The notes beneath the pieces were generated by a model. That model saw only the letters and a program-made list of their open reading frames with translations. It was not told the DNA's origin and searched no databases. Below are positions 1 through 64,000 of a stretch of 64,000 bases of DNA, piece after piece; within the stretch, counting starts at the first letter, position 1, and every line of letters begins with the position of its first letter. The stretch comes from Candidatus Electrothrix aestuarii (GTDB lineage: Bacteria; Desulfobacterota; Desulfobulbia; Desulfobulbales; Desulfobulbaceae): positions 2,910,193 to 2,974,192 of the forward strand of contig CP159373.1 in the NCBI GenBank assembly GCA_032595685.2, read 5' to 3'. Position numbers and translations under genes: made by a program.

Positions 1-584
1 GGAGATACCGAGGAGCAAATTATTTCTGCGCCGTTGACCTGTCGGTTTCCTCCAAGAAGGAGTCGGTCTTCTTGCTGAAATGGCAGCTTGTCTTTGTCCC
101 CGTTATAGAAAAAAATGCCACTGAGTTGATAGGAGATCCCCTGTCTTCCCTGCACAGATTCGGTGAGGAAGAGCCTCCCAAGACTATTCTGCCCCTGTTC
201 GTGACTGCGAACAACCCCGTGCCGGAAAAGGGTAGGGGGAGGAAGGTGATCTACAGAAGTACCGGAGATGTCTCTCCAGGTAAATATATTTTTACCACCT
301 TGCATTTGGTTCATGACGGGAAGATAGCGGTACGTAGTTTGGGCTCCACCTGCTTCCAGAAAAAGATGTCCCAACCAGCAGTATTGGTTGACCGCACAAC
401 CAATTTCTCCCAATTGACCGGGCCAGCGTCCTGTTTTTTTCAAGAGAACAACTAAAGCACCCCAGAGAGTCCAGCCCGGTACATAGGGACGGCAGGGCAG
501 GATAAAGCCCCATCTTCCAGAACCCACATGCAGGCTGCCGGAAAGGAGAAAGGAAACATGATACCATTGTCCCTTCTCAGTCAT
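1..584 (-). CDS. Type III CRISPR RAMP protein, 3' end cut by window edge
   Basis: An open frame starts at ATG 584 and runs to the window edge without a stop, giving about 194 residues. It begins MTEKGQWYHVSFLLSGSLHV. Visible RAMP features are an early beta strand followed by a Gly-rich turn (HVGSGRWG), a 'yvpGwtLwGAL' segment like the 'IPGssLkGal' motif, and a late Gly-rich stretch (LLLGGNRQVNG). The start codon overlaps the end of the cmr5-like gene by 8 bp (ATGACTGA), so translational coupling is likely. It is the last visible gene of the effector operon. A Csx10/Cas5-like or Cmr6-like role is possible, but the subfamily cannot be assigned without the C-terminus. Confidence 0.8.
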   Translation of the reverse strand, partial: MTEKGQWYHVSFLLSGSLHVGSGRWGFILPCRPYVPGWTLWGALVVLLKKTGRWPGQLGEIGCAVNQYCWLGHLFLEAGGAQTTYRYLPVMNQMQGGKNIFTWRDISGTSVDHLPPPTLFRHGVVRSHEQGQNSLGRLFLTESVQGRQGISYQLSGIFFYNGDKDKLPFQQEDRLLLGGNRQVNGAEIICSSVS

Positions 585-930
585 TTTTCTCTTTGGTTTT
601 TGCGTAATATTTTGCGTAGCGCAGGACTTTGACCAATCTTTCCGTGTCACTCCAGACAGTTTCTATATCTCGTTGTTCAGGGGCCAGGCATTTGGAAAGA
701 GCAAGCTGTTCGGCAATTTCGCCCTGTAGAGCACTTCGGATGAATTTTCTTTCTCCTTTATTGCTGTCAATCCATAAGGCTAAGCCAATAGTGCCGAGTT
801 GACGCAGAGTGAGCATAGCGTCGCTGAGTATTGAGACCACATTTCCCTTGCTCTGTTGGGCGACAAAATGACTGTATACAGCTTCCCCCAAGGCAAGATA
901 GAGTGGTTCCTGATACTTGAATTCAGCCAT
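577..930 (-). CDS. cmr5: Cmr5-like small subunit of type III effector complex
   Basis: A 117-aa, mostly helical protein beginning MAEFKYQEPLYLALGEAVYS. It has the size and helical make-up of Cmr5/Csm2 small (Cas11) subunits, which line the inner face of the type III backbone and contact target RNA. The internal ATG at 930 is preferred to the upstream ATG at 969, because it overlaps the cmr4-like stop by 8 bp and lies behind a GAGG sequence. It sits between the cmr4-like gene and the partial RAMP gene, as in III-B and III-C operons. The call rests on size, helicity and position more than on a distinctive motif. Confidence 0.7.
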   Translation of the reverse strand: MAEFKYQEPLYLALGEAVYSHFVAQQSKGNVVSILSDAMLTLRQLGTIGLALWIDSNKGERKFIRSALQGEIAEQLALSKCLAPEQRDIETVWSDTERLVKVLRYAKYYAKTKEKND

Positions 931-1981
931 GACCGTTTTCCTCGGAGCTTGATGTGAAAGGTTCCACAAGCAGGGAACCTAAGCCCCTGGTCTGCATCCC
1001 GCCGATGCCCATGCGGGCAAAACCTTCGCAGGCAAGTGAGCAGACATCTAAAGGCGAGGAGGTACTTTTATTGATTTTTCCGCTAAAATGCTTTTCTATA
1101 TATATGCGGGAATAGAGCAGGCTGGCACGGGGAAGGGCTTCGTAACTGAACAGGGCTCCATCGGAGACCGTGCCGGTATCCTGATCCACCCGGTTACAGG
1201 TGCGCCGTTCCAGGCAGGTTTCTACAACTCGGTAGAAGTTTGTCTCATCCAAGAGTACAGTGCGATTTACTATATGCTGCCAGTACTCTGTTTCTGGAAA
1301 AGTGAGGTGCGTTGCGTTGCGTAGGGCGTCAATGACCTGTTGAATACCTTTGTCTTCTGTTGAACTCGTCAAACCGGTAAGATGAATCCAGCCGATCAGC
1401 AGCTCACCTCCTGTTATTTTTTCATTGATCGAGAGAGCCAGATGGTCGGTTCTGCTGACGAGCAGTTCTGGGTATTCCTGCTGCTCTGAATCCAGCCAGG
1501 CTGCTGCCCGTCCCGGAGTGGAAAACCAGACAGTTCCCTTGCTGGTTGCTGCCGGAAAAAAGGCCAGTCGGGCATCACGAAAATAGACCCTTCCTTCATG
1601 ACCGGGAATAGCTTTATCTTCGTTTTTCAGCTTGACTGAAGGATAGCCGAAGGTCTGGCAGATAGGGCAGGTAGTAATGCCGCAGTACTGTTCGCGGGAG
1701 CGTGGTCCATGAGGCTTTGTTGCATCTCCTTCCTGTTCGGCAGGTTGATCACCAGGACACGGCTTGTCCTTATTTCCGTCCATTTTCAGCTTCCAGGATG
1801 CATGTGCCCGAAATCCTCCTTTCAGGGCTGTGCCGGGAATGCGCGGTACATTGGTTTCACTTTCCCGGTCAATGGGCAGATCAACCTCTCCCATGATATC
1901 CTGCCCTACTCCGATGTGTAGCGGATCAAGGGTGAAAAATCTGAGCAGATATCTGTTGTCAGTCACGATCCGGCTCCTCAT
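923..1981 (-). CDS. cmr4: Cmr4-like Cas7 backbone RAMP subunit
   Basis: A 352-aa RAMP protein, the likely repeated backbone subunit that binds crRNA and cuts target RNA. The N-terminal motif reads LHIGVGQDIMGEVDLPIDRE followed by PRIPGTALKGGFR, the classical Cmr4/Csm3 pattern. Asp34 (in GEVDLPI) matches the catalytic Asp loop of the family, so target-RNA cleavage is probably intact. A Cys cluster (CGITTCPIC, about residues 100-108) may bind zinc. The C-terminal GIGGMQTRGLG is the Gly-rich RAMP loop, preceded by a VDQDTGTVSDGALF segment also seen in Csm3/Cmr4 relatives. The start overlaps the cas10 stop by 23 bp. Confidence 0.85.
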   Translation of the reverse strand: MRSRIVTDNRYLLRFFTLDPLHIGVGQDIMGEVDLPIDRESETNVPRIPGTALKGGFRAHASWKLKMDGNKDKPCPGDQPAEQEGDATKPHGPRSREQYCGITTCPICQTFGYPSVKLKNEDKAIPGHEGRVYFRDARLAFFPAATSKGTVWFSTPGRAAAWLDSEQQEYPELLVSRTDHLALSINEKITGGELLIGWIHLTGLTSSTEDKGIQQVIDALRNATHLTFPETEYWQHIVNRTVLLDETNFYRVVETCLERRTCNRVDQDTGTVSDGALFSYEALPRASLLYSRIYIEKHFSGKINKSTSSPLDVCSLACEGFARMGIGGMQTRGLGSLLVEPFTSSSEENGHG

Positions 1982-4850
1982 TCCACAGGTATTTTTTTGC
2001 TGTTGATGCCAGAAAAAAAGCGCCGTTCAGGCAACTTTCCTCCAGCAGTTTTTTCTTATCCTCAGGGAGATTCTGCCAGCCCGTAGGGCCGAAACGGGAG
2101 GGTTCACGCCAGAGGGTTCTGATGCTTTCCTGAAGAAAATTTTCCTGTTCCAATGGATTATTCTCATTTCCGGGCAGGTCGTCCTTGTGCCAGAGCTTCT
2201 CGCGCATGGCCAGAACAGATCGCATTTTGCGCTGCTGGGTCTCTGATATATTTTCCTGTTCAAGGCGAATCAGTTTTTTGAGGCTGGGCCAGTAGCCCAA
2301 GGGGATATCGTGGCAACGGCTCGGTTGCAGTTTCTCAGAGGGAAGCGTGAGCTCATCCAGGCTGAAACCGGAGCTTATTTCCACCACTGCAAGACGATTA
2401 TCGGTCATCCAGGCGGGTTGAGTGTCCTGTATCTCACCAAGGAATATCCACTTTCTTGCCTTTCCCTGGGTGTCCCGTTCAATGCAGATGTTGGCGTGAA
2501 ATTGGTCGTTGTTATTCATTATATTTTTTATATTTTCCGGCTGATGCTCCTGCGTACAGATCATGGGGAGAGGGTAAGTGAATTCTCGCTTACCCTTCCC
2601 GTCTTTTGTGAGTGTGTCTGTGCGCAGGATAGAAGTGCTTTCCCGCTCTCCCTGGCCGGTTCTGCTGAGGAAGACTTTTTTGGGTGTACTTTTCAGGCAA
2701 CTGTCCCGTAATCGTCTGGCTGCCTCCAGTACCAAATAGATGGGGACTCGATAAGGAAATATACATAAGGATACATGGAAGGGCATCCGGTCGCTGACCC
2801 TGCCGAACTCCTTTGTGAATTTCTCGTAGACCGCATCAAGGGCTTTACCAGCCTGTGCGGCTGGCAGGATGATCTGCAAATCCTGTGGCGCAAGCAGGAT
2901 GGTGCGCATCAGGTAAGGGCTCTGTTCTTCGTTGCTGTGTCCACAGATTTTACGAATCTGATTCCGAAGCTCCTGGAGAAATATTTCTGTGCTGCGCCAG
3001 ATGCGGCGGAAACGACCGAAACTGTTGAAGCGTTGAAAAGATTCGCTTTTTTCTTTTTTAATTTTTTTGTTTATGGTGCTTTGCTTTGCACCTTGGGCTG
3101 GCGAGGTATGGCAAAAAATCCCGGAGTTGGATGTTTCAGCCAGCCAGTCGGCCAGATGAAAGGAAACAGAGAGTAATACCAGGCGGTACTCAGAGGAGCC
3201 TGAGATCATTTTTTCTATGTCTCCGGTTTCGTTACTTCCTACCCGGTGGGGTTTGATTCGTTCTTGGCAGGTATTGCATTTTCGATGTTTGTTCGAAGGA
3301 ATACCTTGTCGCAGGCCACAGACGCCGCAGAGGTCATACGTGATTTCTTTTGTGGAGTGATCAGGAAATGTGAAAAATTCAACAGATCCTCCTCCAGCTT
3401 CCTCCTCCAGATTCCCCCCTTTTGCAAGGTTCAGCCAGGATATTTCTCTGCTCCAGTTGATGGCATTGGAAATATTGTTCAAGGTATTAAAAATTCGATT
3501 GTAACGCAGGCCGATCAATAATTCGATGCCGAAATGAACTCGTTCTTCAGGTCTTTCTTTAAAGGCCAGTTCCTGTAGCTCTTTTTGGGCTGTTGCAAAA
3601 AGCCATTCCACAAAATCGTGTTGAGTACATGCGTCTTCTGATGAAACCTTTTGCACTGATATCACTTGCTCGTTGTTTATATCGTTGATTGTACTCCAAC
3701 GTTTTTTGGGGTCACCAAGGGCAGGTATTATCAGGTGGGCTCCATGTTGATCTTTGTAGACCATACCGCCTACAGGGTACTTTATGGAAAACAGCTCCAG
3801 AAAATGTGTAAGAAGTTTATCCACTTCTTCCCGGATAGCAGTGATATCCTTGAGCTCCAGGGCCATATGGTCGAGCTTGTCGGCATTGACAGCACAGCTG
3901 AACGCAGCAAAGGAGGTTTGCTGACTCGGAACATCCTCACGCGGTCTTCGAACAGGCAGACAGTATGAAGCATGGCTCGGACGAGAGATGTTTTCAAGCA
4001 CCACCCTCGCGGCTTGTGCAACGCTTAATGCCGCAGTTGAGAGAGAGTGATCAGCAAGGGTCACATCATTGAGGGGTCTTGCGGTACGAATGATAGTGGC
4101 CCGGAACGGCTGTTCAATTTTCCTTTCGAGCAGTGCTGTTGCCTGCATCGGGTTATTGTTTTTTTCCAGTGCAGCAATAAGTTTTTTTATGTCCTCTGCA
4201 AAACGACAACCCGTTTCTGCGGATTGCAGAGGAAGGGCTTTTTCAAAGCCGAACGGTGTGCTGATAAGAACGGTTTTATCCGCTGCTGTATTCGGAGCAT
4301 GATGCCCCGAATAGTTATCACCTGCTGCCTCCATTTCGGTTTCATAACGGGTATCATTTCCATCAATACCGGCAACTCCGGAAATAAAAAGAAACAAGGC
4401 CGTGGCTTCTCCCGCTTCCTGTATACAATGAGGAGCGTCATGATGGAAGGTGAAAAAGTCATAGATTGAGTGACAGGGCGTTGTTTGCTCCAGCGCTATG
4501 TGCAGGCGTTCTTTCTTCCTTTTGTCCAGGTATGCCGCATAACAGGATGGTGCAGGAAAGAGGATAGCCGGAGCAGCCTTGAAATCTTCTTCGGTTCCGA
4601 GAATAGTATCACACCAGTGCTGCCTGTATTCTTTTCTTTTGACAGAGGCCTTGCCCGGTACATTTGAAGCATGATGATCTGTGTAATCCGGTACCTCGGC
4701 ACGTTTTTCTTTAGGCAGCAAAGACCATAACAGGTATTGGGAAAAACTCTTGTCACAATCATGCAGCAAGGCATTCACCCGTACATAGGCAAGAAAACGG
4801 CTGTGCTTCTCCAGCGCCTGCTCAATATCCTCTGCTCGGTTGCGGCTCAT
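1959..4850 (-). CDS. cas10: Cas10-family large subunit (Csx11-like) lacking the GGDD cyclase motif
   Basis: The 963-aa large subunit of the type III complex. An HD pair is visible at H30-D31 (NALLHDCDK), with a second Cas10-type segment, DVTLADHSLSTAAL, near 262-275. A zinc ribbon is formed by C508, C511, C525 and C528. In the palm domain, the place normally held by GGDD reads APQD (about 654-657), followed by the usual LQIILPA strand and a VSLCIFPYRVPIYLVLEAARR segment. The polymerase/cyclase site therefore looks dead while the HD nuclease may be active. Length over 900 aa, inactive palm and RAMP-rich context fit Csx11/type III-C. ATG overlaps the upstream RAMP stop (ATGA). Confidence 0.88.
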   Translation of the reverse strand: MSRNRAEDIEQALEKHSRFLAYVRVNALLHDCDKSFSQYLLWSLLPKEKRAEVPDYTDHHASNVPGKASVKRKEYRQHWCDTILGTEEDFKAAPAILFPAPSCYAAYLDKRKKERLHIALEQTTPCHSIYDFFTFHHDAPHCIQEAGEATALFLFISGVAGIDGNDTRYETEMEAAGDNYSGHHAPNTAADKTVLISTPFGFEKALPLQSAETGCRFAEDIKKLIAALEKNNNPMQATALLERKIEQPFRATIIRTARPLNDVTLADHSLSTAALSVAQAARVVLENISRPSHASYCLPVRRPREDVPSQQTSFAAFSCAVNADKLDHMALELKDITAIREEVDKLLTHFLELFSIKYPVGGMVYKDQHGAHLIIPALGDPKKRWSTINDINNEQVISVQKVSSEDACTQHDFVEWLFATAQKELQELAFKERPEERVHFGIELLIGLRYNRIFNTLNNISNAINWSREISWLNLAKGGNLEEEAGGGSVEFFTFPDHSTKEITYDLCGVCGLRQGIPSNKHRKCNTCQERIKPHRVGSNETGDIEKMISGSSEYRLVLLSVSFHLADWLAETSNSGIFCHTSPAQGAKQSTINKKIKKEKSESFQRFNSFGRFRRIWRSTEIFLQELRNQIRKICGHSNEEQSPYLMRTILLAPQDLQIILPAAQAGKALDAVYEKFTKEFGRVSDRMPFHVSLCIFPYRVPIYLVLEAARRLRDSCLKSTPKKVFLSRTGQGERESTSILRTDTLTKDGKGKREFTYPLPMICTQEHQPENIKNIMNNNDQFHANICIERDTQGKARKWIFLGEIQDTQPAWMTDNRLAVVEISSGFSLDELTLPSEKLQPSRCHDIPLGYWPSLKKLIRLEQENISETQQRKMRSVLAMREKLWHKDDLPGNENNPLEQENFLQESIRTLWREPSRFGPTGWQNLPEDKKKLLEESCLNGAFFLASTAKKYLWNEEPDRD

Positions 4851-5608
4851 CGGGAAGGCTCCAGAGAGGGGATGCAGGTCGTTATGGTCCGGGGTAGATC
4901 CGGGCCGGTTCGGACGGAGCAGGCAGCCAAGTGGATGCGGCCCCAGATCCCTGATTTTCCTCCGATGGTTGCCTCATGTTTTCCGATTGCCCGTGCAGCA
5001 AGAAAGAGGTTCTTGAGTATGTGTTCCGCTTTTTCCGGGGTAATTGCTTTGGGGAGGTAATCAATAAGTAGCTCGCAACGACTTTCTTTGTTGACCACTT
5101 CATAGGTGATCGGGCCGTGGGTCACCTTGCCGCTCTCAGGATCTCTCGGCGCGATCAGGGCCGTGTCTGTGCTGTTTAAAGGGAAAAGAGCATGGCGAAA
5201 TTTTAATTCGCCTTTACGCGCCTTGTCAGAGTTTCTTTCCACCGTCATATCTTCGTCTTCCGGCCCGAAGAGCCGGTCCTTCTCTCTTTCTTGCTCCTCG
5301 GGCCAGCAGGTGCGGAACAGGCGTTTCCAGGCTCCTGCCTTGGCCAGGGGGTTACCGGAGATCCAATCCCGGCAGAGGTGGTTATTAGGGATGTCGGTGC
5401 GGTGGTCACCGGATACCTTTTCCCGGCCAGCTCGGTCGCGTCCGGAAAAGAAAGGAGTTCGGAGTTCAAAGGTGCAGGAAAAACGGAATGAAGTGCCGGA
5501 GATATCCGGGCAGGGGAGAAAAGGTCGGGCAGAAGTCAGGGGGCTGTGTACGTTGTGTTCCCAGGGGACAGCCTGAAGCGGACGTTGAGCAGCCTGACAT
5601 TGCCTCAT
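4847..5608 (-). CDS. Cas7-like RAMP protein of type III effector operon
   Basis: A 253-aa RAMP-superfamily protein. The core starts near residue 40 (SFRFSCTFELRTPFFSGRD). It contains APRDPESGKVTHGPITYEVV, similar to the 'IDreTGta..GalFeyEvv' signature of Csm3/Cmr4, and a C-terminal Gly-rich loop EATIGGKSGIWGRI. It is therefore a Cas7-type RNA-binding subunit, possibly the Csm3- or Cmr6-like member of a III-C module. The first roughly 38 residues carry no RAMP features and no Shine-Dalgarno is visible before ATG 5608, so the true start may lie further in. The stop overlaps the cas10 start by 4 bp. Confidence 0.75.
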   Translation of the reverse strand: MRQCQAAQRPLQAVPWEHNVHSPLTSARPFLPCPDISGTSFRFSCTFELRTPFFSGRDRAGREKVSGDHRTDIPNNHLCRDWISGNPLAKAGAWKRLFRTCWPEEQEREKDRLFGPEDEDMTVERNSDKARKGELKFRHALFPLNSTDTALIAPRDPESGKVTHGPITYEVVNKESRCELLIDYLPKAITPEKAEHILKNLFLAARAIGKHEATIGGKSGIWGRIHLAACSVRTGPDLPRTITTCIPSLEPSR

Positions 5609-5622
5609 AATGGGGTGCCTGT

Positions 5623-6619
5623 TCAGATGGATTTCAGGAGAGTTTCGCAGCTGTGCAGCCAGGCATCCGGTGCCGGGTTGATTCGTGCCGGTGTCAATCT
5701 GCCCATGCTATCCGGTCGAACGGCAAAACGCAGTCGGACCAGCCAGCCGCCATCCTGTCGGATGAGGGGATGGGTAACATGGACAAACCCGGCATTATTT
5801 TTATTGCCGAAAAAAAAGCTCGGCCTTTTTTGATCGCGTAACCAGCGACGAATTTCGTAGCCGACAGGAGGGCCTTTCTGGCTGAGATAGTCGATGCTGT
5901 TTTTGTATCGGTGTTTACGCCAGGACTCTGTTACTTTTTCGATCTTGTCGCGAAAAAAAACTGTAAGTTCTTTAACGATATTCCGCTTCTCTTGCTGTGA
6001 ACGAAATATCTTCAGCAGCAAAGACCGGGTTGCTGCTTGGGAGGGTATGTGGACTCAGCGTTCGCCCCTGCACTTTTACCCATCCCAGACCGTTTTGCGG
6101 GGCTGCTCCCAGCCAGCCGTACTGGTGAATAAAGGCCATCAGCTCTTCGATTTCCTTGCGTATCATTTCTCCCTCTGTTCCGCCGAAAAAAGAGATTTTT
6201 CTGTCCTGGCGAAACGTCAGATTAATCTGTTTCCATTGATACGGTGTCTTTTGGGCCTGCCTGTCGTCCGCACGCGCAGAACAGGGCAAGGCCTCCCCTC
6301 GCACAGCATCTGTAATCTCCAGCCGGAACATCTTTTTCCAGTTGGTATCCCCGAAAAGTTGAACCACAGGACCGGCCTTGGCCAGCTCAAGGAGGAATTG
6401 GCGTTTGTTATGGGCTCCTTTTGCCGGGAGATCAAAGGAATAGGGTGGGTAGGATGGATTGTGCGGGTTGCTCTGCCAGGCCTGCATAGCCTTGAGGAGC
6501 CAGTACTGATAGCGAAGGCTGCCGAGGAGACCGGTAGCTTGCAATTCCGTATTCCGGTGATCACGATCGCCGGTGACGATTGGGGTAAGTGAGCTGATGG
6601 AATAGGAAAATGATTTCAT
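5623..6619 (-). pseudogene. cmr1: cmr1-like RAMP gene split by a frameshift
   Basis: Two overlapping frames together make one Cmr1-like protein. Frame 1 (start 6619, stop 5972; upstream ATG 6640 also possible) begins MKSFSYSISSLTPIVTGDRD and contains ELQATGLLGSLRYQYW, the Cmr1 'ratsllGslRww' motif, and the loop GWLGAAPQNGLGWVKV. Frame 2 (open from about 6021, stop 5623) gives SFFFGNKNNAGFVHVTHPLI, like Cmr1 C-termini. A single surplus base between about 5974 and 6021 would join them into roughly 340 residues, a normal Cmr1 length. It is the first gene of the effector operon, just past array 1. It may be a real mutation, a sequencing error or a recoding site; frame 2 alone has only a TTG start. 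Confidence 0.75.
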
Positions 6620-6671
6620 GAAAAAAGATGATAATGACATGAAATGGAAATTGCAAGGATTTTTTTGATCG

Positions 6672-6702
6672 TGTAGGGGCAGGTCCCTGTGCCTGCCCGA
6701 AA
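6672..6702. repeat. Dispersed GGGGCAGG/CCTGCCC palindrome
   Basis: A short imperfect palindrome (GGGGCAGG, loop, CCTGCCC) lies just upstream of cmr1. It belongs to a family seen at least nine more times in the window (near 6777, 8327, 8378, 8426, 9245, 12240, 14552, 24803, 24842 and 35435), always outside conserved domains. It resembles REP-type intergenic repeats. Confidence 0.6.
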
Positions 6703-6774
6703 TGGTCTGTTCCTGTGGCGGTACAAGGGCGAACACAGGGTTCTCCCCTGCGGATCTGTCATTATACCGTCACT

Positions 6775-6808
6775 GGGGCAGGTGTACGGCGCGCCGTGCC
6801 CCCACAGA
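6775..6808. repeat. Palindrome abutting the trailer end of CRISPR array 1
   Basis: A GC-rich palindrome centred on GGCGCGCC (GTACGGCGCGCCGTGCC) lies immediately next to the leader-distal repeat of array 1. Nearly the same sequence abuts the distal end of array 2 (8426-8458), and a relative (CACGGCATGCCGTG) abuts array 3 (12240-12262). It could act as a transcription end or be a hot spot for the dispersed palindrome family. Confidence 0.6.
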
Positions 6809-6810
6809 GG

Positions 6811-8001
6811 TATATAACCCAGGACGTCCCGGAGTGTCATTGTGACTTATGAAGAAGCACATGAGCATCGTAGTATTAAGTCATAACCCAGGACGTCCCG
6901 GAGTGTCATTGTGACACTAACGGGTAGTACATCTTGTTTTAGAAAAGTCATAACCCAGGACGTCCCGGAGTGTCATTGTGACACTGAACAAAGACCAAAG
7001 GTGAATAACATGGAACGTCATAACCCAGGACGTCCCGGAGTGTCATTGTGACGATTGTTCAACAAATGGTTGACCGAAGCAGTTCTGTCATAACCCAGGA
7101 CGTCCCGGAGTGTCATTGTGACAAGATATGTTCCCCTACGAAATTGATGAAAAGTCATAACCCAGGACGTCCCGGAGTGTCATTGTGACATGAGCAACAA
7201 CGTTATCAACAGTCCCTTAAAGTCATAACCCAGGACGTCCCGGAGTGTCATTGTGACAAGATATGTTCCCCTACGAAATTGATGAAAAGTCATAACCCAG
7301 GACGTCCCGGAGTGTCATTGTGACAAGATATGTTCCCCTACGAAATTGATGAAAAGTCATAACCCAGGACGTCCCGGAGTGTCATTGTGACGAAATGCGA
7401 TGGCTGATGCTTCATCCTCATGGTCATAACCCAGGACGTCCCGGAGTGTCATTGTGACGGAAGTACAAACATCTGAATGGGTTTGATTTGGTCATAACCC
7501 AGGACGTCCCGGAGTGTCATTGTGACGAAATGCGATGGCTGATGCTTCATCCTCATGGTCATAACCCAGGACGTCCCGGAGTGTCATTGTGACGGAAGTA
7601 CAAACATCTGAATGGGTTTGATTTGGTCATAACCCAGGACGTCCCGGAGTGTCATTGTGACGAAATGCGATGGCTGATGCTTCATCCTCATGGTCATAAC
7701 CCAGGACGTCCCGGAGTGTCATTGTGACGGGACGTAAGCATCTCGCATCTGCGTGTAGAGTCATAACCCAGGACGTCCCGGAGTGTCATTGTGACTCAAA
7801 AAGATGGTTTTTGTTATCTACCAAAAAGTCATAACCCAGGACGTCCCGGAGTGTCATTGTGACTTTAATATCAAGATAAGGATAAGGGGTTTTAAAATGT
7901 CATAACCCAGGACGTCCCGGAGTGTCATTGTGACCCTTCTCAGCAGGAACTAAATGAACTGCTCTGTCATAACCCAGGACGTCCCGGAGTGTCATTGTGA
8001 C
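6811..8001 (-). CRISPR. CRISPR array 1: 18 repeats, 17 spacers
   Basis: There are eighteen 36-bp repeats; on the plus strand each begins GTCATAACCCAGG and ends GTCATTGTGAC. Spacers are 31-35 bp. The distal repeat (6811-6846) is altered at its first and third bases (TATATAACCC), marking the trailer end. The conserved leader and promoter lie to the right, so transcription is on the minus strand. Three spacers recur: one starting AAGATATG occurs three times (7123, 7258, 7325), one starting GAAATGCG three times (7392, 7527, 7662), and one starting GGAAGTAC twice (7459, 7594). That leaves 12 distinct spacers. Processing is presumably by the Cas6 domain of the fusion protein at 9278-11914. Confidence 0.99.
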
Positions 8002-8283
8002 TCTGCCTCTTTTTGTACCCATGAAATCAGTTCCTTGTCAAGGGCTTTTTGTAGTACCTCCCTTCCCCACCCCTTTTCACCTCTATTTTGCACGAGGTCC
8101 TACACCGTGTTGGTTTTGGCGAATAATAGCGTAAACTCAATAAGATATCTATATTTTGAAAAGTTGGTTTAACTGCTTGATTCAAAAGGGTTTCCTGAAG
8201 AATTTTTCTGAAAAAGGCTCATTTTCCCCATTGGCAGGCAAAAAGGCCTCCAAAATGCCCGAAATCCGACCTAGGATTTTTTG
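8002..8283 (-). promoter_or_regulatory. CRISPR leader of array 1 with promoter
   Basis: About 282 bp are nearly identical to the sequences next to arrays 2 and 3, which defines the leader. On the minus strand a -35 TTGACA (8036-8041), an 18-bp spacer and a -10 TACAAA (8012-8017) sit so that transcription would start at or just before the first repeat. Conservation ends near 8283, after which the three copies diverge. No gene is present; short frames here run into repeat sequence. Confidence 0.9.
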
Positions 8284-8459
8284 AGACCAATATTTAAACC
8301 GAATATTAAAGAAATACCCGGAATTTCGTAGGGGCAGACCTGTGTGTCTGCCCGGTATAACCGGGGAGGAAATTCAGGGTACACACACAGGTGCGCCCCT
8401 ACAAATCGCAATAAATTCGGCATAGGGTAGGTGTACGGCGCGCCGTGCCCCTACAGAGG
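8284..8459. repeat. Intergenic palindromes between leader 1 and array 2
   Basis: This stretch has no gene. It holds three members of the dispersed palindrome family: GGGGCAGAC...GTCTGCCC near 8327-8357, ACACACAGGTGCGCCCC near 8380-8402, and the GGCGCGCC palindrome at 8426-8458 that touches the distal repeat of array 2. Confidence 0.6.
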
Positions 8460-8910
8460 TATATAACCCAGGACGTCCCGGAGTGTCATTGTGACGATAA
8501 TGACACCTGCTGGGCGGAGCGTCGAATTCGTCATAACCCAGGACGTCCCGGAGTGTCATTGTGACTGAATAAAATAGATTCACAAAAAACTTGAAATAGT
8601 CATAACCCAGGACGTCCCGGAGTGTCATTGTGACAGAAGACTGCATGTGTGATGCATGCTGGCAAGAGGGTCATAACCCAGGACGTCCCGGAGTGTCATT
8701 GTGACAGGTATCACAATGAGAAAAGTGGTTTTAGCAGTGTCATAACCCAGGACGTCCCGGAGTGTCATTGTGACGTTATGAAAAGACTCATAATGGTGAC
8801 AATATTGTCATAACCCAGGACGTCCCGGAGTGTCATTGTGACAATTACGCATGTATGATCCTAATCCGGAGAAAGTCATAACCCAGGACGTCCCGGAGTG
8901 TCATTGTGAC
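8460..8910 (-). CRISPR. CRISPR array 2: 7 repeats, 6 spacers
   Basis: Seven copies of the same 36-bp repeat as array 1, with six distinct spacers of 32-35 bp. The distal repeat (8460-8495) has the same two changes (TATATAACCC) as the distal repeat of array 1, and the adjoining palindrome is nearly identical. This indicates that the two arrays arose by duplication of an array end. The leader and promoter lie on the right, so transcription is on the minus strand. Confidence 0.99.
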
Positions 8911-9193
8911 TCTGCCTCTTTTTGTACCCATGAAATCAGTTTCTTGTCAAGGGCTTTTTGTAGTACCTCCCTTCCCCACCCCCTTTTCACCTCTATTTTG
9001 CACGAGGTCCTACACCGTGTTGGTTTTGCCGAATAATAGCGTAAACTCAATAAGATATTTATATTCTGAGAAGTTAGCTTAACTGCTTGATTCAAAAGGG
9101 TTTCCTGAAGAATTTTTCTGAAAAAGGCTCATTTTCCCCATTGGCAGGCAAAAAGGCCTCCAAAATGCCCGAAATCCGACCCAGGATTTTTCC
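8911..9193 (-). promoter_or_regulatory. CRISPR leader of array 2 with promoter
   Basis: Second copy of the leader. On the minus strand TTGACA lies at 8945-8950 and TACAAA at 8921-8926, with an 18-bp spacer. It differs from leader 1 at scattered positions only. The 84 bp between it and the Cas6-RT-Cas1 stop hold only AT-rich sequence and half of a dispersed palindrome. Confidence 0.9.
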
Positions 9194-9277
9194 AGGGTAA
9201 TATTCTTTCCTAATATTAATTAAATACCTGTGAAAATGGAGGGAAGAACCCTGTGCCTGCCCGAAATGCCGATCATC

Positions 9278-11914
9278 TCATTCCTTTTCATAGGAACGGG
9301 CATTATACCAGAGCAGGCGCTTCTTGTCCCGGGCCCAGGCAGCAATGACTCCAACCTGGGCCACCAGTAACTGCTTCAGAGTGCCGGGTTCGCCGGTCAG
9401 GCGCAGGGAGAGCTCGCGCTCGAAATAATCGAGAAAACGTCCTGATGCCTGCCGGTTCAGGCGCACACCACCACGGGTGTCCTCCTCGAAATCCCTGGCC
9501 TGAATGATGCGGAGGTTGAGCAACCGCAAGACCATCCTGTCCATGCGGCAGCGGAACAACTCCTGGAGGTCCGCAACCAGGGATTCGTAGCTGTCCTGTC
9601 GACTATGGAGAATGCCGAGATAGGGGTTCAGGCCTCTGGTCCGCACCAGTACGTTCAGTTTGCAGAACAGAAGAAAGGAGGCAAAGTCCAATAGGGAGTT
9701 GTAGGGATCAGCCCGGCAATGACAGATCCTGGTCCGGGCCTGGAAAAATGTCTGTCCTTCCTCCTCCTGCACCAGGGAATTGACTGCCCGGAAGAGCAGT
9801 TTGGTGGCCCTGCCTTCATGACCCAGGACCTCGTTCAAATCTGCGCAATGGCTCAGGGCGATAAGGGTCTGCTCCAGTTTCGGGAGGAGTTCCCGAGCCT
9901 CCGGTTCCCGCCGTCCCTGGAGCCAGACCAGGTAGTTTTCTATTTTGGCGGTCACGAGCTCCGTAGCGATTTTCACCTGTTCTGTTGCGGACAGGGCAGC
10001 ATGCTGATTGCTGTGCTCGGCAAGAAGATGGAAAAAATTACGGGAATCCGGTTTGAGAGTATTGACATAGAGACCGGCAGGCGAGCAGAAGGAGACCGGA
10101 ATATGCTCTTGGGAGCAACGTTGCAGCAGGCGGGTGGACAGGGTATTGGCACCGAACAGAACAATGCCGCTGATACAATGAACAGGCAGGCGGGCCAGGA
10201 CCTCTTTTCCCTTTCTGATGACAATGCTTTGGCTGTCAATGCCGAGAAAGGCGTACTGCTCCTGCACAAAAAGAGTCTTTTTCAGGGTGGTGCGCTCAAC
10301 AAACTCCTCGTCTATCATGGCTCCGAATTCCAGGCCGAGAAAGGTGAAACCCATATCCAGCGGCTGGAGAATTGTCTTTTCCTCCTGCAAGGAAAGCCCC
10401 AGCGGCTCCAGCAGGATGCGGATATCAGCCAGTGCCACCTCGCCTTCAGTCGGGGAGCGGAGCATAATCACGAAATCATCACCATAGCGCACAACCCGAT
10501 AGCCCATTGCAGCCAATTGCTCATCAAAATCATCCAGGTAGAGATTGGAGAGCAGCGGGGAAAGCGGGCTGCCCTGGAGCAGGCCTTTGTCACGGGGGAT
10601 GATGCCTTCCGGTCCGGCAACCTGGGTTCGTATGCATTGCCGCAGAAGCTGGCGCATCCGGGTGTCGGCAAGGGGCAGGACGGCATCCAGCTTGTCCTCC
10701 AGATTTTGCCAGCAGATCTGGTCGAAAAAGGAGGCGATATCTGCTTTGAGCACGTAGCTGAATCCTTCGTGAAATGCCTCAATGATCCGTTTTTTGGCCA
10801 TGTTGCGGGAACGGTGCGGTCGATAGCCAATGACTGCGTCGGTGAATAATTTGTCCAGGACCGGGCTGAGCAGGGTGTTGAGCAGGAAATGAATGAAATG
10901 GCCTTCTGCTGGCAGGATGGCGATACTGCGCAGGCTCCCGTCCTTTTTCGGAATACCGGCATGATGAGCTGGCCCGAGGTTCAGGCGCTGATCCAGCAGG
11001 GCCTGATGGAATTCCTCTTCCGCCTGTTCCGGAGCCAACAGCTCACCGGCAATATCGGTCTCGTGGTCACTCTGTTCCAGGAAGTCACGGCGCAGGCCGA
11101 GAAAGAGGGTGCGGTCAGTGAGCTGCGACTCAAAAAAAACACGGTTATGGATGAGCCGATAATGGCCCAGGCCAAAGGAGCTGCGTCTGCCGCTACTGAT
11201 TTCTGAGCAGAGCAGGAGAAGGGGATAGACAGGGCTGATGTCGCCCCGGAGATAGAGAGGGCCGACGGTTCCGTTCAGATATTGTTTTCCCTGATTACTG
11301 CCGGAATCCCGTCGGCGTTCATAGTATTCCCAATAGCAGGAGAGCAACCGTAACCCGGCCCAGGTGGCCTCAATGCCGGGCAGGTGCAGATTGAAGGTCC
11401 GTTTGATCCGGGCCTCCAGCTTGCGGAAAAAGATGTCCCGGTCAATGAGATGGCGCTGGCTCCGCTCTTTGGGGGTAAAGGGCAAAGGCGTGATGAAATC
11501 CAGGCAGATTTCCTGTGCGTTGAGCAGGGGATTTTCTTGGAGCAGATCATTCAGGGAGCGGGGGCGGGCAGGCGCATGACTGTGCAGGGCAAAGTTGTTG
11601 CGGGGATTATTCAGGTGTTCGCTGAGTCCGCTGAGAAAGCGGGGGCCGATAGTGTTGTCGCTGCCCGGGAAGACCAGTTCCAGGGGATAGAGTGTGTTTT
11701 TGCGGATGCGCTCGTCCGGCGGTCCTTCCAAGGGGTGATAAAAATATTCATGATGTGCAATGCCTGCCCGTTTGGCAGCCTCTTTGCAAATGGCGGCAAA
11801 CACAGCCAGAGGGTGCTGGCGGGCAAAGGTGTTGCGGGTGTTGCGCAGTTCGAGACGGAGAGTTTGCCAGGAAAGATCAAGCAGGGGCCGGAAACAGGGA
11901 AGGATTTCTTGCAT
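9278..11914 (-). CDS. cas1: Cas6-reverse transcriptase-Cas1 triple fusion
   Basis: An 878-aa adaptation protein. Residues 1 to about 260 form a Cas6-like RAMP domain ending in the Gly-rich loop SSGRRSSFGLGHYRL (about 239-253), which would process pre-crRNA. Residues 300 to about 535 form a group II intron-like RT: IPKKDGSLRSIAI, ADIASFF with Asp392, GLLQGSPLSPLLSNLYL and YGDD at 477-480. Residues about 545-875 form Cas1: the GHEGRA Glu (E700), the YLGILHS His (H770) and the ADLQE Asp/Glu (782/785) match its metal ligands. Such fusions can acquire spacers from RNA. Cas2 lies directly upstream, and no separate cas6 is present. All catalytic motifs look intact. Confidence 0.97.
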   Translation of the reverse strand: MQEILPCFRPLLDLSWQTLRLELRNTRNTFARQHPLAVFAAICKEAAKRAGIAHHEYFYHPLEGPPDERIRKNTLYPLELVFPGSDNTIGPRFLSGLSEHLNNPRNNFALHSHAPARPRSLNDLLQENPLLNAQEICLDFITPLPFTPKERSQRHLIDRDIFFRKLEARIKRTFNLHLPGIEATWAGLRLLSCYWEYYERRRDSGSNQGKQYLNGTVGPLYLRGDISPVYPLLLLCSEISSGRRSSFGLGHYRLIHNRVFFESQLTDRTLFLGLRRDFLEQSDHETDIAGELLAPEQAEEEFHQALLDQRLNLGPAHHAGIPKKDGSLRSIAILPAEGHFIHFLLNTLLSPVLDKLFTDAVIGYRPHRSRNMAKKRIIEAFHEGFSYVLKADIASFFDQICWQNLEDKLDAVLPLADTRMRQLLRQCIRTQVAGPEGIIPRDKGLLQGSPLSPLLSNLYLDDFDEQLAAMGYRVVRYGDDFVIMLRSPTEGEVALADIRILLEPLGLSLQEEKTILQPLDMGFTFLGLEFGAMIDEEFVERTTLKKTLFVQEQYAFLGIDSQSIVIRKGKEVLARLPVHCISGIVLFGANTLSTRLLQRCSQEHIPVSFCSPAGLYVNTLKPDSRNFFHLLAEHSNQHAALSATEQVKIATELVTAKIENYLVWLQGRREPEARELLPKLEQTLIALSHCADLNEVLGHEGRATKLLFRAVNSLVQEEEGQTFFQARTRICHCRADPYNSLLDFASFLLFCKLNVLVRTRGLNPYLGILHSRQDSYESLVADLQELFRCRMDRMVLRLLNLRIIQARDFEEDTRGGVRLNRQASGRFLDYFERELSLRLTGEPGTLKQLLVAQVGVIAAWARDKKRLLWYNARSYEKE

Positions 11915-11941
11915 GATCGGGAAGATAACTTTGCAATGAAA

Positions 11942-12223
11942 TCAGACGATAAAGGCATAGCCGCTGTCCGGGGAAGGCGGGGCCGTGCCGATTTCACAAC
12001 GTTTTGCCTGCTTGTTGAGATGATAGATCTGGAGGAAGCCGCTTTGCAGGTTCAGCTTTTCCAGTTCCTCTTCCAGCTTTGCCTTGCCGCTTGCTGAGAG
12101 GGAGCATTCAAAGACCGATTTCTGGACCCGGAAGCCGTATCCGCTCAGCACCTTGCTGACCCGGTTCCGTTCCCGTTGGTTGCTGATATCATAGGCGATC
12201 ACGTATCGGCTGAAGTTGCTCAT
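11942..12223 (-). CDS. cas2: Cas2 adaptation protein
   Basis: A 93-aa protein beginning MSNFSRYVIAYDISNQRERN. The 'viaYDIs..rerNrv' opening is the Cas2 ferredoxin-fold strand with its conserved Asp (D12), and VQKSVFECSLS matches the second conserved segment. It bridges two Cas1 dimers in spacer integration. It lies 27 bp upstream of the Cas6-RT-Cas1 gene on the same strand and just downstream of array 3, so the two adaptation genes may be transcribed from the array 3 leader or from a promoter in the 45-bp gap. Confidence 0.95.
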   Translation of the reverse strand: MSNFSRYVIAYDISNQRERNRVSKVLSGYGFRVQKSVFECSLSASGKAKLEEELEKLNLQSGFLQIYHLNKQAKRCEIGTAPPSPDSGYAFIV

Positions 12224-12239
12224 AGTATAAGGGGAGGGA

Positions 12240-12264
12240 GGGACACGGCATGCCGTGCCCCTCC
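12240..12264. repeat. Palindrome between cas2 and array 3
   Basis: GGGACACGGCATGCCGTGCC forms a perfect inner inverted repeat centred on GCATGC. It occupies the same place relative to array 3 as the GGCGCGCC palindromes next to arrays 1 and 2, and lies within 20 bp of the cas2 start. Confidence 0.6.
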
Positions 12265-12267
12265 TGT

Positions 12268-12511
12268 GTCATAACCCAGGACGTCCCGGAGTGTCATTGT
12301 GACATGACCGCAATTGTTTGTTTTTTGGTTCTGGGTCATAACCCAGGACGTCCCGGAGTGTCATTGTGACGCTACAAATTATATCTACCCAATACTACTA
12401 AAAACGTCATAACCCAGGACGTCCCGGAGTGTCATTGTGACAAATGGAGAAATAAAATGTTGCAGTTGCAAAAAAGTCATAACCCAGGACGTCCCGGAGT
12501 GTCATTGTGAC
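12268..12511 (-). CRISPR. CRISPR array 3: 4 repeats, 3 spacers
   Basis: Four copies of the same 36-bp repeat with three spacers of 31, 35 and 34 bp. Unlike arrays 1 and 2, the distal repeat (12268-12303) is intact. The array lies upstream of cas2 with its leader on the right, so it is read on the minus strand toward cas2. The short length with an intact leader suggests either a young array or loss of spacers. Confidence 0.98.
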
Positions 12512-12793
12512 TCTGCCTCTTTTTGTACCCATGAAATCAGTTCCTTGTCAAGCACTTTTTGTAGTACCTCCCTTCCCCAACCCCTTTTCACCTCCATTTT
12601 ACCGGAGGTCCTACACTGTGTTGGTTTTGTCGAATAATAACGTAAACTCAATGAGATATTTATTTTCTAAAAAGTTAGTTTAACTGCTTGATTCAAAAGG
12701 GTTTCCTGAAGAATTTTTCTGAAAAAGGCTCATTTTTCCCTTTGGCAGGCAAAAAGGCCGTCAAAATGCCCGGAATCCGACCCAGGATTTTTT
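12512..12793 (-). promoter_or_regulatory. CRISPR leader of array 3 with promoter
   Basis: Third copy of the leader. On the minus strand TTGACA is at 12546-12551 and TACAAA at 12522-12527, with the same 18-bp spacing. Conservation with the other leaders ends about 25 bp before the IS element at 12824, so the insertion did not cut into the leader. Confidence 0.9.
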
Positions 12794-12823
12794 GACGCCA
12801 AGAATATAACAGAACATTAAATA

Positions 12824-14477
12824 GATTGTCCTTAAAAACTCTCAGCGCGCTGATTTTAAATGAAAAAGTTATAAAAATATTGTAAAATATGCATACTTTT
12901 GACGTTCACCCCTCATAAGGCATGCACATGATCAGGTACACCAGTGACAGACAGCTTACACTTGAAGGATTCAGCCTTCCCTTTGGAGGCAAACTGAACC
13001 CTGACAACAGATGGATCAAATGGCATAAAGTTATTCCGTGGGATGAGTTCGCCATCAGATATTACCGAACATTGGACCCGCGTCAGGGGCGACCTGCCAA
13101 AAATGCCAGATTGGTGATCGGCGCGTTAATCATTAAACATAAGCTGACGCTCAGTGACGAAGAAACCGTACTCCAGATTCAGGAGAACCCCTATCTTCAG
13201 TATTTTGTTGGGTTTTCTTCTTTTCAAGACAAGCAACCTCTAGCTCCGAGCCTGTTTGTTGAGATTCGAAAACGGATGGGAAAGGATGTCTTTTCTGCGT
13301 TTGAAGAAGTGATTTTGGAAAAACTTGCTCTCTCAAAGAAAAGTACGACAAATGAAGATGAAAAAGAGGATAAGGGTGAGGAAGAGCCCGTTGAAAATAA
13401 GGGGAAAATGCTTGTCGATGCAACGGTTGCTGAGCAAGCGATTCGTTACCCGACTGATCTGAGTTTACTCAACGAAGCTCGTGAGATTTCCGAGCAGCTG
13501 ATTGATGATCTGTACAAACAGAGTGGCTACCCCAAAAAGCCCAGGACATATCGGAGAGTTGCTCGCAAAAACTACCTGAATCTGGCTAAAAAAAGAAACC
13601 AGGCAAAAAAATCTGCGGCGCGGACTTCGGCAGCAATTACAGTACGTCCGAAGAAATTTACGATATATTGATGAGTTGCTTGATAATGTTGGATCGGCAC
13701 CTTTTCCACTTCCCCATCAGCAACAACGACAGTATTGGATCATTCAGCATGTGTATCGCCAGCAGGATGAGATGTACAAAAAACGAAAACGACGCTGCGA
13801 TGACCGAATTGTTTCCATTGCCCAACCTCATGTACGACCAATAGTTCGTGGGAAAGCAGGTAAAAATGTGGAGTTCGGTGCCAAACTCAGCGTGAGCATG
13901 GTCGATGGTTTGGCTTTTGTCGATCATATTGGTTGGGATGCCTTCAACGAAGGCACGGATTTGCAGGCGCAGGTGGAAAACTACAAACGCCGAAATGGCT
14001 ACTATCCTGCTGCAGTGCTTGCTGATCAAATTTACGGAACAAGAGAAAATCGTAAATATCTCAAAGAGAAAGGCATTCGATTTGGTGGTAAACGAATGGG
14101 CAGGTCCCCGAAAGAGACAGAAGAAAACAAAGAACGTCTTCGGGAACTGAAAGCACAACGGATTCGGGATAGTCGAGAACGGATCCCCATTGAGGGAAAT
14201 TTGGCCAAGGAAAAAACGGCTACCGACTCAACTACATCCGGGCAAAACTTCAGAGAACCTCTGAAGCATGGATTAACTGTATTTTCCTGGTCATGAATCT
14301 GATGGTTCTGCTCAGGAAGTTGCAGGAACAGCTTGAAAATTTATATCTTTCACGGTTTTTACTTTTACGCAGCCAGCTGAATCATATTAGCGCTCGATTT
14401 TTTGCGTTCTTTGAGCAAATGCCAAGGCAAGTCCTGCAGTATTGCCTGTATGAGAGGTTGGCTTTTTGAGGATGCTC
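12824..14477 (+). mobile_element. IS5-like insertion sequence, copy 1 (1654 bp)
   Basis: The element starts GATTGTCCTTAAAAAC and ends GGATGCTC. The ends form imperfect inverted repeats (GATTGTCCTTAAAAA against GAGCATCCTCAAAAA). It is flanked by the 6-bp direct repeat TAAATA (12818-12823 and 14478-14483), a target duplication. A near-identical copy lies at 41869-43522. It carries one DDE transposase gene in two frames. It separates the CRISPR locus from the unknown membrane protein gene at 14730. Confidence 0.93.
12922..14469 (+). pseudogene. IS5-like DDE transposase, copy 1, frameshifted
   Basis: The first frame (12922-13671, 249 aa) carries the DUF772-like N-terminus and the first Asp (MLVDAT). 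The family-like sequence then continues one base over (LRRGLRQQLQYVRRNLRYID), after an A7 run at 13605-13611. The second frame holds SMVDGLAFVDHIGWDAF and AVLADQIYGT (second Asp). It breaks again near 14195, where copy 2 has GGGG and this copy GGG, just before the Glu motif EGKFGQGK. The A7 break is shared with copy 2 and may be a slippage site; the lost G is private to this copy. As it stands this copy cannot make a full transposase. Confidence 0.85.
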
Positions 14478-14550
14478 TAAATAAATAGCTATTAAATAGA
14501 GGTTAAGGGAGGCAGCAGGAAAGAACTCTCCCTATTTCGGTTGAGAGCTG

Positions 14551-14590
14551 GAGGGGCAAGACCTGCGTGTCTGCCCGGTATAACGGGGTG
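14551..14590. repeat. Dispersed palindrome
   Basis: GGGGCAAGACCTGCGTGTCTGCCC followed by GGTATAACGGGG closely matches the member at 8327-8365, including the trailing GGTATAACCGGGG. The rest of the interval 14484-14729 shows no gene; a GAGAGGAGAGC ribosome binding site ends it. Confidence 0.6.
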
Positions 14591-14729
14591 GACTCATTTT
14601 TCTCCTCGCAGGCCTTGGCAAATCAGGCTATTGTCTTGTTTTCATAAGACCTGAAGAAACCCCGGCCCCTTGAACATCACATAGAGGGGAAGCCGCCCAA
14701 CCCAAATTTTACAGCATTGAGAGGAGAGC

Positions 14730-16274
14730 ATGAGTAAGCGCGAAGAAACAGCGTCCTTCCACCTGACGCTGTTTGCCGTCTATAAAAGAGTTGATAAACA
14801 CCCGGAGCCGACCTTTCTCTATACTAATAGAGAAGGCGAATCACGCAACCTTCCTTTTTTGCAGCCAGAAGAGGATAATCGTAAGGCGGTGAAAAGTGCT
14901 CTGCACCGACTCCAGCCCCTTGCCCGCCGTATTTTTTCCGCAGACAGGCATGTTTTTTACAGTCTGCCCAAAGAGCTGGCTGATGCATTGGGGCAGGTTT
15001 GGCATCTTGGCAATGATGAGCTCCCCCTCCGCTTTACCGGGGCCGGTGGCGTCAGGATGGAGGAGGATTATCTGCTGCTGTATCTTGAGGTGCAGCCTCA
15101 TCTTCCTGTGATGAATACGAAAGCTCTTGCTGAGACATCAGTGCGCTTATGTAACAGGCTTTCCTATGCCGGGCAGCTGCATGGTCCGGCAAAAAAGGTC
15201 AATATACCGAAGAACAGCCTGTTAACAAGGTCTTTTCGTGATGAAAAGGATGAGCAGGTCGCGCAGCGCCATTTTCAGGGGAATTCAAGCAAGGAAACAT
15301 TGGAACAGCCGCTGATCAAGGGGCTGTTAGGCGAGACCCTCGCGCTTGAGGATATGTTTGCCACCATTGCCGGACCTGGCTGGGAGTCCATGCTCGGTGA
15401 CCGCTTCCTGCTTAATTCCCTGTTGGTCACGCCGACGGATGAAGAGGTTCCAGAATGCAACAGCAGAGAACAGGACGATCTCATTCGGCGGGCCAGAGGT
15501 ATGAGTTGGTCCTACCATCCCCCGGCAGCTGAAGATCTGGCAGGGCATGTTATTCCGGTGCGGACCTTCAGGAATATCCTCTTTATGGCAGCGAATGAGG
15601 GGGTTGCCGGTCATGTTAAGCCTGCTCCAGGCCAGGACTTTCTTTGTCATCAGTTTTCTGCCCGTTACCGGACTGAATATATGCTGCTTTTTATTCTGGC
15701 TGTATATCAACATTATCGTCTTGCAGCCATGCTCTATACATGTGTGCAAGGTATAGAGGAGCAGGGCGGTAAAGGAGACAAAGGAGAGGGAGGCGATATG
15801 GAGTATTTGCGTTGGCTGCGTAAAGAGTTGGTGCTCCATGAATTGCAATATATCAATACCCAGCCAGCCTTTTTGACCAATTACCAGCAGTATTATTGCG
15901 GGCTGCGGCAGGGCCTGCACACGGAAGCACTGGTTGTGAAATTACGCCATACCTTGACCGAGCTGGATATTTTGTTGGCCGCAGAAGAACAGCGTAGGGA
16001 GGAAAGAGAGCAGCATGCGAAAAAAGCTCAGAAGCGGCGGGACGAAAACGCCAAGATGCTTTTGGCAATGATCGCTGAAGCCTTTGCTTTGCCATACTAT
16101 TTGTACAGCTTTTTGGTACATGCCTTCCATCTTAAGGAGGATGGTTGGTGTATTTGGGTGGCCTTAGCCTTTACAGGCTTGGTGACTTGGACTGTTGTGA
16201 ACAATACTTGGCGGATGATGAGAGGAAAAGAGCCTTGGTCTGCTGTGCAGCGGTTGTTTCAGCGAGAAAGCTAG
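14730..16274 (+). CDS. Unknown membrane protein with coiled coil and two C-terminal TM segments
   Basis: A 514-aa protein of no recognised family. The first roughly 400 residues look soluble. Residues about 415-440 form a charged helix (AAEEQRREEREQHAKKAQKR). Two hydrophobic segments follow, AMIAEAFALPYYLYSFLVHAF and CIWVALAFTGLVTWTVV, so the protein is anchored at its C-terminus. This order (large soluble domain, long helix, two TM helices) resembles CorA-type channels, but no GMN motif is visible. It follows a good ribosome binding site (GAGAGGAGAGC) and is a lone gene next to the CRISPR locus. A role as a defence-linked membrane effector is only a guess. Confidence 0.85.
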   Translation: MSKREETASFHLTLFAVYKRVDKHPEPTFLYTNREGESRNLPFLQPEEDNRKAVKSALHRLQPLARRIFSADRHVFYSLPKELADALGQVWHLGNDELPLRFTGAGGVRMEEDYLLLYLEVQPHLPVMNTKALAETSVRLCNRLSYAGQLHGPAKKVNIPKNSLLTRSFRDEKDEQVAQRHFQGNSSKETLEQPLIKGLLGETLALEDMFATIAGPGWESMLGDRFLLNSLLVTPTDEEVPECNSREQDDLIRRARGMSWSYHPPAAEDLAGHVIPVRTFRNILFMAANEGVAGHVKPAPGQDFLCHQFSARYRTEYMLLFILAVYQHYRLAAMLYTCVQGIEEQGGKGDKGEGGDMEYLRWLRKELVLHELQYINTQPAFLTNYQQYYCGLRQGLHTEALVVKLRHTLTELDILLAAEEQRREEREQHAKKAQKRRDENAKMLLAMIAEAFALPYYLYSFLVHAFHLKEDGWCIWVALAFTGLVTWTVVNNTWRMMRGKEPWSAVQRLFQRES

Positions 16275-16308
16275 GTAAACGAAAATACATTTGAAAATAC
16301 ATTTAAAA

Positions 16309-16337
16309 CACCACCAGTTCTTGTTGAACTGGTGGTG
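16309..16337. terminator. Hairpin terminator between convergent genes
   Basis: A perfect 12-bp stem (CACCACCAGTTC / GAACTGGTGGTG) with a 5-base loop lies between the convergent genes ending at 16274 and 16347. There is no clear T-tract on the plus side; on the minus strand the stem is followed by TTTTAAATG. Confidence 0.65.
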
Positions 16338-16346
16338 CCGATGTTC

Positions 16347-16562
16347 TCATGGATAGTAGTAGTACCTCGGTGGTGGGGGCACAGGAGTGATAACTCTCGG
16401 TGCCGGGACCACAACGGGTCGGCGATACACTCTTGCTGGGGGGTGGTGATACGCTCTTGGTGCTCTTACCGCAGGATAAGGCATTGGTGGCGGAGGGATG
16501 TAACATCCGCCGAGCAGAAATGCCAGTGCTGTCAGAGTGAAAAGTATAGCTATCTTTTTCAT
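16347..16562 (-). CDS. Small Pro/Tyr/Arg-rich lipoprotein
   Basis: A 71-aa predicted lipoprotein. The signal peptide ends in the lipobox LLGGC (Cys20), followed by IPPPPMPYPAV and a low-complexity tail rich in Pro, Arg, His and Tyr. No enzymatic domain is visible. It is the last of four similarly built small lipoprotein genes on this strand (16347-18138), each with its own spacing. An envelope structural or anchoring role is likely, but the exact function is unknown. Confidence 0.8.
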   Translation of the reverse strand: MKKIAILFTLTALAFLLGGCYIPPPPMPYPAVRAPRAYHHPPARVYRRPVVVPAPRVITPVPPPPRYYYYP

Positions 16563-16725
16563 GGTGTCATCTATTAGGTGAAGAGGAATCCCTTATTTTC
16601 CCAGAAATCTTCTAAGTAACAAAGCGTATATGTTGTTGTTATTTTGAAGTTTGGCTCCGGCCACAGGCCGGGAGAGCGCTTTCCAATGGAAGAAAAGGGC
16701 TTCATGTTAATCCCACTATACCCTA

Positions 16726-16986
16726 TTAATATGGGTATGGGCATACCGGTTTGTAGACTGGCGGGCAATCACAGCTTGGCTTCGGTTTACACTCAGGTTT
16801 CTTCTCTTCTTTTTTCTTCTCTTCTTCTTTCTTTTTCGTAATGTCTACGTTGACCTTGATCGGTGGCGGACATTGGGCTCCCTTATAAGCGTAACCACGA
16901 TAGTATGGGCCATACGGAGAAACGTAGCAACCACTAAGGATAGTTGCCGCAACAGCCAAGGAAAGAAAGATACTCAGTTTTTTCAT
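16726..16986 (-). CDS. Small lipoprotein with Lys/Glu linker and Cys-Pro tail
   Basis: An 86-aa predicted lipoprotein with lipobox ILSGC (Cys20) and a YVSPYGPYYRGYAYKG segment. A charged stretch (KKKEEEKKKEEKK) follows, then a Pro/Cys tail with five cysteines (ECKPKPSCDCPPVYKPVC). The tail resembles that of the 268-aa lipoprotein upstream (CCPPPTSCCP). The cysteines could form disulfides or bind metal in the periplasm. Function is unknown. Confidence 0.8.
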   Translation of the reverse strand: MKKLSIFLSLAVAATILSGCYVSPYGPYYRGYAYKGAQCPPPIKVNVDITKKKEEEKKKEEKKPECKPKPSCDCPPVYKPVCPYPY

Positions 16987-17119
16987 GATGTTTTTTTACC
17001 TCTTTTTTTGGGGATGGCAGAAATAAATCGGTCCACTTATACATACAACCGATTTTAGTTACCTGTTGTGCAATACAAAATGTTTTCCGTGCTGTCTGGA
17101 TACAACCCCTTGTTGTGCC

Positions 17120-17926
17120 TTAGGGGCAACAAGAGGTAGGGGGCGGACAGCAAGCCGGTTTAGGTTTCGGTTTCGGTTTCGGTAATGGTGGAGGGCAATT
17201 GCCACTACCATATCGAGGAGCTGAACCATATTTAGAATATGATGAGCGTACCATTGCTGAAGGGGTATATGTTGTTGAGGGAACAACATATCGAGGCATT
17301 GACGTCGTGACGACAGAGGGAACTGTCATCCTGGTTACTGGTCTCGTTATAGTTGTTGATGGATAGCTGTAGCGTTTGCTGATATAGCTTGATGGTGCAA
17401 TGTAGCTTCTCCCCATTGAGCGAACTATAGGGGCAGGCTGTACTATAGAGGAGTAGGGACGAGTAATTGGTGTAGATGTTCTAACCACCACAGGTGCGTA
17501 GGTGCGGGTGACGGTCCTGGAGTTTCGAATCACAGGCGTATAATTGCGAGTAACCGGTTGAGACCTCCGAATCACAGGTGTATAAGTGCGAGTAACCGGT
17601 TGAGACCTTCGAATTACAGGTGTATAGGTCCGGGAAATTGGCTTAGACCTCCGAATCACAGGCGTATAAGTGCGAGTAACCGGCTTAGACCTCCGAACCA
17701 CTGGCGCGTAGGTACGTGTAACAGGCCGGGAAGAGCGAACAACTGGATCAGATACATATGTACGCCGTACAGGGACCGCTACTCTGTTTCCTGTATGGGT
17801 TGTCGTGGAAACGCTCTGCGTTGTCGATGTGAACGTATGCACCGTCTGCGACGTTGGACCTGAATATCCGCATGCTGTTACCAGTCCAGCAGCAAGTACT
17901 GAGGTGAGTAACGAGGTTATCTTCAT
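17120..17926 (-). CDS. Lipoprotein with 13-residue tandem repeats
   Basis: A 268-aa predicted lipoprotein with lipobox VTAC (Cys19). Residues about 55-145 consist of seven tandem 13-aa repeats with consensus RRSxPVTRTYTPV, encoded by 39-bp DNA repeats (about 17490-17750). The C-terminus is Pro/Lys-rich (PPPLPKPKPKPKP) and ends CCPPPTSCCP. The segment after the lipid Cys (SQTVHTFTSTTQSVSTTTHTG) resembles the 55-aa lipoprotein directly upstream, suggesting duplication. Strongly basic Arg/Thr/Tyr repeats suggest a cell-wall or periplasmic binding role. The repeat number is likely to vary between strains. Confidence 0.8.
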   Translation of the reverse strand: MKITSLLTSVLAAGLVTACGYSGPTSQTVHTFTSTTQSVSTTTHTGNRVAVPVRRTYVSDPVVRSSRPVTRTYAPVVRRSKPVTRTYTPVIRRSKPISRTYTPVIRRSQPVTRTYTPVIRRSQPVTRNYTPVIRNSRTVTRTYAPVVVRTSTPITRPYSSIVQPAPIVRSMGRSYIAPSSYISKRYSYPSTTITRPVTRMTVPSVVTTSMPRYVVPSTTYTPSAMVRSSYSKYGSAPRYGSGNCPPPLPKPKPKPKPACCPPPTSCCP

Positions 17927-17970
17927 GAGTTCTTCATCTCCTGAATAATATAATATTCGGTTTTGTACAG

Positions 17971-18138
17971 TTAGTAGCGATAGGGATACCCTTCACCATA
18001 ATAGGTGGAAGTTTGGACGGATTGTGTTGATGTTGAGTAGGTATGTACTACCCGTGATGTCGGGGGCGCGTAATAACATCCGCTCAATAAGAAAGCGGTA
18101 AGGGCGAATACAATCAACATGAGTCCTGGTTTTTTCAT
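17971..18138 (-). CDS. 55-aa lipoprotein, paralogue of the repeat lipoprotein N-terminus
   Basis: A small gene of 55 codons starting MKKPGLMLIVFALTAFLLSG, with lipobox LLSGC (Cys21), then YYAPPTSRVVHTYSTSTQSV and ending GEGYPYRY. GGGGATGTT precedes the ATG as a ribosome binding site. The post-Cys segment matches that of the 268-aa lipoprotein 45 bp downstream, so the larger gene probably grew from a gene like this by repeat expansion. Function is unknown. Confidence 0.75.
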   Translation of the reverse strand: MKKPGLMLIVFALTAFLLSGCYYAPPTSRVVHTYSTSTQSVQTSTYYGEGYPYRY

Positions 18139-18238
18139 AACATCCCCACTTTCTAAAAAAATTATCTGTGCAATATGATTAAGTTTCCTGTTTTTTCTCT
18201 TCTTCTTATTGGGATACTATAGGAAAATCTTTAAATAC

Positions 18239-19135
18239 TCAAGTTTTTTCTTGGCTATATTTGTCTGAACAGCTTGTTTTTTCCTGTTTTCTTCGGTGCT
18301 TTGCTGTGATTTTGAGGCTCAGTAAGTAGCAGATCGTCGCAATAAGAATAATAACTGAACCGCTGGGTAGATCGAAAGAAAAGCTTACTCCAAGGCCACT
18401 TACTATGAACAGGGAAGAGAGAAGAACAGCCAGTCCCATCATTTGCCGGATACCTGAAGCGAGGTTGCCTGCAATGGCCGCGGGTAGGGTCAGCAGGGCT
18501 ATTACCATAATAATGCCGACGATGCGGACAAGCAGGACTATGGTCAAGGCGGTCAGGCAGAGGAGCAGGAGGTAGAGCCAGCGGGTATGGACCCCTCTGA
18601 GCTGGGTGTATTCCTCGTCGAAACAGAGCGCAACCAGCTTATTGTAAAAAATTCCGACTACGGACAGGATAACAAGATCCAGCAGGATAACAAAATAGAT
18701 GTCCTCTTTACTAATAAGTAGGATATTACCGAAGAGGTAGGACATGGGGTCAAAATAGCCTGGGGTCGCAGCGATAAACAGAAAGCCTATGGACATGCCG
18801 CCTGCCCAAAGCGCCCCAATAATGGAATCTTCCCGTTGTCCTGTTTTTTTGCTTACCCGAGCCAAAATTAATGCAGCGAGCAGGGCGACAATGGCTGCGC
18901 CTCGGACAGGGGTGATCCAGGGGATACCAACTACATTCTGGAGGTAAAGGCCTCCCCCTATACCGGCCAATACGCAATGGGAAATAGCTCCGGCAATATA
19001 GCTGATTCGGCGTACCACCACAAAGGTTCCGATAATACCAAAGGAAACAGAGGCAAGCAGGCCTGTAATCAGGGCATAGCGCAGAAAGGGCAGGTCAGGA
19101 TCAAGGAGAGCGGCCAAGAGTTCAGTCATGTTCAT
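18239..19135 (-). CDS. znuB: Zinc/manganese-type ABC transporter permease
   Basis: A permease of the ABC-3 family with about eight or nine hydrophobic segments. FVVVRRISYIAGAISHCVLAGIG is the characteristic 'isHavlpGia' segment and LLTLPAAIAGNLA a typical cytoplasmic EAA-like loop. The start MNMTELLAALL (19135) overlaps the znuC stop by 14 bp and is preferred to the upstream 19162 start, which gives an unlikely leader. It forms a three-gene operon with the ATPase and the His-rich binding protein; zinc is the likeliest substrate. Confidence 0.9.
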   Translation of the reverse strand: MNMTELLAALLDPDLPFLRYALITGLLASVSFGIIGTFVVVRRISYIAGAISHCVLAGIGGGLYLQNVVGIPWITPVRGAAIVALLAALILARVSKKTGQREDSIIGALWAGGMSIGFLFIAATPGYFDPMSYLFGNILLISKEDIYFVILLDLVILSVVGIFYNKLVALCFDEEYTQLRGVHTRWLYLLLLCLTALTIVLLVRIVGIIMVIALLTLPAAIAGNLASGIRQMMGLAVLLSSLFIVSGLGVSFSFDLPSGSVIILIATICYLLSLKITAKHRRKQEKTSCSDKYSQEKT

Positions 19136-19877
19136 GCCCTCCGGTGCCGCAGCGATGATCATGGCGGATCATGCGCAGGTCGCCTCCGTACATATCGCGG
19201 AGCAGTTCGCCGGTCAACTCGCTGGTTGGGTGGACATACACTTGATTATTGACGCAGATTATCCGTTGGAAAAAGGTAGGGGAAACCCCTATTTCATGGG
19301 TCACCATAAGGATGATCATGTTTTTATTCAGTTCTGCAAGCAGAGAGAACAGCTGCTCCTCGGACTGGCTATCCAGGCTGGCTGTGGGTTCATCAAGAAT
19401 GAGAATATCCCCTTCAGCCGCCAGAGCACGGGCAATGAGGACCCGCTGTCGCTGGCCTCCTGAGAGGGCTGAAAAAGAGCGCTTGCACAGACCTGCCAGA
19501 TTTACCGCTGCCAGAGCCTCCTGGGCAACTTCCTTGTCATGTCGTGTGTAGCGACCACTGAAGGTGCTCCCGAGCCGCCCCATGCAGACCACCTCCAGGA
19601 CCGAGATGGGATAACTTGGATCGTAGCGGGCATACTGCGGGACATAGCCTATCCGGGTACGTTCCTGCTCAGGTGTATTGCCGTAGACCCGGACCGTTCC
19701 TCGGTCCGGGCTGATCAGGCCGAGAATCAGCTTGATCAGGGTTGTTTTCCCACCGCCATTTGGGCCGACGATGGAGGCAGAGTCCCCAGGAAAAATGTCC
19801 AGATGAACATCGGTGAGTACCCGAATATCATCATAGGAATAGCTGAGGTTCCTGAGCTGGATAGCGGCATCTGCCAT
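19122..19877 (-). CDS. znuC: Zinc/manganese-type ABC transporter ATPase
   Basis: A 251-aa ATPase with Walker A (GPNGGGKTT), the ABC signature [15 protein letters not shown], Walker B (ILILDEPTASLD) and the switch His (MVTHE). The C-terminus ends RHDHRCGTGGHEHD, a His/Cys-rich tail that may sense or bind metal and is seen in some zinc transporter ATPases. It lies between the permease and the binding-protein gene, with a 14-bp gap to the latter. Confidence 0.93.
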   Translation of the reverse strand: MADAAIQLRNLSYSYDDIRVLTDVHLDIFPGDSASIVGPNGGGKTTLIKLILGLISPDRGTVRVYGNTPEQERTRIGYVPQYARYDPSYPISVLEVVCMGRLGSTFSGRYTRHDKEVAQEALAAVNLAGLCKRSFSALSGGQRQRVLIARALAAEGDILILDEPTASLDSQSEEQLFSLLAELNKNMIILMVTHEIGVSPTFFQRIICVNNQVYVHPTSELTGELLRDMYGGDLRMIRHDHRCGTGGHEHD

Positions 19878-19891
19878 AATATATTGGGTCC

Positions 19892-20812
19892 TTACCTGGT
19901 GGAGAGGGCTGACTGTATGGCCTCGGCCATGCGTCTGAGGTTCAGTTCGATATCTTCCGCTAAGGGATCCAGCACCGCCAGCTTGCCCTTGATGGCCTGA
20001 GCAACGGTCTGGGCATTTCTTCGGTCAAATTGGGGTTGGACAAAGAGGACCTTAATTTTATCAGCCTTTGCATGTTTGACTAAGGCATAGAGCTGTTTCG
20101 GGGAGGGGGCTTTTCCTTCGATCTCCACCGCCTCCTGATGCAACCCGTAAGCATGGGCAAAATAGCCGAATGCGGGATGAAAAACAAAGAATGTTGCTCC
20201 CTGAAACGGAGCAAGCTGCTGGGTGATTTCCTGATGGAGCAGGGTTAGTTTTTCCTGCAGGATGCTGAAGTTTTGTTGGTAGGTGGGGGCATGTTCCTGG
20301 TCGGCTGCGACCAGAGCTTTTGTCATGACAGTCGCCATTTTCTCTAAATTTTGCGGGTTGAGCCAGACATGCGGATCTGCATTTTTTTCAAGATGCTTAA
20401 TTTTTTCGTGCCTGTGTTTGTCATGTTCTTCGTGCTTTCCTTCTTCATGATGATGCTCTGCTATGGCGATCCTTTTGATGTCCGCTGTTATGTCGATGAG
20501 CTGGAGGCTCTTTGCATCATTGCTTTTTATTTTTCGAGCGATTTCTCGCTCAAAGGGCATGCCAAGGGTAAAGTAGAGCCGGGAGCGAAAAAGAGCTGTC
20601 ATTTTGTCCGGGCTTGGCTGGTAGGTGTGCGGTTCCTGGCCTTTGTCCAACAAAACCTGGGTACTGACAAGGTCTCCGCCGAGTTGTTTGACCAGCCATT
20701 TTTGTGGGGCAATGGAAACGAAAACCGGCAGCGGCTCTGCGTGGGCTGGAAGCGTAACGGTTACGAGAAGAAATAAAAAAGTCAGTGTAAAGGTTCTTGT
20801 TTTTATAAGCAT
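19892..20812 (-). CDS. znuA: Periplasmic zinc-binding protein ZnuA-like
   Basis: A 306-aa cluster A-I solute-binding protein. The signal peptide ends LPAHA (about residue 25). A His/Glu/Lys-rich loop at 120-140 (HHHEEGKHEEHDKHRHEKIKH region) is typical of zinc rather than manganese binders. The likely metal ligands are the PHTYQ His, the DPHVW His, a later His near HPAFGY and a C-terminal Asp. It is the first gene of the znuACB operon. A truncated paralogue lies 1.1 kb upstream at 21933-22085. No Zur box was identified with confidence. Confidence 0.93.
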   Translation of the reverse strand: MLIKTRTFTLTFLFLLVTVTLPAHAEPLPVFVSIAPQKWLVKQLGGDLVSTQVLLDKGQEPHTYQPSPDKMTALFRSRLYFTLGMPFEREIARKIKSNDAKSLQLIDITADIKRIAIAEHHHEEGKHEEHDKHRHEKIKHLEKNADPHVWLNPQNLEKMATVMTKALVAADQEHAPTYQQNFSILQEKLTLLHQEITQQLAPFQGATFFVFHPAFGYFAHAYGLHQEAVEIEGKAPSPKQLYALVKHAKADKIKVLFVQPQFDRRNAQTVAQAIKGKLAVLDPLAEDIELNLRRMAEAIQSALSTR

Positions 20813-21289
20813 TTTGTAGAAGAAAGGGAGGGTATGAGCAAGGGTATCGTTATGTCATTATGGGTGATCCCGACAGAATCGGGATAGGTTGGGAGAGATT
20901 ATACATGAAATAAGAGGTGGTGTCATCTTTTGTGCTTTGGCGGGTACGGGGCGAGGAGATTTTTACGGTGAGATAGGAGGGTAGTAGTGGAGGGTTTTGA
21001 AGTGCGGTTGTCAGTGCGAAAGCCAGGCAACCAGCTCAAACTGCTGCACGGTTGCTTTATCTCTGCGCCATATCCTCCAGACGGTGCGGCTGTGGCGGAC
21101 AGGGTAATAAAGGGCTCTTCGCATATTAGTGGGGAAAGGTGCTCGCGTAATTCAGGCTCTCAATCCCGGAATATTGTATCACCTGTCGCGATAATCCTTC
21201 GTTACGGCTTGTGAACGCATAATGTTTGGAGAGAGCAGTTAAACGAAAAAGGCTTTTCTCCCCACTAATCTGCGATGAGCCGAAAAACA
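20813..21289. other. Gene-free interval upstream of znuA
   Basis: No supported gene. Open frames here are short and lack coding features. The interval separates the divergent znuA operon and vapBC. The inverted segment CCCGACAGAATCGGG lies at 20869-20883, about 60 bp upstream of the znuA start, and could be a structural or regulatory palindrome. Confidence 0.4.
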
Positions 21290-21318
21290 TTGCAGTATGT
21301 ACAATGCAGCCATATAAT
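21290..21318 (+). promoter_or_regulatory. Promoter of vapBC
   Basis: TTGCAG (21290-21295), a 17-bp spacer and a perfect TATAAT (21313-21318) lie 40 bp upstream of the vapB start. The region contains palindromic pieces (TGTACA in the spacer, then TATACATACAATACAT) that may be the VapB operator. Confidence 0.7.
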
Positions 21319-21357
21319 GAAGCACGAACTATACATACAATACATCCAGGAGACCCT

Positions 21358-21549
21358 ATGCGAACAACATTAAATATTGATGACGCATTATTTGAAGAAG
21401 CCCGGCTTCTCACAGGTATTACAGAAAAAACCGCCCTTGTGCGCAACGGTCTTCAGGCACTGATCGCACGGGAAAGCAGTCGTCGTCTCGCCCGCCTCGG
21501 CGGGAGCGAACCAAGGCTGAAAAATATACCCCGGCGGCAGCCGGAGTAG
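21358..21549 (+). CDS. vapB: VapB-type antitoxin
   Basis: A 63-aa protein beginning MRTTLNIDDALFEEARLLTG, with the ribbon-helix-helix-like opening of the VapB/DUF2191 family and a basic, unstructured C-terminus that would wrap the PIN toxin. The start at 21358 follows AGGAGACCC. It lies 5 bp upstream of the vapC gene. It would repress the promoter above and neutralise VapC. Confidence 0.88.
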   Translation: MRTTLNIDDALFEEARLLTGITEKTALVRNGLQALIARESSRRLARLGGSEPRLKNIPRRQPE

Positions 21550-21554
21550 CAGTC

Positions 21555-21923
21555 ATGATTCTGGCGGATACATTCGTGTGGATCGACCACCTGCGCAAGA
21601 CGGATGACCTGCTGGTGTCGCTGCTCAACTCCGCGCAAGTCGCCATTCATCCTTTTATCATCGGCGAACTGGCCTGCGGCAATCTCAAAAATCGAACCGA
21701 ACTGCTCGCCCTGCTCAAAAGACTCCCGGTGGTTCAACCCGCCCGGCAGGAAGAAGTGCTGTATTTTATTGAACACAATCAGCTCATGGGCCGGGGCATC
21801 GGATTTATTGATGCCCATCTTCTCGCCTCTCTTGCCTTGAGCAGCCATACCCTGCTTTGGACACGCGACAAACGCCTCGCCCTTGCAGCTCAACAGCTCG
21901 GCATAGCGTTCAATGAAAATTGA
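21555..21923 (+). CDS. vapC: VapC-type PIN-domain ribonuclease toxin
   Basis: A 122-aa PIN-domain protein. Acidic residues expected at the active site are visible: Asp5 (ILADTFVWID), a Glu in FIIGELACGN, an Asp in IGFIDAHLLA and an Asp in LWTRDKRL. Such toxins cut tRNA or rRNA. It is paired with the antitoxin upstream. Ten bases after its stop begins the remnant of a znuA paralogue on the other strand, so the module probably arrived by a rearrangement that removed the rest of that gene. Confidence 0.92.
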   Translation: MILADTFVWIDHLRKTDDLLVSLLNSAQVAIHPFIIGELACGNLKNRTELLALLKRLPVVQPARQEEVLYFIEHNQLMGRGIGFIDAHLLASLALSSHTLLWTRDKRLALAAQQLGIAFNEN

Positions 21924-21932
21924 CTGCCTCCT

Positions 21933-22085
21933 TCATCTCCTGCAGTCTCCACCGAGTTGTTTGACCAGCCATTTTTGTGGGGCAATGGAAACGAAAATCG
22001 GCAGCAGCTCTGCGTGGGCTGGAAGCACTGTGGCTATGAGAAGGAGTAAGCTCGTCAGGATAAAGGTCTGCGTTTTGGATTGCAT
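21933..22085 (-). pseudogene. Truncated znuA paralogue (signal peptide and first strand only)
   Basis: A 50-codon frame starting MQSKTQTFILTSLLLLIATV, then LPAHAELLPIFVSIAPQKWL and VKQLGGD, followed within a few codons by a stop. This matches residues 1-47 of the intact ZnuA at 19892-20812 almost position for position; homology ends exactly at LGGD. DNA similarity is also visible (CCAGCCATTTTTGTGGGGCAATGGAAACGAAAA shared, given here only as evidence of identity over about 33 bp). The rest of the gene is absent and vapBC lies in its place. Confidence 0.85.
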
Positions 22086-22177
22086 TGTCGTAAAAACAAG
22101 AAGAAGGAAAGTGATATTTACTCTCCCTGTGGAAAAATAAGGGAGACTACAGGAGGAGTTATGCCTTAAAGAAGAGC

Positions 22178-23368
22178 CTATGTCACCTCTTGCGATGTTT
22201 GTTCCGTTTTTGTTGGAATATCTTGAGCAGTCCGATCAAGGTCTTCACCAGAAGAAAGGATACTGTCGGTAAGTTCTCCCTTGCCCGTCCCAATATGGAG
22301 GGTCCGTTGGGGAAAGGGGATCTCAATGCCGTGCTCTTTAAAGGCCACATGGATCATCTTGAGCAGGTTATGGGTCTGGACTCCTCGCTGGGCCGGTTCC
22401 TCGACCCAGACGAGCAGTTGCAGGTGGATGGCTGATTCCCCGAAGCTACGCACCCTGACTCTGGGCTCTGGTTTCGTGACTAAGGCGGTGTTTGACTCTG
22501 CCACTTGCAGGAGTACCTTTTCCACCTCGCGAAGATTACTGGCATAGCTCACGCCGACATCAATGCGGATTCGGTAATTGACATCAGGAGCGGACTCATT
22601 GATGATTTTACTGGTCGACATGATGGAGTTGGGTATAGTGATCATCACGTCGTCTCTGGTTTTGATCTTGGTGGAGCGAATACCCAGCTCCACGACCTCA
22701 CCACGTTCTCCGGTTCCGAGGATTATATAATCACCCACCTTATACGCAGCATCAGTGAACAAGGCAATGCCGCCGAAGAAGTTAGCCAGGGTATCCTTGG
22801 CTGCCAGGGCAATGGCGATACCGACAATACCGGCTGAGGCAAACAACGGGGTCAGATTGACCTCCCAGATAATCAAGCCCCAGATAATTCCGATAAAAAG
22901 AAGAATAATCCGAGAAATATTCTTCAGCATGTAGAACCTGGTTCTGTCAAATTTCCGTAGCGCCCAGCCGGAATTATTTTCGTTCATGACAGTGATTTCC
23001 CGAATCAGGGAGATCCACCAGACAACGAGAATCAGGGTTTTGATCAGATTGGGCAGGGCGGTATTCCAGGGCGGGGCAAAGGCTGGTTCCAGAAGCGTTG
23101 CATGAAGAATGCCGAGGAGAAAAACAGACAGAACTGCCGGGTGGCGAACAAAACGGACAAAATGTTCGTCCACATCAAAGCTGGTGCGGATGGAAATGGG
23201 CAGCAGGATCCGTTGGATGATAATATCAGCGACCTTGCTCAGAATAATATAAAAGCAGATAACCGTGGCACGCTGTCCGAATTGATACTGATCAAGGTCA
23301 ATCAGGGTTGTGCTGAACCAATGGTTGAACCAATGGGAAAGGGCTTGCGGCAGGATGCTGAGGTCCAT
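22178..23368 (-). CDS. MscS-family mechanosensitive channel
   Basis: A 396-aa inner-membrane protein with about four or five TM segments. The MscS pore helix and beta domain are evident: ASAGIVGIAIALAAKDTLANFFGGIALFTD, then YKVGDYIILGTGERGEVVELGIRSTKIKT and IPNSIMSTSKIIN. A C-terminal alpha/beta vestibule domain with PEPRVRVRSFGES and a polar tail follows. It would release solutes on osmotic downshift. It is convergent with nothing and followed closely (18 bp upstream) by the Trm112-like gene on the same strand. Confidence 0.93.
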   Translation of the reverse strand: MDLSILPQALSHWFNHWFSTTLIDLDQYQFGQRATVICFYIILSKVADIIIQRILLPISIRTSFDVDEHFVRFVRHPAVLSVFLLGILHATLLEPAFAPPWNTALPNLIKTLILVVWWISLIREITVMNENNSGWALRKFDRTRFYMLKNISRIILLFIGIIWGLIIWEVNLTPLFASAGIVGIAIALAAKDTLANFFGGIALFTDAAYKVGDYIILGTGERGEVVELGIRSTKIKTRDDVMITIPNSIMSTSKIINESAPDVNYRIRIDVGVSYASNLREVEKVLLQVAESNTALVTKPEPRVRVRSFGESAIHLQLLVWVEEPAQRGVQTHNLLKMIHVAFKEHGIEIPFPQRTLHIGTGKGELTDSILSSGEDLDRTAQDIPTKTEQTSQEVT

Positions 23369-23386
23369 AGTCTTTCGATAGAGAGA

Positions 23387-23566
23387 TCAGGCGGGTTGTT
23401 CGGTGGAAAAAGGTTTGGCTTCCTCAATAATCATGATGGGGATGCCGTCACGAATTGCATATATGAGTTGGCAGGCAGGGCAGCGTAAGGCCTGTTGGTC
23501 GTCGTCCAGTGTTATCTTTCCCTTGCACTGGGGGCAGGCAAGGATATCAAGCAGTTCCTTTTTCAT
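23387..23566 (-). CDS. Trm112-like zinc-ribbon protein (YcaR/UPF0434 family)
   Basis: A 59-aa protein starting MKKELLDILACPQCKGKI. It has two CxxC pairs (CPQC, CPAC), DDDQQALRCPACQLIYAI and the ending DGIPIMIIEEA, all typical of the bacterial YcaR family. In other organisms Trm112 relatives stabilise methyltransferases; the bacterial role is unclear. The start at 23566 follows the family; the longer upstream frame is not conserved-looking. Confidence 0.88.
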   Translation of the reverse strand: MKKELLDILACPQCKGKITLDDDQQALRCPACQLIYAIRDGIPIMIIEEAKPFSTEQPA

Positions 23567-23709
23567 AAGTACGTTTTGGGTTTGATGAGGATGTGTGCAG
23601 ATTCTTTGTAGATCTCTCAGGAATCTCTTTAAAAGATAAGGAGAATGCAATATTGTACCAGAAAAAATAAGGGCTGACAGTAAAACAAACAAGAGCATTC
23701 GGAGAAAAG

Positions 23710-24744
23710 ATGAAAAAACGTATACCAGTAGACCAGGCCGTTGGTATGGTACTGCCCCATGATATTACCGAAATTGTTCAGGGGGAATTTAAAGGATGTG
23801 CCTTTAAAAAAGGGCATATTCTTCGCCTGGAAGATGTTGAGCATCTGCGCCGATTGGGAAAAGAGCATATTTATGCCCTGGAGCTTTCAGAGGGGGAAAT
23901 CCACGAAAACGAAGCTGCTCGTCTGCTGGCAGTGGCCCTGAGCGGGGAGGGCGTTGAGCATTCAGATAAAATATCCGAGGGCAAGGCCTCTCTCCGGGCT
24001 TCTTGCGATGGCCTGCTCAAGATCGAGAAAGAGGTCCTGTATCGCCTCAATCTGCTGGGCGAGGTCATGTGTTCCACCCTGCATACTGATACCCCGGTAA
24101 AAAAAGGTGAGCAGGTGGCAGCCACTCGCTTGATCCCCCTAGTGGGCGAGCGCGCTCTGGTGGAAGAGGCCGTGGCGATTGCCGAGTCTGGCGAATCCGG
24201 TGAAAAGATCGTTCGGGTTCTGCCGCTGAAAAAGGTCAAGGCTGGCTTGGTTGTGACCGGCGGTGAGGTCTATTACGGTCGGATTGAGGATAAATTTGAG
24301 GGCGTGCTTCGGGCTAAGATGACGGAGCTGGGTTCGGAGGTTGTCCGAGTTGGCTTTGCCCCGGATGATGCGAGTCGCATTGCCGACGAGATCCGTCTCT
24401 GCCTGGAAGCCGGGGCTGACCTGATTATTACCTCTGGTGGGATGTCCGTGGACCCGGATGATGTGACCCGAGCCGGTATCCGAGAGGCCGGGGCTGTGGA
24501 TACGGTCTACGGCACACCGGTCCTGCCCGGTGCCATGTTCCTTGTGGGCCGAATTGGAGAAGTGCCTGTGCTCGGTTTACCTGCCTGTGGTATGTTTCAT
24601 AAAATTACCGTGTTTGATCTGATCCTTCCCCGTATCCTGACCGGTGAATCCGTCGGGCGGGAGGAATTTGCCGCAATGGGGCATGGTGGCCTTTGTCGTC
24701 ATTGCACGCATTGCCAGTATCCGGTATGTAATTTCGGTAAATAA
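23710..24744 (+). CDS. Molybdopterin-binding (MoaB/MoeA-like) protein
   Basis: A 344-aa protein whose C-terminal half has the MoCF-biosynthesis fold: GLVVTGGEVYYGRIEDKF, then ADLIITSGGMSVDPDDVTRAG and VYGTPVLPGAMFLVGRIG. It resembles stand-alone molybdopterin-binding proteins of anaerobes rather than full MoeA. The N-terminal half (IPVDQAVGMVLPHDITEI) also matches this group. The last 20 residues hold five Cys/His-type ligands (CRHCTHCQYPVC), perhaps a metal site. It probably handles molybdopterin or adenylylated intermediates for Mo/W enzymes. It is read divergently from the Trm112-like gene. Confidence 0.85.
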   Translation: MKKRIPVDQAVGMVLPHDITEIVQGEFKGCAFKKGHILRLEDVEHLRRLGKEHIYALELSEGEIHENEAARLLAVALSGEGVEHSDKISEGKASLRASCDGLLKIEKEVLYRLNLLGEVMCSTLHTDTPVKKGEQVAATRLIPLVGERALVEEAVAIAESGESGEKIVRVLPLKKVKAGLVVTGGEVYYGRIEDKFEGVLRAKMTELGSEVVRVGFAPDDASRIADEIRLCLEAGADLIITSGGMSVDPDDVTRAGIREAGAVDTVYGTPVLPGAMFLVGRIGEVPVLGLPACGMFHKITVFDLILPRILTGESVGREEFAAMGHGGLCRHCTHCQYPVCNFGK

Positions 24745-24797
24745 GCTCTGGTCCTTTCTTCTTGCCTTGTGTAATATCCTCTTGTTGGTATATTGTC

Positions 24798-24873
24798 TGT
24801 AGGGCGGTTCGCGAACCGTGCCTACTCGCCTTGTTCCGTTGCCGGGCAGACACAGCGATTTGCCCCTACATAA
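24798..24873. repeat. Two dispersed palindromes upstream of the delta-60 repeat gene
   Basis: The first palindrome (about 24801-24830) is GTAGGGCGGTTCGCGAACCG followed by TGCCTAC; the second (24842-24871) is GGGCAGACAC...TTTGCCCCTAC. Both match the family found around the CRISPR arrays. Together they fill most of the interval 24745-24914, which has no gene. Confidence 0.65.
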
Positions 24874-24914
24874 CGTATATATCCTTGTTTATCTTTCTTC
24901 TGTAAGAGACTGTC

Positions 24915-27800
24915 ATGCGCCCTCGTTCTCTCATATCTACCGCCCTCTGTTTATTGTTATTATCTGCTGTTACAACAGGAGCCTTTGCTGCCTCCCTTGA
25001 CTCCGGCTTCGGAGATAACGGAAAAGTGGCTGTGGATCTTGGATCATACGGTGATCAGGCCAATGCCGTTGTGGTCCAGCCTGATGGCAAGATTCTGGTC
25101 GGTGGCTCGACCTCCAGTGCAGCGGATCTGGACTTTATGCTGTTTCGCCTCCTTGCAGATGGCTCGCTGGACCCGGATTTTAATATCGATGGAACCGTCT
25201 CCACAGCAGTGGGGTCCTCGGATGATGAGGTCTTTGCCTTAGCCTTGCAGGAGGACGGCAAGATTATTGCAGGAGGCTACAGCAGTACGGACGGTAATCG
25301 TGATTTTGCCTTGGTGCGTTATAACAGTGACGGCTCTTTGGATCGGGACTTTGGTCTGGAAGGTATGGTCGTCACCTCTGTTGGTGATTCAGATGATGAA
25401 ATTACCGGTGTTACCCTGCAAGAGGATGGTAAAATCCTGCTGACCGGTACGGCCTTGGGGGAACAGGGCAGGGTTGTGGTGCTGGCGCGCTACCAGAAGG
25501 ACGGAAATCCGGACCAAAGTTTTGCCGAAGAGGGCTTTGCTCTGAGTGCTGTAGGAACGGATGCACGGGCTGAAAGCCTGCTCCTAACCGAAGAGGGGCG
25601 TATCCTTGTTTCCGGCACTTATCGTGAAAAAGACAATGCCGCGCTTATGGTTCTGGGATATGATGAGAACGGTGATTTGGACACCTCCTTTGGCTATAAA
25701 GGGGTGACAGTGCCTCTGGACGGCACAGTGGCCAGTGCTGGCTATGGCATGGCAGAGCGGAGTGACGGCAGCATCCTGGTTGCCGGTTTTGTTGGAGAAA
25801 GTAGCGAGCGGGATGGCGCTTTGTTTCTCTTTGGCGAGGATGGCCTGCCAGACAGGGCGTTTGGTGATCTGGGTGTCTTAGTCACAGATGATGAGAACGA
25901 TACAGTTTTCTATGATGTTTTAGTCACCAAGAAAATGGTCGCGACCACTGGCGTGACAGTGGGAGAGGACGGAAAACGAGAGTCCTTGTTGGTCACCTAT
26001 AGCAAGAACGAGACTGCGAATAGGCAACTTTTTCAGCAACAAGTGGCACAGCACGCCTTGAGTGCCACCAATGCTGCCAGTTCCACGAATGAGGAAGAGG
26101 AAGAGGAAGAGGATGAGGCTGAGCCTATTGCCCAGGTCGTGACCTCTGAAGTGGATAATGAGGAAACCTATGCCTTCTCCCTTGCAGCGGTTGATGATGG
26201 CAGTGTGGTGGTGGTTGGTTCCAGTGGGGCAGAGGAGGTGACCAGCGCTTCCGTAAGCAAGTATACTGTCTTCCAGTCAAGTGTGACCGGGAGTTCCTGG
26301 AATACCGCAACGGGCAATACCTATGTCCTGACCGGTGCAGCTCAGGAGGTCACCCGAACAACAGCGCTTATTCCGGTGGAGGTTCTGTCCGGGGTTGGTA
26401 CGGTTACAGCACGTGGAGTGGTTTTCAGTGTGGATCCCCTTCCTGTTCTGAAAGATGATAGTGATACCAGCACGGATGATACTACCGATGATACCACGGA
26501 CGATACCACGGACGATACAACAGATGATACGACCGATGACACGACTGATGAAACCGCACCGGTAATAACCAGTAGCACCGAGAGTGCCTTTTCAACAACA
26601 GAATATGTTGTCTTGTCCGTCTCTACTGATGAGAATGCATATTGCAAATATGACACGACGAATGAAGATTACTCTGAAATGACGGGTGTGCTGTCTGAAA
26701 CCGCTGGTACCGGACACTCCGTTACCTTAGGGTATTTTCCAGAAGGCAGTTATACCTATTATGTTCGTTGTAAGGATGAGGAAGGGAATGCGAATACTTC
26801 GAGTACGATAATATCTTTTGATGTGACGGATGATACGACTCTGGCGATTACTAGCTCAAGTTATAGCGAAAGTGGTGGAGATGTTACCATTACCGTTGCA
26901 ACGAATCAAAAAGCGTATTGCGGATACTCCAGTGTATATTCAATCGATCCAGATGACTATACAACAAATTCGATGCAAACTCTGAACGGCCTCAAGCATG
27001 AAGCGGACATCGGAAATTTTTCGACAGGAACTTATACCTATTATGTTGGGTGCAGAGATATCTATGACGATACTATCGTAACGACGTTCCCTACAGCGAT
27101 CAACTTTGAGGTAGCATCTCTCTACAAAAACTCCATATTTTATGCCGAAAACCAAGTAGCCTCCACATCGCCCCTGCAAAGCGGCCTGACCAGCGCCTTG
27201 GAAGCGATGGGAGATCTGTTTGTCAGCACCGCTATTGCTCAGGACAGCACAGACAGTACAAATACCGATAGCACCGATAGCACTGACTCAGACACCGAGG
27301 ATAGCGATTTTCTGGAAGAGGGCGATACAGACGAGGGCTCTGGTACTGGGAAATTCACCACCAAGTTGAAAGACCTGAAGCCGGGCACCTTTTTCTATGC
27401 CCGTGCCTATGCCGTGGTTGATGGAACCACCTATTACGGCAACCAGATTGGTTTCCAAACCGCAGACTCCTGCTTTGTGGCCACCGCAGCCTATGGCTCT
27501 CTGTTCCATCCCTCAGTCAAGATCCTCCGGGATTTCCGGGATCATTTTATGTTGCATAACCCGGTGAGCCGCGCGCTGGTGCGTATGTACTACCATTACT
27601 CACCACCCATCGCTGATATGATCCGCAACAGCAACGTCCTGCGTCCCATGACCCGTGCCCTGCTGATGCCTATAGTCGGTTCAGCCTGGTTGACCATGCA
27701 TTTCGGTTGGCTGTGGTTGCTCCTGCCGGTTGCGGCTCTGGCTCTGTTGAGCTGGTTCGGAATGCAGACGCTGCACAAGGAAGAGGAAAAAGTTGCGTAA
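24915..27800 (+). CDS. Exported delta-60-repeat protein with CFI-box C-terminus
   Basis: A 961-aa surface protein. The signal peptide is residues 1 to about 25. Residues about 26-330 contain delta-60 repeats (pattern DxxFGxxGxV then AxxVxxQxDGKILVxG). An acidic linker (NEEEEEEEDEAE) and a TDDT tandem repeat (about 520-545) lead into Ig-like segments with paired Cys (AYCKYDT...YYVRCKD; AYCGYSS...YYVGCRD). A Ser/Thr/Asp-rich spacer follows. Near 852 begins CFVATAAYGS, the CFI-box C-terminal sorting-like motif, ending in one TM segment and KEEEKVA. It probably sits in the envelope facing outward. Function is unknown; adhesion or a structural role is possible. Confidence 0.85.
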   Translation: MRPRSLISTALCLLLLSAVTTGAFAASLDSGFGDNGKVAVDLGSYGDQANAVVVQPDGKILVGGSTSSAADLDFMLFRLLADGSLDPDFNIDGTVSTAVGSSDDEVFALALQEDGKIIAGGYSSTDGNRDFALVRYNSDGSLDRDFGLEGMVVTSVGDSDDEITGVTLQEDGKILLTGTALGEQGRVVVLARYQKDGNPDQSFAEEGFALSAVGTDARAESLLLTEEGRILVSGTYREKDNAALMVLGYDENGDLDTSFGYKGVTVPLDGTVASAGYGMAERSDGSILVAGFVGESSERDGALFLFGEDGLPDRAFGDLGVLVTDDENDTVFYDVLVTKKMVATTGVTVGEDGKRESLLVTYSKNETANRQLFQQQVAQHALSATNAASSTNEEEEEEEDEAEPIAQVVTSEVDNEETYAFSLAAVDDGSVVVVGSSGAEEVTSASVSKYTVFQSSVTGSSWNTATGNTYVLTGAAQEVTRTTALIPVEVLSGVGTVTARGVVFSVDPLPVLKDDSDTSTDDTTDDTTDDTTDDTTDDTTDDTTDETAPVITSSTESAFSTTEYVVLSVSTDENAYCKYDTTNEDYSEMTGVLSETAGTGHSVTLGYFPEGSYTYYVRCKDEEGNANTSSTIISFDVTDDTTLAITSSSYSESGGDVTITVATNQKAYCGYSSVYSIDPDDYTTNSMQTLNGLKHEADIGNFSTGTYTYYVGCRDIYDDTIVTTFPTAINFEVASLYKNSIFYAENQVASTSPLQSGLTSALEAMGDLFVSTAIAQDSTDSTNTDSTDSTDSDTEDSDFLEEGDTDEGSGTGKFTTKLKDLKPGTFFYARAYAVVDGTTYYGNQIGFQTADSCFVATAAYGSLFHPSVKILRDFRDHFMLHNPVSRALVRMYYHYSPPIADMIRNSNVLRPMTRALLMPIVGSAWLTMHFGWLWLLLPVAALALLSWFGMQTLHKEEEKVA
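26472..26549 (+). repeat. 12-bp tandem repeat encoding TDDT units
   Basis: About six tandem copies of a 12-bp unit (consensus ACCGATGATACC) within the delta-60 gene encode (TDDT)n. The synonymous variation between units indicates an older expansion, but the array could still change length in frame. Confidence 0.85.
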
Positions 27801-27905
27801 GAGGATAATGGCCTTGAGGCGTGCTGAACATGGATGCAGGAGGCCCTGACCGCAACCATTGGACGAACTTTTTGACTGAGAAGGTTATACAGAGCCCGTT
27901 ACAGG

Positions 27906-29558
27906 CTACTGTTCCACATAAAAGGCAGCCTTGAGTAATTCCTTGGTATAGGCCTGCTCAGGCTGATTGAAGATGCGGTCTGCCATGCCCTGTTCTACAA
28001 TCTTTCCGTTGCGCATTACTACCAGCTCATCAGCCAACGAGCGGAGCACCCGCAGGTCATGGGTGATGAAGATATAGGTCATGCCGTAGCTTTCCTGGAG
28101 GCGTTTCAGCAGGGCGATGATCTGGGCCTGGATCGTGGTGTCCAGGGCAGAGGTGGGCTCATCAAGGATGAGCAGCTCTGGCTTGAGAATGATGGCCCGG
28201 GCAATGGCGATGCGCTGGCGTTGGCCACCGGAAAATTCATGGGGAAAGCGATTGGCCACATCCGGGTCAAGCTCCACTTCTTCCAGAGCCTGCCGGACCA
28301 GAAGGTTGCGCTCTGCTCTGCTATGCCCTGAATTATGCACCTGTAAGCCTTCGGCAATAATCTGTTCAATGGTCATTCGGGGCGAGAGCGAGGAGAACGG
28401 GTCCTGAAAAACGATCTGCATCCGTTTGCGCAATGGTCGCATTTGGCGGTTACTCAAGTCCGAGAGCAACAGGCCTTGCTCTTCTCCTTCCTGCGTAAAG
28501 TATCGCACTGTTCCCTTGAATGTCTGAAGTTTCAGCAGACAAAAGGCCAAGGTACTTTTCCCAGAGCCTGATTCCCCGATAATCCCCAAAGTTGTTCCCT
28601 GCCGGACCGTCAGCTCGACATTGTCCACCGCCTTGAGCACGGTCTTCTTTCTTTTAAAACGCCTCTCTTTGAAGAATCCTTCCCAGGATCTCCTGACCAC
28701 AAACTCGCAATCGATATTTTGGAGATGGACAAGCGGCCTTCCCTGAGCAGCGGGCTGATGGTGCAGGTTTGGAATCGCATTAAGGAGTTTACGGGTGTAA
28801 TCCTGCTGGGGATTTTCGAACAAGGCCTCGGTACTGTTCTGTTCTACAATCCGTCCCTTGTGCATAATAGATACGCTCTCTGCCGCCTTGTGGACCAGGG
28901 GGAGGTCATGGGTGATGAGCAGCACTGCCATGTTAAATTCTTTTTGCAGATCCTTGATCAGGTCAATAATCTGGGCCTGAATCGTCACGTCAAGGGCGGT
29001 GGTGGGTTCGTCTGCGATAAGCAGGGCAGGGCGACAGGCCAGGGCCATTGCGATCATGACCCGCTGGCGTTGCCCGCCGGAGAGCTGATGGGGGTAGGAG
29101 GAAAGTCGGTGTTCGGGATCAGGAATGCCGGTGCGTTCCAGCAGGCTTATGGCCTCCCGATCTGCCTCTTCTTTGCCCAGTTTACGGTGTTTGATCAGGG
29201 GCTCTGTGAGCTGCTGCCCAATGGTGTAGACCGGGTTGAGCGAGGTCATGGGCTCCTGAAAGATCATGGCGATATCATTTCCCCGCACGGCCTGGATGCC
29301 CTTCCGGCTCAGTTGCAACAGGTCCTGCCCATTGAAGAGAATTTTCCCTTCATAACGTACCTTGGCCACATCCTCAAGCAGGCGTAGGAGAGACATCGCT
29401 GTAACGGATTTTCCAGAACCGGATTCTCCAACCAGGGCATGGGTCTTTCCCTGCTCAATACTCAGGTTGATATCGTACAGGATGCGGCTGTCACCGCCGA
29501 TTTCCTGGTCTGAACAGAAGGTCAGCGAAAGATTATCAATGGTAAGTAGGGTATTCAT
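27906..29558 (-). CDS. Peptide-type ABC transporter with two fused ATPase domains
   Basis: A 550-aa protein with two complete oligopeptide/dipeptide ABC ATPase domains (DppD-DppF or YejF-like). Domain 1 has Walker [11 protein letters not shown], signature [15 protein letters not shown] and Walker [13 protein letters not shown]. Domain 2 (from about residue 270) has [25 protein letters not shown] and [12 protein letters not shown]. No permease or binding-protein gene is adjacent, so it must work with components encoded elsewhere. The start [14 protein letters not shown] is the first ATG and is consistent with the family. Confidence 0.93.
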
Positions 29559-29953
29559 GAGAGAAATGTACCGTATGGAAGCAGGCAGAGCAAGGGCTAT
29601 GCTTGGGAGGAGACTGATTTTTGCTCAAGATCGTGAAAAAAGACTCTGCCAAAGTGCATCCAGGGCGAGTAAAAAGTATTCGGACAGAAAGGTAAATCGA
29701 GTATAAACGATCCGTCTTTTAAACAGAAAAAGATCTCTCGTGATAGGAAGTATTATTATATCATGTGCTACGCTGAAGTAGAGGCGCCGCCCGGAAAGAT
29801 GGCATGAATTTAGCATGGAAAAATATATATATTCAGGTATGATTATTTTTCTTCTCTTTTGCAAAGAAAAAAAGGGAGGGAAGGAATATATGCGGCTCAG
29901 GGAAATTCACAGGACGCCAGGCTCATCTTACACGGTGAAGAGAGGGGAAAAGC
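29559..29953. other. Gene-free interval with possible sigma-54 promoter
   Basis: No convincing gene lies in these 395 bp. On the plus strand TGGCATG (29800-29806), four bases and TAGC (29811-29814) fit the -24/-12 pattern TGGCACG-N4-TTGC with two mismatches and correct spacing, 140 bp upstream of the two-CW gene. This is a weak match on its own. Confidence 0.35.
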
Positions 29954-30193
29954 ATGAATTGTTGGGAGTATAAGAAATGTGGGCGGGAAAAAGGAGGGGT
30001 CAATGCTCAGAAAAAAGGAATTTGCCCAGCCTTTCCTGATCACGGTACGGGCTGTGCCAGGATTGCAGGCACCTTGTGTGGGGGCAAGGTGCAGGGGGAG
30101 TTCGTTATGAAGCTTCTTTCTTGTATGAAATGTGATTTTTATAAGAGTGAAAATTACGATAAATCATATGGAAAAGTGTTTGAGATGGATTGA
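29954..30193 (+). CDS. Two-CW domain protein
   Basis: A 79-aa Cys-rich protein starting MNCWEYKKCGREKGG. It carries the paired motifs of the two-CW family, NCWEYKKCGRE and GTLCGGKVQG, and ends with CMKCDFYKSE. The six to eight cysteines suggest a zinc or other metal site. Such proteins are common in Desulfobacterota and often occur next to or fused with signalling proteins; the function is not known. AGAGAGGGGAAAAGC precedes the ATG. Confidence 0.85.
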   Translation: MNCWEYKKCGREKGGVNAQKKGICPAFPDHGTGCARIAGTLCGGKVQGEFVMKLLSCMKCDFYKSENYDKSYGKVFEMD

Positions 30194-30275
30194 CCCCTTT
30201 TTCCCTTTCTTAAGAAAAGTTGTTTTGCTGCTGCAATGCAGCGCTGATTTCTGCGATAGCCAGCAATGTTAAACA

Positions 30276-30313
30276 ACAAGAGGCCGTTACCCACAAGGTT
30301 GACGGCCTCTTGT
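30276..30313. terminator. Hairpin terminator after the two-CW gene
   Basis: A perfect 12-bp stem (ACAAGAGGCCGT / ACGGCCTCTTGT) with a 14-base loop, followed on the plus strand by ATTTCTG and preceded on the minus side by TTGTTTAAC. It can act for the plus-strand gene ending at 30193. The remaining interval to tilS has no gene. Confidence 0.7.
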
Positions 30314-30415
30314 ATTTCTGCTCCTTGCGTTTTCCCTTCTGTAGATTATGATTCTGCCATCAAGTGGTAATTTGTCAGGGTGATCTCTCACAGTCTCCAA
30401 TCCTCCATATTTTTC

Positions 30416-31468
30416 ATGCAAAAAAAAGAGCCTCTTTCCCGCACTTTTTTTCGGGAATTAACCGACTCCTGCCTGGTTGCCCAAGGAAGCAGGATTATTA
30501 GTGCCGTTTCCGGTGGGCCGGATTCTATGGCCCTGTTACACCTTTTGGCTGCGGTGCAACAGTCTGTAGGTCTTGCACTGACAGCAGTCTGGGTGGACCA
30601 CGGTCTGCGTCCGGAAGAAACGCCCCTGGAAGAACGAACCGTGATGCTTGCAGCGGAAAATTTACAGGTTGCCTGTGTCAGGCACCGGGTTGACGCAGCA
30701 TCCTATGCCCGCGAGCAGAGGATATCTCTGGAGCATGCTGCCCGTGACCTGCGCTATGCTGCCCTGCGCACCACGGCCCGTGAGGTCGGGGCAGAGTACA
30801 TTGCTGTGGCCCATACCGCAGATGACCAGGCAGAAGAGGTCCTGTTGCGGCTCCTGCGGGGCAGCGGCAGAGAAGGGCTTGCTGGTATGCGGATGCGGAG
30901 CAGGGGTCTGATACGTCCTTTGCTGAATATCGAGAAAAAGGACCTTCTGGCTTGGTTGACGGAGCAGGAAATTCCCTTTTGTTTTGACTCTTCCAACGAC
31001 GATATGCGCTTTTTGCGAAACCGGGTACGTCACCAACTTTTGCCTTTTCTTGAGGAGCATTTTGAGGAAGGAGTGAAGAAGTCCCTGCGCAAAACTGCGG
31101 ATAGTCTGGCTGAGGACGAGGCGCTTCTGGCCGCATTGACCGCAGAGGCGGAAGAGAAAACTATCAGTGCCTTGCCCTCCTCGGAACAGTCTGGTGAATC
31201 TTTGCGGATGCAGCTTGATCGAGCCGCATTTCGCGCCCTGCATCCGGCTTTGCAGCGCCGGGTGGTGGAGCGCCTGCTCTGGAAAATAGGAGGCAGGGCA
31301 GGCTATGATCATATCTTGTTGGTGATTAAGGCGGCTGAAAGCGGTCGCACCAACAGCGAGCTTCATCTCGGGAAAGGCCTGCGAGTTGGCGTGTTTCGGG
31401 ACCGGCTGGAGTTTTCTTATCCAATGGGACAGAGAGCCTGGAGGGGGAGATTGTTTGGGGATGCCTGA
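30416..31468 (+). CDS. tilS: tRNA(Ile)-lysidine synthase
   Basis: The N-type PP-loop SAVSGGPDSMALLHLL binds ATP. VWVDHGLRPEE and AHTADDQAEEVLLRLLRGSG are TilS signatures, as is RNRVRHQLLPFL. The enzyme adds lysine to C34 of tRNA-Ile(CAU), changing its reading from AUG to AUA, and is essential. The ATG at 30416 gives 350 aa; a GTG at 30380 would add 12 residues and neither has a strong ribosome binding site. The C-terminal TilS domain is short. Confidence 0.93.
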   Translation: MQKKEPLSRTFFRELTDSCLVAQGSRIISAVSGGPDSMALLHLLAAVQQSVGLALTAVWVDHGLRPEETPLEERTVMLAAENLQVACVRHRVDAASYAREQRISLEHAARDLRYAALRTTAREVGAEYIAVAHTADDQAEEVLLRLLRGSGREGLAGMRMRSRGLIRPLLNIEKKDLLAWLTEQEIPFCFDSSNDDMRFLRNRVRHQLLPFLEEHFEEGVKKSLRKTADSLAEDEALLAALTAEAEEKTISALPSSEQSGESLRMQLDRAAFRALHPALQRRVVERLLWKIGGRAGYDHILLVIKAAESGRTNSELHLGKGLRVGVFRDRLEFSYPMGQRAWRGRLFGDA

Positions 31469-31522
31469 TGAGGCTGGAGGACGTTAACCGAGCTCTCAAA
31501 TTGAGGGGTTTTCGGGTGATCT

Positions 31523-32215
31523 TTATAAGTCACTATGTGGTCTTGGCGATGGTTTTCCACGATTATCAAAAGTACTTGGTTGATAAGTGCCTTCAAATTT
31601 TGCAATCAGTGCTTTTCTTACCCGATCATAACTTTTAAAAAGTTCATACCAAATTGAAAAGTGTCCATCTGAATGAGCACACTCTATGATCATTTCCAAC
31701 ATTTCATCTGATTGTTGTTTCTTCCAGTTATCCATTGATTTATTTGCTTTTAACCAGGCTGACTGGATAGCAATCCAACGCTTATCACCAGGGGTGGGTT
31801 CTTTGTTGGGTTTCCCTGGAAATTTATCAAGTCCTAGTAAGTCTATAGTATTTTGGGCCTTAATTTTTTGCTTGTAAGACAGTGAGGATTTAGGCCCAAT
31901 GATGTCTGGTGTTGGATGGTATTGAAACGCATTAATTGTATTGTCAATATCTGGCCAATAGTAATCTGTTCTTGATGAATTTTTGTCGCTTTTATTGCTT
32001 TTCCCATTGCAATGGAAGCATGCTAACAGGAAATTATCCCAATCCAGTTTTGCGCCTCCTTTGGATAACGGAATAACATGGTCGATATTAATGCTATTCA
32101 TCACTTTCATTTCGCAGTATGAACAACACCAATCAATTTTATTGGCCAAATCATTTCGGGCATCTTGATAGTTTGTATATACTTGAGGAGCACTCCCTTT
32201 GTCTACCGGTCTCAT
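31523..32215 (-). CDS. ptuB: HNH endonuclease, PtuB of a Septu-like defence system
   Basis: A 230-aa HNH nuclease starting MRPVDKGSAPQVYTNYQDAR, the hallmark opening of the PtuB/TIGR02646-type family. The HNH core is C31-x2-C34, IDHVIPLSKGG (D45, H46), WDNFLLAC (N61) and CFHCN (C66, C69); the cysteines bind a structural zinc. It overlaps the upstream ATPase by 4 bp (ATGA), the usual ptuA-ptuB order. In known Septu systems the complex degrades DNA on infection when ATP is depleted. The gene is more AT-rich than its neighbours, which suggests transfer. Confidence 0.88.
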   Translation of the reverse strand: MRPVDKGSAPQVYTNYQDARNDLANKIDWCCSYCEMKVMNSINIDHVIPLSKGGAKLDWDNFLLACFHCNGKSNKSDKNSSRTDYYWPDIDNTINAFQYHPTPDIIGPKSSLSYKQKIKAQNTIDLLGLDKFPGKPNKEPTPGDKRWIAIQSAWLKANKSMDNWKKQQSDEMLEMIIECAHSDGHFSIWYELFKSYDRVRKALIAKFEGTYQPSTFDNRGKPSPRPHSDL

Positions 32216-33498
32216 ATCGAATTGTCAGTATTTTTCAATAATTTTTCTTGTTCAATAATAGCCATAAATGCGGTATCCTTTGCAAAAGGAAGCATCGCTT
32301 TATCCAGTTCCGATTTTAGCTCAGGTGTATCAGTTCCTTCTTTTACAGCTTTGTAATATTTTGTTGCAATGTTAAACATGTGCTGACGACTTTTGCTCCA
32401 CTGTGGATTTTTAACATCTTGGATCTCCTCAGCAATATCCTCAATGCTCAGATTGTTTCCTTGGCCTTTAGTGGCTCTCGCATTATCTTTCAATTTGATA
32501 AGTTGATCAAATTCCGTTTCCTGAATTAAAAACGGCGAATGAGTCGTGGTTATAAATTGAATTTTTGGGAATGTTTTTTTAAAACCTGCGATTATTTTTC
32601 TTTGCCACTCCGGGTGTAAGTGTAAATCCAGTTCATCAATCAAAACAATTCCAGTCGTTTCTTGTAAGGCATCTCCCTTTAGGTGAGGATTCAATGTAAC
32701 GCACTTAAAGGCGATATCAGCAATCAAAGCAAAGAAATTTCTAGTGCCATCACTTAAATGTGCAAAGGGGAGGGTTCTACCATCTTTTAAAGTAATTTTT
32801 AATCCTTCGGGCTTGTCAGGATCAAATTCAAAATAAATATTCTCGCAGTCAGGAATGTTGTTGACAATAGCTTCTTTTACTAAGGCGTAATTGATATCTG
32901 TAGTGCCTTTTTGGATTTTTGCTAACTCTTTTCCTTTGAACCATTTAATAAACTGCTTAAAGGTCATTTTTGCTTTTAAGCATTGGTTGTAGGCTCGAAG
33001 ACGAGAAGCAATTTTAGGATTCTTATTTTCTTTTTTTCTTGTATTTCTGGCTTCATCAAATAATCTTCCTGTAGCATAATAGGCTAAAATAGGAAGATTT
33101 ATTTGCTCACCATTACGGATATGATAGTCATACTCGGAGCCAATTTTTTTTATAGACATGGCTCCTCTTGTTAAGGTTTTACTCTTAAAACTTGTTAATT
33201 CTCTTTTCCATGCTATTTCTTTCCCATTAACAACTCCAGATGCAGAGACGCAAACAGGCCATAGAAATTCCTCTGAATGTTCAAAGGTTTTAATATGTAC
33301 ATCCTTAGGTAAAATATGTCTTGAATCTGTATTTTTTATACCTAAGAAGAGAGATCCCATAGCAACAGTAAGAGCTTCTAGTATCGCAGTTTTACCACTT
33401 CCATTGTCTCCGATTATGAGATTGAATCTACTGTGTAGAGAAATTACAATCTCTTGATATCCTCTGAAGTTTTTTAGAGCTAATTCTTTTATTATCAT
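32212..33498 (-). CDS. ptuA: AAA-type ATPase, PtuA of a Septu-like defence system
   Basis: A 428-aa SMC/OLD-like ATPase. It begins MIIKELALKNFRGYQEIVIS with P-loop GDNGSGKT (30-37), a signature-like LSDGTRNFFALIAD, Walker B and D-loop VLIDELDLHLHPEW (about 286-300) and the switch His in ITTTHSPFLI. This order is typical of PtuA. No TOPRIM is visible, which argues against Gabija GajA or OLD nucleases. It is first in the two-gene operon with ptuB. DNA here is clearly AT-richer than flanking genes. No retron reverse transcriptase is nearby, so this is a stand-alone Septu rather than a retron effector. Confidence 0.88.
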   Translation of the reverse strand: MIIKELALKNFRGYQEIVISLHSRFNLIIGDNGSGKTAILEALTVAMGSLFLGIKNTDSRHILPKDVHIKTFEHSEEFLWPVCVSASGVVNGKEIAWKRELTSFKSKTLTRGAMSIKKIGSEYDYHIRNGEQINLPILAYYATGRLFDEARNTRKKENKNPKIASRLRAYNQCLKAKMTFKQFIKWFKGKELAKIQKGTTDINYALVKEAIVNNIPDCENIYFEFDPDKPEGLKITLKDGRTLPFAHLSDGTRNFFALIADIAFKCVTLNPHLKGDALQETTGIVLIDELDLHLHPEWQRKIIAGFKKTFPKIQFITTTHSPFLIQETEFDQLIKLKDNARATKGQGNNLSIEDIAEEIQDVKNPQWSKSRQHMFNIATKYYKAVKEGTDTPELKSELDKAMLPFAKDTAFMAIIEQEKLLKNTDNSI

Positions 33499-33570
33499 GC
33501 TGTTCTTTTTTTAAGAAGTATTGAATTCTCTATATTCAAATATTCAAAGGGCGTGTCTGGTGTGCGCACC

Positions 33571-33684
33571 CAACGGTTGATGGCTTCGTAAAAAGTCCAA
33601 TTTTGCCAAAAGTGCATCGTAACTCTTTGAGTTGTCGTTATCGATTTGCTGATTTCTGGCTTTTTACCAGACCATCAACGGTTG
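33571..33684. repeat. Long imperfect inverted repeat downstream of the Septu genes
   Basis: CAACGGTTGATGG at the left end is mirrored by CCATCAACGGTTG at the right end (33672-33684), with further pairing between GTAAAAAGTCC and the GGCTTTTTACC arm. The 114-bp unit looks like a small non-coding mobile or REP-type hairpin; similar 'cttcgtaaaaagtcc' sequences are common in Desulfobacterota genomes. It lies between the Septu pair and the VWA operon and may mark an insertion boundary. Confidence 0.65.
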
Positions 33685-33690
33685 CATTGC

Positions 33691-34689
33691 CTACGGCAAC
33701 CGTCGTCGAGAAATAAACAACTCCACCCCCAGCAGTGCTAAGGCTGCAAAGATCAGCCAGGAAAAGAGTTCCAGGTAGCGATCAAAATGTTTGATCTGCC
33801 TGGTAGTGGTTTCCATCGCGTTGATCTCTTTATAGATTTTTTCCAGTGATCGGGTATCGGTAGCGCGGAAGAATTTGGCCCCGGTCATTTCGGCAATTTG
33901 TCCCAGTGTTTTTTCATCAATGTCCACCTTGGCCTGCATAATCCGTTTGCGACCGAATTGGTCCTGCATGGGCATAGGGGCCACACCCCGTCTACCCGCA
34001 CCAATGGTGTAGACCTTGATCTTCATGGTCTCAGCTGCTTCTGCCGCAGTAAGCGGTGCTGCCTTGCCTGCATTATTCACTCCGTCCGTGAGCAGAATGA
34101 CGATCCGCGATTTGGCTTCCTGGTCCCGCAAACGGTTGACACCCGCAATGATGGCCGAGCCGATAGCTGTGCCGTCTTCGATCATTCCTGTTTGCAGAGA
34201 ATCCAGGCGGAGCTGGAGCCAATCATGGTCCAAGGTCAGCGGGCAGACCATATAAGGGCGACCGGCAAAGGCGACCAGGCCGATGCGGTCGTTGGGCCGT
34301 TCCTCAATGAATTTCTTCACCACCGCTTTGACTACAGACAGACGATCCACTGAGCGTCCTTCCAGGCGGAAATCCATCGCCTGCATGGAGCCGGAAACGT
34401 CAACCGCCAGAAGTATATCAATCCCTGATGCCTCCACCTCGGTTTTGCTGTTTCCCCATTGGGGGCGGGCAATCGCCAGGATGAGCAGACCAAGGGCTGC
34501 CAGGCGAAGCCAGGCCAGGAACTTGCCCGGATTGACCTTGCGGGAACCGGAGATTGCTTTGGCCACAGAGATGGAGGAAAAGACCAGGGCCGGGGCCGGG
34601 CCGCGTCGTCCCCGTAAAAAGGCCAGCACCGGGAGGAGCAGTAACAGCCAGAGCAGGTTGGGATACATAAAACGTAGGCTGTCCATCAT
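33691..34689 (-). CDS. batA: VWA-domain membrane protein (BatA-like)
   Basis: A 332-aa protein with N-terminal TM segments (LLWLLLLLPVLAFL; WLRLAALGLLILAIA). A von Willebrand A domain follows with an intact MIDAS motif (LLAVDVSGSMQAMDF), a Thr in EDGTAIG and Asp in LLTDGVNNAG. A C-terminal TM (FSWLIFAALALLGVELF) precedes RRR. It belongs to the MoxR/DUF58/DUF4381/VWA group, in which the MoxR ATPase is thought to remodel or mature a metal-binding VWA partner. The start overlaps the previous gene by 4 bp. Confidence 0.92.
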   Translation of the reverse strand: MMDSLRFMYPNLLWLLLLLPVLAFLRGRRGPAPALVFSSISVAKAISGSRKVNPGKFLAWLRLAALGLLILAIARPQWGNSKTEVEASGIDILLAVDVSGSMQAMDFRLEGRSVDRLSVVKAVVKKFIEERPNDRIGLVAFAGRPYMVCPLTLDHDWLQLRLDSLQTGMIEDGTAIGSAIIAGVNRLRDQEAKSRIVILLTDGVNNAGKAAPLTAAEAAETMKIKVYTIGAGRRGVAPMPMQDQFGRKRIMQAKVDIDEKTLGQIAEMTGAKFFRATDTRSLEKIYKEINAMETTTRQIKHFDRYLELFSWLIFAALALLGVELFISRRRLP

Positions 34690-35525
34690 TTTTCCTCTGC
34701 TTCCAGCTTGGTCGATTCAATAAAGGTGCGCAGGTTGTCCACCATGTCGATCATGGTCTCCCGGTTGAGGCCAGCCTTGGCGAATTTGACCAGGTCGCAA
34801 TGCTGGAGCCAGGTTGTTAGATTTTCCGAGTTGTCCATCAAGTCCTGTGGTACTTTTTCCTGATCTTCAGTCAGTTCGTGGATAAATTCCCGTGTAGTCT
34901 GTCTGCGGGCAAAGATATGGAAGCGCTGTTCAATATAACGACGCAAGGCTTGGTCGATCAGGGTGATAAAGGCGTTGATATTTTGCTCCTCAATCAAGGG
35001 GGCAGCCCGCTCCAGTTCGCGCAGGGCCGTTTCATGGGCAAGAACAGCCCGCTGTTTGCGGGTTCGTTTCTTGAGAAAATAGAACAGCAGTCCGAGCAGC
35101 AGGAGAGCCGCTAATATTGCGGCAAGCCACCAGAAAAAGCGGGTGTTGTCCGGGATGGGAATGGGCTCCCGGATATCATAGAACTGGTTTTCCCCAAGGC
35201 TTGTTTGCTGTGTTGCCTGTTGCTGGGGGGTGAGCGTGTTTTGTTGACCTGTATCCGGTTTTTGGGCAGATTGCTGGGCAGGATCCGCAAGCGGTGCGGT
35301 TATCTGGTCAGCTGATGCACTCAGAGGAAGAACTGCCAGGAGAAGAATAAGCAGGAATGCTGTAAGGGCTCCTGTATGGGTAAGGTGTGCCGTATCTATA
35401 CAGAATCTCTGTAAAAACGATGGTTTTGTAGTGCAAGCGAACCCCTGTGTTCGCCCTGAAGGTCCGGCGGAAGACCGAAACGGACAGGCACCGGGGCCTG
35501 CCCCTACCGTTTTCTGACTCTGCAT
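34686..35525 (-). CDS. DUF4381-type membrane protein with a repeat-derived N-terminus
   Basis: A 279-aa protein with a signal-like hydrophobic stretch (about 53-72), a Gln-rich linker, one TM segment (about 134-155, LAAILAALLLLGLLFYFL) and a helical cytoplasmic DUF4381-like domain. ATG 35525 overlaps the DUF58 stop (TAATG) behind GGAGG, so the start is well supported. Residues 8 to about 35 (GAGPGACPF...TQGFACTTKP) are then encoded by a dispersed palindrome inserted in the gene and are unlike the rest. It is a standard member of MoxR-VWA operons. Confidence 0.85.
   Translation of the reverse strand: MQSQKTVGAGPGACPFRSSAGPSGRTQGFACTTKPSFLQRFCIDTAHLTHTGALTAFLLILLLAVLPLSASADQITAPLADPAQQSAQKPDTGQQNTLTPQQQATQQTSLGENQFYDIREPIPIPDNTRFFWWLAAILAALLLLGLLFYFLKKRTRKQRAVLAHETALRELERAAPLIEEQNINAFITLIDQALRRYIEQRFHIFARRQTTREFIHELTEDQEKVPQDLMDNSENLTTWLQHCDLVKFAKAGLNRETMIDMVDNLRTFIESTKLEAEEK
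35435..35510. repeat. Dispersed palindromes inside a coding region
   Basis: Two palindromes in tandem (GCGAACCCCTGTGTTCGCCC and GGCAGGCACCGGGGCCTGCC) of the same family as those at the CRISPR arrays. Here they fall within the 5' part of the DUF4381-type gene and remain in frame. Confidence 0.7.
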
Positions 35526-36436
35526 TATCTCTTCCTCCTTTCCCGTGCTTTGAAGAAACCCATCAACGGCCCGATATAGGGTTTGTCCGTGGAAAGCTGG
35601 AGCAAGTCAAGCCCTGCGCTGCGCACGGTGTGGGCAAAACGCTCTGTCCGGTCCTGGGCCAGACTCACATAGGCCTGGCGGGTCCAGGGATCAGCGGTAT
35701 CCAGGAGCAGTTGCTCGCCGGTTTCTGCGTCTTCCAGAGTGATCCGACCGACATCGGGTAATTCCTGTTCCCTGGGGTCGGTGACCGCAACCGTGATCAG
35801 ATCGTGGCGGCGCCCGGTAACGAGGAGTTTCGGGCGGAGCGCAGCCAGGGAATCGTCAAAATCACCAGGCAGGCAGAAATCAGAGAGAAGAAAGGTCACA
35901 CATTTACGTTTAGCTACCCGGTTAACAAAATCCAGGGCCTCGGTGATGTCCGTGCCCTTATTCTTGGGTTGGAAAAAGAGAATTTCCCGAATAACCCTGA
36001 GGATATGCTTACGGCCCTTATCCGGCGGGATGAAGAGCTCCACAAAATCGGAGAACAGGATGAGGCCGACCTTGTCGTTATTGCGTACCGCAGAAAAGGC
36101 CAGCACAGAACCCAGTTCGGCCATGATCTCCCGCTTGGATTGCTCGCTTGAGCCGAATCCACCAGAACCGCTGATGTCGATCATCAGCATAATGGTCAGT
36201 TCCCTCTCCTCAGTGAATTTTTTCACATGGGGCACGCCGGTGCGGGCTGTGACGTTCCAGTCTATGCTGCGGATTTCATCGCCGGGCACGTATTCACGGA
36301 CTTCGTCGAAGTTCATGCCCTGGCCCTTAAAGACCGAGTGATAGCTTCCGGCCAGGGTGTCGTCCACCATGCGGCGGGTGCGCACCTCAATCCGACGGAC
36401 CTTTTTCAGGATTTCTTTGGTGATTGTTTTTTCCAT
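35525..36436 (-). CDS. DUF58 protein of MoxR operon
   Basis: A 303-aa cytoplasmic DUF58 protein. It carries the family motifs FKGQGMNFDEVREYVPGDE and IRSIDWNVTARTG, then a VWA-like fold with MLMIDISGSGGFG and a NNDKVGLILFSD segment. It links the MoxR ATPase to the membrane VWA proteins. In most genomes moxR directly precedes it; here 1.5 kb of unrelated DNA intervenes (see the relic at 36457). A TAATG overlap couples it to the next gene. Confidence 0.92.
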   Translation of the reverse strand: MEKTITKEILKKVRRIEVRTRRMVDDTLAGSYHSVFKGQGMNFDEVREYVPGDEIRSIDWNVTARTGVPHVKKFTEERELTIMLMIDISGSGGFGSSEQSKREIMAELGSVLAFSAVRNNDKVGLILFSDFVELFIPPDKGRKHILRVIREILFFQPKNKGTDITEALDFVNRVAKRKCVTFLLSDFCLPGDFDDSLAALRPKLLVTGRRHDLITVAVTDPREQELPDVGRITLEDAETGEQLLLDTADPWTRQAYVSLAQDRTERFAHTVRSAGLDLLQLSTDKPYIGPLMGFFKARERRKR

Positions 36437-36456
36437 GAGCTTAGAGGCCGCTCCTG

Positions 36457-36543
36457 TTACGGCACCGGTACGGTATCCAGCAGGCGCTGGCGCATGATAC
36501 GTATAATATTTTGGGTGCAGTTTTTGAGATCATTCTGGATCAC
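36457..36543 (-). pseudogene. Relic of a moxR 3' end
   Basis: Read on the minus strand this encodes VIQNDLKNCTQNIIRIMRQR then LLDTVPVP and a stop. It matches the intact MoxR C-terminus (VIPDDIKNCAPDVMRHRLR ... QRLLDTVPVP) with an internal deletion of about 20 codons. It sits exactly where the moxR 3' end would have been before the insertion now at 36560-37899. Confidence 0.8.
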
Positions 36544-36559
36544 TACTTGTGTGCCTTGG

Positions 36560-37162
36560 CTATTGATTGATAACCTCACTTGGACTCTCGGGTTTCTTCC
36601 CCGCCCCACTTTTCAGAAAGGGGATCTTCAGCTTATAGCCTTTTGAGAGGTACAGCATCAACAGTCGAACTATAAGGTCAATAAAATTTGAAACTATGGG
36701 GAGGTGAAATGTTTCAACAGCCCGGAGTTCTTCCAGATAGGTTTCCGGTAGCGAATGCTCTGTGGCTCCCTTGATAAGTTTATTCATATAGCGCTGTGAA
36801 GGCTTCCTTCCTGGGCATGAATCGCGATTAATATAGGTGAAACATTTCTTCATGCCGAGTCCATCAACAGATATCTCTAGTTCTTCAATATCATATCCAG
36901 CACTTTCTGTTTTGTGGAGCTGTTCAGCATCCTGCGGTGTGAGTTCGTACAGTATCCCGTAAACCCGAGCACCAATTTTTTTCCTCAGCGAAGCGAAACA
37001 AGGTTCAATATATTGAATGCCTTTCTGGTCAAAAACGAGTTCGTAATTCCCCAGTACGACATTGTATTTCTGAACCGGATTCATTTTTCTTCTATCGATG
37101 AAAACCTCGTTGCTCATGTTTGAACCGTAGGCGAAATAATACAAACTATCCTGTTTCAACAT
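36560..37162 (-). CDS. Gamma-glutamylcyclotransferase-like protein
   Basis: A 200-aa protein with the GGCT signature YFAYGSNMS near the N-terminus, followed by NYELVFDQKG and a YGILYELTPQDAEQLHKTE segment. The last Glu is the expected catalytic acid. Members cleave gamma-glutamyl amino acids or related amides to 5-oxoproline. A C-terminal hydrophobic stretch (FIDLIVRLLMLYL) is unusual for the family. With the MAPEG-like gene it forms a small cassette inserted into the moxR operon; both suggest glutathione-type chemistry. Confidence 0.85.
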   Translation of the reverse strand: MLKQDSLYYFAYGSNMSNEVFIDRRKMNPVQKYNVVLGNYELVFDQKGIQYIEPCFASLRKKIGARVYGILYELTPQDAEQLHKTESAGYDIEELEISVDGLGMKKCFTYINRDSCPGRKPSQRYMNKLIKGATEHSLPETYLEELRAVETFHLPIVSNFIDLIVRLLMLYLSKGYKLKIPFLKSGAGKKPESPSEVINQ

Positions 37163-37230
37163 ATAAAAACTCTGTTCAGTTTTTCACCGCCGCAAAGGAC
37201 CGTCTCATGTTGCCAGACGGCAGCGGATTG

Positions 37231-37899
37231 TCAGGTAGAGAACGCGGCAAACAAGAGCAATACTTCAAACGTACCGGTAACAGCAGTTCCCAAGAAAAAA
37301 CCGATTCCATAACCCCGTGAGCCGTACCCTACATTGATGTATAGCACTTGATGAGCAATACGGGCGAGTGCGTAAATACAGATGAGCATGAATGTGGGGA
37401 AAGGAAAACATAAGGATAGTAAAACTGCGTTAACACCAACCGGTGCAGCATGTTCCACAAAGTTTTCCATGCTGCGATTTGCTCTGTTATATCTTCCTAT
37501 TTGCCCCTCCATATTCATGACAACAGCATGAGAGGGACCGTTACCGAGTGCTCTGAATATTTTCATATTGCTTCGCAGATTCCCTGAATCAGGACGCATA
37601 ACCTTTTCTTTTTCCAGCAAAGGAAACAGATTGAGAAAGGCTGATAAGCGAGAAAAAACAAAAGCTGTGAGCAGCACCCAGTGTGCCTTGGATGGGAACA
37701 GAGTGGATATATTTTGACGATAGTTTTCTGTATCTCCAAAGGAGTAAATCAGAAAAGCTATGGGAAGTCCCATTACCAAGGGGGCAAAAAAACCTCCCAG
37801 GAAATTTCGCCACCCGAGTACTTTACCTCGACGGATTTCTGATTCATTCAAAAGCGGCATGCCGTCAGGGCCAAGGCTGGATGTGTCTTTGGTGCTCAA
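37231..37899 (-). CDS. MAPEG-like multi-pass membrane protein
   Basis: A 222-aa protein with about four TM segments. The segment GRYNRANRSMENFVEHAAPVG is a good match to the 'RaNRA..N.lEnf' motif of MAPEG-family proteins (membrane-associated proteins in eicosanoid and glutathione metabolism), and the following YALARIAHQVLYINVGYGSRG fits the next helix. Pairing with a gamma-glutamylcyclotransferase-like gene supports a thiol or glutathione-like context, but a substrate cannot be named. Confidence 0.75.
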   Translation of the reverse strand: MSTKDTSSLGPDGMPLLNESEIRRGKVLGWRNFLGGFFAPLVMGLPIAFLIYSFGDTENYRQNISTLFPSKAHWVLLTAFVFSRLSAFLNLFPLLEKEKVMRPDSGNLRSNMKIFRALGNGPSHAVVMNMEGQIGRYNRANRSMENFVEHAAPVGVNAVLLSLCFPFPTFMLICIYALARIAHQVLYINVGYGSRGYGIGFFLGTAVTGTFEVLLLFAAFST

Positions 37900-37993
37900 T
37901 TACTGATCCTCTTTAACACAATGGTATCCCGCTCTAGAAAAACACCCCTCTAAGGATGGATCGCCACTTTTTTAGTGACTTGCCAGCTTGGGA

Positions 37994-39049
37994 TTACGGA
38001 ACAGGGACGGTATCCAGCAGGCGTTGAATAATCTCCTCGCTGGTGATTCCTTCTGCCTCTGCCTCATAGCTGATCCGCAGGCGATGGCGCATAACGTCCG
38101 GAGCGCAGTTCTTGATATCATCCGGGATCACATAACCGCGTCCGTTGAGATATGCCAAGGCACGGGCCGCTGCTTTGAGGTTGATGGTCGCCCTGGGCGA
38201 GGCCCCGGTTTCGATGTAATCTTTCAGGTCCATGCTTATCCCTTCCGGCTCACGTGTGGCAAAGACCAAATCGACAATGTACTCTTTGATGCGATCATCC
38301 AGGTAGATAGTGTCTACCACCTTGCGTGCTGTCAGGATATCTTCCGGTGAAATGAGGGGCTGCACAGAGAGCTTTGAGTCGGTATGTTCCACCATGTCCA
38401 GGATCTGTCGTTCCTGGGCGCGGGTGGGGTAGTCTACCACCACCTTGAGCATAAAACGGTCCACCTGGGCTTCGGGCAGGGGATAGGTCCCTTCCTGTTC
38501 AATGGGGTTCTGGGTTGCCAGGACCAGGAAGAGCTCCGGCAGGGAGAAGGTGGTTTCGCCTATAGTGACCTGCTGTTCCTGCATGGCCTCCAGCAGGGCG
38601 GATTGGACCTTTGAGGGAGCACGGTTGATCTCATCTGCCAGGATGATAGAGGAAAAGATCGGCCCTTGTTTGACCTCAAAGGAGGTGTTTTGCGGGTTGT
38701 AGATCTCCGTGCCCATGATGTCTGCGGGCAGCATGTCCGGAGTGAACTGGATGCGACGGAAATCCGTGGACACAGCCGTGGCCAGGGTTTTCACCGCCAG
38801 GGTCTTGGCCAGACCGGGCAGGCCTTCCAGGAGGATATGGCCTCCGGCGAGCAGGCCGATGAGCAGGCGTTCCACCAAGCGCTCCTGACCTATGATGTTC
38901 TTCCCGACTTCCCGTTTCAGCAGACCGACCCAGGCAGAGCTGTTCTGCACAGCCTTGTTGATCTCCTGGACAGATTGCTCCGGGGTAACACTGGGCGTGG
39001 GCTCTGCCGGAGCTTGGGGAACGGGTGCGGTCTCTATCGATGAGTTCAT
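37994..39049 (-). CDS. moxR: MoxR-family AAA+ ATPase
   Basis: The ATG at 39049 follows AGGAGA with 7-base spacing and gives 351 aa. Walker A is GLPGLAKTL, Walker B IILADEINRAP, and sensor and MoxR signatures include ATQNPIEQEGTYPLPEAQVDRF. Residues 1 to about 40 are a Pro/Ala-rich extension. MoxR ATPases act as chaperones for VWA-containing partners. The gene heads the operon that continues, after a 1.5-kb interruption, with the DUF58 gene. Confidence 0.95.
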   Translation of the reverse strand: MNSSIETAPVPQAPAEPTPSVTPEQSVQEINKAVQNSSAWVGLLKREVGKNIIGQERLVERLLIGLLAGGHILLEGLPGLAKTLAVKTLATAVSTDFRRIQFTPDMLPADIMGTEIYNPQNTSFEVKQGPIFSSIILADEINRAPSKVQSALLEAMQEQQVTIGETTFSLPELFLVLATQNPIEQEGTYPLPEAQVDRFMLKVVVDYPTRAQERQILDMVEHTDSKLSVQPLISPEDILTARKVVDTIYLDDRIKEYIVDLVFATREPEGISMDLKDYIETGASPRATINLKAAARALAYLNGRGYVIPDDIKNCAPDVMRHRLRISYEAEAEGITSEEIIQRLLDTVPVP

Positions 39050-39243
39050 ATTGCTATCTCCTTTCTGGATCAGGCGTACCAAGCGCTGGGGCGATAAGTT
39101 CGCTGCGTGCAGCGTAGGTGAGCAGGGATTTTATCTTTACTACCACCTAAAGGTGGGATCTATATCAAAAGTAATATAAGGTAATGAATGCTTGCAAAAA
39201 GTCAAGTTTGTATGGCCTCCTCTACTTGAAAACTTGAATAGGC

Positions 39244-39270
39244 TTGCCAGCTCAACATGTCCTGTATAAT
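39244..39270 (+). promoter_or_regulatory. Possible promoter for the EACC1-caspase pair
   Basis: TTGCCA (39244-39249), a 15-bp spacer and a perfect TATAAT (39265-39270) lie 190 bp upstream of the EACC1-like gene. The spacer is short, so the -35 element is uncertain. The rest of 39083-39460 has no gene. Confidence 0.4.
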
Positions 39271-39460
39271 ATCGCGTAGGATGTTTGGGACAAAGTGAAA
39301 AATCGAAAAAAGTTGATGGAGCGGGTTTTGGTAACGAGCTTGCGGAATCTTGCCCTTTTTTGTACACTCCTGCTGTTCTTCTTTACGTTATCAGAGATAT
39401 TGCGAGGTTAAATGAACCTGGCGATATCCTTTCTTTTTATCCAGCCGAGAAAAAATCACT

Positions 39461-39859
39461 ATGGATGCCAAACTGATCTTGCACCACAGCGAAATGTCTG
39501 ACGAGGACATTCAGAAGCTGACTATCGAACTCAAGAACAGTGTTAATCGGGAAACCGACCTGACCGCGCAACTACCCGAGGAAGCAGGTGGTCTTGGTAC
39601 AAAAGGAGATGTGGTCACTATCGGACAGATCATCCTTGCTGCGGTGGGTTCCGGCGGTGCTCTTGCGGCCTTGTTGCCTGTGTTGAGGCTCTATTTTGAG
39701 CGGAAACCAACCCTGCGCATGGAAATTGAGTTGGGCGATGGCAGAAGGGCGATAATCGAGTCGGAGCATCTGCAACCGGCGCAGATACAACAGGCCACAG
39801 AAGCAGTGAGGCAGCTTTTTGAGCAAACTGGCGATAAGGATAATGGCGAAAACGGCTGA
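39461..39859 (+). CDS. EACC1-like (effector-associated constant component) protein
   Basis: A 132-aa protein with an acidic N-terminus (EMSDEDIQKLTIELKNS), a Gly/Ala-rich hydrophobic helix (IGQIILAAVGSGGALAALLPVLRLYF) and a C-terminal beta domain (TLRMEIELGDGRRAIIESEHLQ). This layout and its place directly upstream of a caspase effector match the EACC1 components described in bacterial conflict systems, where a constant partner accompanies variable effectors. The stop overlaps the caspase start by 17 bp. Confidence 0.7.
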   Translation: MDAKLILHHSEMSDEDIQKLTIELKNSVNRETDLTAQLPEEAGGLGTKGDVVTIGQIILAAVGSGGALAALLPVLRLYFERKPTLRMEIELGDGRRAIIESEHLQPAQIQQATEAVRQLFEQTGDKDNGENG

Positions 39860-41450
39860 AAAACGCTACGCAATCCTTATTGCCAGCAGCAGATACCCGG
39901 ATGAACCGGGACTGACCGACCTGCGTTGCCTGGAGAATGATGTTGATGCCCTGGATGCGGTCTTGTGCTCACCTGATTTTGGTGCGTTCACGGAAACCTT
40001 TGTCTTCAAAAATCGGCCCAGCCATGAGGTTCTGGAAAAAATTGAGACTGTCTTGGCTGATGCCGGTCGGGACGATTTGGTGCTCATCTATTTTTCCGGG
40101 CACGGCAAGCTGAACCCGGCAGGCCAGCTCTGTCTTGCTGCGCCAAACACCAAGCTGCGGGCCCTGGGTTCCACCTCTATCCCGGTAGGCTCGATCAAGG
40201 CCTACTTCGATCATTCCGTGAGCCGGAAAAAGGTATTCCTGCTGGACTGCTGCTACAGCGGGGCTGCGGGCAAGTCCTTTATCAAGGGCGGTGACGACCA
40301 ATTGCGGCTCATGTCCCGAGGCCAGGGTACCTTTATCATGACCGCTTCCACAGGTATTGAGGTTGCTGAGGAAAAGGAGGGCGATCAGTACGGGCTGTTT
40401 ACCAAGCATATTGTTGAGGGGATTCGCTCCGGTGAGGCGGATAAGGATGAGGACGGCTTTGTGGACATGCAGGAGCTGTATGAGTATGTCCATGAAAATG
40501 TGCAAAAGGAAGGCGTACAAAAGCCGATGCAGTGGTGGCTTCAGGGGAAGGGGAAGTTGCTGATTGCCAAGAGCGGCAGGGTTGCGAAAGAGAAGCGGCG
40601 GCAGGAGCTGCGGACGAAGCTCTATGAACTGGCTGCGCAGGGTTGGCTGTCAGACGGTATTGTCAGGGCCGCAGTGAATGTTATTTTCTTGCCGGATAAG
40701 GAGATGACGGCCAAAGACAGGGAGTGCCTCCTGCTGATTGAACAGTTTGCTGGTGAGCGGATTAGTGCGGGAAACTTTGTTGAGTGCTGGATGAAGACCT
40801 GTCTTGCGCCGAAATTTCCTCCGCCTCCGAAATCAAAACTGCTCCTTCTCGTTTTTATTCTTGCCGCTGTGTCTTGTGTGGCAGCAGGAGCGGGTTGGTA
40901 TTTTTTCAGGGAACCGTCTCCAGCTCCATTGCCAATGTTGAAAATGGGCAAGGTTTCAGTTTCCTCGCGGACACTTCCTTCTTTGTCACATACAAATTTG
41001 CAACCGCTGTCTCCGCTGCCACTTCCACCGGCAATGGGTACAATTTCAGTCTCCAAAAAGAGAGTCAATTCTTTGCCGCAGATAAAGTTCCAGCCCCTTC
41101 CTAAAGCTGAAAGAATACCTCAGCAAGACAGAACAATCGGCCAATATATTGATCACGGCGATGGTACGGTTACTGACACGAAAACGGGCCTGATGTGGAA
41201 ACGTTGTTCAGAAGGGTTGTCAGGGGGGGATTGTGAAGAAGGAAAGGCGGAAAGATATACATTTGATGAAGCGGTGCAGCGCTTTAAGGATGTTAAATAT
41301 GCAGGTCATGCTGATTTGCGGCTGCCGACCATTGATGAGCTGAAAACCTTGGTGTATTGCAGCGAGGGGAAAGACAAAGAGGGCGACTGCAACGATGGCT
41401 CTGCTGAGCCGACCATCAATCAGCAGGCTTTTCCGAATACTCATTGGGCC

Positions 41451-41572
41451 TACTGGTCCGGGTCGCCCTCTGCGAGCAGCTCGGACCGCGCGTGGCGCGT
41501 CTATTTCAGCAGCGGCAGTTCCAGCATCTACCCCCGCGCCTTCAGCCATGCAGTTCGGTTGGTGCGCGGCGG
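41451..41572 (+). other. Candidate DGR variable region in the caspase-DUF1566 gene
   Basis: The last 40 codons of the DUF1566 domain (YWSGSPSASSSDRAWRVYFS...AVRLVRGG) follow the layout of DGR targets. Fixed residues (W, SGSP, A-W, AVRLVRGG) alternate with positions mostly of NNC codons (AGC, GAC, CGC, TTC, ATC, TAC, CCC), as expected when template AAC codons are mutated at adenines. The segment is clearly GC-richer than the flanking coding DNA. Confidence 0.55.
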
Positions 41573-41868
41573 AAGTGATTTTGCGGGACGGGGAGGTCAT
41601 GAACAGTCTATGATTAAAGATGGAGATCCCGGAGTAGTGTCTCGAGAGGAGTCGAACGTTGCTCCTCTGTCTTCCATTGTTTTTGTTCCCAAGGAACTTC
41701 AAACGTCATCACCCGTGATTGCTCAGGTAGAAAAAAAAGAGAAAGACAGTTTTGCCAAGCGAAGTGATAGTGTTGAGACTAAATCAAGCGGTTCTTCAGT
41801 AACAGATGATAATAAGAGAGAGAGAAGGAGAGTGCTTTCCACTCCGCCTCCATCTATTTCTATAGATA

Positions 41869-43522
41869 GATTGTCCTTAAAAACTCTCAGCGCGCTGATT
41901 TTAAATGAAAAAGTTATAAAAATATTGTAAAATATGCATACTTTTGACGTTCACCCCTCATAAGGCATGCACATGATCAGGTACACCAGTGACAGACAGC
42001 TTACACTTGAAGGATTCAGCCTTCCCTTTGGAGGCAAACTGAACCCTGACAACAGATGGATCAAATGGCATAAAGTTATTCCGTGGGATGAGTTCGCCAT
42101 CAGATATTACCGAACATTGGACCCGCGTCAGGGGCGACCTGCCAAAAATGCCAGATTGGTGATCGGCGCGTTAATCATTAAACATAAGCTGACGCTCAGT
42201 GACGAAGAAACCGTACTCCAGATTCAGGAGAACCCCTATCTTCAGTATTTTGTTGGGTTTTCTTCTTTTCAAGACAAGCAACCTCTAGCTCCGAGCCTGT
42301 TTGTTGAGATTCGAAAACGGATGGGAAAGGATGTCTTTTCTGCGTTTGAAGAAGTGATTTTGGAAAAACTTGCTCTCTCAAAGAAAAGTACGACAAATGA
42401 AGATGAAAAAGAGGATAAGGGTGAGGAAGAGCCCGTTGAAAATAAGGGGAAAATGCTTGTCGATGCAACGGTTGCTGAGCAAGCGATTCGTTACCCGACT
42501 GATCTGAGTTTACTCAACGAAGCTCGTGAGATTTCCGAGCAGCTGATTGATGATCTGTACAAACAGAGTGGCTACCCCAAAAGCCCAGGACATATCGGAG
42601 AGTTGCTCGCAAAAACTACCTGAATCTGGCTAAAAAAAGAAACCAGGCAAAAAAATCTGCGGCGCGGACTTCGGCAGCAATTACAGTACGTCCGAAGAAA
42701 TTTACGATATATTGATGAGTTGCTTGATAATGTTGGATCGGCACCTTTTCCACTTCCCCATCAGCAACAACGACAGTATTGGATCATTCAGCATGTGTAT
42801 CGCCAGCAGGATGAGATGTACAAAAAACGAAAACGACGCTGCGATGACCGAATTGTTTCCATTGCCCAACCTCATGTACGACCAATAGTTCGTGGGAAAG
42901 CAGGTAAAAATGTGGAGTTCGGTGCCAAACTCAGCGTGAGCATGGTCGATGGTTTGGCTTTTGTCGATCATATTGGTTGGGATGCCTTCAACGAAGGCAC
43001 GGATTTGCAGGCGCAGGTGGAAAACTACAAACGCCGAAATGGCTACTATCCTGCTGCAGTGCTTGCTGATCAAATTTACGGAACAAGAGAAAATCGTAAA
43101 TATCTCAAAGAGAAAGGCATTCGATTTGGTGGTAAACGAATGGGCAGGTCCCCGAAAGAGACAGAAGAAAACAAAGAACGTCTTCGGGAACTGAAAGCAC
43201 AACGGATTCGGGATAGTCGAGAACGGATCCCCATTGAGGGGAAATTTGGCCAAGGAAAAAACGGCTACCGACTCAACTACATCCGGGCAAAACTTCAGAG
43301 AACCTCTGAAGCATGGATTAACTGTATTTTCCTGGTCATGAATCTGATGGTTCTGCTCAGGAAGTTGCAGGAACAGCTTGAAAATTTATATCTTTCACGG
43401 TTTTTACTTTTACGCAGCCAGCTGAATCATATTAGCGCTCGATTTTTTGCGTTCTTTGAGCAAATGCCAAGGCAAGTCCTGCAGTATTGCCTGTATGAGA
43501 GGTTGGCTTTTTGAGGATGCTC
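41869..43522 (+). mobile_element. IS5-like insertion sequence, copy 2 (1654 bp)
   Basis: The same element as at 12824-14477, with identical ends (GATTGTCC...GGATGCTC), flanked by the 6-bp duplication TAGATA (41863-41868 and 43523-43528). It lies inside the caspase gene in the same orientation. The two copies differ by very few bases, so transposition is recent. Confidence 0.95.
41967..43514 (+). pseudogene. IS5-like DDE transposase, copy 2, frameshifted
   Basis: It has the same transposase as copy 1. Here the A5 run near 42580 has lost one A (GCTACCCCAAAAGCCC), stopping the first frame at 42623. The shared break after the A7 run also applies. The second frame (42720-43514, 264 aa) is complete to the C-terminus, including the Glu motif IEGKFGQGKNGYRLNYI and INCIFLVMNLMVLL. 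DDE residues are therefore all present across the pieces, but no single frame spans them. Confidence 0.85.
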
Positions 43523-43880
43523 TAGATACTGATGAGCTTTATGAGATCAATAAAAATATTAAAATATTATTGACGGCTGGAGACGATCCAATGAACCGAG
43601 ATCTTGTTAGAATGGGTTGCACAGCGGATGATTCAGATAGATCGCCTGATAATCCTTATTTATCAGATTGGCTGCCTCCTGGAGCCGAAAGTGAGGCTGT
43701 TTTTACTTTTTATTCACCCGGGAAAAAACAAGTATATTGCACTTCCTATAGTCGAGTAGGTGTTACCAGTCCTAGTGTGAGTAAAGAACTAGACGTAAAA
43801 TAGGGATTTTTTTAAATACTGGATTCAGGATATCAGCTCGGGGGTTCCTATAACCCTTTCAGGGTATGACGCACCCGGCC

Positions 43881-43909
43881 TGTCTAAGGAGCCGATCCTG
43901 TGGTATAAT
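43881..43909 (+). promoter_or_regulatory. Possible promoter of the UPF0175 gene
   Basis: A perfect TATAAT (43904-43909) is preceded at 17 bp by a weak -35 (TGTCTA), 40 bp upstream of the UPF0175 start. Confidence 0.4.
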
Positions 43910-43948
43910 AGGAACAAATTCAAAATATCCACAAAGAGGAGAGAACCA

Positions 43949-44218
43949 ATGACAGAAACAATGCAGATGGAAATCCCGCAGGACATCTTGGCCGCATTAA
44001 AAACCGGCATTCAGGATTTCTCCCAATACATGCGGGTTGCAGCAGCGATCGCCTGTTTTCAGGAAAAGAAATTGTCCCTGGGTAAAGCCGCTCAGCTTGC
44101 CGGATATAATCGTTTAGATTTCCTGGACCTTCTGGCGGAGAAAGGCATTGTGGCCTTTGACTATGATGAGTCATTCACCGCAAGCGAGTTTCAGGGCGCG
44201 TTAATCAGCCCAGAGTAA
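43949..44218 (+). CDS. UPF0175 family small protein (antitoxin-like)
   Basis: An 89-aa protein with IPQDILAALKTGIQDFSQYM at the N-terminus, then KKLSLGKAAQLAGYNRLDFLDLLAEKG, the helix-turn-helix-like core of UPF0175 proteins. These are usually DNA-binding antitoxin partners of PIN or nuclease toxins. AGGAGA precedes the start. The Rpn-type nuclease gene lies 55 bp downstream, so they may form an operon, though this is not a known toxin pair. Confidence 0.85.
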   Translation: MTETMQMEIPQDILAALKTGIQDFSQYMRVAAAIACFQEKKLSLGKAAQLAGYNRLDFLDLLAEKGIVAFDYDESFTASEFQGALISPE

Positions 44219-44273
44219 CACCATAAACCATGCCGCCTGACTTACGTCTCCATCGACTCCAAGGAACAAGACA

Positions 44274-45149
44274 ATGAAAGTCGCAAACCCCCTGTACGAT
44301 GTTGTGTTCAAATACCTGATGCAGGATATGCGGGTTGCTAAACTGGTCATATCCAACATCATTGAACAGGAGATCGAATCCCTTGACTTCGCCTTTACCG
44401 AGTTAAACAGAAAACTCCCTGACGGCGGCCTGACCGTGTTGCGGATTGATTTCGCAGCAAAAATACAGGAGCCGGACGGCAACAGCAAGCTTGTTCTTAT
44501 TGAATTGCAGAAGGCCAAATTCCCCACGGATATAACCCGTTTTCGGAAATATCTGGGAAAACAGTATCAGGAGGAGTCCAATATCCACGTGGATGAGAAA
44601 ACCGGAAAAAAGAAGGCTCTGCCCATTATAAGTATTTATATCCTCGGGCATAATCTTCAGCACAATGACAGTCCGGTTATTCATGTGAAAAGAGAGTATT
44701 ACGACCATACCACCAAGGAAAAACTGACCCGGAAAGAAGAGTTTATAGAAAGCCTCACCCATGACAGTTATATCATCCAGGTGGGGAGATTGCGGAAGAA
44801 ACATCGCAACAAATTGGAAACACTGCTGAGTATCTTTGATCAGAGCAATACCAGCAAAGAGAGTAAACATTTTCTTGATGTGCTGGAATCCTCATTTCCC
44901 GATGAATTCAAGGTTGTCATCAGACGTCTGCACAAGGCTTCTGCTAGCAAAGAGCTTTGTGAAGATATGAATATGGAAGATGAGATTTTAGAAGAACTGG
45001 CGATCCAGGAGCGGCTCATAGCTTACGAAAGGGCGGAAAAAGAGAAAGCAGAAGCGGGAAAAGAAAAAGCAGAAATGGAAAAGGAAAAAATGGAAGCAGA
45101 GAAAGCCAGGCTTGAAAAACTCTTGAAACAAGCCGGTATTGAATTTTGA
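44274..45149 (+). CDS. Rpn/PD-(D/E)XK nuclease-family protein
   Basis: A 291-aa protein starting MKVANPLYDVVFKYLMQDMR, typical of the Rpn/PDDEXK_2 transposase-like nuclease family. The core RIDFAAKIQEPDGNSKLVLI followed by ELQK is the D...(E)xQ/K active-site pattern. The C-terminal 50 residues form a charged coiled coil of EKAEAxKEKxExEK units. Proteins of this family promote RecA-independent recombination or act as dormant nucleases, and their C-termini often vary by repeats. AAGGAA precedes the start. Confidence 0.85.
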   Translation: MKVANPLYDVVFKYLMQDMRVAKLVISNIIEQEIESLDFAFTELNRKLPDGGLTVLRIDFAAKIQEPDGNSKLVLIELQKAKFPTDITRFRKYLGKQYQEESNIHVDEKTGKKKALPIISIYILGHNLQHNDSPVIHVKREYYDHTTKEKLTRKEEFIESLTHDSYIIQVGRLRKKHRNKLETLLSIFDQSNTSKESKHFLDVLESSFPDEFKVVIRRLHKASASKELCEDMNMEDEILEELAIQERLIAYERAEKEKAEAGKEKAEMEKEKMEAEKARLEKLLKQAGIEF

Positions 45150-45298
45150 GGTGACCAATGTAGACCGGAGGAACATGTAGGTTCAAAGTCCTTGATCTGG
45201 ATATTTTGCCCTGCTCGCTTGCCGTCCTAAGAAGGCTATATCTAACCGGCTCAGGGGAACACCCTGGGTGACCCTTTCAAAATAAACAACTCGTACAT

Positions 45299-48200
45299 AT
45301 GTCTATGCAATGGGTTACACGACTGCACCGAATCGAACACGCCGGTATACCGGTATATATTGACCAGGAAAAACCGGAGTGGTTTGTTCCTTCCACCCGT
45401 ACCGATGATTTGCTCAGGTCCTGTCAAAAACACGGCAATTGGTCCACAGTACTGTCCGAGTTCTGTGAGCGCCATCAGGAAACACCGGATCAGGTCTGTC
45501 GTGACCTGGGACGCTTGGAGCAATTACTGGATCGAGAACGGCCTGCGCCGTATCAGGGGCGTAGCCACCATCTGCGCCTTGGCGCCTTAAAAGAGATCTG
45601 GTTTCATTTAACAGATGCCTGCAATCTCTCCTGCGTCCATTGCCTTTTCTCTGCCTCCCCGAGCAGGAAAGAAAGCATTGATCAGAAGCGTCTTCGTGAT
45701 GCCATTGATCAGGCCACTGCGCTGGGCAGCCATCTCTTTTATTTCACCGGTGGAGAGCCCTTTGTCTACCCTGGTTTCTGCAAGATCATACAATATGTCC
45801 TGGAGCAGAACCCGGCCCATCATGTGGCTATCCTCACCAATGGTCTGCTGCTTGAAAAACATCTTGCCGAGCTGATGGCACTGGATCATGAGCGGATTCA
45901 TCTTCAGGTCAGCCTGGATGGTTTGGAAGAGGAACATGATTTTCTCCGAGGTCCCCAGACCTATAGCAGGCTCTGCGCGAATCTTGGGAGCATAGCCAAA
46001 GAGGGCCTGGCTTTTACCATTTCGGTGGCTGTGAATAATGATAATGTGGATAAGCTGGAGCAGATAGCGATACAGGCCCATGCCCTGGGAGCAGCCGGCC
46101 TGCACTTGATGTATCATTTTGTCCGGGGCAAGGGGACAAGCGGGCAGTTTGTCCCGGTGGTACGCCTGTTCTCCCAGATTGTTAAGGCGGCCAAGGTCTG
46201 TGATAAGCTCGGGATGAAGATTGATAACCTGGAAGCTATGAAGTCCCAGGTCTTTGCTGTTCCCGGTTCCCGGTTTGACCTGACCAATATGGGCTGGGAA
46301 TCCCTGGCTGTGGCCCCGGACGGCACCTTATATCCTTCTCCGGCCCTGATCCGGGTGGAGGAACTGGTTTGCGGGCACCTGGATCATGGATTGAAAACGG
46401 TTTGGCAAAATAATCTCACCCTGCGAAAGATCCGGGCAAGCAGCCAGAGAGATATTGAGCAACGCAAGCGGCGTCCCTTATCGCTGATTACCGGCGGAGG
46501 AGATCCTGATCATTCCTGGGTAAGCGGCCAGAATCTGGTTGGACATGATCCCTATATCGACCTGTATGAGCAACTGGCTTTATTACTTATTACAGATCAG
46601 GCAGCGCGTTATCCTGACCAGGGCCTGTTTCGGCTACGGATGGGCGATGTGCGCCATGATTGCCCGGACACTGAAAACGGCTCTGACGGCTCAGTCAGTC
46701 TGGCCCACTGCAATTGCCTGATCTCTTTAGCAGATAATGATGGACATTCCTCGGTGCGGGAGTTCTACAGTGCTGCGGCCCAGCAGGCCAATCGAGAGAT
46801 TGTTAATCCCTTTCATCCGGCCACAGGTCTGGATAATTATATCCCTGAGGAGGCAAAAGAGAAATCCTATGGCTGTGGAAGTCCGGTTAAGGATGCAGCT
46901 CCGCAAAAGGGGGAGACTCTGGTTGACCTGGGATCAGGCAGTGGGGTGGAGTGTTTTCTCGCCGCAGCGGAGGTTGGGGCCAACGGAAAGGTCTATGGTA
47001 TTGATATGACCGATGCCATGCTGGAGCTTGCCCGCAAATCACAGCAGCATGTGATGACAGACTTGGGCTATGATAATATTGAGTTCCGCAAAGGCTATCT
47101 GGAGGAAATTCCCTTAGAGGAAGCAATAGCAGACGTGGTGATTTCCAACTGTGTGATTAATCTGAGCCCGGATAAGCGTCGAACCTACCTGGAGATTATG
47201 CGGGTGCTCAAGCCTGGTGGGCGTCTGGTGGTCTCTGATGTGGTTAGCGATGAGCAGGTCAATGCCGCGATCAAGAATAGCAGCAAGTACCGTGGTGAGT
47301 GCTTGGGCGGGGCCATGCAGCAGGATGATCTTGTGGCTATGCTGGAGGATTGCGGCTTTGCCTCGGTCTATCTCCATAAGCGCTATCCGTATCGTGAGGT
47401 TGACGGTAACCGTTTTTATTCCCTTACCTATGAGGCGCGCAAGGCTGCCTTGGTTGCAGAGGAAGAGGAGATGGTTCAATGCTTTTTCCGGGGTCCTGAA
47501 CCTGCCTTGGAAACTGCGAGCGGCAGGCGTTTGGAGCGAGGGCGTATGACGGAGCTCTTGCGGCGGGAAGCAGAGCAGCTTGGCGAGCAGGTTTTTATTC
47601 TTGATGCGGAGGGTGCTGTTACGAACATTGCCCAGGAGCCTTGCTGTTGCGGCCTGCCGCCGGGAGAGGCAGGGCAGAAAGAATCCGTCAGTCCTGAGCC
47701 TCTCATTCGTTATCTCAGCGGCTGCATTATCTGCGGCGAGGAGTTGGTCTATCAAAGCGATAGCGGCAGCGATGCTTCCTGCTATTTCTGTGGAGCAGTA
47801 ACCACCACGCCCTGTTCCTGTACTGCCGGGCATTATGTCTGCGACAGATGCCACCAACAGGGAGGTCTGGAGATCATCCACTCGGTGTGCCTGAACAGTA
47901 CAGAAAAGGACATGATCGCCCTGATGGTTCGCATCCGGAACCATCCCTCCGTGCCCATGCACGGGCCGGAGCACCATGCTATGGTCTCCGGAATTATTCT
48001 TGCTGCCTATCGCAATAATGGGGGCAAGATCAGTCAGGATATTATCTCCACCGGGATAGATCGAGGCAGTAATGTACCCGGCGGTGCCTGTGGCTTTTGG
48101 GGCTGCTGCGGTGCAGCTGTCGGGGCGGGTATTGCCGCCTCCTTGATTCTGGAGGCAACGCCGCTCAAGGCAGGTGAACGTCAGGAGGCCTTGTCCTTTA

Positions 48201-48469
48201 CCGCTCGGATTTTGGCCGAGATTGCCGGTATGAAGGGAGGGCGTTGCTGTCAGCGGGATTCCTGGCTGGCCCTGACCCATGCTTCCCGGCTTTCAGAGGA
48301 GTTCTTTGGGTTGTCCTTGCCTGCGGAGGGTATTCTCCGTTGTGGTCAGTATGAAAAGAACCGGGAATGCATGTTCGCAGATTGTCCATTATGGGAAGAT
48401 CGGGAGTGGAAAGAGCGAGGTTGGATGGGAGGGCGGGTCAAAGGCGAGACCCTGCCCGTGATCTCTTAA
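45299..48469 (+). CDS. Radical SAM - SAM methyltransferase - DUF5714 fusion protein
   Basis: A 1056-aa multidomain enzyme. Residues about 1-80 resemble a PqqD-like recognition domain. The radical SAM domain has C108-x3-C112-x2-C115 (CNLSCVHC) and FYFTGGEPFVYP. A SPASM-like tail holds few cysteines. From about 480 there is an ArsM-type methyltransferase: YGCGSPVKDA, VDLGSGSGVECFLAA (about 541) and ISNCVINLSPDK. Residues about 800-1050 are DUF5714, with many Cys (SGCIICGEE, CYFCGAV, CSCTAGHYVCDRC, GGACGFWGCCGAA). It may modify a peptide or metalloid substrate such as arsenic; the substrate is unknown. No precursor peptide gene was found beside it. No clear ribosome binding site is present. Confidence 0.85.
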   Translation: MSMQWVTRLHRIEHAGIPVYIDQEKPEWFVPSTRTDDLLRSCQKHGNWSTVLSEFCERHQETPDQVCRDLGRLEQLLDRERPAPYQGRSHHLRLGALKEIWFHLTDACNLSCVHCLFSASPSRKESIDQKRLRDAIDQATALGSHLFYFTGGEPFVYPGFCKIIQYVLEQNPAHHVAILTNGLLLEKHLAELMALDHERIHLQVSLDGLEEEHDFLRGPQTYSRLCANLGSIAKEGLAFTISVAVNNDNVDKLEQIAIQAHALGAAGLHLMYHFVRGKGTSGQFVPVVRLFSQIVKAAKVCDKLGMKIDNLEAMKSQVFAVPGSRFDLTNMGWESLAVAPDGTLYPSPALIRVEELVCGHLDHGLKTVWQNNLTLRKIRASSQRDIEQRKRRPLSLITGGGDPDHSWVSGQNLVGHDPYIDLYEQLALLLITDQAARYPDQGLFRLRMGDVRHDCPDTENGSDGSVSLAHCNCLISLADNDGHSSVREFYSAAAQQANREIVNPFHPATGLDNYIPEEAKEKSYGCGSPVKDAAPQKGETLVDLGSGSGVECFLAAAEVGANGKVYGIDMTDAMLELARKSQQHVMTDLGYDNIEFRKGYLEEIPLEEAIADVVISNCVINLSPDKRRTYLEIMRVLKPGGRLVVSDVVSDEQVNAAIKNSSKYRGECLGGAMQQDDLVAMLEDCGFASVYLHKRYPYREVDGNRFYSLTYEARKAALVAEEEEMVQCFFRGPEPALETASGRRLERGRMTELLRREAEQLGEQVFILDAEGAVTNIAQEPCCCGLPPGEAGQKESVSPEPLIRYLSGCIICGEELVYQSDSGSDASCYFCGAVTTTPCSCTAGHYVCDRCHQQGGLEIIHSVCLNSTEKDMIALMVRIRNHPSVPMHGPEHHAMVSGIILAAYRNNGGKISQDIISTGIDRGSNVPGGACGFWGCCGAAVGAGIAASLILEATPLKAGERQEALSFTARILAEIAGMKGGRCCQRDSWLALTHASRLSEEFFGLSLPAEGILRCGQYEKNRECMFADCPLWEDREWKERGWMGGRVKGETLPVIS

Positions 48470-49233
48470 CGTTCCTCAATAAGAATGTGCATATCTTTGC
48501 CTTCCTGGGCATGAAGGATAGCATCGCCAGCCTCTGCTGCGACCTGATCATGCCCCCGGACGTTTGAGGGAGGGAAGACAACCGTTACCTTTTTGCCGGT
48601 GGAAAGGCGCTCTATGCTGATAAGTTTTTGCTTGAGGCTGCTGTCTAGCTCAAGGAATGTTTTATCTGTTTTGTCCGTATATCCCTCCATAAAGAAGTCA
48701 TAGACTAAACTGGTGCATAAGGCCGGGCCGTGGATGATTTTGAAATCGCCCTTGACCGGGGTGCTGTCCTTGTAGAGGATGGGCAGGGCCACCTGGAGTG
48801 CCTTATAGGCCCGGGCAGAACCGGGGCAGAGATAGCCGTCTGCCTCAATCAGGTCCGTGAAACTATATGACTTGATCGCACCTTTATCCTGCACCACAAT
48901 AGGTGCTAGGGTTTTCTGCCATGCTGTGGGGTCCCAGCCCCAGAGTGATTGACCGGACTGACGCATCTTTTCCTGCATCATCTTCCGCATCTTAAAGCGA
49001 AACATGTATTCAGAGTCCTGTCCAGGGGCCGCACTGCTCTTCGGTTCAGCAAGAGGGCCAGCGAGCTGGGTGTTCATCTGCGTTTTTGCCGTCATATTTT
49101 TTGCCCTGTTGGCCTGGATCATCTCCTGCTGTTTTTGCTGGATGAAAGAAAGGTTATCTTGGGGCTGGGCCTGGACAAGGGGCGGGCAAAGAAATGTGGA
49201 ACAGAGCAGTATGTGCAGAAGATATTTGTTCAT
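48466..49233 (-). CDS. Exported protein with FmdE-like segment
   Basis: A 255-aa protein with a signal peptide (residues 1-22, ending VQAQ). A Gln/Met/Lys-rich helical stretch follows. The segment FTDLIEADGYLCPGSARAYK resembles the 'HGHlCPGlalGyr' motif of FmdE-type domains, with the first His replaced. The rest (KIIHGPALCTSLVYDF) also fits. It may bind a metal in the periplasm. Its stop overlaps the convergent radical SAM gene by 4 bp. Family assignment is tentative. Confidence 0.6.
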   Translation of the reverse strand: MNKYLLHILLCSTFLCPPLVQAQPQDNLSFIQQKQQEMIQANRAKNMTAKTQMNTQLAGPLAEPKSSAAPGQDSEYMFRFKMRKMMQEKMRQSGQSLWGWDPTAWQKTLAPIVVQDKGAIKSYSFTDLIEADGYLCPGSARAYKALQVALPILYKDSTPVKGDFKIIHGPALCTSLVYDFFMEGYTDKTDKTFLELDSSLKQKLISIERLSTGKKVTVVFPPSNVRGHDQVAAEAGDAILHAQEGKDMHILIEER

Positions 49234-49284
49234 AGGGCTACCGTGCAGCTTGGGTTGAGGGATGATGAGCGCGGATAAGCGGCG

Positions 49285-50343
49285 CTATTCTGGGCTGTTC
49301 GTCTTGAGCTGTTCTTTGCATTGATGGCAGAGTGCTGTAAGATAAGGGTACTCTGCTGTGGCAGTTTTCGCAAGCAGGCTCTGGAGAGAGCTGAGAGCCG
49401 GGGAAAGGTATTGCCGGAAAAAGGGTTTGCCCCGTTGCTGGCTGAGAAAGGCAAAGGCGCCCAGGATTTGGAGATTACGTTGCAGGGCCAGGAGCAGATA
49501 TTCCTGCCGGAATTGGGAACGGTCGTAGGGAAGCAGCTCGGTGAGAGCGTCCAGGTAATGCTCCAGCAGCTCTTCCTGAAACGGGGTGGGCAGGGATGCA
49601 TAGGGGTCGATAAGTAGGGAGGCAAGGTCATAGGCCAAGGGGCCTTGGCGGCCAGCCTGGTAGTCGATAAAACGGACCCGACTGTCCTGGATCATGATGT
49701 TACGGCTCTGGAAATCCCGATGGAGGAAAAAGGTGGAATCGGCTTGGGAGGCTCTGTCTGCCAGGGCATGGAATTCCTGGGTGATTCTTTCTTCATCAAT
49801 CTCCAGCTGGAGGAAATCTCGGCACAGCGCCCGGAGGAAATAACCGGATTCCCGTTCCAGCATGAGGGCACGGTCATAGCGCGGGGTGTCCCAGCACCAA
49901 TCTGGATTAAATCCTTTCTTGCACCGTACCTGCATCCGGGCAAGTTCGCTGACTGTCTGGCGATAGAGCCGGATGACCTGCTCCGAATTTACTCCCTCCT
50001 TCTGCATTAGGTCGTGCAGTCGTTGTTCTCCCAAATCCTCACAGACCAGCAAGCCCGTCTCTTCCTCAAAGCCGTACAGCTCTGGGACCGGAGCGCCCGT
50101 AGCAAAGAGGTGCCTGCCAATATGCCAGCCGGAGATGGCCTCTTTCAGTCCGACCGCATCATCAGGGGGTGGAGCAATGGCCACGGCTGTTCTGCCATCT
50201 TCCTGGTGAATGCGGCAGAACTGGCGCAGGGAGCCGTCCGGGGTCAGGGGGCTGATGCGGATCTTGTCTTGTGGCCAGGCCTCACCTGCATTGTCTGCGG
50301 TGCTGAGAAGTTGGCAGGCAGTTGCTATGAAATCGTTGTTCAT
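49285..50343 (-). CDS. AmgK-like aminoglycoside phosphotransferase-fold sugar kinase
   Basis: A 352-aa kinase of the COG3178 group. The catalytic loop is FFLHRDFQSRNIMIQDSRVRFIDYQ, with HRDxQxxN and the metal-binding Asp in the FIDYQ segment. The N-terminal lobe begins ISPLTPDGSLRQFCRIHQED. AmgK phosphorylates N-acetylmuramate and N-acetylglucosamine in cell-wall recycling, usually next to murU; here no murU is adjacent. It is not expected to confer antibiotic resistance. Confidence 0.85.
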   Translation of the reverse strand: MNNDFIATACQLLSTADNAGEAWPQDKIRISPLTPDGSLRQFCRIHQEDGRTAVAIAPPPDDAVGLKEAISGWHIGRHLFATGAPVPELYGFEEETGLLVCEDLGEQRLHDLMQKEGVNSEQVIRLYRQTVSELARMQVRCKKGFNPDWCWDTPRYDRALMLERESGYFLRALCRDFLQLEIDEERITQEFHALADRASQADSTFFLHRDFQSRNIMIQDSRVRFIDYQAGRQGPLAYDLASLLIDPYASLPTPFQEELLEHYLDALTELLPYDRSQFRQEYLLLALQRNLQILGAFAFLSQQRGKPFFRQYLSPALSSLQSLLAKTATAEYPYLTALCHQCKEQLKTNSPE

Positions 50344-50424
50344 GAGGTTGCTTGTAGGGGTAAAGAAAGAAAGTCGGGACGGAAAGTCTGCTGCTGGAAT
50401 ACTTCAAGGGAGAGTGGGGCTCTC

Positions 50425-50826
50425 TCAAAGTTCATACAGTTGGAGTTCTGTAGCTTGAGCTATCAACTGAAAATCTCTATCGTTATGAAGGAGAAAGAGT
50501 TGGTGTTCCAAAGCTGTCTGTGCGATTAGGCAGTCAATAGTACTGCGTATAGTTATTCCTTTTCTTCGGCAAGTAAAATAGATTTCCGCTGCCTCGGCAT
50601 AGGATATGAGTGGATCTTTTGGGTGGTAGAAAATCTGTGTAGAAAGGTACTCCTTCAGTGTGTCGTATTCTTTTTCTGTTTTCGCTCCTTGCAAAACTTC
50701 CTGATAGATTACCGAGGTGATACCGAATGGTATTTCCTGTTGTATAATTTCGCGAAAAACGCGAACCGCTCCATTATCATTCCCTTTGAAGAGGTCGATA
50801 AGTACCGATGTATCTGCAAGAATCAT
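50425..50826 (-). CDS. vapC: VapC-type PIN-domain toxin
   Basis: A 133-aa PIN-domain ribonuclease. Active-site acids are visible in ILADTSVLIDLF (Asp5), VIYQEVLQG (Glu), STIDCLIAQTA (Asp) and LHNDRDFQLIA (Asp). It is a different subfamily from the toxin at 21555, with low similarity. It overlaps the antitoxin gene by 4 bp. Confidence 0.92.
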   Translation of the reverse strand: MILADTSVLIDLFKGNDNGAVRVFREIIQQEIPFGITSVIYQEVLQGAKTEKEYDTLKEYLSTQIFYHPKDPLISYAEAAEIYFTCRRKGITIRSTIDCLIAQTALEHQLFLLHNDRDFQLIAQATELQLYEL

Positions 50827-51023
50827 TTGTCTTTTCGCATGGCTTTATGATCGTATCCTGTCTGGAATTTTATTTTTCCGGCGAGTTCAAGCAGGTTGAG
50901 CCGTTTTCTTGCCGCAGCGAATTCTTTAAGAGCAAAAGCCACGGCATCATTTTCGGAAGTCAGGCCACTCAGCCTGACAGCTTCTCGGATTAATTCATTA
51001 TCAAGTAAGACATTCGTGCGCAT
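50823..51023 (-). CDS. vapB: VapB-type antitoxin
   Basis: A 66-aa protein starting MRTNVLLDNELIREAVRLSG, a VapB/DUF2191-type N-terminus, with a Lys-rich C-terminus (YDHKAMRKDK) that would bind the toxin. The start at 51023 is chosen by comparison with the VapB at 21358; an upstream start at 51059 adds residues without homology. Coupled to vapC by ATGA. Confidence 0.88.
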   Translation of the reverse strand: MRTNVLLDNELIREAVRLSGLTSENDAVAFALKEFAAARKRLNLLELAGKIKFQTGYDHKAMRKDK

Positions 51024-51226
51024 GCTTAACCTTCTTGTACAGGTTGTCGGGTGGATCAAACGGATGAAAAAGACGAGAAACGAGAATAAAACAAGTTAGA
51101 ATGATTATCGCCACTCGCGTAATAATATGATACCGTTGTTCCATTTGCCCTACAAGCGTTATTTTGGGCAGCTCTTGGAGCTGGATACCGGATTTTCACC
51201 GTTACAATGATTGCAGGAGGAAAAGC

Positions 51227-53327
51227 ATGGCGCTGGAAGTGTTAACCTTTGTTAAATCATCCTGGATAAAGCCGCTGTGGAAGCAGCTTGGGCGGATGAC
51301 CGGAGAGCGAAAAAAGGAGTTGGACCGTCTGCGGGATGAGTTTGTTGATCCTGAGCAGCTCCGGGGGCTGTACATCGAGCCCTATCTCCAGGACCGTAAT
51401 CCGGCGGACAGCCATCAGGATGACTTGGTTTCAGCGGCCCAGCAGCTGGCCTTTGAGCGAATCAACGGCTTCTTTCGTGGGGAGCTACCGTTGGAAAAGG
51501 ATGGCCGTCACCAGATGTTCATTCTCTCTGATGCTGGCATGGGCAAGACCTCCTTGTTGCTCATGATCAAGCTCATGCATTTGACCAATTTCTGGCCGAC
51601 CAGGATTAACTGTGCCTTGTTTAAGCTGGGCGAGGATACCCTGGAACGGGTGCAGGCTCTGCCCAAAAAGGGCGAGACTATACTCCTGCTGGATGCGTTG
51701 GATGAAGATCCCAAGGCCTGGAAGCGGATTAAGGAACGCCTGTTGGAGCTCTTGCAGGCCAGTGAGGACTTTCGGCGGGTGGTTATCTCCAGCCGCACGC
51801 AGTTCTTCCCGGAAATGGAGCCGGATCGGCTCGGTCGACCGGAGATCAAGGTGCTGTCCGGCTATCATTGCCCGGTGCTCTATCTTTCTCCCTTTAACGA
51901 TGAACAGGTGCAGGAGTTCATTGAGAGGAAGTTACCTCTGCGTTGGTATCATTTCAGTTTTCAGTTTTCAATATGGACAGGTGAAAAAGGACCGCGAAAA
52001 GGCGGTTTGTCTGCTCGGGCATATGCAGGATTTGCGCATGCGGCCTATGCTTTTGCAGCATATCGACAAGCTCCTTGCAGCGGAGTGCAAGCAGGAGTGG
52101 AATGCCTACACGGTGTACGAGGCCTTGGTTGATGAGTGGCTGGATCGTGAGGTGCGTAAACTGCGGAAGTGGGGTGGCCGACGGATACCCGGGCGTAAGG
52201 AACTCTTCCAGGCCTGCCTGCGGATTGCGGAGCGGATGCAGCGGCTGGGGACCCGGATTATATCGGAGGATGCCTTGAAGGCGCTGATTGGTGAGAATGA
52301 GAACATTGCCTGGCTGGAGAAGTTTGAATTGGGCGGGCGTTCTTTGCTGAATCGTAATTCTGACCGGGCCTTTCGTTTCAGTCATTATACTATTCAGGAG
52401 TTTCTGCTGGCTTGGGGGGTGGTGAATGAACAGCTTACCGGGAAGGAGCTGTTACGGGCTACAGACCAGTTGGTTCGGTTCATTGTATTGGCGCAATATC
52501 TCCAGAAGTGTCAGTGCTATATTGATTTTTCAGGGTTTAACTTGCAAGGGTATGTTGACTCGTATGGAGTGTTGTCTTTCCAGGATAGGTTGAGCAATGG
52601 AGTTCAGGGGGCAGAAGTGGTCATGCTACCCGGTGGGCATTTTCAGATGGGGGATGAGGAAAATGGTCCGATACATAAGGTGGAGTTAGATAGCTTTGCC
52701 ATTGGTCGCTACCCGGTGACCTTTGCGGAATACGATGTTTTTTGTGAGGTGAACGAGCGAGAGAAACCGGATGATGAGGGTTGGGGGAGAGGGCATCGAC
52801 CAGTAATCAATGTCAGCTGGCAGGATGCGGTAGATTACTGCCATTGGTTGAGCCTGGAAACCGGGCAGACCTATCGTCTGCCTACCGAGGCAGAGTGGGA
52901 ATACGCCTGTCGGGCTGGCTCTGAATCGGCTTGGTGTTTTGGTGACGATGAGGCCTTGCTAGGAGAATATGCCTGGTACGAGAAGAATTCCGATATGAAG
53001 ACGCACCCGGTCGGAGGAAGGGAGACCAATGCTTGGGGTCTCCACGATATGCACGGCAATGTCTGGGAGTGGTGTCAGGATTGGTATAACAGTGGGTATT
53101 ATGCTGAATGTCAGAAGCAGGGGGTGGTGAAGAATCCACAGGGGGCGTTGAAGTCCGATGAGCCCGGCGGGGATCGGGTCATTCGCGGCGGCTCGTGGCT
53201 CGACTTGGCGCGGGACTGTCGTTCTGCCTACCGGCGCAGGCGCGGGCCTGACTACCGCTTCGGCATTCTCGGTTTTCGCTGTGCCCGAGTTCAGGGTGAG
53301 CCGGGCAAGAAGCCGGAGGCCGAGTAA
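51227..53327 (+). pseudogene. NACHT ATPase - FGE-like lectin protein, copy 1, frameshifted
   Basis: AGGAGG precedes ATG 51227. Frame 1 encodes a NACHT-type NTPase: P-loop SDAGMGKTS (101-109), Walker [13 protein letters not shown] and [13 protein letters not shown]. It stops early at 52132. The homologous sequence continues one base over from about 51950 ([20 protein letters not shown] onward) to a stop at 53327. The shifted frame holds a helical region and a formylglycine-generating-enzyme-like C-type-lectin domain ([50 protein letters not shown]). Joined, it would be about 700 aa, like the paralogue at 54366. A surplus base between about 51945 and 51990 explains the break; it may be real or a sequencing error. 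Confidence 0.88.
53178..53288 (+). other. Candidate DGR variable region, NACHT copy 1
   Basis: The last 37 codons ([20 protein letters not shown] ... [10 protein letters not shown]) align with the usual DGR target ending '[35 protein letters not shown]'. At the expected Asn positions the codons are CTC, GAC, GAC, TAC, TAC, TTC, GGC and CTC, which keep the third-base C of AAC. The neighbouring fixed residues are conserved. Confidence 0.6.
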
Positions 53328-53389
53328 GACGGGAGGCGCAAGGCGTGCTTGTCCGTCGCGGAGCAGGACAGCATCGCTGTTGCCTGACC

Positions 53390-53580
53390 GTCATAGTCGC
53401 AGCATTCCGCCCGGCGTTGAAACACCGGGCTATTTTCTGTCGTCCCTTTGGGACTTTTGTCCCGGAGGGACATTCGATCATAGCCCAGTGATTTATCGCT
53501 GGGCGGCCTGGGGCAATTCTTGCCCTATATTGCCCTTTCAGGGCATCGGTATCCTGAATGCCGGGAAGAGTCCGCAAGAG
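53390..53580. repeat. Clustered short hairpins downstream of NACHT copy 1
   Basis: Several small inverted repeats in a row: CCCGG...CCGGG near 53410-53430, GTCCCTTTGGGAC and GTCCCGGAGGGAC near 53440-53472, CCCAGTGATTTATCGCTGGG near 53483-53503, and GCCCTTTCAGGGC near 53531-53543. The GTTGAAACRCCGGG element recurs at 54161. No gene is present from 53328 to 54365. Confidence 0.65.
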
Positions 53581-53599
53581 ATAAGCACGTTCCAACAAC

Positions 53600-54000
53600 G
53601 ATGACGAGTGGTTCGGCACCATCGAGGAATTATCCTGCGGCAGTGACGAAGGCCTCGTCGCTGTCGAAGAATGGTTCAGCGGCATATCCTAACGATGCTG
53701 CAACGCTGTAGAATCGTCCTGCACCGTTAACGAATGATGCAGAGACATGTCAGAATGACTCTCCGATGGTGCAGAATGGTTCTGCGGCATATCCTAACGA
53801 TGCTGCAACGCTGTAGAATCGTCCTGCACCGTTAACGAATGATGCAGAGACATGTCAGAATGACTCTCCGATGGTGCAGAATGGTTCTGCGGCAGGTACG
53901 AACCTTCCAGAACCGATGACGAGTGATTCATCACCATCGAAGAATCGTCCTGCGACAGTGACGAATCATCCGGCGGCAGGGGATAGCCCTTCGTACATGG
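53600..54000. repeat. 21-bp-period degenerate repeat with a 105-bp tandem duplication
   Basis: Units of 21 bp follow each other here (pattern GAATGGTTCxGCGGCAxxTxC and variants). A 105-bp block (five units) is exactly duplicated in tandem at 53679-53783 and 53784-53888. On the minus strand the units translate as 7-residue repeats such as LPQDDSS and MVMNHSS, and on the plus strand as xxNGSAA, but stops interrupt both. It may be a decayed gene with heptapeptide repeats or a non-coding minisatellite. Confidence 0.8.
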
Positions 54001-54365
54001 GGGAGAATGATGCACTCCCTGTGCTCGCCCGGAATTTTTCGAAATATCGAATCCGGCAATAAGCCCGGGATCCTCACCCCGAGCTTTCCTCTTTCCCATC
54101 CGACCCCTTGAGACAGAAGGAAAAAAGCGTCACCAAGGGAACGCAGGACGAGAGATTCGCGTTGAAACGCCGGGAAGCGTTAAGCCCGTATTCCTACAAA
54201 AACGAAATAAGCTGTGGAGTCCAAGGCCCATTCAGGGTACAATGCCCGATAATTTTTTTTTAAGGGGAGGGGAGATATGTTTACCGTATGCAGAAGGTGA
54301 GTGCAGCTGCGCTTTTCTTTCGTGTATACAACTACCTTTGAGTTTTTTCTTTGAAGTACATAATT

Positions 54366-56453
54366 ATGGGATCGGGACCGGAGTCATTATCCTTTGTAAA
54401 TATCGAATGGCTGAAACAGTTGTATCGACAGCTCAAGCAGTCCGCCGATGAAGAGATACAGGAGCTGGACCGGTTAGAAGATGATTTTTTCAGCCCCTTG
54501 GAATTAATCCGGTTCTATGTCGAACCCTGCCTACAGGCCTTTCGGCCACTTCCGCAACACAGCGGGGTACACTCCCCTGACCCTTGTCAACCTGCCTTTT
54601 CTCTGCTCAATGCTTTTCTGAGCAGTGGTCCCACTACCCACCGGGACGGGAGCCACCAGCTCTTTCTCCTGGGCGATCCAGGGGCTGGCAAGAGTGCGCT
54701 TCTTTTTATGTTGAAGTTGATGCAGCTTGCCGGGTTCTGGCCTAAGAAATACCATTGCCAGCTGCTGAGGCTGGATGAACATACCCTGGATCGGATCGCG
54801 GGCATGGAGGGGAAGGCCAGGACGGTCCTGCTTCTTGATGCCCTGAATGAGGATAAACAGGCCAGGTGCCGAACCCTTGAGCGTCTGCTCCCTCTTTTAC
54901 GGGCCGGAGATGATTTTTACCGGGTGATTATTTCCAGCCGCAGTCATTTTTTTCCAGAGCTGTCCCCGGACAGTACAGGCCGCCTGCGGATCAGGGTTCT
55001 GTCCGGTTATAATTGCCCGGTGCTTTATCTTGCCCCTTTTGCTGCCCACCAGATTCGCCAGGTGATTCAGAAACGACTTGCCCGGAATAAGGAAAATTAC
55101 ATTGGTTTCCAGCGTTTCGGGGTGGAACGCCAAAGGAAAAAAGCTGCTCGGCTGCTCCCCAACCTGGGTGAATTGAGTGGTCGGCCCCTTATTCTTCATC
55201 ATGTGCAGACTCTGTTGCAGATTAAGGAACACCGTCTTCGGGACGGCTATACTATCTATGAAGCCCTGATCCAGTATTGGTTGGATCGGCAGATTGAAAA
55301 TCTGAAGGGGAGCGGCTGCCGTTGCCTGCCCAAGCGTTTTGAGCTCTTTAACGGCTATGTCCGACTGGCTCGCTGGATGGATGAAAAGGGAAATAAGGAG
55401 ATCGGGGTTAGGGAAATCCGGGAGCTTTTCTGCGAAAAGGCGGAGATTTGCCCGCTCCCCCATTGTTCGCCGGATCCGTCGCTTCTCAAAGCGACCAGCA
55501 GGCAGACCTATTGCTTTGCCCATATGACCTATCGGGAATTCCTCCTTGCCCATGCCCTGATCTATGATACTAAGCCCTTTACTACGCCGGTCCGGGCCAC
55601 AGACCAGATTGTGCGCTTTCTTGATCTGGCGCACGGGATCAGCGATTACGTGCATCGCCTGAGTCTCTCCGAATTCAATCCCTTTCGCTATGTAGAGAGC
55701 TACAGGACTATGTTTGCCTGGCAGGATCGGCTGGGACGCCTCCGTAACCGGGTGCTGAAAGGACCGGAGATGATCATGCTGCCGGGCGGGCGCTTCAAAA
55801 TGGGGGATATCCAGGGGGGAGGCTCCGGTGATGCCCGGCCTGTCCATGAGGTGGAACTGAATAATTTTGCCCTGGGCCGTTACCCGGTTACCTTTGAGGA
55901 GTATGATCTCTTTTGCGTGGCCACCGGAAATCGTAAGCCCTCAGATAATGGCTGGGGCAGGGGGAAACGTCCGGTGGTGGATATCAGCTGGCAGGATGCC
56001 AATAATTACTGCGAATGGTTGAGCATGATCACAGGCCGCCCCTACCGCCTGCCCACAGAGGCGGAGTGGGAATACGGCTGCCGGGCGGGCACAGAAACCG
56101 TGTATTTCTTCGGTAATGACGCCCATCTCCTCCATGAATATGCCTGGTTTGCCGAGAATGCCGGAAATATGACCCACCCAATTGGCCAGAAAAAGGCCAA
56201 TGCCTGGGGACTGCATGATCTCTACGGCAATGTCTGGGAGTGGTGCGCTGATAGCTATAAAAAGGATTATTACACGGAACTCCCCATGAGCAACCCGCCC
56301 GGTGCGGAACATGGCGGGGCTGGCCGGGTTTTGCGGGGAGGTTCCTGGGACAGCGGCGAGCGTTTTATCCGCTCCTCCTTCCGTTTTCGCCTTTCTCCGG
56401 GGCTGCGCATTATCCGGGTGGGCTTTCGAGTCGCCCAGGGGTATTTGGAGTAG
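54366..56453 (+). CDS. NACHT ATPase - FGE-like lectin protein, copy 2
   Basis: An intact 695-aa protein, paralogue of the gene at 51227. The NACHT part has P-loop GDPGAGKS (103-110), Walker B TVLLLDALNED and RVIISSRSHFFPE, then a helical winged-helix-like region. From about 465 to the end it is a formylglycine-generating-enzyme-like C-type-lectin domain: [53 protein letters not shown] and RVLRGGSW. Real formylglycine enzymes need catalytic Cys residues that are not evident, so it is probably a ligand-binding sensor of a STAND-type NTPase. A TTG at 54351 could add five residues. Confidence 0.88.
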   Translation: MGSGPESLSFVNIEWLKQLYRQLKQSADEEIQELDRLEDDFFSPLELIRFYVEPCLQAFRPLPQHSGVHSPDPCQPAFSLLNAFLSSGPTTHRDGSHQLFLLGDPGAGKSALLFMLKLMQLAGFWPKKYHCQLLRLDEHTLDRIAGMEGKARTVLLLDALNEDKQARCRTLERLLPLLRAGDDFYRVIISSRSHFFPELSPDSTGRLRIRVLSGYNCPVLYLAPFAAHQIRQVIQKRLARNKENYIGFQRFGVERQRKKAARLLPNLGELSGRPLILHHVQTLLQIKEHRLRDGYTIYEALIQYWLDRQIENLKGSGCRCLPKRFELFNGYVRLARWMDEKGNKEIGVREIRELFCEKAEICPLPHCSPDPSLLKATSRQTYCFAHMTYREFLLAHALIYDTKPFTTPVRATDQIVRFLDLAHGISDYVHRLSLSEFNPFRYVESYRTMFAWQDRLGRLRNRVLKGPEMIMLPGGRFKMGDIQGGGSGDARPVHEVELNNFALGRYPVTFEEYDLFCVATGNRKPSDNGWGRGKRPVVDISWQDANNYCEWLSMITGRPYRLPTEAEWEYGCRAGTETVYFFGNDAHLLHEYAWFAENAGNMTHPIGQKKANAWGLHDLYGNVWEWCADSYKKDYYTELPMSNPPGAEHGGAGRVLRGGSWDSGERFIRSSFRFRLSPGLRIIRVGFRVAQGYLE
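56326..56436 (+). other. Candidate DGR variable region, NACHT copy 2
   Basis: The ending RVLRGGSWDSGERFIRSSFR then FRLSPGLRIIRVGFRVAQ fits the DGR target pattern at the same place as copy 1. Variable codons here are less uniformly NNC (GAC AGC GGC, TTT, TTC, CTT, CTG, ATT ATC CGG), so the signal is weaker. It differs from copy 1 exactly at the positions expected to vary. Confidence 0.45.
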
Positions 56454-56460
56454 GGATGCC

Positions 56461-57885
56461 CTACGCCGTAAACATCTTTCGCACTTCTTTGAGATAATCT
56501 GAATTGCAGATCACGATGGCTCGATTGCCTTCCTGGATATGGGTGGAGCCCACCGCAGTATGCCAGGCCCCTTCACGAAAAACAGAGCCGATGATGATAT
56601 GGCCGGTAAAGGAGGAGTCCAGCGCTGCCAAGGGCTTGCGGGTGATGGGCGAGCCTGGGGCAGCGATCAGGTCCACCACCTCTGCATCAAAGCCGTGCAT
56701 ATGCATCACTGAGAGGAGCTCGCTGCGGCTGATATAGGTGAGGATTTCATTTCCGGCCAGGATTTTTTTATTCAGGACTATATCCGAGCCGCTGGTGGAG
56801 GCCAGGACCATATAGTCCTGATTGCTCACCATGCAGATGGTCTTTTTCAGGCCGCAGCCTGGAACATCCGTGTCTAGGTCCATGAGCTGCTTGGCCAGCA
56901 GGCAACTCATGATATTGGTCTCGTTCTGGCCCGTGGTCGCGATAAAGGTGTCCATATCCGGCAGGCCTGCTTCTTCCAGTATATGTTTGTCCGACCCATC
57001 CCCATGCAGGATCTCGGTATAGGGCAGGGAAGAGGTAAGTTCCAGGGCCCTCTGCTCATCCTGTTCAATCAGGCGCACATTGACTTCTTTGCCCAATAAA
57101 TCAGCCAGGCGGCTTCCAACCAGTCCACCGCCGAGGATCATGATTCGGTTCCGGCGTTGTTGTTGGATGCCGGTCAGCTCCATAAGGCGGGGCAGATCAT
57201 CCTTATTGGCCATGATGAGGACCTGGTCATGGGGCAGGATTTCGTGTTTACCTCCAGGGATAATCGTGGTGATACCCCGTGATATGGCAACAACCCGAAA
57301 GGGGAATTCATGATAATGTTGCGCTATCTCGATCAGGGTTTTATTGGCAAGCGGTGAGTTGTCGCGAATGCGGGCCGCCAGAACCTGCATTTCCCCTAGG
57401 GCTATATCGATGATTTCATCCCCAGAGGTCCGTTTGATCAGGCGGGCGATTTCTTGCGCTGCCAGCTCTTCAGGATGAATGAACAGATTGATTTTCAAAT
57501 CTTCACCCCGCAGGATGGCCTCGCTATGTCCGAAGTCTAACGAGCGAACCCGGGCAATCTTGCAGGTAATGCCGAATTTGTCAGCGATCATAGAGGTCAT
57601 CATATTGACCGCATCATTATCTGTGACCGCAATCAGGTAGTCCATCTGCTCTGCACCGGCTTCCTGCCAGCAGGCAATGCTCATAGCGCTGCCGTTAATA
57701 ATTCGGGCATCGAGGTTGTCATCGGCATAACGAACCAAATCTGGATTCGCTTCTATGGCTGTGACCGAATATTCTTCATCCAGCAGGCGTTTTGCCAGGT
57801 GAAAGCCGATTCCTCCCAGTCCGAGGATGAGAAAATTTTTAGATTCTTTTGTATTCTTCTTGAGCTTTTTCAGCGCGTTCAGCAT
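56461..57885 (-). CDS. trkA: Trk-type potassium uptake regulator TrkA
   Basis: A 474-aa protein with two RCK modules. The first Rossmann motif is LILGLGGIGFHLAKRLL and the second IMILGGGLVGSRLADLL, each followed by a TrkA-C domain. It binds NAD(H)/ATP and gates a TrkH/TrkG channel at the inner membrane; no trkH lies in the window. The gene is convergent with NACHT copy 2, only 7 bp apart. A Lys-rich N-terminus (MLNALKKLKKNTKESKN) precedes the first domain. Confidence 0.94.
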   Translation of the reverse strand: MLNALKKLKKNTKESKNFLILGLGGIGFHLAKRLLDEEYSVTAIEANPDLVRYADDNLDARIINGSAMSIACWQEAGAEQMDYLIAVTDNDAVNMMTSMIADKFGITCKIARVRSLDFGHSEAILRGEDLKINLFIHPEELAAQEIARLIKRTSGDEIIDIALGEMQVLAARIRDNSPLANKTLIEIAQHYHEFPFRVVAISRGITTIIPGGKHEILPHDQVLIMANKDDLPRLMELTGIQQQRRNRIMILGGGLVGSRLADLLGKEVNVRLIEQDEQRALELTSSLPYTEILHGDGSDKHILEEAGLPDMDTFIATTGQNETNIMSCLLAKQLMDLDTDVPGCGLKKTICMVSNQDYMVLASTSGSDIVLNKKILAGNEILTYISRSELLSVMHMHGFDAEVVDLIAAPGSPITRKPLAALDSSFTGHIIIGSVFREGAWHTAVGSTHIQEGNRAIVICNSDYLKEVRKMFTA

Positions 57886-58016
57886 AGGTTTGGCATGGTA
57901 AAGAAAGAGGGGGCGTGATGCCGATTTTCTCGATGGAATCGCATCGCTCTGCCCCTGATGTCATGCTGTCGATGTCGGATAAATTGCTTGCTTTTGCTGT
58001 TCCGACGGGAAATGAT

Positions 58017-58045
58017 TTGACAGCAAGGGGGGCTATGATTAAAAT
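58017..58045 (+). promoter_or_regulatory. Promoter of rpmH-rnpA operon
   Basis: A perfect -35 TTGACA (58017-58022), a 17-bp spacer and TAAAAT (58040-58045) lie about 180 bp upstream of rpmH. The intervening leader has no gene. No DnaA boxes were seen in the region between trkA and rpmH. Confidence 0.8.
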
Positions 58046-58221
58046 ACCTCGTTTTTGAAAATAAATGGCCGGCTTTCATTTATCTCTGATCTGTTCTGCT
58101 GTCGAGCGATTTTCGTATGAGTACTATCCTGAATACCAGACAGATGAGTGTAAGCAAAGGAAAAATATTGATAAGTTCCGGTTTAACTGGTTTACAACAA
58201 GACTGATAAAGGAATTATACC

Positions 58222-58359
58222 ATGAGCAAAAGAACATTTCAGCCCAGTAATCTGAAGCGCAAACGTACCCACGGCTTTCGCGAGCGTATGCAGACCCGTG
58301 CAGGTCAGGCCATTATTAAACGTCGTCGGGCCAAAGGACGGAAACGCCTTTCAGCCTGA
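58222..58359 (+). CDS. rpmH: 50S ribosomal protein L34
   Basis: A 45-aa protein, [20 protein letters not shown] and ending GRKRLSA, the standard bL34 sequence (family length 44-47). AAAGGAATTATACC precedes the ATG. It is the first gene of the conserved rpmH-rnpA-yidD-yidC-jag-mnmE cluster, which lies close to the replication origin in many bacteria. Confidence 0.98.
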
Positions 58360-58373
58360 TTTGCCTGATTCGT

Positions 58374-58736
58374 ATGCAACGGTTCGGGCAACAGAACTCT
58401 GGACGACTCAGAAAAACTAGGGAGTTCAACAGAGTTTACCGAAACGGTGCGCGGTTGTACGGAAAAGGCTTCACTCTTGTGTATCTGCAGGATGAACAGT
58501 CCGGTAGCCGTTTTTCTGCGAGCCGATTAGGGATTTCTGTGCCGCGTAAGGTCGGCAATGCTGTGCAGCGCAATAGGATTAAACGGATTATTCGAGAGGC
58601 TTTTCGCCTGCATCGGGAGGTCTTTCCCCAAGGCAGTGATGTTGTTTTTACTGTGCGCCCGGGCTTTCCTTTGACCGGGATGCAGGCTGTCCGTGATGCT
58701 GTTGCTGCACTCACCGGATCTGGAGGTTCCAGATAA
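58374..58736 (+). CDS. rnpA: Ribonuclease P protein component
   Basis: A 120-aa basic protein. [20 protein letters not shown] at the N-terminus, [20 protein letters not shown] and IIREAFR form the RnpA signature. It assists the RNase P RNA in removing tRNA 5' leaders. It lies 14 bp after rpmH, and its stop overlaps the yidD start (TAATG). Confidence 0.96.
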
Positions 58737-59041
58737 TGTGCAATCAGGCGCCCGGACAGTTCGAACACCTCGAACACCTGCCTTCCCCGGATTCGCCGGA
58801 CAGGAATCAGTCCCCGAAAAAAACAGGTATCGTGGCTCTCTTTTTCCTTTTGCTGATAAAAGGGTACCGCTACGGTATCTCGCCGCTTTTCCCCCCCAGC
58901 TGTCGTTATATACCGACCTGTTCGGAATATGCTGTTGAGGCCATTGGCCGATACGGTGCATTGCGTGGGGGGTGGCTTTCCCTGTGTCGCATTCTGCGTT
59001 GTCATCCCTTTGCCTCTGGCGGCTATGACCCGGTTAATTAA
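58736..59041 (+). CDS. yidD: Membrane protein insertion efficiency factor YidD
   Basis: A 101-aa protein. The core [20 protein letters not shown], then [20 protein letters not shown] and [14 protein letters not shown], is diagnostic of YidD, with its three conserved Cys. It carries an unusually long, Pro-rich N-terminus of about 30 residues before the first amphipathic helix, so the true start could be internal; the TAATG overlap with rnpA favours 58736. Confidence 0.95.
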
Positions 59042-59109
59042 TCTCTTGCACGCACCGTTCTCAAAGGTTTCCCCTCCAGAGACCCCATTAATTCAAGGAT
59101 AAGATTTTC

Positions 59110-60831
59110 ATGGACATGCAACGGGCCTTTCTGGCTATAATTATTTCATTTGTCATCCTGATAGGGTACCAGCATTATTTTATGCCCGCTGCTCCTCCGG
59201 TGGTTCCGGGGCAGGTTGCGCAACAGGGAGATGGAGCGTCTGGCAGCGCTACCCCGCAAGGCGGGGATACTTCTTCGGCTTCTCCTCAGACCGTATCAAC
59301 AGCCGTTGGGCAGGGGAGTGAAGCAGGCCAGGCTCCGGTAAAGACAACAGTTGCTGTGGACGAGAACGCCCGCGATATCACAGTGAATACCCCGCTCTAT
59401 ACAGCGATTTTTTTTGAGCAGGGCGGTGGCCTGAAGAGCTTTGTCTTAAAAAAATATCGGACAGCAAAGGCCGAGGATGCGCCCTCTATGGAAATGGTGA
59501 CGACCACGAATCCGGCAGAGCTGCCGATGATTTTTTCCCTGGACAACGGTGCAGGCTTAGAATTGCCGTTGTTTAAGGCTGAGGCGACCTCTGTGCAGGT
59601 AGGAGAAGGCGGCCCTGGTCACCTCAAGATGACTGCTATGCAGGCCGATGGGATACGGATTGAGCGCTATCTCACCTTCACCCCGGACACCTATCTAATA
59701 GACAGTAGATATGTGGTGACTAACACCAGTGCTGTTCCTTTGCAGATCAGCCCGGCCCTGGTTATGACCAATGGGCCTTTTGCCTTCGGGGCGGCTAGCG
59801 GAGGCTACCTGTCAGGTGGGGCTACCGGGATGTTCAGCGGACCTGCTGCGTACGTGAGTGGTAAGCTGGAAGAAATAAAAGTGAAAAAATTGGCAAACGG
59901 TCCTTTTGTGCTGCAAGGTGCTGTCCGGTGGGCTGCCCATGTGGATAATTACTTCATGAACGCTTTGATTCCCGGCGGAAATACGGTCGGCGCCTTTACC
60001 GCACAGGGGAAAGATAAGGTCCGTACGGTGTTGTCCAATGGTATTCTGAAACTGAATCCGGAAGAAAGCAAGGAATTCCGTTATGAGGGCTTTTTCGGTC
60101 CCAAGAAATTGGCCTATCTCAAGGCAACGGGCTATGATTTGGCGGAAGCAATCAACTTTGGTTGGTTTGATATTCTGGCCAAACCTATGCTCTATCTGCT
60201 GAATTTTTTCTATTCTGTTTTCGGTAACTACGGTGTCGCTATTATTCTTCTTACCTGTCTGATCAAGGGGACTTTTTGGCCGATTACCCAGAAGGGTATG
60301 AAATCCATGAAGAATATGCAGAAATTGCAACCGAAGGTAGCAAAACTTCGTGAGAAGTATAAAGACGACCCAATGAAGGTGAATCAGGAGATGATGGCCC
60401 TGTATAAAACCTACAAGGTTAATCCTGTAGGCGGCTGTCTTCCTATGTTTATCCAGATTCCCTTTTTCTTTGCCCTGTATCGGGTCTTGATGGCGGCCAT
60501 AGAATTGCGCCATGCCCCGTTTATGTTTTGGATCAATGACCTGTCTGCACCGGATCGTTTGATGGTCGGTTTTGATATTCCTTATTTGCACGGAATACCG
60601 GTCCTGACTATCCTGATGGGTGGATCCATGTACTTACAGCAGAAAATGACACCGACAACGGCAGATCCGACTCAGGCTAAGGTCATGCAATTTCTGCCCA
60701 TTATTTTTACAGCGATGTTTATTAATTTTGCCTCCGGGCTGGTTCTGTACTGGTTTGTCAATAACCTGCTCTCTATTCTGCAGCAGCAGCTTATCAACCG
60801 GCAGACGGGCAGAGGAACAACAACTGCCTGA
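59110..60831 (+). CDS. yidC: Membrane protein insertase YidC
   Basis: A 573-aa insertase of the Gram-negative type. It has an N-terminal TM anchor (FLAIIISFVILIGYQHYFM), a periplasmic beta domain (about 95-340) and the C-terminal five-TM YidC/Oxa1 core with NYGVAIILLTCLIKGTFWPI, then KEKYKDDP-like loop (REKYKDDPMKVNQEMMALYK), GGCLPMFIQIPFFFALY and a last TM (LVLYWFVNNLLSILQQ). The Pro/Gly/Gln/Ser-rich segment at about 30-80 is a linker. It inserts membrane proteins with or without SecYEG. Confidence 0.97.
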   Translation: MDMQRAFLAIIISFVILIGYQHYFMPAAPPVVPGQVAQQGDGASGSATPQGGDTSSASPQTVSTAVGQGSEAGQAPVKTTVAVDENARDITVNTPLYTAIFFEQGGGLKSFVLKKYRTAKAEDAPSMEMVTTTNPAELPMIFSLDNGAGLELPLFKAEATSVQVGEGGPGHLKMTAMQADGIRIERYLTFTPDTYLIDSRYVVTNTSAVPLQISPALVMTNGPFAFGAASGGYLSGGATGMFSGPAAYVSGKLEEIKVKKLANGPFVLQGAVRWAAHVDNYFMNALIPGGNTVGAFTAQGKDKVRTVLSNGILKLNPEESKEFRYEGFFGPKKLAYLKATGYDLAEAINFGWFDILAKPMLYLLNFFYSVFGNYGVAIILLTCLIKGTFWPITQKGMKSMKNMQKLQPKVAKLREKYKDDPMKVNQEMMALYKTYKVNPVGGCLPMFIQIPFFFALYRVLMAAIELRHAPFMFWINDLSAPDRLMVGFDIPYLHGIPVLTILMGGSMYLQQKMTPTTADPTQAKVMQFLPIIFTAMFINFASGLVLYWFVNNLLSILQQQLINRQTGRGTTTA

Positions 60832-60859
60832 GAGAATATTATCTAGAGGAACCGTGGAG

Positions 60860-61846
60860 ATGGTAACAAAAAAAGATTTTTACGGCGGCACGGTCACCGA
60901 TGCCATTGCCGAGGCTTGTCAGGAATTTTCAACTTCTCAGGAAGGGTTGGATATTGAAATTCTTGAGACCGGATCATCGGGTATTTTTGGATTGTGCCGA
61001 AAAAAGGCGCATATCCGCGTAGCGAAGAAAGAGGATGCGGCCTCTTCAGCCGTAGAGGCGGAGAGTGCGAGCAAATCAACTCCTCAAAAGAGCACTCAAA
61101 AGGATGCTCAGGAAAGCAGCAGAGCTGAGCAGGAAAAGAAGAGCATAGCACCTCAAGCACTCCAAAATGAGGAGCGCAGCGAAGAGGGCACAGAAAAAAG
61201 AGCTCCTCAGTCGAAAACAGCACGGGAGAACTCCCGCAAAAACAGTGGGCGGAAAAACAGTAAGAAACCAGCTCCTCGACCGGAGCGACGCAGAGATGAG
61301 GGCTTACCTCCTCCTGAGCTGCCTTCTGATGAAGTCCTGGCCGGAATTCAGGAAGATATTTCCGCCATGCTCAGCATCATGGGTTTTCCCTCAACAGTGA
61401 CCGTCACCTTAGAAAATTATACGGTTGCCTGTCATATCAGTGATGATTATGAGGATGAGCTTGTGGGCAAAGAGGGCAGAACCTTGGACAGCCTGCAATA
61501 TCTCTTGCGTAAAATTACCTCCAGACGCCTTCCAGAGCGGATTATGCTTTCCCTGGATGTGGGAACCTACCGGGAACGACGTGCAGAGGAATTGAAAGAA
61601 CTGGCCCTTGAGCTTGCTGCTCAGGTCCGGGAAGAGGGGAAAACCCAGGCAATCCCAGCCTTAAATCCTTCGGAACGTCGGGTCGTGCATATGGTGTTAC
61701 AGGATGATCATACCATCCGGAGTCGTTCTGTGGGGGCAGGCCTGTTTAAGAAGGTGCTGATTTATAAGCCTGGCCGAAAGAAACCTTATGCGCGCAAAGG
61801 GAAGGGAAAAAAAGAGCAACAGGGCGAGCGTGCTTCCGACAAGTGA
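60860..61846 (+). CDS. jag: Jag/KhpB-type RNA-binding protein
   Basis: A 328-aa protein starting MVTKKDFYGGTVTDAIAEAC with the Jag_N domain (residues 1-52, including IEILETGSSGIFGLCRKKAHI). A long, charged low-complexity linker follows (about 55-165), then a KH-II domain (VACHISDDYEDELVGKEGRT) and an R3H domain (ALNPSERRVVHMVLQDD). The C-terminus is Lys-rich. Jag/KhpB binds RNA and affects cell division in firmicutes. The start at 60860 has GGAG close by; the earlier frame overlaps yidC and is not used. Confidence 0.94.
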   Translation: MVTKKDFYGGTVTDAIAEACQEFSTSQEGLDIEILETGSSGIFGLCRKKAHIRVAKKEDAASSAVEAESASKSTPQKSTQKDAQESSRAEQEKKSIAPQALQNEERSEEGTEKRAPQSKTARENSRKNSGRKNSKKPAPRPERRRDEGLPPPELPSDEVLAGIQEDISAMLSIMGFPSTVTVTLENYTVACHISDDYEDELVGKEGRTLDSLQYLLRKITSRRLPERIMLSLDVGTYRERRAEELKELALELAAQVREEGKTQAIPALNPSERRVVHMVLQDDHTIRSRSVGAGLFKKVLIYKPGRKKPYARKGKGKKEQQGERASDK

Positions 61847-63233
61847 TGAGACCATAGCCGCTATTGCCACGGCACCAGGTATTGGCGGTATCGGTGTTAT
61901 TCGCATCAGCGGCCCGGAATCTGCTGCAATCCTGGGCAGACTTTTTGTTCCGCAGAGGTCGGCAGCCCTGCAAGAGGATGGCCTGCTGCCGAGCCATAGA
62001 CTTTGCTATGGGACGGTCAAAGACCGGCATGGGGCTGTGCTTGATGAGGTTATGGCTGTTTTCATGCGGGCTCCTCATACCTATACCCGGGAGGACGTTG
62101 TTGAGATACAATGTCACGGCAGTTATCTGGTCTTGCAGGCTATACTGGCCGAGATCCTGCTGGTCGGGGCCCGTGCTGCTGAACCGGGTGAATTCACCAA
62201 GCGAGCTTTTCTTGCTGGCCGCATTGATCTGACTCAGGCTGAAGCGGTGATTGACCTGCTCCAGGCCCAGAGCATGGGCGGGGTTGAGCTGGCGGTCAGT
62301 CAGTTGCGCGGAGAGCTGTATGAGCGGATTAGTGCCATCCGTGATGCCCTTATTGAGCTTCTGGCTGTTGTTGAGCTCGCCCTGGATTTCCCTGATGATG
62401 AGACAGATATTCTGGTTGCTGATCGTTTGTTGAACCAGATGCAGATGCAGGTGGAGCAGCCGCTCCAGTTCCTGCTTGCTTTGGCAGATCAGGGCCGGGT
62501 AATTCGTGAAGGGGTGAAAGCGGTTATTGTCGGGCGTCCTAATGTGGGTAAGTCCAGCCTGCTGAATCAGCTTCTTCAGGAAGAACGGGCCTTGGTGACT
62601 GAGATTCCCGGGACTACCCGAGATACCATAGAAGAGCTGATTGCTGTGCAGGGAATTCCTGTGCATCTGGTTGATACAGCAGGTATTCGGGAGCACGAGG
62701 ATGCTGTGGAGGAGCTGGGTATAGAGCGGGCCCGCCAGAAGATGCGGGAGGCTGATCTGGTCCTCTTTGTTGTTGATGCCAGCCGGGGCCTGAGCTCTAT
62801 TGATAAGGAATTATACATATCCCTGGATGATCGCAAGCGGATTGCTGTCCTGAATAAAAAGGATATTGCGGATCAGGAGCTGGCCCAGGAACTGAGCAGC
62901 TTTTTTGCTGCTGTGCCCCAGGTCTGGACTGCGGCCAAGGCTGGAGAAGGTATTTCGGAGTTACGAGATGCCATATATCAAGCGATAGTCGGTGAAAGGG
63001 AAGAAATGAGTGAAGGAATTTCCTGTGCGCCGAATCTTCGCCATAAGATGATTCTGGAAAAAACACTGAGCGCCTGTGTCCAGGCAAGGCAGACCCTGGC
63101 AATGGGAGGGCCTGCTGATCTGCTGGCTGTTGATCTGCGGCTAGCCCTGGACTATCTTGCTGATATTGTCGGCTTGACCACACCTGATGATGTTCTTGAT
63201 GTGCTTTTCAGTCGCTTCTGCATCGGAAAATGA
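61788..63233 (+). CDS. mnmE: tRNA modification GTPase MnmE
   Basis: A 481-aa GTPase that, with MnmG, modifies U34 of certain tRNAs. The N-terminal folate-binding domain has [20 protein letters not shown]. The G domain has [12 protein letters not shown] (G1), GTTRDTIEE (G2), [11 protein letters not shown] (G3) and VLNKKDI (G4). The protein ends FCIGK, the catalytic Cys motif. ATG 61788 gives a 14-residue extension; GTG 61830, behind AGGG, gives the usual family length and may be the real start. The gene overlaps jag. Confidence 0.96.
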
Positions 63234-63312
63234 TCTGCCTGAACTCTTCAGCCGCAAGTAGAGAGAAGGTTAAAAAAATTGAACTACTCATGGGGCGGAG
63301 AAGCTTTTCTCC

Positions 63313-63340
63313 TTGACATTTATACTAGGCACATTGTAGT
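63313..63340 (+). promoter_or_regulatory. Possible thiS promoter
   Basis: A perfect TTGACA (63313-63318), a 16-bp spacer and TGTAGT (63335-63340) lie 110 bp upstream of thiS. An inverted repeat (TATACT...AGTATA) spans 63320-63348 and could bind a regulator. No TPP riboswitch signature was recognised. Confidence 0.45.
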
Positions 63341-63450
63341 AAGTATAGTGTGGTTCTGTATAAATGAGGAGTGACCTCGTTGTAATTATACAGAAAAATC
63401 AGGGTTGGATTTTTTTGCGAAAAAACCATAAGTTTTTTGGAGGAGAAATT

Positions 63451-63660
63451 ATGGAGATCAGGTTAAATGGAGAATCTCGTTTTATTGATAAGGTAACGAA
63501 GATGAGCGTTGCCGGTCTGCTGGAAATGGAGCAGGTTGCTTCCCCGGAGATGGTGGCTGTGCAGCTGAACGGCGAGATTGTTGATCGGAGTACCTATCAT
63601 AACACTATGATTGTGGACAGAAACGAGGTCGATTTCCTATATTTCATGGCAGGTGGTTGA
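63451..63660 (+). CDS. thiS: Sulfur carrier protein ThiS
   Basis: A 69-aa ubiquitin-fold protein, MEIRLNGESRFIDKVTKMSV onward, ending FLYFMAGG with the di-glycine that is adenylated and thiocarboxylated for thiazole synthesis. GGAGGAGAAATT precedes the ATG at 63451. A longer upstream frame (63364) lacks homology. The ThiF/MoeB-type gene at the window edge is its probable activating enzyme. It could also serve another sulfur-transfer pathway. Confidence 0.93.
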   Translation: MEIRLNGESRFIDKVTKMSVAGLLEMEQVASPEMVAVQLNGEIVDRSTYHNTMIVDRNEVDFLYFMAGG

Positions 63661-63758
63661 TATGCAGCCCTTGGCAAAAAGTGAAAAGGGCAAATGATGG
63701 TGCTGGTACAGGAAGTCCCTGCCACCTTCTGAATGCTCCAATTGGAAAAGCTTCTTAC

Positions 63759-63795
63759 GGGATGCGGAAGGTGTTCCGCATCCCTTTTGTATTTT
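63759..63795 (+). terminator. Rho-independent terminator after thiS
   Basis: An 11-bp stem (GGGATGCGGAA / TTCCGCATCCC) with a 4-base loop, followed by TTTTGTATTTTT. A second hairpin, CTCTCGGCCC / GGGCCGAGAG (63818-63843), follows. Their presence between thiS and the ThiF/MoeB gene suggests that transcription is attenuated or separate. Confidence 0.85.
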
Positions 63796-63944
63796 TAATA
63801 TTTTTGTTCTTTTTATTCTCTCGGCCCGGAGGAGGGCCGAGAGGAAAATCTTTATTAAAAGGTGCTGGTGATTTTCTGGATCATCCCTTTGTTCTTATGC
63901 CTTGTTGTCCCCACCCTTGAGGGGTGAGAGAGGAGTTTATATAA

Positions 63945-64000
63945 ATGGTGCAATTAACCGACAAGCAGCTGGAACGATACAGTCGTCATATCATCCTTCA
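63945..64000 (+). CDS. ThiF/MoeB/HesA-family adenylyltransferase, start only
   Basis: The first 18 codons, MVQLTDKQLERYSRHIIL, match the 'lsreelerYsRqiil' opening of ThiF/MoeB E1-like enzymes, with the rest beyond the window. GAGAGGAG precedes the ATG at 63945. Next to thiS it probably encodes the enzyme that adenylates the ThiS C-terminus. Confidence 0.85.
   Translation, partial: MVQLTDKQLERYSRHIIL

Follow-up and report, generated by a model that had tools for sequence, protein, structure and literature searches.

Background

In the type III-B system of Marinomonas mediterranea MMB-1, which is among the closest known counterparts of the locus analyzed here, both acquisition of spacers from RNA and 3'-dN tailing have been shown by experiment (PMC5576922, PMC11014452). 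The RT-Cas1/Cas2 of this bacterium adds 3' tails of approximately 4 nt, mainly dA, to RNA protospacers; the tailing enables integration of the RNA protospacers, and the RNA-derived spacers keep noncoded bases at the spacer-repeat junctions (PMC11014452). Acquisition by the Marinomonas RT-Cas1 occurs in both orientations, with a moderate antisense bias only (PMC5576922). For RT-linked spacers in general, sources have been traced for almost none, and the targets that have been identified are mostly DNA phages (Silas et al. 2017, PMC5513706). Whether these spacers come from transcripts, from other RNA or from a random process is a long-standing puzzle (PMC5513706).

The literature is divided on whether type III-C systems ever carry RTs (PMC5513706 versus PMC6753606): III-C has been considered to be possibly exempt from association with RTs (Silas et al. 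2017, PMC5513706), lumped together with III-B (Toro et al. 2017, PMC5541045) and listed among the RT-associated subtypes (Toro et al. 2019, PMC6753606).

Here we describe a Cas6-RT-Cas1 fusion that adjoins a III-C effector operon in a 64,000-nucleotide stretch of DNA (the window) from Candidatus Electrothrix aestuarii, the genome of which is a single 5.11-Mb contig. In our assessment, this is probably (roughly 0.6) a self-contained III-C CRISPR-Cas system with an RNA-capturing adaptation enzyme.

The adaptation module and the arrays

The domains of the 878-aa protein are delineated by Pfam matches to CRISPR_Cas6 (residues 138-252, E 6e-8), RVT_1 (residues 321-529, E 1e-25) and Cas_Cas1 (residues 548-832, E 3e-56), and the combination of these three domains in one protein, plus Cas2, is also seen when Pfam and NCBIfam profiles are used together (Table 1). 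These matches bear out the triple fusion and the adjacent Cas2 that had been proposed in an earlier reading of the same DNA (hereinafter, the sequence-only reading), and the catalytic and structural motifs which that reading had named are all in place: the Gly-rich loop of the Cas6 domain (SSFGLGHYRL), the RT motif YGDD at residues 477-480, that is, an intact YxDD active site, and the Cas1 active-site residues E700, H770, D782 and E785. All of these are unchanged in a relative that is 81% identical (genome G479).

In a phylogenetic tree of RT domains, an analysis that the sequence-only reading had suggested, the RT clusters with that of the Cas6-RT-Cas1 in PDB entry 7KFT and that of genome G510, apart from the second RT-Cas1 of the same genome; support is 95/95 at the fork that sets this group apart from group II intron RTs and the RTs of other RT-Cas1 proteins. 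Some rows of the tree, which compares these sequences rather than named clade references, have long branches; membership of the RT in RT-CRISPR clade 8 (Toro et al. 2017) is possible. An AlphaFold2 model of the fusion, computed from a two-sequence alignment, was discarded (pLDDT 32).

The expectation of three arrays was confirmed as well. They have in common a single 36-nt repeat and a single leader of approximately 300 bp on the right side of each array. The left-most repeat is degenerate in arrays 1 and 2; hence the right-hand side is the leader side, and the arrays have the same minus-strand orientation as the cas genes. Array 1 has grown partly via spacer duplication. Examination of the leaders for a promoter identified none beyond chance.

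Table 1. Components of the III-C locus in the window, in order of position
Feature	Position	Strand	Basis or remark
Cmr3 (Cas5), cut by window edge	1-650	minus	PADLOC Cmr3 E 1e-15; whole gene L010:14893-15843
Putative Cmr5 (Cas11), by position only	577-969	minus	same place as the Anabaena III-C small ORF between cmr4 and cmr3
Cmr4 (Cas7 backbone)	923-1981	minus	TIGR02580 E 2e-30
Cas10c/Csx11, 963 aa	1959-4850	minus	PADLOC Cas10c E 2e-47; TIGR02682 E 8e-37
Cmr6 (RAMP)	4847-5608	minus	PADLOC Cmr6 E 6e-14
Probable C-terminal part of Cmr1, overlapping frame	5623-6021	minus	tblastn 94% (G530) and 53% (G495) identity, same overlap
Cmr1 (RAMP), first part	5972-6736	minus	TIGR01894 E 9e-7; PADLOC Cmr1
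Array 1: 18 repeats of 36 nt, 17 spacers, several duplicated	6811-8001	minus
Leader of array 1, approximate end	8002-8300	minus	300-bp family D3, 74% to reference copy
Array 2: 7 repeats, 6 spacers	8460-8910	minus
Leader of array 2, approximate end	8911-9210	minus	300-bp family D3
Cas6-RT-Cas1 fusion, 878 aa	9278-11914	minus	Pfam domains and active-site motifs
Cas2, 93 aa	11942-12223	minus	Pfam CRISPR_Cas2 E 1e-16, TIGR01573; just upstream of Cas6-RT-Cas1
Array 3: 4 repeats, 3 spacers	12268-12511	minus	leader-proximal spacer common to G495
Leader of array 3, approximate end	12512-12810	minus	300-bp family D3, 93%

The type III-C effector

The effector genes start at 6736 and leave the window at its left end; with the neighboring DNA, they make up a complete III-C operon, in agreement with the III-C-like effector of the sequence-only reading. 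The order, Cmr1-Cmr6-Csx11/Cas10c-Cmr4-Cmr5-Cmr3, matches that annotated for the III-C operon of an Anabaena plasmid; Cmr1, Cmr3, Cmr4 and Cmr6 were identified by profile and Cmr5 by position only, its ORF yielding no profile match. Cmr1 is split into two overlapping frames, an arrangement that is conserved in the related genomes G530 and G495, and the second frame has no profile match of its own. The TIGR02682 score of Cas10c is 126.9 bits, below the curated cut-off of 248.95, and a search of PDB with the Cas10 sequence found no relative; judged by its sequence, this protein is a divergent member of the Csx11/Cas10c family.

Cas10c keeps an HD motif at residues 30-31 (LLHDCDK), which is also intact in G495, along with the zinc-binding CxxC pairs (508/525) and the C-terminal palm. 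There is no GGDD-like motif: in the alignment with other Cas10c proteins of Desulfobacterota, the respective site reads APQDLQIILPA, and GGDD is absent at this site from every other Cas10c aligned as well. Because all the aligned Cas10c lack this motif and, as reported previously, III-C loci have no cyclase sites, with half of them keeping HD (Hoikkala et al. 2024, PMC11229360), the dead cyclase is a family trait of III-C and no novelty of this locus; the sequence-only reading was correct in describing the effector as cyclase-dead. In Cmr4, the Asp of the loop that cleaves the target is conserved (EVDLPIDR in the alignment), and from the conserved residues, cleavage of target RNA by Cmr4 and DNase activity of the HD domain are predicted. 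For this locus, the intact HD and Cmr4 Asp fit the earlier proposal that immunity would rest on RNA sensing and direct cleavage alone, but the genome additionally encodes I-C and III-D systems, the latter equipped with a CorA effector.

The combination of an RT with III-C is rare. A Cas10c profile search produced matches, some of them weak, in 24 of 395 Desulfobacterota genomes, and among 20 of these 24 (the host genome included), an RT match within approximately 10 kb of Cas10c was found only at the present locus and in genome G146. In plasmids, searches with RT-Cas1 and Cas10c retrieved no more than a distant III-A RT-Cas1 from Pseudanabaena and III-C that lacked an RT. The combination, which the sequence-only reading had considered worth documenting, is a rare variant but neither the first nor a unique one, given G146 and the listing of III-C by Toro et al. 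2019 (PMC6753606).

Composition and ends of the spacers

Matching of the spacers to phages, as envisaged in the sequence-only reading, yielded nothing: none of the spacers had a protospacer in 50,697 phage records, and no protospacer emerged from six exact patterns searched in IMG/VR or from the genomes of the genus outside the arrays. A lone non-array match, in genome G570 (85% over 30 nt, E 0.03), was treated as chance. Because no protospacer was found, neither RNA origin nor strand is directly readable, and the spacer sequences themselves were tested instead. The set consists of 74 unique spacers, which were collected from four genomes and oriented as crRNA, and all values given below come from tests that were selected after viewing the same 74 spacers.

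The spacers are AT-rich, with a GC content of 0.347 compared to 0.50 for the window and to 0.47 and 0.45 for the I-C and III-D spacers, respectively, of the same genome. Pyrimidines predominate on the crRNA strand in 55 of the 74 spacers and purines in 18 (p 1.7e-5). On the target strand, there are 135 open frames compared to 108.2 +/- 5.5 in dinucleotide shuffles (z 4.9); on the crRNA strand, the number is at the expectation (z -0.5). The target-strand excess appears in each of the four genomes taken separately (z 2.6, 3.1, 3.5 and 4.0, mononucleotide shuffles) and persists when 4-6 nt are trimmed off both ends (z 4.5 and 3.9). Overall, then, the crRNAs are antisense to protein-coding sequence, for the coding signal is confined to the target strand. 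Combinations of a Shine-Dalgarno sequence and ATG on the target strands (5 compared to 2.2 expected, sd 1.5) are not significant, and we do not claim them. The strand-bias test that the sequence-only reading had put forward for protospacers, run here on spacer composition, thus favors RNA acquisition.

The second signal is at the spacer ends. A/T homopolymers of at least 4 nt that begin with the first crRNA base occur in 18 of the 74 spacers (11 T runs and 7 A runs), compared to 2.4 expected (maximum of 9 in the shuffles), and the excess holds under column permutation, which keeps the positional composition (p 0.001 for T and for A). Internal A/T runs in the 74 spacers show no excess, and an excess of T runs at the 3' end disappears under column permutation, that is, does not go beyond positional composition. 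Furthermore, position 3 is A or T in 70 of the 74 spacers (p 6e-11), across all four genomes, and position -4 is in 64. The 5' end of the crRNA corresponds to the 3' end of the coding strand; a 5' T run in the crRNA is a 3' A run of the coding strand and accordingly occupies the place where a tail would sit. The seven A-run spacers would require dT tails or U-rich RNA ends, and T-type tails differ from the preference of the Marinomonas RT-Cas1.

Several other sets of arrays were used for comparison; the controls come from different taxa, so host effects may contribute to the contrast. The I-C spacers of the host genome lack both the end pattern and the pyrimidine bias, as do the 104 spacers from arrays at RT-less III-C loci (G205 and G365), in which the target-strand coding signal is weaker (target z 3.6, crRNA z 2.0). 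The spacers of the host's III-D RT-Cas1 system are pyrimidine-biased (19:7) without the 5' end pattern. In G568, which encodes a remote Cas6-RT-Cas1 with a III-D-type effector, the spacers have 35% GC compared to 53% for the locus and are pyrimidine-rich (12:2), with a target-strand z of 1.8 and no excess of end homopolymers (1/16). The G146 spacers, with 52% GC, lack the end signature. Thus, AT-richness and strand bias seem to follow the Cas6-RT-Cas1 lineage, and the end fingerprint is seen, among the arrays compared, only in this genus.

These observations tentatively suggest that the arrays record RNA capture in the form of A/T tails added without a template to the 3' end of the RNA, together with a fixed A/T three bases in, a reading that we consider possible but short of probable. 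The strand bias alone is no proof of RNA capture because selection yields such bias in RT-less type III systems (PMC7515739, PMC8482600). Hence the principal alternative: the spacers would derive from DNA via the Cas1 half of the fusion, with the RT playing a minor part, the strand bias would result from later selection, and the AT-richness would mirror that of AT-rich phages. Strong selected strand bias out of unbiased acquisition has been reported for RT-less type III (PMC7515739), the weaker target-strand signal at RT-less III-C loci points the same way, and so do the predominantly DNA-phage targets of RT-linked spacers elsewhere. Selection for targeting, however, predicts neither the end pattern, in which W stands at position 3 in 95% of the spacers and homopolymers start with the first base without an internal counterpart, nor the GC contents of 47% and 45% of the host's I-C and III-D spacers, respectively. 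The end pattern is an acquisition trait that would be harder to obtain through selection for targeting, although a DNA-acquiring Cas1 with a fixed A/T preference at protospacer ends could yield the position-3 W. Altogether, we deem acquisition from DNA unlikely.

The locus across the genus

The locus is present in four genomes of the genus, namely, that of the window, G479, G530 and G495, and the III-C operon adjoins it in every one whose contig extends that far. In G479, where Cas2 is 87% identical, the contig ends in Cmr1. The G530 locus is 99% identical to that in the window, but the fusion ends after residue 521, beside a truncated leader, so that the Cas1 domain is lost. In G495 (Cas10 54-62% and Cmr4 83% identical), only the Cas6 domain is left, to residue 278, with an intact Gly-rich loop, and is adjoined by a repeat and a truncated leader. 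Both genomes retain an open Cas6 frame, Cas2 and the effector genes. Under the simplest reading, Cas6 and the effector serve existing immunity and RT and Cas1 serve acquisition, with Cas6 set apart from the other two domains by natural deletions in both G530 and G495.

The same deletions, located at leader/repeat junctions, could signify decay of the adaptation module in this lineage, with mostly static arrays and selection maintaining only Cas6 processing and the III-C effector; the growth of array 1 partly by spacer duplication is compatible with this. Conversely, all the RT and Cas1 catalytic residues are kept in the window and in G479, at 81% identity, and the arrays of the different genomes have almost no spacers in common, which implies that acquisition continued after the genomes split. 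General decay therefore appears improbable. It is far less plausible still that the three arrays feed the III-D system (L101/L011, with its own RT-Cas1) and that the III-C operon is a passenger: the III-D repeat end has a similar handle (GGGTTACGAC versus GGGTTATGAC), so crRNAs might be shared, but the III-D system comes with a Cas6, an RT-Cas1 and arrays of its own, and the neighbor of the arrays, leaders and Cas6-RT-Cas1 described here is the III-C operon in three genomes and, in the fourth, where the contig ends in Cmr1, part of this operon.

A possible mechanism

If the locus is an RNA-capturing III-C system, as we favor, Cas6-RT-Cas1 and Cas2 would bind short, AT-rich pieces of transcripts and add a few non-templated deoxynucleotides to the 3' ends of the captured RNA. 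The tailed pieces would then be integrated at the leader end of one of the three arrays and copied into DNA. The pre-crRNA is likely cut by the Cas6 domain, as suggested by the presence of this domain, its retention in the two deletion mutants and the lack of any other Cas6 in the locus. Judging from the active sites and the biology of III-C, crRNAs antisense to the mRNA of the invader would load onto the Cmr1-Cmr6-Cas10c-Cmr4-Cmr5-Cmr3 complex, Cmr4 would cut the target RNA, and target binding would license Cas10c to act through its HD nuclease, without production of a cyclic nucleotide signal.

If the spacer ends indeed record RNA capture, an RNA-capturing adaptation module works with a signaling-dead III-C effector, and RNA-derived spacers could be recognized without any protospacer. 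In our view, the spacer fingerprint, which was absent from the sequence-only reading, is the most interesting part of the analysis. With regard to the origin of spacers in RT-linked arrays, the coding content of the targeted strand and the end fingerprint argue against random sequence, and the same statistics are applicable to any RT-Cas1 array.

Comparison with known systems

The III-C system of the Anabaena cylindrica plasmid pANACY.02 resembles the present one in gene order and in the Csx11-family Cas10; within 15 kb of it, neither adaptation genes nor an RT are annotated, and no array was detected, whereas here Cmr6 is shorter and Cmr1 occupies two frames. The operon of G146, which alone among the other III-C loci of the Desulfobacterota sample has an RT next to it, also has the same gene order, but its RT, Cas1 and Cas2 are separate, and the unfused RT is apparently frameshifted and belongs to another RT branch.

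On the side of adaptation, the best PDB match of the fusion is the Cas6-RT-Cas1 of 7KFT (phmmer E 2e-49), one of two Cas6-RT-Cas1/Cas2 entries (7KFT/7KFU), from the same RT clade in our tree; the RT active site is FADD in that protein compared to YGDD here, and identity outside the RT is low. The PDB title gives Cas6-RT-Cas1 only, and we take this to be a Thiomicrospira protein.

The system of M. mediterranea MMB-1 has the same Cas6-RT-Cas1 triple fusion and Cas2, and the spacer-end signature described here resembles its tailing. The effector in Marinomonas is III-B, in contrast to the III-C effector without a cyclase motif in this locus, which is a III-C counterpart to the III-A, III-B and III-D systems with Cas6-RT-Cas1.

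Arrays and their surroundings

In all three arrays of the window, palindromic extragenic elements of the GTACGGCGCGCCGTGCCCC type abut the trailer end, and similar elements lie near the arrays of L009, the corresponding stretch of the same-genus genome G479. Array 1 contains duplicated spacer blocks, with three spacers present in 2-3 copies each (7123-7692), which shows growth or rearrangement by recombination. One spacer (12442-12475) is identical in G495, another genome of the genus (L092:9186-9219), despite otherwise different arrays and effectors that are only 54-83% identical.

In L088 (from G530, same genus) and L092, Cas6-RT-Cas1 is cut short at different points (~11930-11952 and ~11000-11030, respectively); both truncations abut a leader cut at one common motif (TTTTTGTA), a pattern that mis-integration or recombination at leader ends could produce. 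A 12.2-kb contig of genome G568 (L091, G568:C90) carries Cas10, Cas7 genes and Cas6-RT-Cas1; its two ends are identical over 81 bp, and it is possibly an assembly loop or circular DNA.

Cmr1 (window 5623-6736) consists of two frames overlapping by 50 bp, an arrangement also kept in G530 and G495, representing either a programmed frameshift or two genes. Elsewhere, an ORF on the minus strand (17120-17926) includes 42-nt tandem repeats (17490-17741) that encode a 14-residue protein repeat.

Additional features of the window and of the second type III system
Feature	Location	Strand	Details
Palindromic extragenic elements, GTACGGCGCGCCGTGCCCC type	6776-6810, 8425-8459, 12233-12267		trailer ends of arrays
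IS5-family transposase fragment	12922-13671		NF033578, about half of profile; adjoins array 3
Acido-Lenti-1 RNA	53410-53455	+	Rfam, 49.1 bits
Cas6; CorA-like effector; short Cas10	L101/L011		Cas10, 530 aa
Cas5/Cas7-like protein	L101/L011		507 aa

A second type III system encoded elsewhere in the genome

The genome that contains the window encodes a second type III system with an RT (L101:11702-19616 and L011:78-13452; G000:C1, ~3.354-3.376 Mb), which has its own arrays and an RT-Cas1 from a different RT clade than the Cas6-RT-Cas1 of the window. Its multi-Cas7 protein of 1257 aa also gives a match to the III-E gRAMP profile (E 9e-56). The system looks III-D2-like and is possibly informative for the origins of III-E.

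Follow-up and report, generated by a model that had tools for sequence, protein, structure and literature searches.

What does a single polypeptide do that carries a radical SAM core, an ArsM-like methyltransferase and a DUF5714 domain? The gene lies in a window (the whole stretch of DNA that was analysed, 64,000 nucleotides) from Candidatus Electrothrix, a genus of cable bacteria. Its reading frame runs without interruption from an ATG at 45299 to 48469 on the + strand and encodes 1056 amino acids; since several relatives begin at the position of the methionine at residue 3, that residue may be the true start. The domains follow in the order RRE/PqqD-like, radical SAM core, SPASM-like, ArsM, Cys ribbon and DUF5714. 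In Pfam searches with the window protein, Radical_SAM (PF04055) matched residues 104-257 (E = 5e-20; 72.8 bits, cut-off 29.5), Methyltransf_31 residues 536-683 (E = 3e-34) and DUF5714 (PF18978) residues 860-1032 (204 bits, cut-off 26.2; positions 1-173 of the 173-position model), and the SPASM match at residues 331-382 reached only 18 bits, below its cut-off of 21.5. The domain reading of the first-pass annotation was borne out, with CNLSCVHC (residues 108-115), GSGSG and NCVINLSPDK where it had placed them. A scan for promoters and terminators at this gene found nothing in excess of shuffled sequences. The features are as follows.

45299..48469, + strand: whole fusion gene (RRE-like, radical SAM, SPASM-like, ArsM, Cys ribbon, DUF5714), 1056 aa
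45299..45574, + strand: N-terminal domain predicted to be an RRE (PqqD-like), spanning roughly residues 1-92, from alignment of a predicted model with 5wgg and 8vpo
45608..46069, + strand: radical SAM core, residues 104-257 (PF04055, 5e-20)
45620..45643, + strand: CNLSCVHC, the CxxxCxxC [4Fe-4S] motif, residues 108-115, cysteines invariant in 47 of 47 sequences
46289..46444, + strand: SPASM-like segment without cluster cysteines, residues 331-382 (Pfam SPASM 18 bits, below cut-off)
46451..46828, + strand: linker domain after the SPASM-like segment, residues 385-510; it has GGGDxDH and, in the alignment, two invariant cysteines, Cys455 and Cys473; model confidence is low at 455-481
46835..47446, + strand: ArsM methyltransferase core, residues 513-716 (NF008823, 227 bits; PDB 5evj, 4e-36; VIA Z 25 over 209-221 residues)
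46874..46876, + strand: Cys526, opposite Cys72 of algal ArsM (Cys in 4kw7, Ala in the C72A mutant 5eg5), 47 of 47
47150..47152, + strand: Cys618 in SNCVINL, opposite the second arsenic ligand of ArsM (alignment), 47 of 47
47300..47302, + strand: Cys668 in GECLGGA, opposite the third arsenic ligand of ArsM, C224 (5jx7 is C224A), 47 of 47
47447..47650, + strand: ArsM C-terminal region with a CCC end, residues 717-784 (NF040538), Cys784 in 47 of 47
47723..47854, + strand: Cys/His ribbon, residues 809-852, with seven invariant cysteines (alignment)
47876..48394, + strand: DUF5714, residues 860-1032, with HGPExH and seven conserved cysteines (Pfam 204 bits; cysteines in all 46 of the 46 rows that reach the domain)

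Altogether, 47 distinct long frames, the window's included, align along the whole protein, the others being 38-81% identical to it; the fusion is therefore conserved and not an assembly artefact. The alignment has 48 rows, drawn from frames of 980-1150 aa without X and excluding partial and split members; two rows (L063 and L157) are identical, L147 is missing, and a gene 99% identical to that of the window (L168) was removed by hand. One member (L170) ends early, inside DUF5714. The fusion order, which had been called unusual, is the same throughout this family and not peculiar to the window genome. Of the 395 genomes sampled from the phylum, 33 carry the fusion, and a hand count of the order-level listing gave a family frame of at least 900 aa in 24 of 57 genomes. 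The listed frame of G055 carries one TGA, and two loci grouped under 'no fusion' in one clustering (L121 and L127) do carry it. Frames broken between ArsM and DUF5714 (L137, L144) or between the radical SAM part and ArsM (L145) were left uncounted, as they could be split genes or assembly frameshifts.

The ArsM module suggests, by homology, that arsenic is the substrate. The best NCBIfam match of the window protein is the arsenite methyltransferase NF008823, at 227.2 bits, below the cut-off of 263; in a separate comparison across its own genome the fusion scored 230.1 bits and the next match 72, so that the fusion is the sole strong ArsM match of that genome. Residues 608-784 gave the best stretch against NF040538 (profile positions 169-355 of 356), and the best PDB matches by sequence were ArsM structures. 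Cys526, Cys618 and Cys668, invariant in the family, align with the arsenic ligands of ArsM (the second of which we take to be C174) on a class I methyltransferase fold. The fusion thus shares with ArsM (NF008823; PDB 4fs8, 5evj, 8xt7) the fold, the three ligands and the SNCVINL and GECLGGA motifs, and differs in the lower NF008823 score and in lying between a radical SAM part and DUF5714. The description of this module as 'ArsM-like' is therefore strongly supported.

The N-terminal half resembles RRE-bearing SPASM maturases, and its CxxxCxxC motif and above-cut-off core place it in the radical SAM superfamily. The predicted model aligned with the sactipeptide maturase 5wgg (presumably CteB) from residue 7 (Z = 28.1, 406 residues, rmsd 4.0) and with TigE (8vpo) from residue 1 (Z = 25.7); we take both to bear an RRE. 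In Pfam the N-terminus, first labelled 'PqqD-like', matched nothing above noise; the RRE fold is a putative assignment from one model. The window protein has none of the auxiliary-cluster cysteines of SPASM maturases: no CxxC was found in residues 260-450 of any of the 48 aligned rows, and 25 of them have at most one cysteine there. In L075, a relative from the Acidobacteria, C-x2-C-x5-C aligns with residues 389-398.

We also asked whether the radical SAM part is of the ArsS type, which the first-pass annotation had invoked, and rejected this at the level of sequence. The six fusion frames shown in the genome listing scored 57-62 bits against TIGR04167 (cut-off 300), over the core only (model positions 2-150 of 303); the best match in the window's own genome (E = 7e-14) was also below the cut-off, and direct comparison with one ArsS gave 24% identity over 143 residues. 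ArsS is a standalone protein of about 330 aa with C-terminal CDFN and HCxxCxAGxGSxC-type motifs, whereas neither motif was found in the window protein or in the stretches of 17 aligned rows. Both motifs are present in the ArsS proteins compared; in L194 the last one contains a stop codon, and L225 is truncated there. What the fusion does share with ArsS is the radical SAM core, co-occurrence with TIGR04283 and the same kinds of accessory neighbours.

Across the 395 genomes, the fusion tracked TIGR04283 and avoided ArsS. Stricter limits were applied here because, at E = 0.001, TIGR04167 matches all 395 genomes and TIGR04283 394 of them. TIGR04283 was found in 31 of the 33 fusion genomes (15.5 expected; Fisher p = 3e-9; p = 6e-5 when TIGR04283 was shuffled within families), the exceptions being G277 and G417. 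ArsS was found in 119 genomes and together with the fusion in one (9.9 expected; p = 1e-4, not corrected for family), G399, where the fusion call comes from a 988-aa frame alone. Among the 186 TIGR04283-positive genomes, 31 had the fusion, 112 had ArsS and one had both (p = 3e-13, not corrected for family); counting against the association, 44 had neither. TIGR04283 was above cut-off in seven of eight named genomes, namely all six with full fusions and that of L106 (a Manganitrophaceae MAG), and not in that of L075. In the window's own genome it was also above cut-off (E = 2e-72), far from the window and adjoining a DUF2064 gene, presumably of the TIGR04282 type. The words 'arsenosugar biosynthesis' in the names of TIGR04282 and TIGR04283 are an NCBIfam label. 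No Acr3 match and one ArsB-family match (56 bits) were found in this genome, a result that we read as neutral and also list among the points against.

Neighbouring genes gave a similar picture. An accessory set (TIGR04282/04283, TVP38, a MerA-like reductase, DUF3047 or DUF547) was found near 21 of 52 fusion loci, 14 of 26 ArsS loci, none of 20 control stretches and none of 14 standalone DUF5714 loci. One ArsS locus and four fusion loci supplied the query proteins and are bound to match; without these, the counts are 17 of 48 fusion loci and 13 of 25 ArsS loci. Fusion loci, ArsS loci (26, from the 119 genomes) and controls were hand-chosen and of unequal length, so that, with related genomes among them, p-values are rough. 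It counts against the reading that glycosyltransferases lie near only 9 of 52 fusion loci and are absent from the window, and that just 2 of the 26 ArsS loci have ArsM close by. In L130 the neighbour search returned one ArsS match, which we attribute to the radical SAM part of the fusion itself because that genome has no above-cut-off ArsS. Although its radical SAM part belongs to a different sequence family, these results suggest that the fusion stands in for ArsS in many relatives among the sulfate reducers.

These results bear on three other explanations. The fusion could simply detoxify As(III) as an ArsM, with the radical SAM part and DUF5714 serving as sensor, electron carrier or regulator and no second type of C-As bond being made. 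The intact arsenic ligands and lost SPASM cysteines fit this, as does L106, in which, by eye, RRE-like and linker domains sit on ArsM with no radical SAM core between them. We consider it unlikely, however, since CxxxCxxC is invariant in 47 of 47 sequences, and near-exclusivity with ArsS together with TIGR04283 pairing calls for an ArsS-like step. Least probable of all is a RiPP maturase or a maker of arsenic-peptides, in which a leader peptide docked on the RRE-like domain would be modified by the radical SAM part, with methyl groups or arsenic added by ArsM. The structural matches to 5wgg and TigE point that way, but the SPASM cluster cysteines are missing, the neighbours match those of ArsS loci, and no recurrent precursor gene turned up within 1.5 kb of the 52 loci in the ten clusters shown for 1720 small frames (one may lie farther away). 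The only frames to recur there overlap larger conserved neighbours, to which they are antisense. The peptide-derived product offered as an alternative by the first-pass annotation has accordingly lost support, and a peptide maturase is the less likely reading.

Because DUF5714 also occurs in the selenoprotein MbdU and elsewhere adjoins TrsS, the substrate might be a different metalloid or metal: selenium, antimony or mercury. DUF5714/MbdU and TrsS appear as table rows in the selenoprotein literature (PMC13188914). A standalone DUF5714 gene lies directly 3' of TrsS, its radical SAM partner, in L140 and after a similar gene in L141, and the fusion's DUF5714 matches NF045648 MbdU. This match reaches 129.3 bits, however, against a cut-off of 600; MbdU is defined by two Sec, whereas the window gene has no in-frame TGA and its domains are joined. 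All three ArsM ligands are conserved and the genome profile tracks ArsS and TIGR04283, and we therefore regard this substrate as improbable. Selenocysteine in the fusion was rejected separately: when TGA was read through in 63 loci, U appeared in just two of them, in L119 at the extreme end and in L144 close to a frame break, and nothing pointed to recoding of an active site. The predicted model of DUF5714 (pLDDT 77) gave no usable fold match (Foldseek best E = 0.23; VIA best Z = 4.5), which is not proof of a new fold.

The data show the architecture, conserved ligands, near-exclusivity with ArsS, TIGR04283 co-occurrence and shared neighbours, and we read them as those of a single-polypeptide organoarsenical synthase standing in for ArsM plus ArsS (probability roughly 0.55). 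By homology and its invariant ligands, the ArsM module would bind As(III) via Cys526, Cys618 and Cys668 and methylate it with SAM. The radical SAM module, whose CxxxCxxC is the only recognisable cluster motif, would then cleave SAM and attach part of it to the methylated arsenic, for which Cys455 and Cys473 may provide the binding site; by analogy with ArsS, the group transferred is most likely 5'-deoxyadenosyl. This radical step is a guess from context, because similarity to ArsS is confined to the core. The Cys ribbon and DUF5714 may hold or reduce the trivalent arsenical between sites, or carry a metal centre. The product would pass to the TIGR04282/TIGR04283 glycosyltransferases, adjacent in some relatives and elsewhere in the window's own genome, and so feed an arsenosugar-type pathway. 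The RRE-like domain is unaccounted for in this synthase and counts against it. The original proposal, a pathway enzyme complete in itself that would make an arsenic product, gains support from co-occurrence and neighbourhood.

A bolder version, which we hold tentatively and at somewhat less than even odds, is that a former SPASM maturase without auxiliary clusters, joined to ArsM and DUF5714, forms a second, independently evolved C-As route. It would replace ArsS outright in anaerobic sulfate reducers and cable bacteria, where its products would be organoarsenicals bearing an adenosyl or another SAM-derived alkyl group; the task of the RRE-like domain may then be to pass on the arsenical from a carrier. 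In the open PMC literature, outside which most subscription papers lie, we found no paper naming DUF5714, none combining ArsM, radical SAM, fusion and arsenic, and no biochemistry on this fusion. If the proposal is true, arsenosugar-type metabolism would have two non-orthologous radical enzymes, the second carried by anaerobic sediment bacteria, cable bacteria included. DUF5714 would enter arsenic biochemistry, and the fusion would offer a one-enzyme system for studying transfer of a methylated arsenical to a radical SAM site. Surveys that count ArsS alone would overlook some of the producers: in this sample, 151 genomes have ArsS or the fusion, and 32 of these carry the fusion but no ArsS.

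The gene at 45299..48469 (+) of the window is open throughout its 1056-aa frame, and Pfam and NCBIfam profile searches placed the following regions along the fusion protein:

Residues 104-257 (+): radical SAM core
Residues 331-382 (+): SPASM match, under its cut-off
Residues 513-708 (+): arsenite methyltransferase-like region
Residues 860-1032 (+): DUF5714

No NCBIfam cut-off was passed by the window protein (best 25 of 106 matches) or by three relatives (matches listed). A full-length predicted model was of moderate confidence (pLDDT 74.8, pTM 0.65, 16 rows) and weak at residues 455-481, among other places; we therefore make no claim about contacts between domains.

By sequence, the best solved-structure relatives of the fusion are ArsM enzymes, and its model aligned with 4fr0 over 214 residues (Z 25.3, rmsd 2.0). 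The arsenic-ligand cysteines of algal ArsM align with Cys526, Cys618 and Cys668; algal C72 and C224 are named in structure entries 5eg5 and 5jx7, and the ligand opposite Cys618 is C174. The fusion is also the sole strong ArsM match of its own genome (230 bits; next, 72). Because of these ligands, the fold match and the lack of a second strong match, arsenic is the likely substrate, as judged from sequence and a predicted structure.

Model residues 7-438 align with 5wgg, which we take to be CteB (Z 28.1, rmsd 4.0, 19% identity), and residues 1-442 align with TigE. These model alignments support the PqqD-like N-terminus proposed in the first-pass annotation as an RRE-like domain, a segment for which no Pfam model rose above noise. 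With such a domain present, the fusion could possibly act with a peptide or carrier partner; however, no independent small gene recurs near the 52 fusion loci, in the clusters listed. The SPASM cysteines are absent (CxxC within residues 260-450 in 0/48 aligned rows), yet an Acidobacteria relative with no DUF5714 in its stretch, L075, retains CGTCELKFLC at their position. The radical SAM part thus probably descends from a SPASM enzyme whose auxiliary clusters have since been lost. It is not ArsS itself (TIGR04167): six listed fusion frames scored 57-62 bits where the cut-off is 300, and one ArsS compared directly was 24% identical over 143 residues.

In L075 (4508-7531), a radical SAM-ArsM fusion with intact SPASM cysteines, the same open frame carries ahead of the fusion, by eye, a fragment resembling the N-terminus of a MerA-like reductase. 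In L106, a Candidatus Manganitrophaceae contig terminating within ArsM, an RRE-like domain and post-SPASM linker were seen by eye on ArsM with no radical SAM core (2014-3724).

Structure comparison of the predicted model found no clear match for the DUF5714 fold. In two loci (L140:7177-9292 and L141:6814-8917), a radical SAM gene has directly 3' of it a standalone DUF5714 gene that shares 50% identity with the module of the fusion. In L140 the radical SAM gene encodes TrsS, a radical SAM (seleno)protein (548 bits), and DUF5714 may be a recurrent radical SAM partner.

The same gene is found on contigs of Candidatus Electrothrix aarhusensis (78% identity to the window) and E. gigas (73%); the remaining named full-length relatives are 42-67% identical, except for one MAG (L061, 77%). 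These identities point to Candidatus Electrothrix as the host genus. Across 48 aligned long frames (47 distinct; others 38-81% identical to the window), Cys108, 112 and 115 (CxxxCxxC), Cys455, 473, 526, 552, 618, 668 and 784, and ribbon Cys809, 812, 828, 831, 841, 848 and 851 are invariant, and DUF5714 Cys931, 937, 983, 984, 1015, 1024 and 1029 are kept in 46/46 rows reaching them. Within the order, a frame of at least 900 aa occurs in 24 of 57 genomes (hand count from the match listing). DUF5714 occurs in 53 of 395 sampled phylum genomes, 33 of which were assigned to the fusion family: 30 with single frames of at least 900 aa and three with broken or contig-end-cut frames (G052, G207, G310). 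One of the 30, G399, was counted on frame length alone.

ArsS exceeded its cut-off in 119 of the 395 genomes, and TIGR04283, an 'arsenosugar biosynthesis' glycosyltransferase, was found in 186 at E ≤1e-40 (167 over the curated cut-off). TIGR04283 accompanies ArsS in 112/119 genomes and the fusion in 31/33 (expected 15.5), whereas fusion and ArsS occur together in one of the 33 (G399; expected 9.9, genomes treated as independent). Because related genomes are not independent, we shuffled TIGR04283 within the 18 fusion-holding families; 31 co-occurrences were observed, and the shuffles averaged 24.7 (p 6e-5). Within the nine families mixed for the fusion, TIGR04283 is present in 15/16 fusion genomes vs. 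9/43 others. Four of these nine other genomes have ArsS, and among the remaining five, two (G259, G329) may hide a fusion, since DUF5714 sits at a contig end. Among the ArsS frames of the phylum, many are listed as having a single in-frame TGA; in the ArsS of L194 (G349), a stop codon falls at the last Cys of a GSSC-type motif, the position expected for selenoprotein forms.

Marker neighbours (at least one in the stretch of TIGR04282, TIGR04283, a TVP38/VTT-domain protein, a MerA-like FAD reductase, DUF3047 and a family we take to be DUF547) were found at 21/52 fusion and 14/26 ArsS loci, and at 0/20 other stretches of fusion genomes and 0/14 standalone DUF5714 loci. The query proteins came from fusion loci L070, L116, L124 and L133 and ArsS locus L183, so that these five necessarily match; leaving them out gave 17/48 and 13/25. 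L116 carries TIGR04283, TIGR04282, fusion, TVP38 and FAD reductase in that order on one strand. None of the marker genes adjoins the fusion in the window; the genome's TIGR04283 gene is some 1.8 Mb distant, adjoining a DUF2064 gene presumably of the TIGR04282 type. TIGR04283 is over cut-off in the genomes of 6/6 named full fusions and of L106, and not of L075.

Beside the fusion, a convergent gene (48466-49233, -) encodes a protein that looks exported, matches nothing in Pfam or NCBIfam and is vaguely reminiscent of FmdE; it adjoins the fusion in five loci of the Electrothrix group. Upstream, 44274-45149 (+) belongs to a family without a Pfam match that is repeated before the fusion in relatives (two copies in L155, four in L156), and its product is probably a mobile-element nuclease. 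Elsewhere in the window are an EACC1-type caspase fused to an Lcl_C domain (39819-41930, +), followed by an IS5-family transposase split over two frames (41967-43514), and a frame that weakly matches EruA, a NACHT antiphage protein (51164-52132, +; 28 bits vs. a cut-off of 1000).

This distribution suggests that the fusion stands in for ArsS. Of the 186 TIGR04283-positive genomes, 31 have the fusion and 112 ArsS (one of these has both). Against the substitute reading, 44 of the 186 have neither, behind which a third enzyme may stand (ArsS judged by its cut-off). In addition, 2/33 fusion genomes have no TIGR04283, glycosyltransferases are close to only 9/52 fusion loci, ArsM is near ArsS at only 2/26 ArsS loci, and the organism's own genome has no Acr3 match.

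Each module is known already; their assembly and the ArsS-substitute role appear undescribed in the open PMC literature, and searches of the open-access PMC papers gave no description of the fusion. One paper describes radical SAM enzymes that adenosylate arsenic in oxo-arsenosugar biosynthesis, a step for which its reference list names ArsS, and that in arsinothricin biosynthesis transfer a 3-amino-3-carboxypropyl group onto arsenic (PMC12159101). Given this chemistry and the apparent place of the fusion in lieu of ArsS, we propose that the ArsM module would methylate arsenic and that, judging from context, radical alkylation of the arsenic would follow, with 5'-deoxyadenosyl the likelier group added, and DUF5714 would serve to hold either the arsenical or a metal.
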